Origin: Candidatus Eiseniibacteriota bacterium
GTDB taxonomy: Bacteria > Arandabacterota > Arandabacteria > JAGLYR01
DNA: 11,167 nt
Direction of reading: 5' to 3'
Assembly (NCBI GenBank): GCA_023132135.1
Contig: JAGLYR010000206.1
Coordinates: 1 to 11,167 of the forward strand
Shown here: one piece after another, positions 1 through 11,167 of the stretch
How positions within the stretch are numbered: the stretch's first letter is position 1
Layout: the number at the start of each line of letters is the position of its first letter
Translations under genes and position numbers: made by a program
Notes under the pieces: model-generated
What the model was told of the DNA's origin: nothing
Seen by the model: the letters and a program-made list of their open reading frames with translations, nothing else
Databases searched by the model: none

Positions 1-555
1 GAGCGCCCGGGAATAGTTCTCCGGCAGGTCCCGCCCATCGCCGAGCTCCAGACCGTTAATGGCGTTGGCCACATCCGCGGTGTTGGTGGTGATGTCCTGA
101 TGCATCGTCCATGGAACGTCATTTTCCGAGCCGTAGGGGGCGTTGTCGTATCCGCACGAGCTGTAGGAGTGGGGATAATCCTGGAAAGCGCCCACGCCAA
201 AGGCCGCGTCGATGCCCAAATCGATGATGGACTGCATGATATTGAGAGCCGACGATTTCACCTCGTTTATCTCCTGGCCCATGCTGCCGGTGGCGTCCAT
301 GACGAAGACGATGTCCGCAGCCCGGATGATTCCGCTGGCAGGAGTGGTTACACAGAGAGAATCCATGACCGTCTCATTGCACGTGATCGTGAAGTCAAAG
401 CTCTCTGGATCCACCACAAAATTCGTGGGCTCCCCATTGACGGATTCAAAGCCGCGCCCGCCGCGCCCGTCGAGCTGGGCCAGAGCCGGACTGCAAAGAG
501 AAAAGGCCAGCAACACTCCCACCGTAAGACAGACTACACCTTTAGCATTCACCAT
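1..555 (-). CDS. Secreted vWA-domain protein, N-terminal part (runs off the window)
   Basis: This is an open frame of 185 codons from an ATG at 555-553 with no stop before the left edge, so the C-terminal part is missing. A strong Shine-Dalgarno site (GGAGG) lies about 6 nt upstream of the ATG. Residues 1-26 form a typical Sec signal peptide: a short basic start, a hydrophobic core, and ALA followed by Q27 as the likely cleavage site. Residues 40-72 read like a beta-rich segment. A vWA domain starts near residue 81 with a hydrophobic strand (DIVFVM) leading into D87-A-T-G-S91-M, a MIDAS metal site of the DxTxS form. The product is therefore an exported protein with a metal-dependent adhesion or protein-binding domain. 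It is transcribed divergently from the AlkP operon. Its partner is unknown, and no link to the sulfate genes is visible beyond position. Confidence 0.88.
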   Translation of the reverse strand, partial: MVNAKGVVCLTVGVLLAFSLCSPALAQLDGRGGRGFESVNGEPTNFVVDPESFDFTITCNETVMDSLCVTTPASGIIRAADIVFVMDATGSMGQEINEVKSSALNIMQSIIDLGIDAAFGVGAFQDYPHSYSSCGYDNAPYGSENDVPWTMHQDITTNTADVANAINGLELGDGRDLPENYSRAL

Positions 556-573
556 GTTGTTCCTCCCTCCTCA

Positions 574-603
574 GGAAACACGAGATCGCTCTCACAGTGT
601 TCC
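574..603 (-). promoter_or_regulatory. Imperfect hairpin in the vWA gene leader
   Basis: On the minus strand, GGAACAC pairs with GTGTTTCC and an inner GAGA pairs with TCTC around a GCGA loop, which is a GNRA tetraloop. A 3-nt bulge separates the two stems and one extra T sits in the outer arm. It lies about 18 nt upstream of the vWA start codon and leaves the Shine-Dalgarno site free. It could stabilise the mRNA or regulate translation. There is no experimental support. Confidence 0.45.
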
Positions 604-695
604 CCTGTGTCAATTGCTTGGTTCGGATCACCAGTCTGTCAATGATGATACCATATTCCCCGGTGACATTCCACCTGTTTTGCAGGAGATCCGCG

Positions 696-725
696 GTAGT
701 AACCTCCTGGGTAGTAACCTCTTGG
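696..725. repeat. 15-bp tandem direct repeat, two copies
   Basis: GTAGTAACCTCCTGG (696-710) is followed immediately by GTAGTAACCTCTTGG (711-725), with one mismatch. It sits in the divergent intergenic region, 106 bp upstream of the -35 box of the AlkP operon promoter. Two adjacent direct repeats could be a binding site for a tandem-binding regulator, or simply a slippage duplication. Confidence 0.75.
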
Positions 726-830
726 AAGGACTTGCCTTTCGTGGTGACAATTCAGAGATGCCGGGTCAAGACCGCGCGGGGAATGCCGATAGAACAGGAA
801 GATACGCCCGAGCGGGTCCATGGAGACGTC

Positions 831-859
831 TTGACACCCCGTGTCCCCGCCGCTATCTT
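831..859 (+). promoter_or_regulatory. Sigma-70-type promoter for the AlkP operon
   Basis: A perfect -35 hexamer TTGACA (831-836) is separated by 17 bp from TATCTT (854-859), which matches the -10 consensus at 4 of 6 positions. Transcription would begin near 866 and give a leader of about 93 nt containing two hairpins before the TTG start at 959. The promoter also argues against the in-frame ATG at 863, which would lie just upstream of the transcript start. Confidence 0.6.
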
Positions 860-877
860 GTGATGTTGGTTTGCGCG

Positions 878-893
878 ACGGCCGTTCGGCCGT
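878..893 (+). promoter_or_regulatory. Leader hairpin 1, possible attenuator
   Basis: ACGGCCG (878-884) and CGGCCGT (887-893) are perfect inverted arms separated by TT; as RNA the likely form is a 6-bp stem closed by a GUUC loop. A moderately T-rich run (TTTCCGTTGTTCTTGT) follows at once, so the element looks like a weak intrinsic terminator about 12 nt into the predicted transcript. It may attenuate the AlkP operon. Confidence 0.45.
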
Positions 894-915
894 TTCCGTT
901 GTTCTTGTGGAATTC

Positions 916-935
916 CCGGACCGCGCGCGGTCCGG
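916..935. promoter_or_regulatory. 20-bp perfect palindrome in the AlkP operon leader
   Basis: CCGGACCGCG (916-925) is followed directly by its exact reverse complement (926-935). Flanking GAAT (910-913) and ATTC (936-939) extend the symmetry across a 2-nt bulge. It lies 23 bp before the predicted start codon and just before the GAGG ribosome site. It could be a dimeric-protein operator or an RNA hairpin affecting translation of the first AlkP gene. Confidence 0.6.
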
Positions 936-958
936 ATTCATGTAGAGGTCGAGCCATT

Positions 959-3118
959 TTGAGACGAGTTCTTGCGACAGGTCTGGTCCTGACAGCAGTG
1001 CTTGCTGCGGCCTGCACAGACGCGCAGGCCTACGTGGGTCCGGGGGCAGGGTTTGCCTTTCTAACGTCTTTCGCTGTCTTGTTCCTTACGATCTTCGTTG
1101 CCATCGGGACCATTCTTATCTGGCCCATCCGATTCCTGTTCCTCCGGGCAAAACGCCGGGGGATGAAGGAAGCCATGGTGGATCGGGTTGTAGTGATCGG
1201 TTTCGACGGAATGGATCCGGCACTCACCCGGCGTTTCATGGATGCCGGGAAGCTGCCGAACCTTGCGAAGCTGGCGGAAGAGGGGACCTTCTGTCCTCTC
1301 AAAACCACGTCGCCGTCGATCTCTCCGGCTGCCTGGTCCTCGTTTCTCACCGGCTCGCATCCGGCCAAACACAACGTGTTCGACTTCCTGACCCCGGACC
1401 GGCGAACCTACTTCCCTGTGCTGTCCTCGGCCGACATCGGGGCGGTCTCCAGGACCTTCAGCCTGGGGAAGTATGCGATTCCCCTGGGCAAGCCCAAGAT
1501 CCGCCTGCTGCGCAGAGGTGTCCCCTTCTGGAAACACCTGGGCGATCGGGGAATTTTCTCATCCATCATCCGGGTTCCCATCACATTTCCCCCGGAGAAG
1601 TTCCGGGGTGTTCTCGTCAGCGGGCTCTGTGTCCCCGACCTCAAGGGCACGCAGGGCACTTTCACCTACTACACGACATCCACCAATGGGAACAAGGAAC
1701 ACACGGGCGGGGTGCGGATCCCGGTGAAGTTCGAGGGCGATACAATTCACGCGGAGATCGAGGGCCCGGTGAATTCGATGCTTCGGGAACCCGTGCCCAT
1801 GACGATTCCCTTTACCGTCGTTGTGGATCGCCCGGGGAAGCGGGCGCGGGTTGAGATAGCGGGTCAGACAATCGAGCTGGGTGAGCGCGAGTACTCTCCG
1901 TGGATCTCCCTGGAATTCAGCGCCGGCTTTGGTATCACGGTGCGCGGAATCGCCAGGTTCTACGTGACCCGGATGGAACCCGACTTCGGACTATACGTGA
2001 CGCCCATTCACATCGATCCCGAGAAACCGGCTCTTCCCATTTCGCACCCCTTCGTCTACGCGGTCTACCTCTCCAAACTGATTGGGCCCTACGCGACGCT
2101 GGGACTGGCGGAAGATACGTGGGCGCTCAACGAGCGGGTGATCGACGAGGGCGCTTTCCTCCAACAGGCCTACTCCTGTCACGAAGAGCGCGAGAAGATG
2201 CTCTTCAACGAGCTGGAAAAGGTTCGAAAAGGACTCGTGGTCTGCGTGTTCGATACCACGGACCGCGTTCAGCACATGATGTTCCGCTACCTCGTACCGG
2301 GGCATCCGGCCAACGAGGGTCAGGACACGGAGGTCCACAAGAATGCCATTGAGGATCTCTATGTCCGAATGGACGAGGTCGTGGGCCGTGTGCGGGAGAA
2401 GATGAAAGAGCGGGAAACCCTGATTGTGATGTCGGACCACGGATTCAAGGCTTTCCGGCGAGGGGTGAACCTCAACTCCTGGTTGGTGCAGAACGGTTAC
2501 ATGGTTCTGAAGGATGGATGCACCGGGGCCGGGGAGTGGTTGCAGGATGTGGACTGGTCGAAGACCAAGGCGTTCGCATTGGGTCTGGGGGGGCTCTACT
2601 TTAACGTCAAGGGCCGCGAAGGGCAGGGAATCGTCCAGCGTGGCGATGAGCTCGAAGCCCTCCGGACGGAACTGCTCGAGAAACTGCAGGGACTCAAGGA
2701 CTCGGACACGGGGGATACGGCAATCCGAAACGTGTACGTTGCAACAGAGCTCTACAAGGGACCATATGTAGACAACGCCCCGGATCTGGTGATCGGCTAT
2801 GCCGATGGATACCGGGTTTCCTGGGACTGCGTCACCGGTATCGTGAACGATGTCGTTTTCGAAGACAACAGGAAAGCGTGGAGCGGAGATCACTGTCTCG
2901 ATCCCGAGATTGTACCGGGCATCTTCTTCTCCAGTCTGAAGATCAATACGAACCAGCCGGCTATCATTGACGTTGCTCCGACGGTGCTGGACCTGTTCGG
3001 GGTTGCGCCGCCGCCCTATATGGACGGCCGTTCGCTGCTGAATGGCTCTCAAGAGCAGTCCGGAGTCCGGGGAAAGGGGCAGCACGTGAGCCGAGTGACG
3101 GGAGAGCAATCTTCATGA
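959..3118 (+). CDS. Membrane-anchored AlkP-superfamily phosphodiesterase (AlkP-1)
   Basis: The predicted product has 719 residues from a TTG at 959, chosen because GAGG lies 10 nt upstream and the N-terminus then reads as a clean membrane-targeting segment. The frame stays open much further upstream, but that part overlaps the vWA gene and the promoter. Residues 4-24 are a signal peptide or first helix, followed by YVGPGAG, a second helix (about 32-55), and a basic stretch RFLFLRAKRR. By the positive-inside rule the catalytic domain would face the cytoplasm. Hallmarks of the type I phosphodiesterase/nucleotide pyrophosphatase branch are D83 (GFDGMD), S122 in SISPAAW at the nucleophile position, D435/H439 (DRVQH), D493/H494 (SDHGF) and H645 (SGDH). 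A beta-rich insert occupies about residues 230-370. The stop overlaps the next start as ATGA. It is a paralog of the next gene. The substrate is unknown; phosphodiester, phosphomonoester or sulfate ester are all possible. Confidence 0.85.
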   Translation: MRRVLATGLVLTAVLAAACTDAQAYVGPGAGFAFLTSFAVLFLTIFVAIGTILIWPIRFLFLRAKRRGMKEAMVDRVVVIGFDGMDPALTRRFMDAGKLPNLAKLAEEGTFCPLKTTSPSISPAAWSSFLTGSHPAKHNVFDFLTPDRRTYFPVLSSADIGAVSRTFSLGKYAIPLGKPKIRLLRRGVPFWKHLGDRGIFSSIIRVPITFPPEKFRGVLVSGLCVPDLKGTQGTFTYYTTSTNGNKEHTGGVRIPVKFEGDTIHAEIEGPVNSMLREPVPMTIPFTVVVDRPGKRARVEIAGQTIELGEREYSPWISLEFSAGFGITVRGIARFYVTRMEPDFGLYVTPIHIDPEKPALPISHPFVYAVYLSKLIGPYATLGLAEDTWALNERVIDEGAFLQQAYSCHEEREKMLFNELEKVRKGLVVCVFDTTDRVQHMMFRYLVPGHPANEGQDTEVHKNAIEDLYVRMDEVVGRVREKMKERETLIVMSDHGFKAFRRGVNLNSWLVQNGYMVLKDGCTGAGEWLQDVDWSKTKAFALGLGGLYFNVKGREGQGIVQRGDELEALRTELLEKLQGLKDSDTGDTAIRNVYVATELYKGPYVDNAPDLVIGYADGYRVSWDCVTGIVNDVVFEDNRKAWSGDHCLDPEIVPGIFFSSLKINTNQPAIIDVAPTVLDLFGVAPPPYMDGRSLLNGSQEQSGVRGKGQHVSRVTGEQSS

Positions 3119-5142
3119 GAATGGGAAGACGAACGTGTTGGATCGCAGGTCTCGCGATTTTCGGTCTGGGATTGCTTGTGCTGGGCCCGTCATCCGGGCC
3201 GGCGAGCGCGGCCGGGGGCAAGAAGGTGCTGGTCCTGGGTTTCGACGGAATGGATCCGAATCTGTCCAAGCGGCTGATGGAGGAGGGGAAGCTGCCCAAC
3301 TTCAAACGCTTGGCCGACGGGGGCGGATTCTCGAAGCTGGGCACGAGTATTCCCCCGCAGAGCCCTGTGGCCTGGTCCAATTTCATCACGGGCCAGAATC
3401 CCGGCGGGCATGGCATTTTCGATTTCGTCGCGCGTACTCCTGAGAACTACCTTCCGTTCTTGTCCACTTCCGTCACCGACAAGAAAGGCACACGTCTCCT
3501 GAGGAGGGGAACGGCCTTCTGGGAAATTCTGGAGGATCACGGTATCTGGAACTCGGTTCTCCGGGTACCCTCCAACTATCCGCCCGTCGATATGAAGGGT
3601 CCGTCTCTGTCCGGAATGGGAACGCCCGACATCCTGGGAACCTACGGAACGTTCTCCTTCTACACGACCGAACCGCAAGTGGGGGGCGATGTGGAGGGGG
3701 GGAAGATCATTGAAGTCAAGATGCGGAACAACATGATCGAATCTTCCCTCGTGGGGCCCAGGATCGGAGAGGGCGGAGACGCAGTCAAGGTGGAAGCACC
3801 TTTCACCGTGTGGGTCGACCCCGAAGAGGCGGTCGCCAAGATCCGCGTGGGGGATGAGGAATTCGTTCTGGCGCAGGGAGAGTGGAGCGACTGGAAACCC
3901 GTCGAATTCAAAGTGATGTCGAAGGGGATGGAAATCCTCCTGTCCCTGGTGGGACAGACTTCCTCGCTCCACTCGATTGCGAGGTTCTACCTCAAGGAAG
4001 CACACCCCGAGTTCAATCTGTATGTTTCGCCGCTCAACTTCGACCCGTTCTATTCTCCGCCCGGGACCAGCATCTGTACACCGGATGGCTATTCCAAGAA
4101 ACTGGCCAAGGAGATCGGGTACTTCTACACCCAGGGAATGGCCGAGGACACATGGGCTCTTAACGAGGGAAGGCTCAACGAGAAGGAATTCCTGCAGCAG
4201 AGCGAATTCGTGCTTCAGGAACGGATCAGGATGTTCAGGTGTGAGCTGGAGCACTTCCTCCAGAAGGAGCAGGCGCTCTACTTCTGCTACTTCTCAACGA
4301 CCGATCCGCTGTCCCACATGTTCGGGCGATTCATGGACCCGGGGCACCCGTTGAACTACCCGGATGAGTTCGAGAAATATGGGGATGTAATCCCCCACTA
4401 CTACACCCGGATGGACTCCGTGCTGGGCTATGCTCTGGACCGGGTGGGGGAGGGGACCACGGTGATGGTGCTCTCCGACCACGGATTCACCTCCTACCGG
4501 CGTTCATTCCACCTGAACACATGGTTGTACGAGAACGGCTACATCCAACTGAGGGACAAGCGGAAGAAGAGCAGCGGCGAGTTCTTCGTGAACGTGGACT
4601 GGCGCAAGACCAGGGCGTATGCTCTCGGGATCAACTGCCTGTACCTGAACCTCAAGGGGCGCGAGGGCTATGGCATTGTGAAACCGGGATATGAAGCCGA
4701 TCAGCTGCTGGCGGAGCTGGTTGAGAAACTCGAGGCCATCACGGATCCTAAGACGGGAGAGCAGGCGATTCTCAGGGTCTATCGCTCAAGCGAAGTTTAC
4801 TCCGGGGATGCCATAGAATCAGCCCCGGATCTGGTGGTCGGCTACAACGCGGGGTACCGCGCTTCGTGGGAAACAGCTCTGGGCAAGATCCCCAATCCCG
4901 AAAAGGGTTTCTTCGGGGACAATCTGAAAAAGTGGAGCGGGGATCACTGCATGGCGGCGGAGATCATTCCGGGGGTGCTTTTCACGAACAAGCCGCTCCG
5001 GATTCCTGATCCGTCCCTGGTGGATCTTGCGCCCACGATCCTGAATGAGTTCGGGATCGAGAAGACGCCGGAGATGATCGGGCGGAACGTATTTGCGGAA
5101 GGGCCGGAAACAGGAAGCAGGGTGGAGAGTGTGATGAGGTGA
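3115..5142 (+). CDS. Exported AlkP-superfamily phosphodiesterase (AlkP-2)
   Basis: The predicted product has 675 residues from an ATG that overlaps the previous stop by 4 bp (ATGA), which suggests translational coupling. Residues 1-32 form a Sec signal peptide with basic residues RR at 5-6, a hydrophobic core, and ASA before the likely cleavage site, so the enzyme should act outside the cytoplasmic membrane. The mature part starts directly with the AlkP fold: D44 (GFDGMD), S83 in QSPVAW at the nucleophile position, D397/H401 (DPLSH), D455/H456 (SDHGF), and D610/H611 (SGDH). It shares with AlkP-1 the beta-rich insert between the first and second metal-ligand groups (about 190-320), which the two AlkP genes of the leftward operon lack. 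All expected metal ligands are present, so it should be active. The two genes are an old tandem duplication whose products now differ in location. The substrate cannot be read from the sequence. Confidence 0.9.
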   Translation: MRMGRRTCWIAGLAIFGLGLLVLGPSSGPASAAGGKKVLVLGFDGMDPNLSKRLMEEGKLPNFKRLADGGGFSKLGTSIPPQSPVAWSNFITGQNPGGHGIFDFVARTPENYLPFLSTSVTDKKGTRLLRRGTAFWEILEDHGIWNSVLRVPSNYPPVDMKGPSLSGMGTPDILGTYGTFSFYTTEPQVGGDVEGGKIIEVKMRNNMIESSLVGPRIGEGGDAVKVEAPFTVWVDPEEAVAKIRVGDEEFVLAQGEWSDWKPVEFKVMSKGMEILLSLVGQTSSLHSIARFYLKEAHPEFNLYVSPLNFDPFYSPPGTSICTPDGYSKKLAKEIGYFYTQGMAEDTWALNEGRLNEKEFLQQSEFVLQERIRMFRCELEHFLQKEQALYFCYFSTTDPLSHMFGRFMDPGHPLNYPDEFEKYGDVIPHYYTRMDSVLGYALDRVGEGTTVMVLSDHGFTSYRRSFHLNTWLYENGYIQLRDKRKKSSGEFFVNVDWRKTRAYALGINCLYLNLKGREGYGIVKPGYEADQLLAELVEKLEAITDPKTGEQAILRVYRSSEVYSGDAIESAPDLVVGYNAGYRASWETALGKIPNPEKGFFGDNLKKWSGDHCMAAEIIPGVLFTNKPLRIPDPSLVDLAPTILNEFGIEKTPEMIGRNVFAEGPETGSRVESVMR

Positions 5143-5154
5143 AGGAGAGGCGTT

Positions 5155-5349
5155 ATGTTCGGGGGAAAGAAGGTCAAGATCGAGAAGGAGTTGTACAGCA
5201 AGGCCGAGATGTATGCCAAGGTCGCAGGCTACACTTCGGTAGAGGAATTCATCAATCACATTGTGGAGAAGGAACTGGCTACCTTCGGCGAAGGTGATTC
5301 CGAAGAGGAAATCAAGAAAAAACTCCAGGGACTCGGGTATATTTCATAG
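5155..5349 (+). CDS. Small ribbon-helix-helix-like protein with LGY tail (RHH-1)
   Basis: The predicted product has 64 residues. The ATG is preceded by AGGAG at good spacing and starts 12 nt after the AlkP-2 stop. Residues 5-41 fit a ribbon-helix-helix (MetJ/Arc type) pattern: a short strand (KKVKIEKEL), a helix (YSKAEMYAKVAG), a turn with YTSVEEF, and a second helix to about residue 41. Such proteins usually dimerise and bind DNA through the strand. The rest (43-64) is an acidic linker and a short helix SEEEIKKKLQGLGYIS. The same ending occurs on APS kinase and on the ribbon-helix-helix-like protein of the leftward operon. It may be an operon regulator or a non-DNA-binding adaptor that docks through its tail. 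No toxin gene sits next to it, so an antitoxin role is unlikely. Confidence 0.8.
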   Translation: MFGGKKVKIEKELYSKAEMYAKVAGYTSVEEFINHIVEKELATFGEGDSEEEIKKKLQGLGYIS

Positions 5350-5358
5350 GTGAGGTCC

Positions 5359-6174
5359 ATGTTCGCATTCAACAATGCGCTGGCGAGAATGTTTGACCTG
5401 TTCTACACGCCGTTCCGGTCGTTTCATCCTGTCTGGGGCCTGCTGGCCATGTCTGCCGTCACCGGTCTCATTCTGCTGTTCATCTGGAAGTACACCACCA
5501 ACCAGAAGCAGATGAAGGCGGTGAAGGACCGCATCAAGATGCATTTCATCGAGATCCGGCTGTACCAGGATGACATGGGGATCATCTGGAAAACCCAGGC
5601 GCGGATTCTCAAGCAGAACCTCCGCTACATCGTGCTGGTACTGGTCCCGGCCCTCGTGATTATTGTTCCGGTTGTGTTCATCCTTGTGGATATGGATCAC
5701 CGGTTTGGCCGCGAGGCTCTCGAACCGGGCGAGTCTGCCCTGGTGAAGGTGAAGTTCGCCGGGCGGGGAGGATTGCCGGAGGTCACGATCCGGGCGCCGG
5801 AGGGTGTAGTGGTAGAGACGCCCCGGCTCCGGATTCCGGTGGAGCGAGAGGTAGACTGGCGCATCCGGGCCGAACGTGAGGGAGATTTCGATCTGGCCTT
5901 TGTAGTCGACGGAGACACGTACACCAAGAGACTGACGGTCGGTAACTCAACCAGGCGCTTCTCGTTCATCAAAGGGCAAGCCACGGTTGAGGAAGCCTTC
6001 TTCAATCCGGGGGAGGATCCTCTGCCCAAGGGGTCGCTGATCGAGTCCATCGAAATTACCTACCCGGAGATGCGCTTCCGCTTTGAGAGCTGGGTAGGTC
6101 ACTGGTTGACGCTCTTCTGCGTGTTCTCGCTGGCGGTGGGGTTCGGTTTGAAGCCGGTATTCAATGTGGAATAG
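5359..6174 (+). CDS. Three-helix membrane protein, possible Oxa1/YidC/EMC3 superfamily relative
   Basis: The predicted product has 271 residues from the ATG at 5359, which has AGGTGAGG just upstream; a GTG at 5350 would add three residues but lacks a clear ribosome site. Residues 24-43 are a first membrane helix. Residues 44-88 are a charged, probably helical, cytoplasmic stretch (KYTTNQKQMKAVKDRIK). A second helix spans 90-110. Residues 112-240 form a beta-rich soluble domain with an Ig-like feel. A third helix spans about 245-262. One helix, a basic helical hairpin with an NQK..MK pattern, then another helix recalls the DUF106/EMC3 group of membrane insertases, but the large soluble insert before the last helix is unusual. 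The assignment is a hypothesis from pattern only. It is the last gene of the rightward operon, so it may help insert or anchor the AlkP proteins. Confidence 0.75.
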   Translation: MFAFNNALARMFDLFYTPFRSFHPVWGLLAMSAVTGLILLFIWKYTTNQKQMKAVKDRIKMHFIEIRLYQDDMGIIWKTQARILKQNLRYIVLVLVPALVIIVPVVFILVDMDHRFGREALEPGESALVKVKFAGRGGLPEVTIRAPEGVVVETPRLRIPVEREVDWRIRAEREGDFDLAFVVDGDTYTKRLTVGNSTRRFSFIKGQATVEEAFFNPGEDPLPKGSLIESIEITYPEMRFRFESWVGHWLTLFCVFSLAVGFGLKPVFNVE

Positions 6175-6178
6175 CGGC
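6153..6178. terminator. Hairpin between convergent operons, candidate bidirectional terminator
   Basis: GCCG-g-TATTC (6153-6162) pairs with GAATA-g-CGGC (6169-6178) around an AATGTG loop, giving 9 pairs with one internal mismatch. It spans the stop codon of the rightward operon and the last base of the leftward stop. Neither side has a T-run, so it is not a textbook intrinsic terminator. It may limit read-through or protect the 3' ends. Confidence 0.45.
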
Positions 6179-7497
6179 TACCCCCTCAACACTTTCCTCT
6201 CCAGAATCCCTGCCAGGTCCGTGATGTGGAGATCCTCCGCCGTGGGCTCCTTGCTCCAGAAAAACGCATCATCCCACGTGTGCATTCCCTCGAGCACCGT
6301 ACGCTTGAAGATGTTTTTCTCCTTGGGCGAGCCCTTGAGATCGAAGCCGTAGTTGGAGACCGGCACTAGGTCCGGTGCAGCATCAAGAGCCGGGCCGGAG
6401 TAGATCTCGTCCCGTTCGAAAACCTTGTAGATTACCTTCTCGCCCTCGTACTCCAACGCCTCGAGCCCGGCCTTGATCTCGGCCTTGACAGAGGGAACGT
6501 CCGCGTCTTCCACCTTGCCCTTGGGAAACTTGCCCTTGCGATGGATGTAGATCCGTGACGGATCCAGGGCAAATGCCTTTGCCGAGGGAGCGATGTCATC
6601 CAGTGACTCGGGTGGATCCTTCTCGAAGGCCAGGAGTCCGGCCTGGACGAGCCATGGATTGACATAGGTTTCCTGCTTGATGGCCGTGAAGCCGTGATCC
6701 GAGAGCAGGAAGAACCCGTCACCCTCGTCCTTGAAGGGAGAGATCTCCATGTACGCGTCAAAGATCTTGCCCACGAAGGCGTCTACCTTGCGATAGTAAT
6801 TGATAACCCTCTCGTGGAAGGGGTGCGATTCATCGTCGATCGCGGTCCAGAGGTAGTGCTGGATGCGGTCGGTCCCCGTGATCACCAGCTCGAAGAAATC
6901 CCAGTCCACTTCCCCCCAGAAGTGCTCGAAAGCCTGGAGTCGACTCACGAGCGTCTTGTCCAGATCCTTCATCAGGAACTCGTGATCGTCCCGGCTCTTC
7001 ATGGTATCGATGTCAATCTGGTAGTTCATCTTCTGGAGCAGGGGCCGGAGAGTCGGGGGATGGATGGCGCGTGCCAACTCGATGGCCACGAACCCGGAGA
7101 CCATGACCCCGGGAATGGGCCGGGCGGGGTATGTGGACGGCTGGTTGAGGACCACCGACTGCTTCTTCTTCTGCCCGAGGCGGTCCCAGAGCGTTGAGGT
7201 TTTGAGATCCCGGAAGCACGGAAAGGTCAAGCGGTAGCTGGAGGGTTTGAGATCCGTGAACCCGTAGATGCCGTGAGTCCCCGGGTTGGTCCCCGTCATG
7301 AAGGAGGGCCAGCTGACGGCCGAGATTTCCGGCAGCGTGACCTTCATCTTCCTGAGAGTTCCCAGCTCGGCGATCTTCGCTATCCTGGGGGTGATTCCAT
7401 CGCGGCAGAACCGCTCCAGCATGGAGTGGGGGACGCCGTCCAGTCCGACGACGCAGACGCGCGGTTTTTTCTTCTTTTTCAGGAAGCCAAATGCCAC
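6178..7497 (-). CDS. Cytoplasmic AlkP-superfamily phosphodiesterase (AlkP-3)
   Basis: The predicted product has 439 residues from a GTG at 7497-7495, with AGGAGG 8 nt upstream. There is no signal peptide; the N-terminus is MAFGFLKKKKKPR, with a run of five lysines before the first strand. AlkP signatures are D20 (GLDGV), S59 in EISAVSW at the nucleophile position, TGTNPGTHGIYGF after it, D210/H214 (DRIQH), D267/H268 (SDHGF) and H406 (GMHTW). It is shorter than AlkP-1 and AlkP-2 because it lacks their beta-rich insert. It is the last gene of the leftward operon, 80 bp after cysC, and ends 3 bp from the opposing stop. It belongs to the poorly characterised AlkP group related to phosphodiesterases and nucleotide pyrophosphatases. 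Its place in a PAPS-synthesis operon suggests, but does not prove, a substrate linked to sulfonucleotides. Confidence 0.88.
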   Translation of the reverse strand: MAFGFLKKKKKPRVCVVGLDGVPHSMLERFCRDGITPRIAKIAELGTLRKMKVTLPEISAVSWPSFMTGTNPGTHGIYGFTDLKPSSYRLTFPCFRDLKTSTLWDRLGQKKKQSVVLNQPSTYPARPIPGVMVSGFVAIELARAIHPPTLRPLLQKMNYQIDIDTMKSRDDHEFLMKDLDKTLVSRLQAFEHFWGEVDWDFFELVITGTDRIQHYLWTAIDDESHPFHERVINYYRKVDAFVGKIFDAYMEISPFKDEGDGFFLLSDHGFTAIKQETYVNPWLVQAGLLAFEKDPPESLDDIAPSAKAFALDPSRIYIHRKGKFPKGKVEDADVPSVKAEIKAGLEALEYEGEKVIYKVFERDEIYSGPALDAAPDLVPVSNYGFDLKGSPKEKNIFKRTVLEGMHTWDDAFFWSKEPTAEDLHITDLAGILERKVLRG

Positions 7498-7518
7498 GGC
7501 TCACTCCTCCTGAGAGAC

Positions 7519-7539
7519 AGTCCCTAGTCCGTAGTCCCT
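7519..7539. repeat. Three tandem heptamers
   Basis: AGTCCCT, AGTCCGT and AGTCCCT follow each other without spacing in the 80-bp gap between cysC and AlkP-3, only 8 bp from the AlkP-3 ribosome site. A heptamer series in a control position could bind a repressor or be slippage-prone sequence. Confidence 0.75.
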
Positions 7540-7577
7540 AAATGCTGGCGTTCTCCATCAATCACCCAGGCTACAGG

Positions 7578-8180
7578 CTAAATGTAACCCAGGTCTTTGA
7601 GCCGCTGCTTGATCTTCTCTTCCTCTTCCTTGGAGTACTCGTCTTCGGCATCTGCCGCGGGGACATTGCCCATGAGTTCCAGCGTACGAATGATCTTGTT
7701 CACGGACTCGTCCACGCCTTCCTTGTCGGTGTCGACCGTGACCTCGGGGTTGTCCGGAGCTTCGTAGGGGTCGTCAACGCCGGTGAAACCCTTGATCTCG
7801 CCGGCCAGGGCCTTCTTGTAGAGACCCTTCACATCTCTCTCGGTCAGGACCTCGATGGGGCACTTGCAGTAGACCTCGACGAAGTTGCTGATGAGCTTCC
7901 GGTTCTCGCCGCGGATTGCCTTGTAGGGCGAGATGGCCGCGGCGATCGCCACGACATCGTTCCGGCTCAGGAGATTGCAGACGAATCCGATCCGGCGGAT
8001 ATTGATGTCCCGATCCTCCTTGGAGAAACCGAGTCCCTTGCTCAGATTGGTGCGGACCACGTCTCCGTCCAGTACCTCAACCTTCATCCCGCGTTCGAGC
8101 AGGATCTCTTCGACCTTGTTGGCCAGGGTCGACTTTCCGGAGCCTGAAAGGCCGGTGAACCACAGGGTGAATCCCTTCAT
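7578..8180 (-). CDS. cysC: Adenylylsulfate (APS) kinase with LGY tail
   Basis: The predicted product has 200 residues. It phosphorylates APS with ATP to give PAPS, the sulfate donor for sulfotransferases and PAPS reductases. Visible signatures are the Walker A loop GLSGSGKS (10-17), the LDGD segment (36-39) followed by VVRTNL, the [10 protein letters not shown] region, SPYKAIR, a P-I-E-V-L-T-E-R-D strand-helix, and the lid sequence [16 protein letters not shown]. The start is the ATG at 8180, with AAGGAGGA upstream inside the end of AlkP-4; start and stop overlap as ATGA. A longer frame upstream has no such signal and lies within AlkP-4. The kinase core ends near residue 171. Residues 172-200 are an added acidic linker and helix ending [10 protein letters not shown], the same ending as on both ribbon-helix-helix-like proteins here. 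Confidence 0.96.
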
Positions 8181-9565
8181 TGTTGTCCTCCTTGGAAGAT
8201 CGGGGTTCCAATCATTTCTTCGGGAATGGGAATCCCGAAGTACTGAAGTACTGTTGGAGCAATGTCGTAGAGGGAATACTGATCCTTTGCCGCACCCGGG
8301 GTGGCGGCGGATGAGATCACAATCCCGTTCTGCGCGTGGTTGGCATCGTCTGGTCCGGTGTCGTTCTCGTACAGGTAGATGGAGCCGACGCCCACGGAAC
8401 CGGCCGAGCGCCAATCCAGGTTGCCCAGGTAGACGACGAGATCCGGAGCGATGTTACGGGTTTCGCGGTAAATGTCCTCCGGCCGGAAGGCACGGGTCCC
8501 GATGTTGTTGCCGTTTTCGTCCACGATGGCTTCCAGTTTCTCGATTATCTCTCTGCGGAAGCTCTCGTATTCCGCCTGCGGGACTACCCCTTGGGGCTCG
8601 CGGCCTTCCACGTTGAAGAACACCCTGGCGTAGTAGCCCCCTTCGCCCCAGACCCGGGTCTTTTCCCAGTCGATCATGTCCATCTTCAGGCGGGTCTGTC
8701 CCTTCGGCTCCTCTTTCAGCGTGAGGTAGCCTTCCCGCTGGAGCCATTCGTTAATGCAGATGGCGCCGACCATGGGCTTGGCGCCGTGATCGGAGACCAC
8801 GAGAACCATGGTGTCGTCGTCCACCAGTTTCAGCGTTTCGCCGACCTCGCGATCCACTTCCTTGTAGTAGTCGAGGATCACGTTCTCGTACGGGTTGCCA
8901 GGCTCGTACAGCCGGTGGGTCTTGTCGAAAAAGCGCCAGAAGGCGTGGTGGATCCGGTCAATTCCCATCTCCACCATGATGGCGAAGTCGTAGTCGTCTT
9001 TACCGTAGAAGTGGCGGAAGGCCTTGAAGCGGCGCTCCGTCATTTCGTAGATCTGCTTCAGGAGGTCGTCCTTGTCGTCGGTCCGGAAGTTCTCCACGTC
9101 GATCATGTAGTCGCCGCCCGCTGCCTTGTCGAGTTCGTGCTTGACCTCGTCCGGGTAGGTATACTGGACCCCTTTGTTCGGAGTCAGGAAGCTGGCCACC
9201 ATCACGCCGTTGAGCGGCTTGGGCGGGTAGGTCTGGGGCAGCCCGAAGATGAGTGACTTCATCCGATTGCGCGAGAGGTAGTTCCAGACCGTCTTGGCCT
9301 TCACGTACTTCGCGTTGGCGAAGTAGAGATCTTTGTAGCCGTAGCTGCTTCGATTCCGGAATCCGTAGAACCCCAGCATACCCGGGTCCTGGGACGTCAT
9401 CATGGCCGTCCAGGCCGGGACCGTGATGGGGGGGATGGTCGATTCCAGCCGCGCGCGAAATCCCTTGTTGCCCAGAGCGGTCAGGTTCGGGAGATGTTCA
9501 CTCCATTCATCAAACAGCAATTGGGGTGTGGCGCAATCCAGTCCCAGAATCAGGATCTTTTTCAT
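8177..9565 (-). CDS. Cytoplasmic AlkP-superfamily phosphodiesterase between sat and cysC (AlkP-4)
   Basis: The predicted product has 462 residues from the ATG at 9565. AAGGAG inside the last sat codons is its ribosome site, and only 4 nt separate the sat stop from this start. There is no signal peptide; the first strand [11 protein letters not shown] starts at residue 2. AlkP signatures are D10, T48 in PITVPAW at the nucleophile position (Thr where the other three have Ser), D203/H207 (DRIHH), D259/H260 (SDHGA) and H410 (ANHAQ). The usual GxHGI after the nucleophile helix is GMLGFYGF here, so a His found in AlkP-2 and AlkP-3 is missing; this is not one of the seven core residues. The gene is locked between ATP sulfurylase and APS kinase with coupling on both sides. 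A role tied to APS, PAPS or PAP turnover, or to a sulfated product, is a reasonable guess only. Confidence 0.9.
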
Positions 9566-9569
9566 GGAT

Positions 9570-10724
9570 CTACTTCTCCTTTGGGCGAGCGTGCTTCATC
9601 AGAATCTCAGATACCTCCGGCCGGGTGAACTCCGCCGGAGGAAGCTGGCCTTCGGATAGCATTTTGCGGACCTTGGTTCCGCTCAGGAACACGTGATCGT
9701 CCGACCCGTGCGGGCAGGTCTTGACAGAGGCCATGTTGCCGCACCTTGTGCAGAAGAAAGCGTGGTCGAAGAACAGCGGAGTGATGTCGATTTCCCCGGG
9801 ATCGAATTCCCGGAAGATGTAGTGAGCGTCATAGGTGCCGTAGTAGTCTCCCACGCCGGCGTGATCCCGGCCGACGATCAGATGAGAGCACCCGTAGTTC
9901 TTCCTCACCAGAGCATGGAAGATAGCCTCGCGGGGGCCGGCATAGCGCATGGCGGCCGGGAACACCGAGATAGTCGTCCGGGTCTTGGGGTAGTAGTTGG
10001 CGAGCAGGACCTCGTAACATTCCATCCGCACCTCGCCGGGGATGTCGTCGCTCTTGGTCGCGCCCATAAGAGGGTGAATCAGAAGCCCGTCCACGATCTC
10101 CAGCGCGCACTTCTGGAGGTACTCATGGGCCCGGTGGATGGGATTGCGGGTCTGAAAAGCGGTGATCGTGTTCCAGCCCTTGGCCTTGAACAGCACCCGG
10201 GTTTCCTTGGGATCGAGCCGGTAGTTGAGGAATGTGGTGTGCTTGGGCCGGCTCACCGCGCTGATCCTGCCGCCAAGGTAAGTGTCCCCGATGGATTGGA
10301 GATACTGGGCGCCGGGGTGCGCGTCGTCACGGGTCAGAAGAACCTTCTCGGCCTCCTGGATCTTGTCGATGGGAAACTTGTCCTCCACGTGAAGAACGCC
10401 CAGGACGTTTCCGTCCGGATCCTCAAGAGCGATGTCCTGACCTTCCTTGACCCCGGACGAGTCCCCCTTGCAGGAGAAAACCACGGGAATGGTCCACGGC
10501 AGGCCCTTGTCCAGGCGCATGAGGTCGAGAACGGACTTGTAGTCATCCTGGGTCATGAATCCTTCGAGCGGACTCATGGCCCCGGTGGCGATCATCTCGT
10601 AGTCAGCCAATTCCCGTTCGTTGAGTTTCATCCGTGGCATCTCCGGGATTCTCTTCTCGAGAGTCTCCCGCTCCTTGCCCTCGACGAAACGGTCTACCAG
10701 TTTTCCACCGTGGGGTTTGATCAT
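9570..10724 (-). CDS. sat: ATP sulfurylase (sulfate adenylyltransferase)
   Basis: The predicted product has 384 residues. It makes APS and pyrophosphate from sulfate and ATP. It is the single-chain Sat type, not the CysDN type, and its length is normal for the family. Signatures are QTRNPIHRAH (191-200) for sulfate and ATP binding, VGRDHAGVG (about 284-292), and near the end SGTKVRKML and RPEVSEIL. A CxxC-x8-C cluster (C325, C328, C337) with nearby histidines (H339, H344) resembles the structural zinc site of several bacterial Sat enzymes. The ATG at 10724 has GGGAG 7 nt upstream. It follows the small ribbon-helix-helix-like gene by 61 bp and sits 4 nt before AlkP-4. Sat of this kind serves either assimilation/sulfation or sulfate reduction; pairing with APS kinase favours PAPS formation. 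No aprAB or dsr genes are visible. Confidence 0.97.
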   Translation of the reverse strand: MIKPHGGKLVDRFVEGKERETLEKRIPEMPRMKLNERELADYEMIATGAMSPLEGFMTQDDYKSVLDLMRLDKGLPWTIPVVFSCKGDSSGVKEGQDIALEDPDGNVLGVLHVEDKFPIDKIQEAEKVLLTRDDAHPGAQYLQSIGDTYLGGRISAVSRPKHTTFLNYRLDPKETRVLFKAKGWNTITAFQTRNPIHRAHEYLQKCALEIVDGLLIHPLMGATKSDDIPGEVRMECYEVLLANYYPKTRTTISVFPAAMRYAGPREAIFHALVRKNYGCSHLIVGRDHAGVGDYYGTYDAHYIFREFDPGEIDITPLFFDHAFFCTRCGNMASVKTCPHGSDDHVFLSGTKVRKMLSEGQLPPAEFTRPEVSEILMKHARPKEK

Positions 10725-10785
10725 TTCTTCTCTCCCTAATTGAGTGCGGTCAGTGGTTCACTTGACGGATAGCGTCAGTTGCAGG
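10725..10785. promoter_or_regulatory. Short spacer with small hairpin upstream of sat
   Basis: This 61-bp gap lies between the small ribbon-helix-helix-like gene and sat. It holds the sat ribosome site (GGGAG) and a short inverted repeat, TGACG (10763-10767) and CGTCA (10773-10777) around a 5-nt loop. The stem is too short and lacks a T-run to be a terminator. I see no clear separate promoter, so sat is probably co-transcribed with the gene before it. Confidence 0.35.
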
Positions 10786-11007
10786 CTAGTCAAGATAGCC
10801 CAGGTTGCGGAGCCTCTGCTTGATGGCCTGGGTCTCTTCCGGCGTGAGCTCATCCTTGTCCGCCGGGATTCCCTTTTCAGATGCAATATCCCGCAAGACG
10901 TAGACGATGAATTCCGTGACCGAACTGAAGCTGGAATCCTGAATCAACGTTTGCAGCTTGCGGTATAGTGGCCTGGGAATCTTGATAGTTACACGTGTTT
11001 CCCTCAT
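10786..11007 (-). CDS. Small ribbon-helix-helix protein with LGY tail (RHH-2)
   Basis: The predicted product has 73 residues. The ATG at 11007 is chosen over an upstream start at 11037 because GGAGGG lies 5 nt before it and the domain begins at once. Residues 3-45 fit the ribbon-helix-helix fold better than RHH-1: a strand with alternating polar residues (TRVTIKIP), a first helix (RPLYRKLQTLIQ), a turn with SSVTEF, and a second helix IVYVLRDIASEK. This is the pattern of dimeric CopG/Arc/MetJ-like DNA-binding proteins. Residues 49-73 are a charged linker and helix TPEETQAIKQRLRNLGYLD, matching the APS kinase and RHH-1 endings. As first gene of the sat-cysC operon, with an inverted repeat at the predicted transcription start, it could be an autoregulator. 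An adaptor role is the alternative. Confidence 0.85.
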   Translation of the reverse strand: MRETRVTIKIPRPLYRKLQTLIQDSSFSSVTEFIVYVLRDIASEKGIPADKDELTPEETQAIKQRLRNLGYLD

Positions 11008-11035
11008 GCCTACCCTCCGGTCATACTCCAGCAAC

Positions 11036-11049
11036 ACTCTAATAAGAGT
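11036..11049. promoter_or_regulatory. Inverted repeat at the predicted transcription start of the sat operon
   Basis: ACTCT (11036-11040) and AGAGT (11045-11049) are exact inverted arms around AATA. They cover the predicted transcription start of the leftward operon (near 11045). The position suits an operator for a dimeric repressor, for example the ribbon-helix-helix-like protein encoded directly downstream. This is inferred from position and symmetry only. Confidence 0.4.
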
Positions 11050-11051
11050 CC

Positions 11052-11080
11052 ATGGTACATCTGGGTTCAGAGAAAGTCAA
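11052..11080 (-). promoter_or_regulatory. Sigma-70-type promoter for the RHH-2/sat/cysC operon
   Basis: On the minus strand, TTGACT (11080-11075) matches the -35 consensus at 5 of 6 positions. It is followed after exactly 17 bp by TACCAT (11057-11052), which matches the -10 consensus at 4 of 6. The predicted leader is about 38 nt to the start codon at 11007. Confidence 0.55.
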
Positions 11081-11100
11081 CCCGATTTTGAGTCTTTCCT

Positions 11101-11159
11101 GCCCGCATTTCTCACGGGATGTGCGCACTGGCTGCAGGTAGCTGGTGAGAAATGCAGGC
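11101..11159. repeat. 15-bp inverted repeat with 29-bp spacer
   Basis: GCCCGCATTTCTCAC (11101-11115) and GTGAGAAATGCAGGC (11145-11159) are inverted with 14 of 15 matches, the inner 11 perfect. The spacer contains the 8-bp palindrome GTGCGCAC. It lies upstream of the sat operon promoter and close to the window edge. It could be a dispersed palindromic element (REP or small MITE), the end of an insertion element, or a terminator-like structure of the next gene to the right. Confidence 0.65.
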
Positions 11160-11167
11160 TAGTCTAC

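Follow-up and report, generated by a model that had tools for sequence, protein, structure and literature searches.

The window analysed here, an 11,167-nucleotide stretch, corresponds to contig C120 in a draft assembly of 3.4 Mb that was compared with seven relatives of the same class. It is organized as two facing operons, as delineated by its open reading frames and family profile matches. The plus-strand operon encodes, in order, AlkP-1 (962–3118), a predicted membrane-tethered AlkP phosphodiesterase whose start is uncertain; AlkP-2 (3115–5142), a predicted exported AlkP phosphodiesterase; RHH-1 (5155–5349), a 64-residue RHH-like small protein with homologs in many phyla; and MemP (5350–6174), a conserved membrane protein. 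AlkP-2, RHH-1 and MemP share one reading frame and are separated by gaps of only 12 and 0 bases (5140–5155 and 5347–5350). The minus-strand operon comprises RHH-2 (10786–11037, with an internal ATG at 11005–11007 that may be the true start), ATP sulfurylase (9570–10724), AlkP-4 (8177–9565), an APS kinase with a C-terminal extension (7578–8180) and AlkP-3 (6178–7497), the two AlkP phosphodiesterases carrying no signal peptide. At positions 1–555, the minus strand holds an incomplete gene whose product combines a von Willebrand A domain (PF25106) with a signal peptide. The initial annotation had proposed that three small proteins of the window end alike, and the translated reading frames bear this out: RHH-1, APS kinase and RHH-2 all terminate in the consensus EE..IK.[KR]L..LGY[IL]. 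Positions 5281–5346 are the in-frame final 22 codons of RHH-1, the tail proper (5299–5346) reading SEEEIKKKLQGLGYIS before the stop codon; on the minus strand, the APS kinase tail spans 7581–7631 and that of RHH-2, PEETQAIKQRLRNLGYLD followed by a stop, spans 10789–10842.

The tailed proteins belong to different families. AlkP-1 to AlkP-4, all tail-less, match PF01663 well above cut-off (111–148 bits versus 23, E 1e-31 to 8e-43) and are predicted AlkP superfamily phosphodiesterases, which would be expected to hydrolyse phosphate or sulfate esters. The ATP sulfurylase was assigned from domain profiles. The APS kinase contains the full domain of canonical CysC-type enzymes (209.5 bits against PF01583, cut-off 21.1; 272.3 against NF002059, cut-off 244) but, unlike these, continues into an approximately 30-residue C-terminal extension ending in LGY, a feature found almost only where AlkP genes flank the kinase. 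The two small proteins resemble ribbon-helix-helix/CopG proteins (PF01402) in size and pattern, in the two helices predicted for RHH-1 by a single-chain model and in a weak RHH_1 match of RHH-2 (15.3 bits, below the cut-off of 20.5). They differ from that family in that RHH-1 scores above cut-off against no curated family, RHH families included (among 11 homologs, a single one matches RHH_1, at E 0.15), carries the LGY tail and occupies a fixed place after an AlkP gene. MemP likewise matches no curated family, and we found no name for the AlkP1-AlkP2-RHH1-MemP block.

Conservation of the RHH-1 tail is complete in the sequences sampled. Every RHH-1 homolog retrieved from a search of 60 genomes ends in LGY, and a scan of a genome collection identified 456 relatives. 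The best 80 of these 456 loci, which span roughly twelve phyla (Acidobacteriota, Aminicenantes, Eisenbacteria, Gemmatimonadetes, Verrucomicrobia, Omnitrophota, Planctomycetota and others), encode a tailed RHH-1 in 80 of 80 cases. Because the scan patterns themselves included the tail, we repeated the search across 145 genomes with a core-only query, namely the 44-residue RHH-1 core from which the tail had been removed; all 20 true homologs again end in LGY, at core identities down to 49%, and the one match lacking LGY is an unrelated 211-residue open reading frame (E 2e-4). Across 68 distinct RHH-1 sequences, positions −8, −6, −5, −4 and −3 are L, G, L, G and Y without variation. The surrounding AlkP1-AlkP2-RHH1-MemP genes (962–6174 in the window; loci L067–L146) form a conserved block in many phyla, which AlkP3, APS kinase, AlkP4, ATP sulfurylase and RHH-2 adjoin in some species.

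Within this cluster the tail is distributed in a strictly complementary manner: the neighbours carry it and the cluster's own AlkP enzymes do not. In the related loci RHH-2 is tailed in 7 of 7 cases and APS kinase in 9 of 11, next to the invariably tailed RHH-1, whereas none of the AlkP-1 (0/67), AlkP-2 (0/75), AlkP-3 (0/15), AlkP-4 (0/5), MemP (0/76) or ATP sulfurylase (0/8) homologs is, which upholds the earlier observation that the four AlkP enzymes of the window lack the tail themselves. Two AlkP-2 proteins do end in GY, through their core sequence rather than the motif, and two separate AlkP paralogs in locus L076 carry the motif. The N-terminus of AlkP-2 from locus L078 features LSDEERAALASLGYV after its lipobox, so that the motif can also precede the catalytic domain.

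The APS kinases allow tail and neighbourhood to be compared directly. Over the window, genomes and loci combined, the tail is present in 21 of 22 AlkP-flanked kinases versus 1 of 12 elsewhere (Fisher P ~5e-7, a value that ignores shared ancestry among the class genomes), in agreement with the suggestion that tagged genes cluster with AlkP genes. The exceptions are an AlkP-flanked, untailed kinase in genome G021 and a tailed one located elsewhere in G025; in loci L072 and L101, RHH-1 is present, yet the APS kinase, whose gene does not adjoin AlkP3/AlkP4, is untailed. The kinase tail thus tracks AlkP adjacency and not ancestry, again with a P value that is not phylogeny-corrected.

Charged C-terminal helices are common, and such ordinary protein ends could resemble one another by accident; a PyrF-like protein without a known AlkP link (C78) ends in LGYL, so chance endings of this kind do occur. 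Residue-order controls, however, refute this explanation. Among 1088 open reading frames from 80 homologous loci, LGY lies at most five residues from the terminus in 57, and other orders of the same three residues were absent at these ends, barring 11 cases of GYL that derive from LGYL endings. After exclusion of both the RHH and the APS kinase families, LGY still occurs nine times within the last eight residues (0.95 expected), compared with 0–2 occurrences of other orders (0.7–2.0 expected). The bare DNA pattern shows no genome-wide enrichment (59 matches versus 85 for the reversed control), for which reason protein ends were read instead; the signal appears where real proteins end and does not stem from DNA composition. 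One in-frame pattern match, on contig C57, falls in no open reading frame of at least 30 amino acids. Given the permutation controls, the conservation and the restriction to particular families, we reject a chance origin of the tail as wholly improbable.

The native context of the motif is the AlkP superfamily itself, whose hydrolases are numerous in this genome (14 sulfatases and a dozen phosphodiesterases). The statement in the initial annotation that LGY endings are frequent among AlkP-superfamily sulfatases proved accurate: L..LGY is present in all 14 PF00884 sulfatases of the genome, C-terminal in 11 and internal in three, where the catalytic domain joins a TPR-like C-terminal region. Seven AlkP phosphodiesterases of the genome carry it as well, five of them (C28, C29, C54, C113 and C214) ending in the motif or a close variant and two (both at C279) featuring it internally, before a TPR-like region; an AlkP protein encoded on C235 has no tail. 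Among 12 sulfatases of related loci that are approximately 30% identical, the two leucines are invariant, Gly-Tyr is retained in at least 90% and a variable-length linker precedes the motif, which is conserved like active-site positions.

A profile built on 26 tails retrieved 16–30 hits in each of the eight class genomes and mostly 0–2 in unrelated genomes, with five in G008 and G021; in further genomes it returned 6, 2, 9, 8 and 1 hits for RHH-1 carriers and 0–1 for others, except for G042 with eight, those examined being sulfatases and AlkPs. Neither in G042 nor in G021 did we detect RHH-1, although tailed proteins are present. Among the hits that we fetched, all real proteins that were classified fell into five groups: sulfatases, AlkP phosphodiesterases, APS kinases, RHH-1 and RHH-2. 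The AlkP-associated form of the motif proposed here, a charged helix followed by L..LGY[ILV] and carried by AlkP proteins or the products of adjacent genes, was recovered. The refuting outcome set out in the initial annotation, mostly random C-termini with no clustering, is clearly not what the profile yields. A further carrier is CysA (PF17850 above cut-off; L062:5383–6507, contig C54 of the same genome), the ATPase subunit of a sulfate ABC transporter that is encoded in full; this CysA ends in AIRAQLQSLGYIE, and 2.4 kb downstream of its gene lies a tailed AlkP gene. No CysA this close to it was found in the relatives that we searched. An arylsulfotransferase-like protein (PF05935; L130:11200–13980) contains an internal AELARLKALGYV. 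Taken together, this is a conserved motif at home in AlkP-superfamily enzymes, and tail-less AlkP enzymes have unrelated proteins that carry it encoded next to them.

The internal copies bear on how the motif could be read. Five TPR-fused sulfatases and AlkPs (C297, C308, C343 and C279 twice) feature it at the domain boundary, internal copies recur in related genomes (L253, L265, L282, L286 and L289), and in other sulfatases it lies 22–35 residues from the end. The initial notion of a strictly C-terminal tag does not survive these cases, and a tag read through its terminal carboxylate was rejected on the same grounds. In the C297, C308, C343 and C279 proteins, which have no terminal tail, the TPR-like C-terminal region directly follows the motif. 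A C-terminal signal that governs stability or proteolysis would suit the majority of carriers, where one to three variable residues follow a terminal LGY; the copies placed internally or 22–35 residues upstream, together with the occurrence of tails in two cellular compartments, make it a very remote explanation. Alternatively, the constant position just past the sulfatase catalytic domain could betray a structural cap, inherited in AlkP and sulfatase proteins and copied to their neighbours by gene-end exchange without any present interaction. We regard this as improbable, given that the invariance of the tail on a 64-residue RHH-1 across phyla and its absence from APS kinases outside AlkP loci both point to selection maintaining a function in that context.

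The predicted localization of the carriers further constrains any partner. AlkP-1 homologs feature a signal-like segment, a YVGPGAG loop and a membrane segment followed by an Arg/Lys-rich stretch, and the positive-inside rule would place their catalytic domain in the cytoplasm. AlkP-2 homologs carry Sec, Tat or lipoprotein signals, and the N-termini of the tailed sulfatases indicate export or membrane anchoring; no signal is found on RHH-1, RHH-2, APS kinase, CysA or some of the tailed AlkPs. A direct RHH-1–AlkP-2 contact was considered and dropped, since cytoplasmic RHH-1 could not reach the mature domain of an exported AlkP-2. The presence of tails on both exported sulfatases and cytoplasmic proteins makes the proposal of one common partner hard to hold and a single receptor for all unlikely, unless that receptor is the AlkP domain itself, in which case tails in both compartments would be explained. 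The same consideration weakens a role for a third-party receptor such as MemP or a TPR protein: the MemP gene comes next after that of RHH-1 at almost every locus, peptide binding is a known role of TPR domains and TPR-like regions immediately follow the motif in some AlkPs, but one receptor cannot serve both compartments, and G042 and G021 contain tailed proteins with no RHH-1 detected. On balance, we find such a receptor rather improbable.

In the AlphaFold model of a tailed sulfatase, a disordered linker with pLDDT below 50 (residues 411–415) precedes a tail helix at approximately 79 (420–429), a recovery that speaks for docking; the last residues, among them the final part of the motif, reach approximately 56, which speaks against it. 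An interaction in trans was modelled in AlphaFold as a single read-through chain of AlkP-1 and RHH-1, which lie in the same frame in locus L080: the AlkP-1 fold is confident, the RHH helices reach pLDDT ~75–78, the tail helix ~69 and the linker ~41. The complex prediction called for by the initial annotation, covered here by this AlkP1-RHH1 read-through chain only, gave no confident sign of the docking it anticipated: neither this model nor that of the sulfatase places the tail with confidence, and the RHH-1 tail scores no better than the RHH core. Most solved sulfatase structures stop matching before the tail, and none shows its place.

We propose, tentatively and with somewhat less than even confidence, that the tail serves as a docking helix linked to the AlkP superfamily. 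Most members would carry it in cis on a linker, whereas tail-less enzymes would receive it in trans from their neighbours. The element is a short amphipathic helix (E..I+.+L..) closing in Leu-Gly-Tyr-aliphatic. The sulfatases and AlkP phosphodiesterases of these bacteria mostly have it on a flexible linker just past the catalytic domain, whether at the very end of the protein or ahead of a TPR-like region, and there it most likely packs on an AlkP domain, its own or an adjacent one. In the window's conserved cluster, the AlkP enzymes may have lost the motif or never had it, and RHH-1, RHH-2 and APS kinase would bring it to them in trans, such that a kinase and two small RHH-like proteins could be held on the tail-less, putatively cytoplasmic AlkP-1, AlkP-3 and AlkP-4. 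What the sequences show is the presence and conservation of the motif, its confinement to AlkP proteins and their neighbours, and its complementary distribution; binding, the AlkP domain as receptor and the exchange between cis and trans we infer. Docking in general strikes us as somewhat more likely than not, and the specific cis/trans model with an AlkP pocket as a weaker proposition that is rather more doubtful than not. The tails could instead bundle with one another as homo- or hetero-oligomers, so that RHH-1, RHH-2, APS kinase and the tailed AlkPs bind each other and not an AlkP pocket. One helix and LGY pattern is common to all tails, no receptor would be needed in either compartment, and the dimeric state of RHH proteins and of APS kinases would lend such an assembly multivalency; yet it would exclude the tail-less AlkP-1 to AlkP-4 of the same operons and does not require the internal motif of the TPR-fused proteins, and we consider it unlikely.

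Short C-terminal docking peptides are known from encapsulin cargo proteins and from the ligands of TPR carboxylate clamps. By description, the LGY tail shares with these a short conserved end, placed on unrelated folds and encoded beside a putative partner; it differs in that it also occurs internally, so that a free carboxylate is not required. In the AlkP superfamily proteins of this genome (PF01663 and PF00884) the motif is native, placed just past the catalytic domain, but AlkP-1 to AlkP-4 are without it and its carriers RHH-1, RHH-2 and APS kinase have unrelated folds. We found no published description of the tail in the openly licensed literature.

A motif that marks AlkP enzymes and their partners provides a sequence handle for finding such partners and makes the function of the widespread AlkP1-AlkP2-RHH1-MemP cluster directly testable. 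It also suggests a single complex in which AlkP enzymes may work together with APS kinase and the two small proteins. More broadly, and as a possibility that we hold to be on the unlikely side, it could represent a portable AlkP-superfamily docking motif that acts in cis or in trans: enzymes without a motif of their own would obtain it from small RHH-like adaptors and from APS kinase, forming a sulfate-activation/AlkP assembly across many bacterial phyla.
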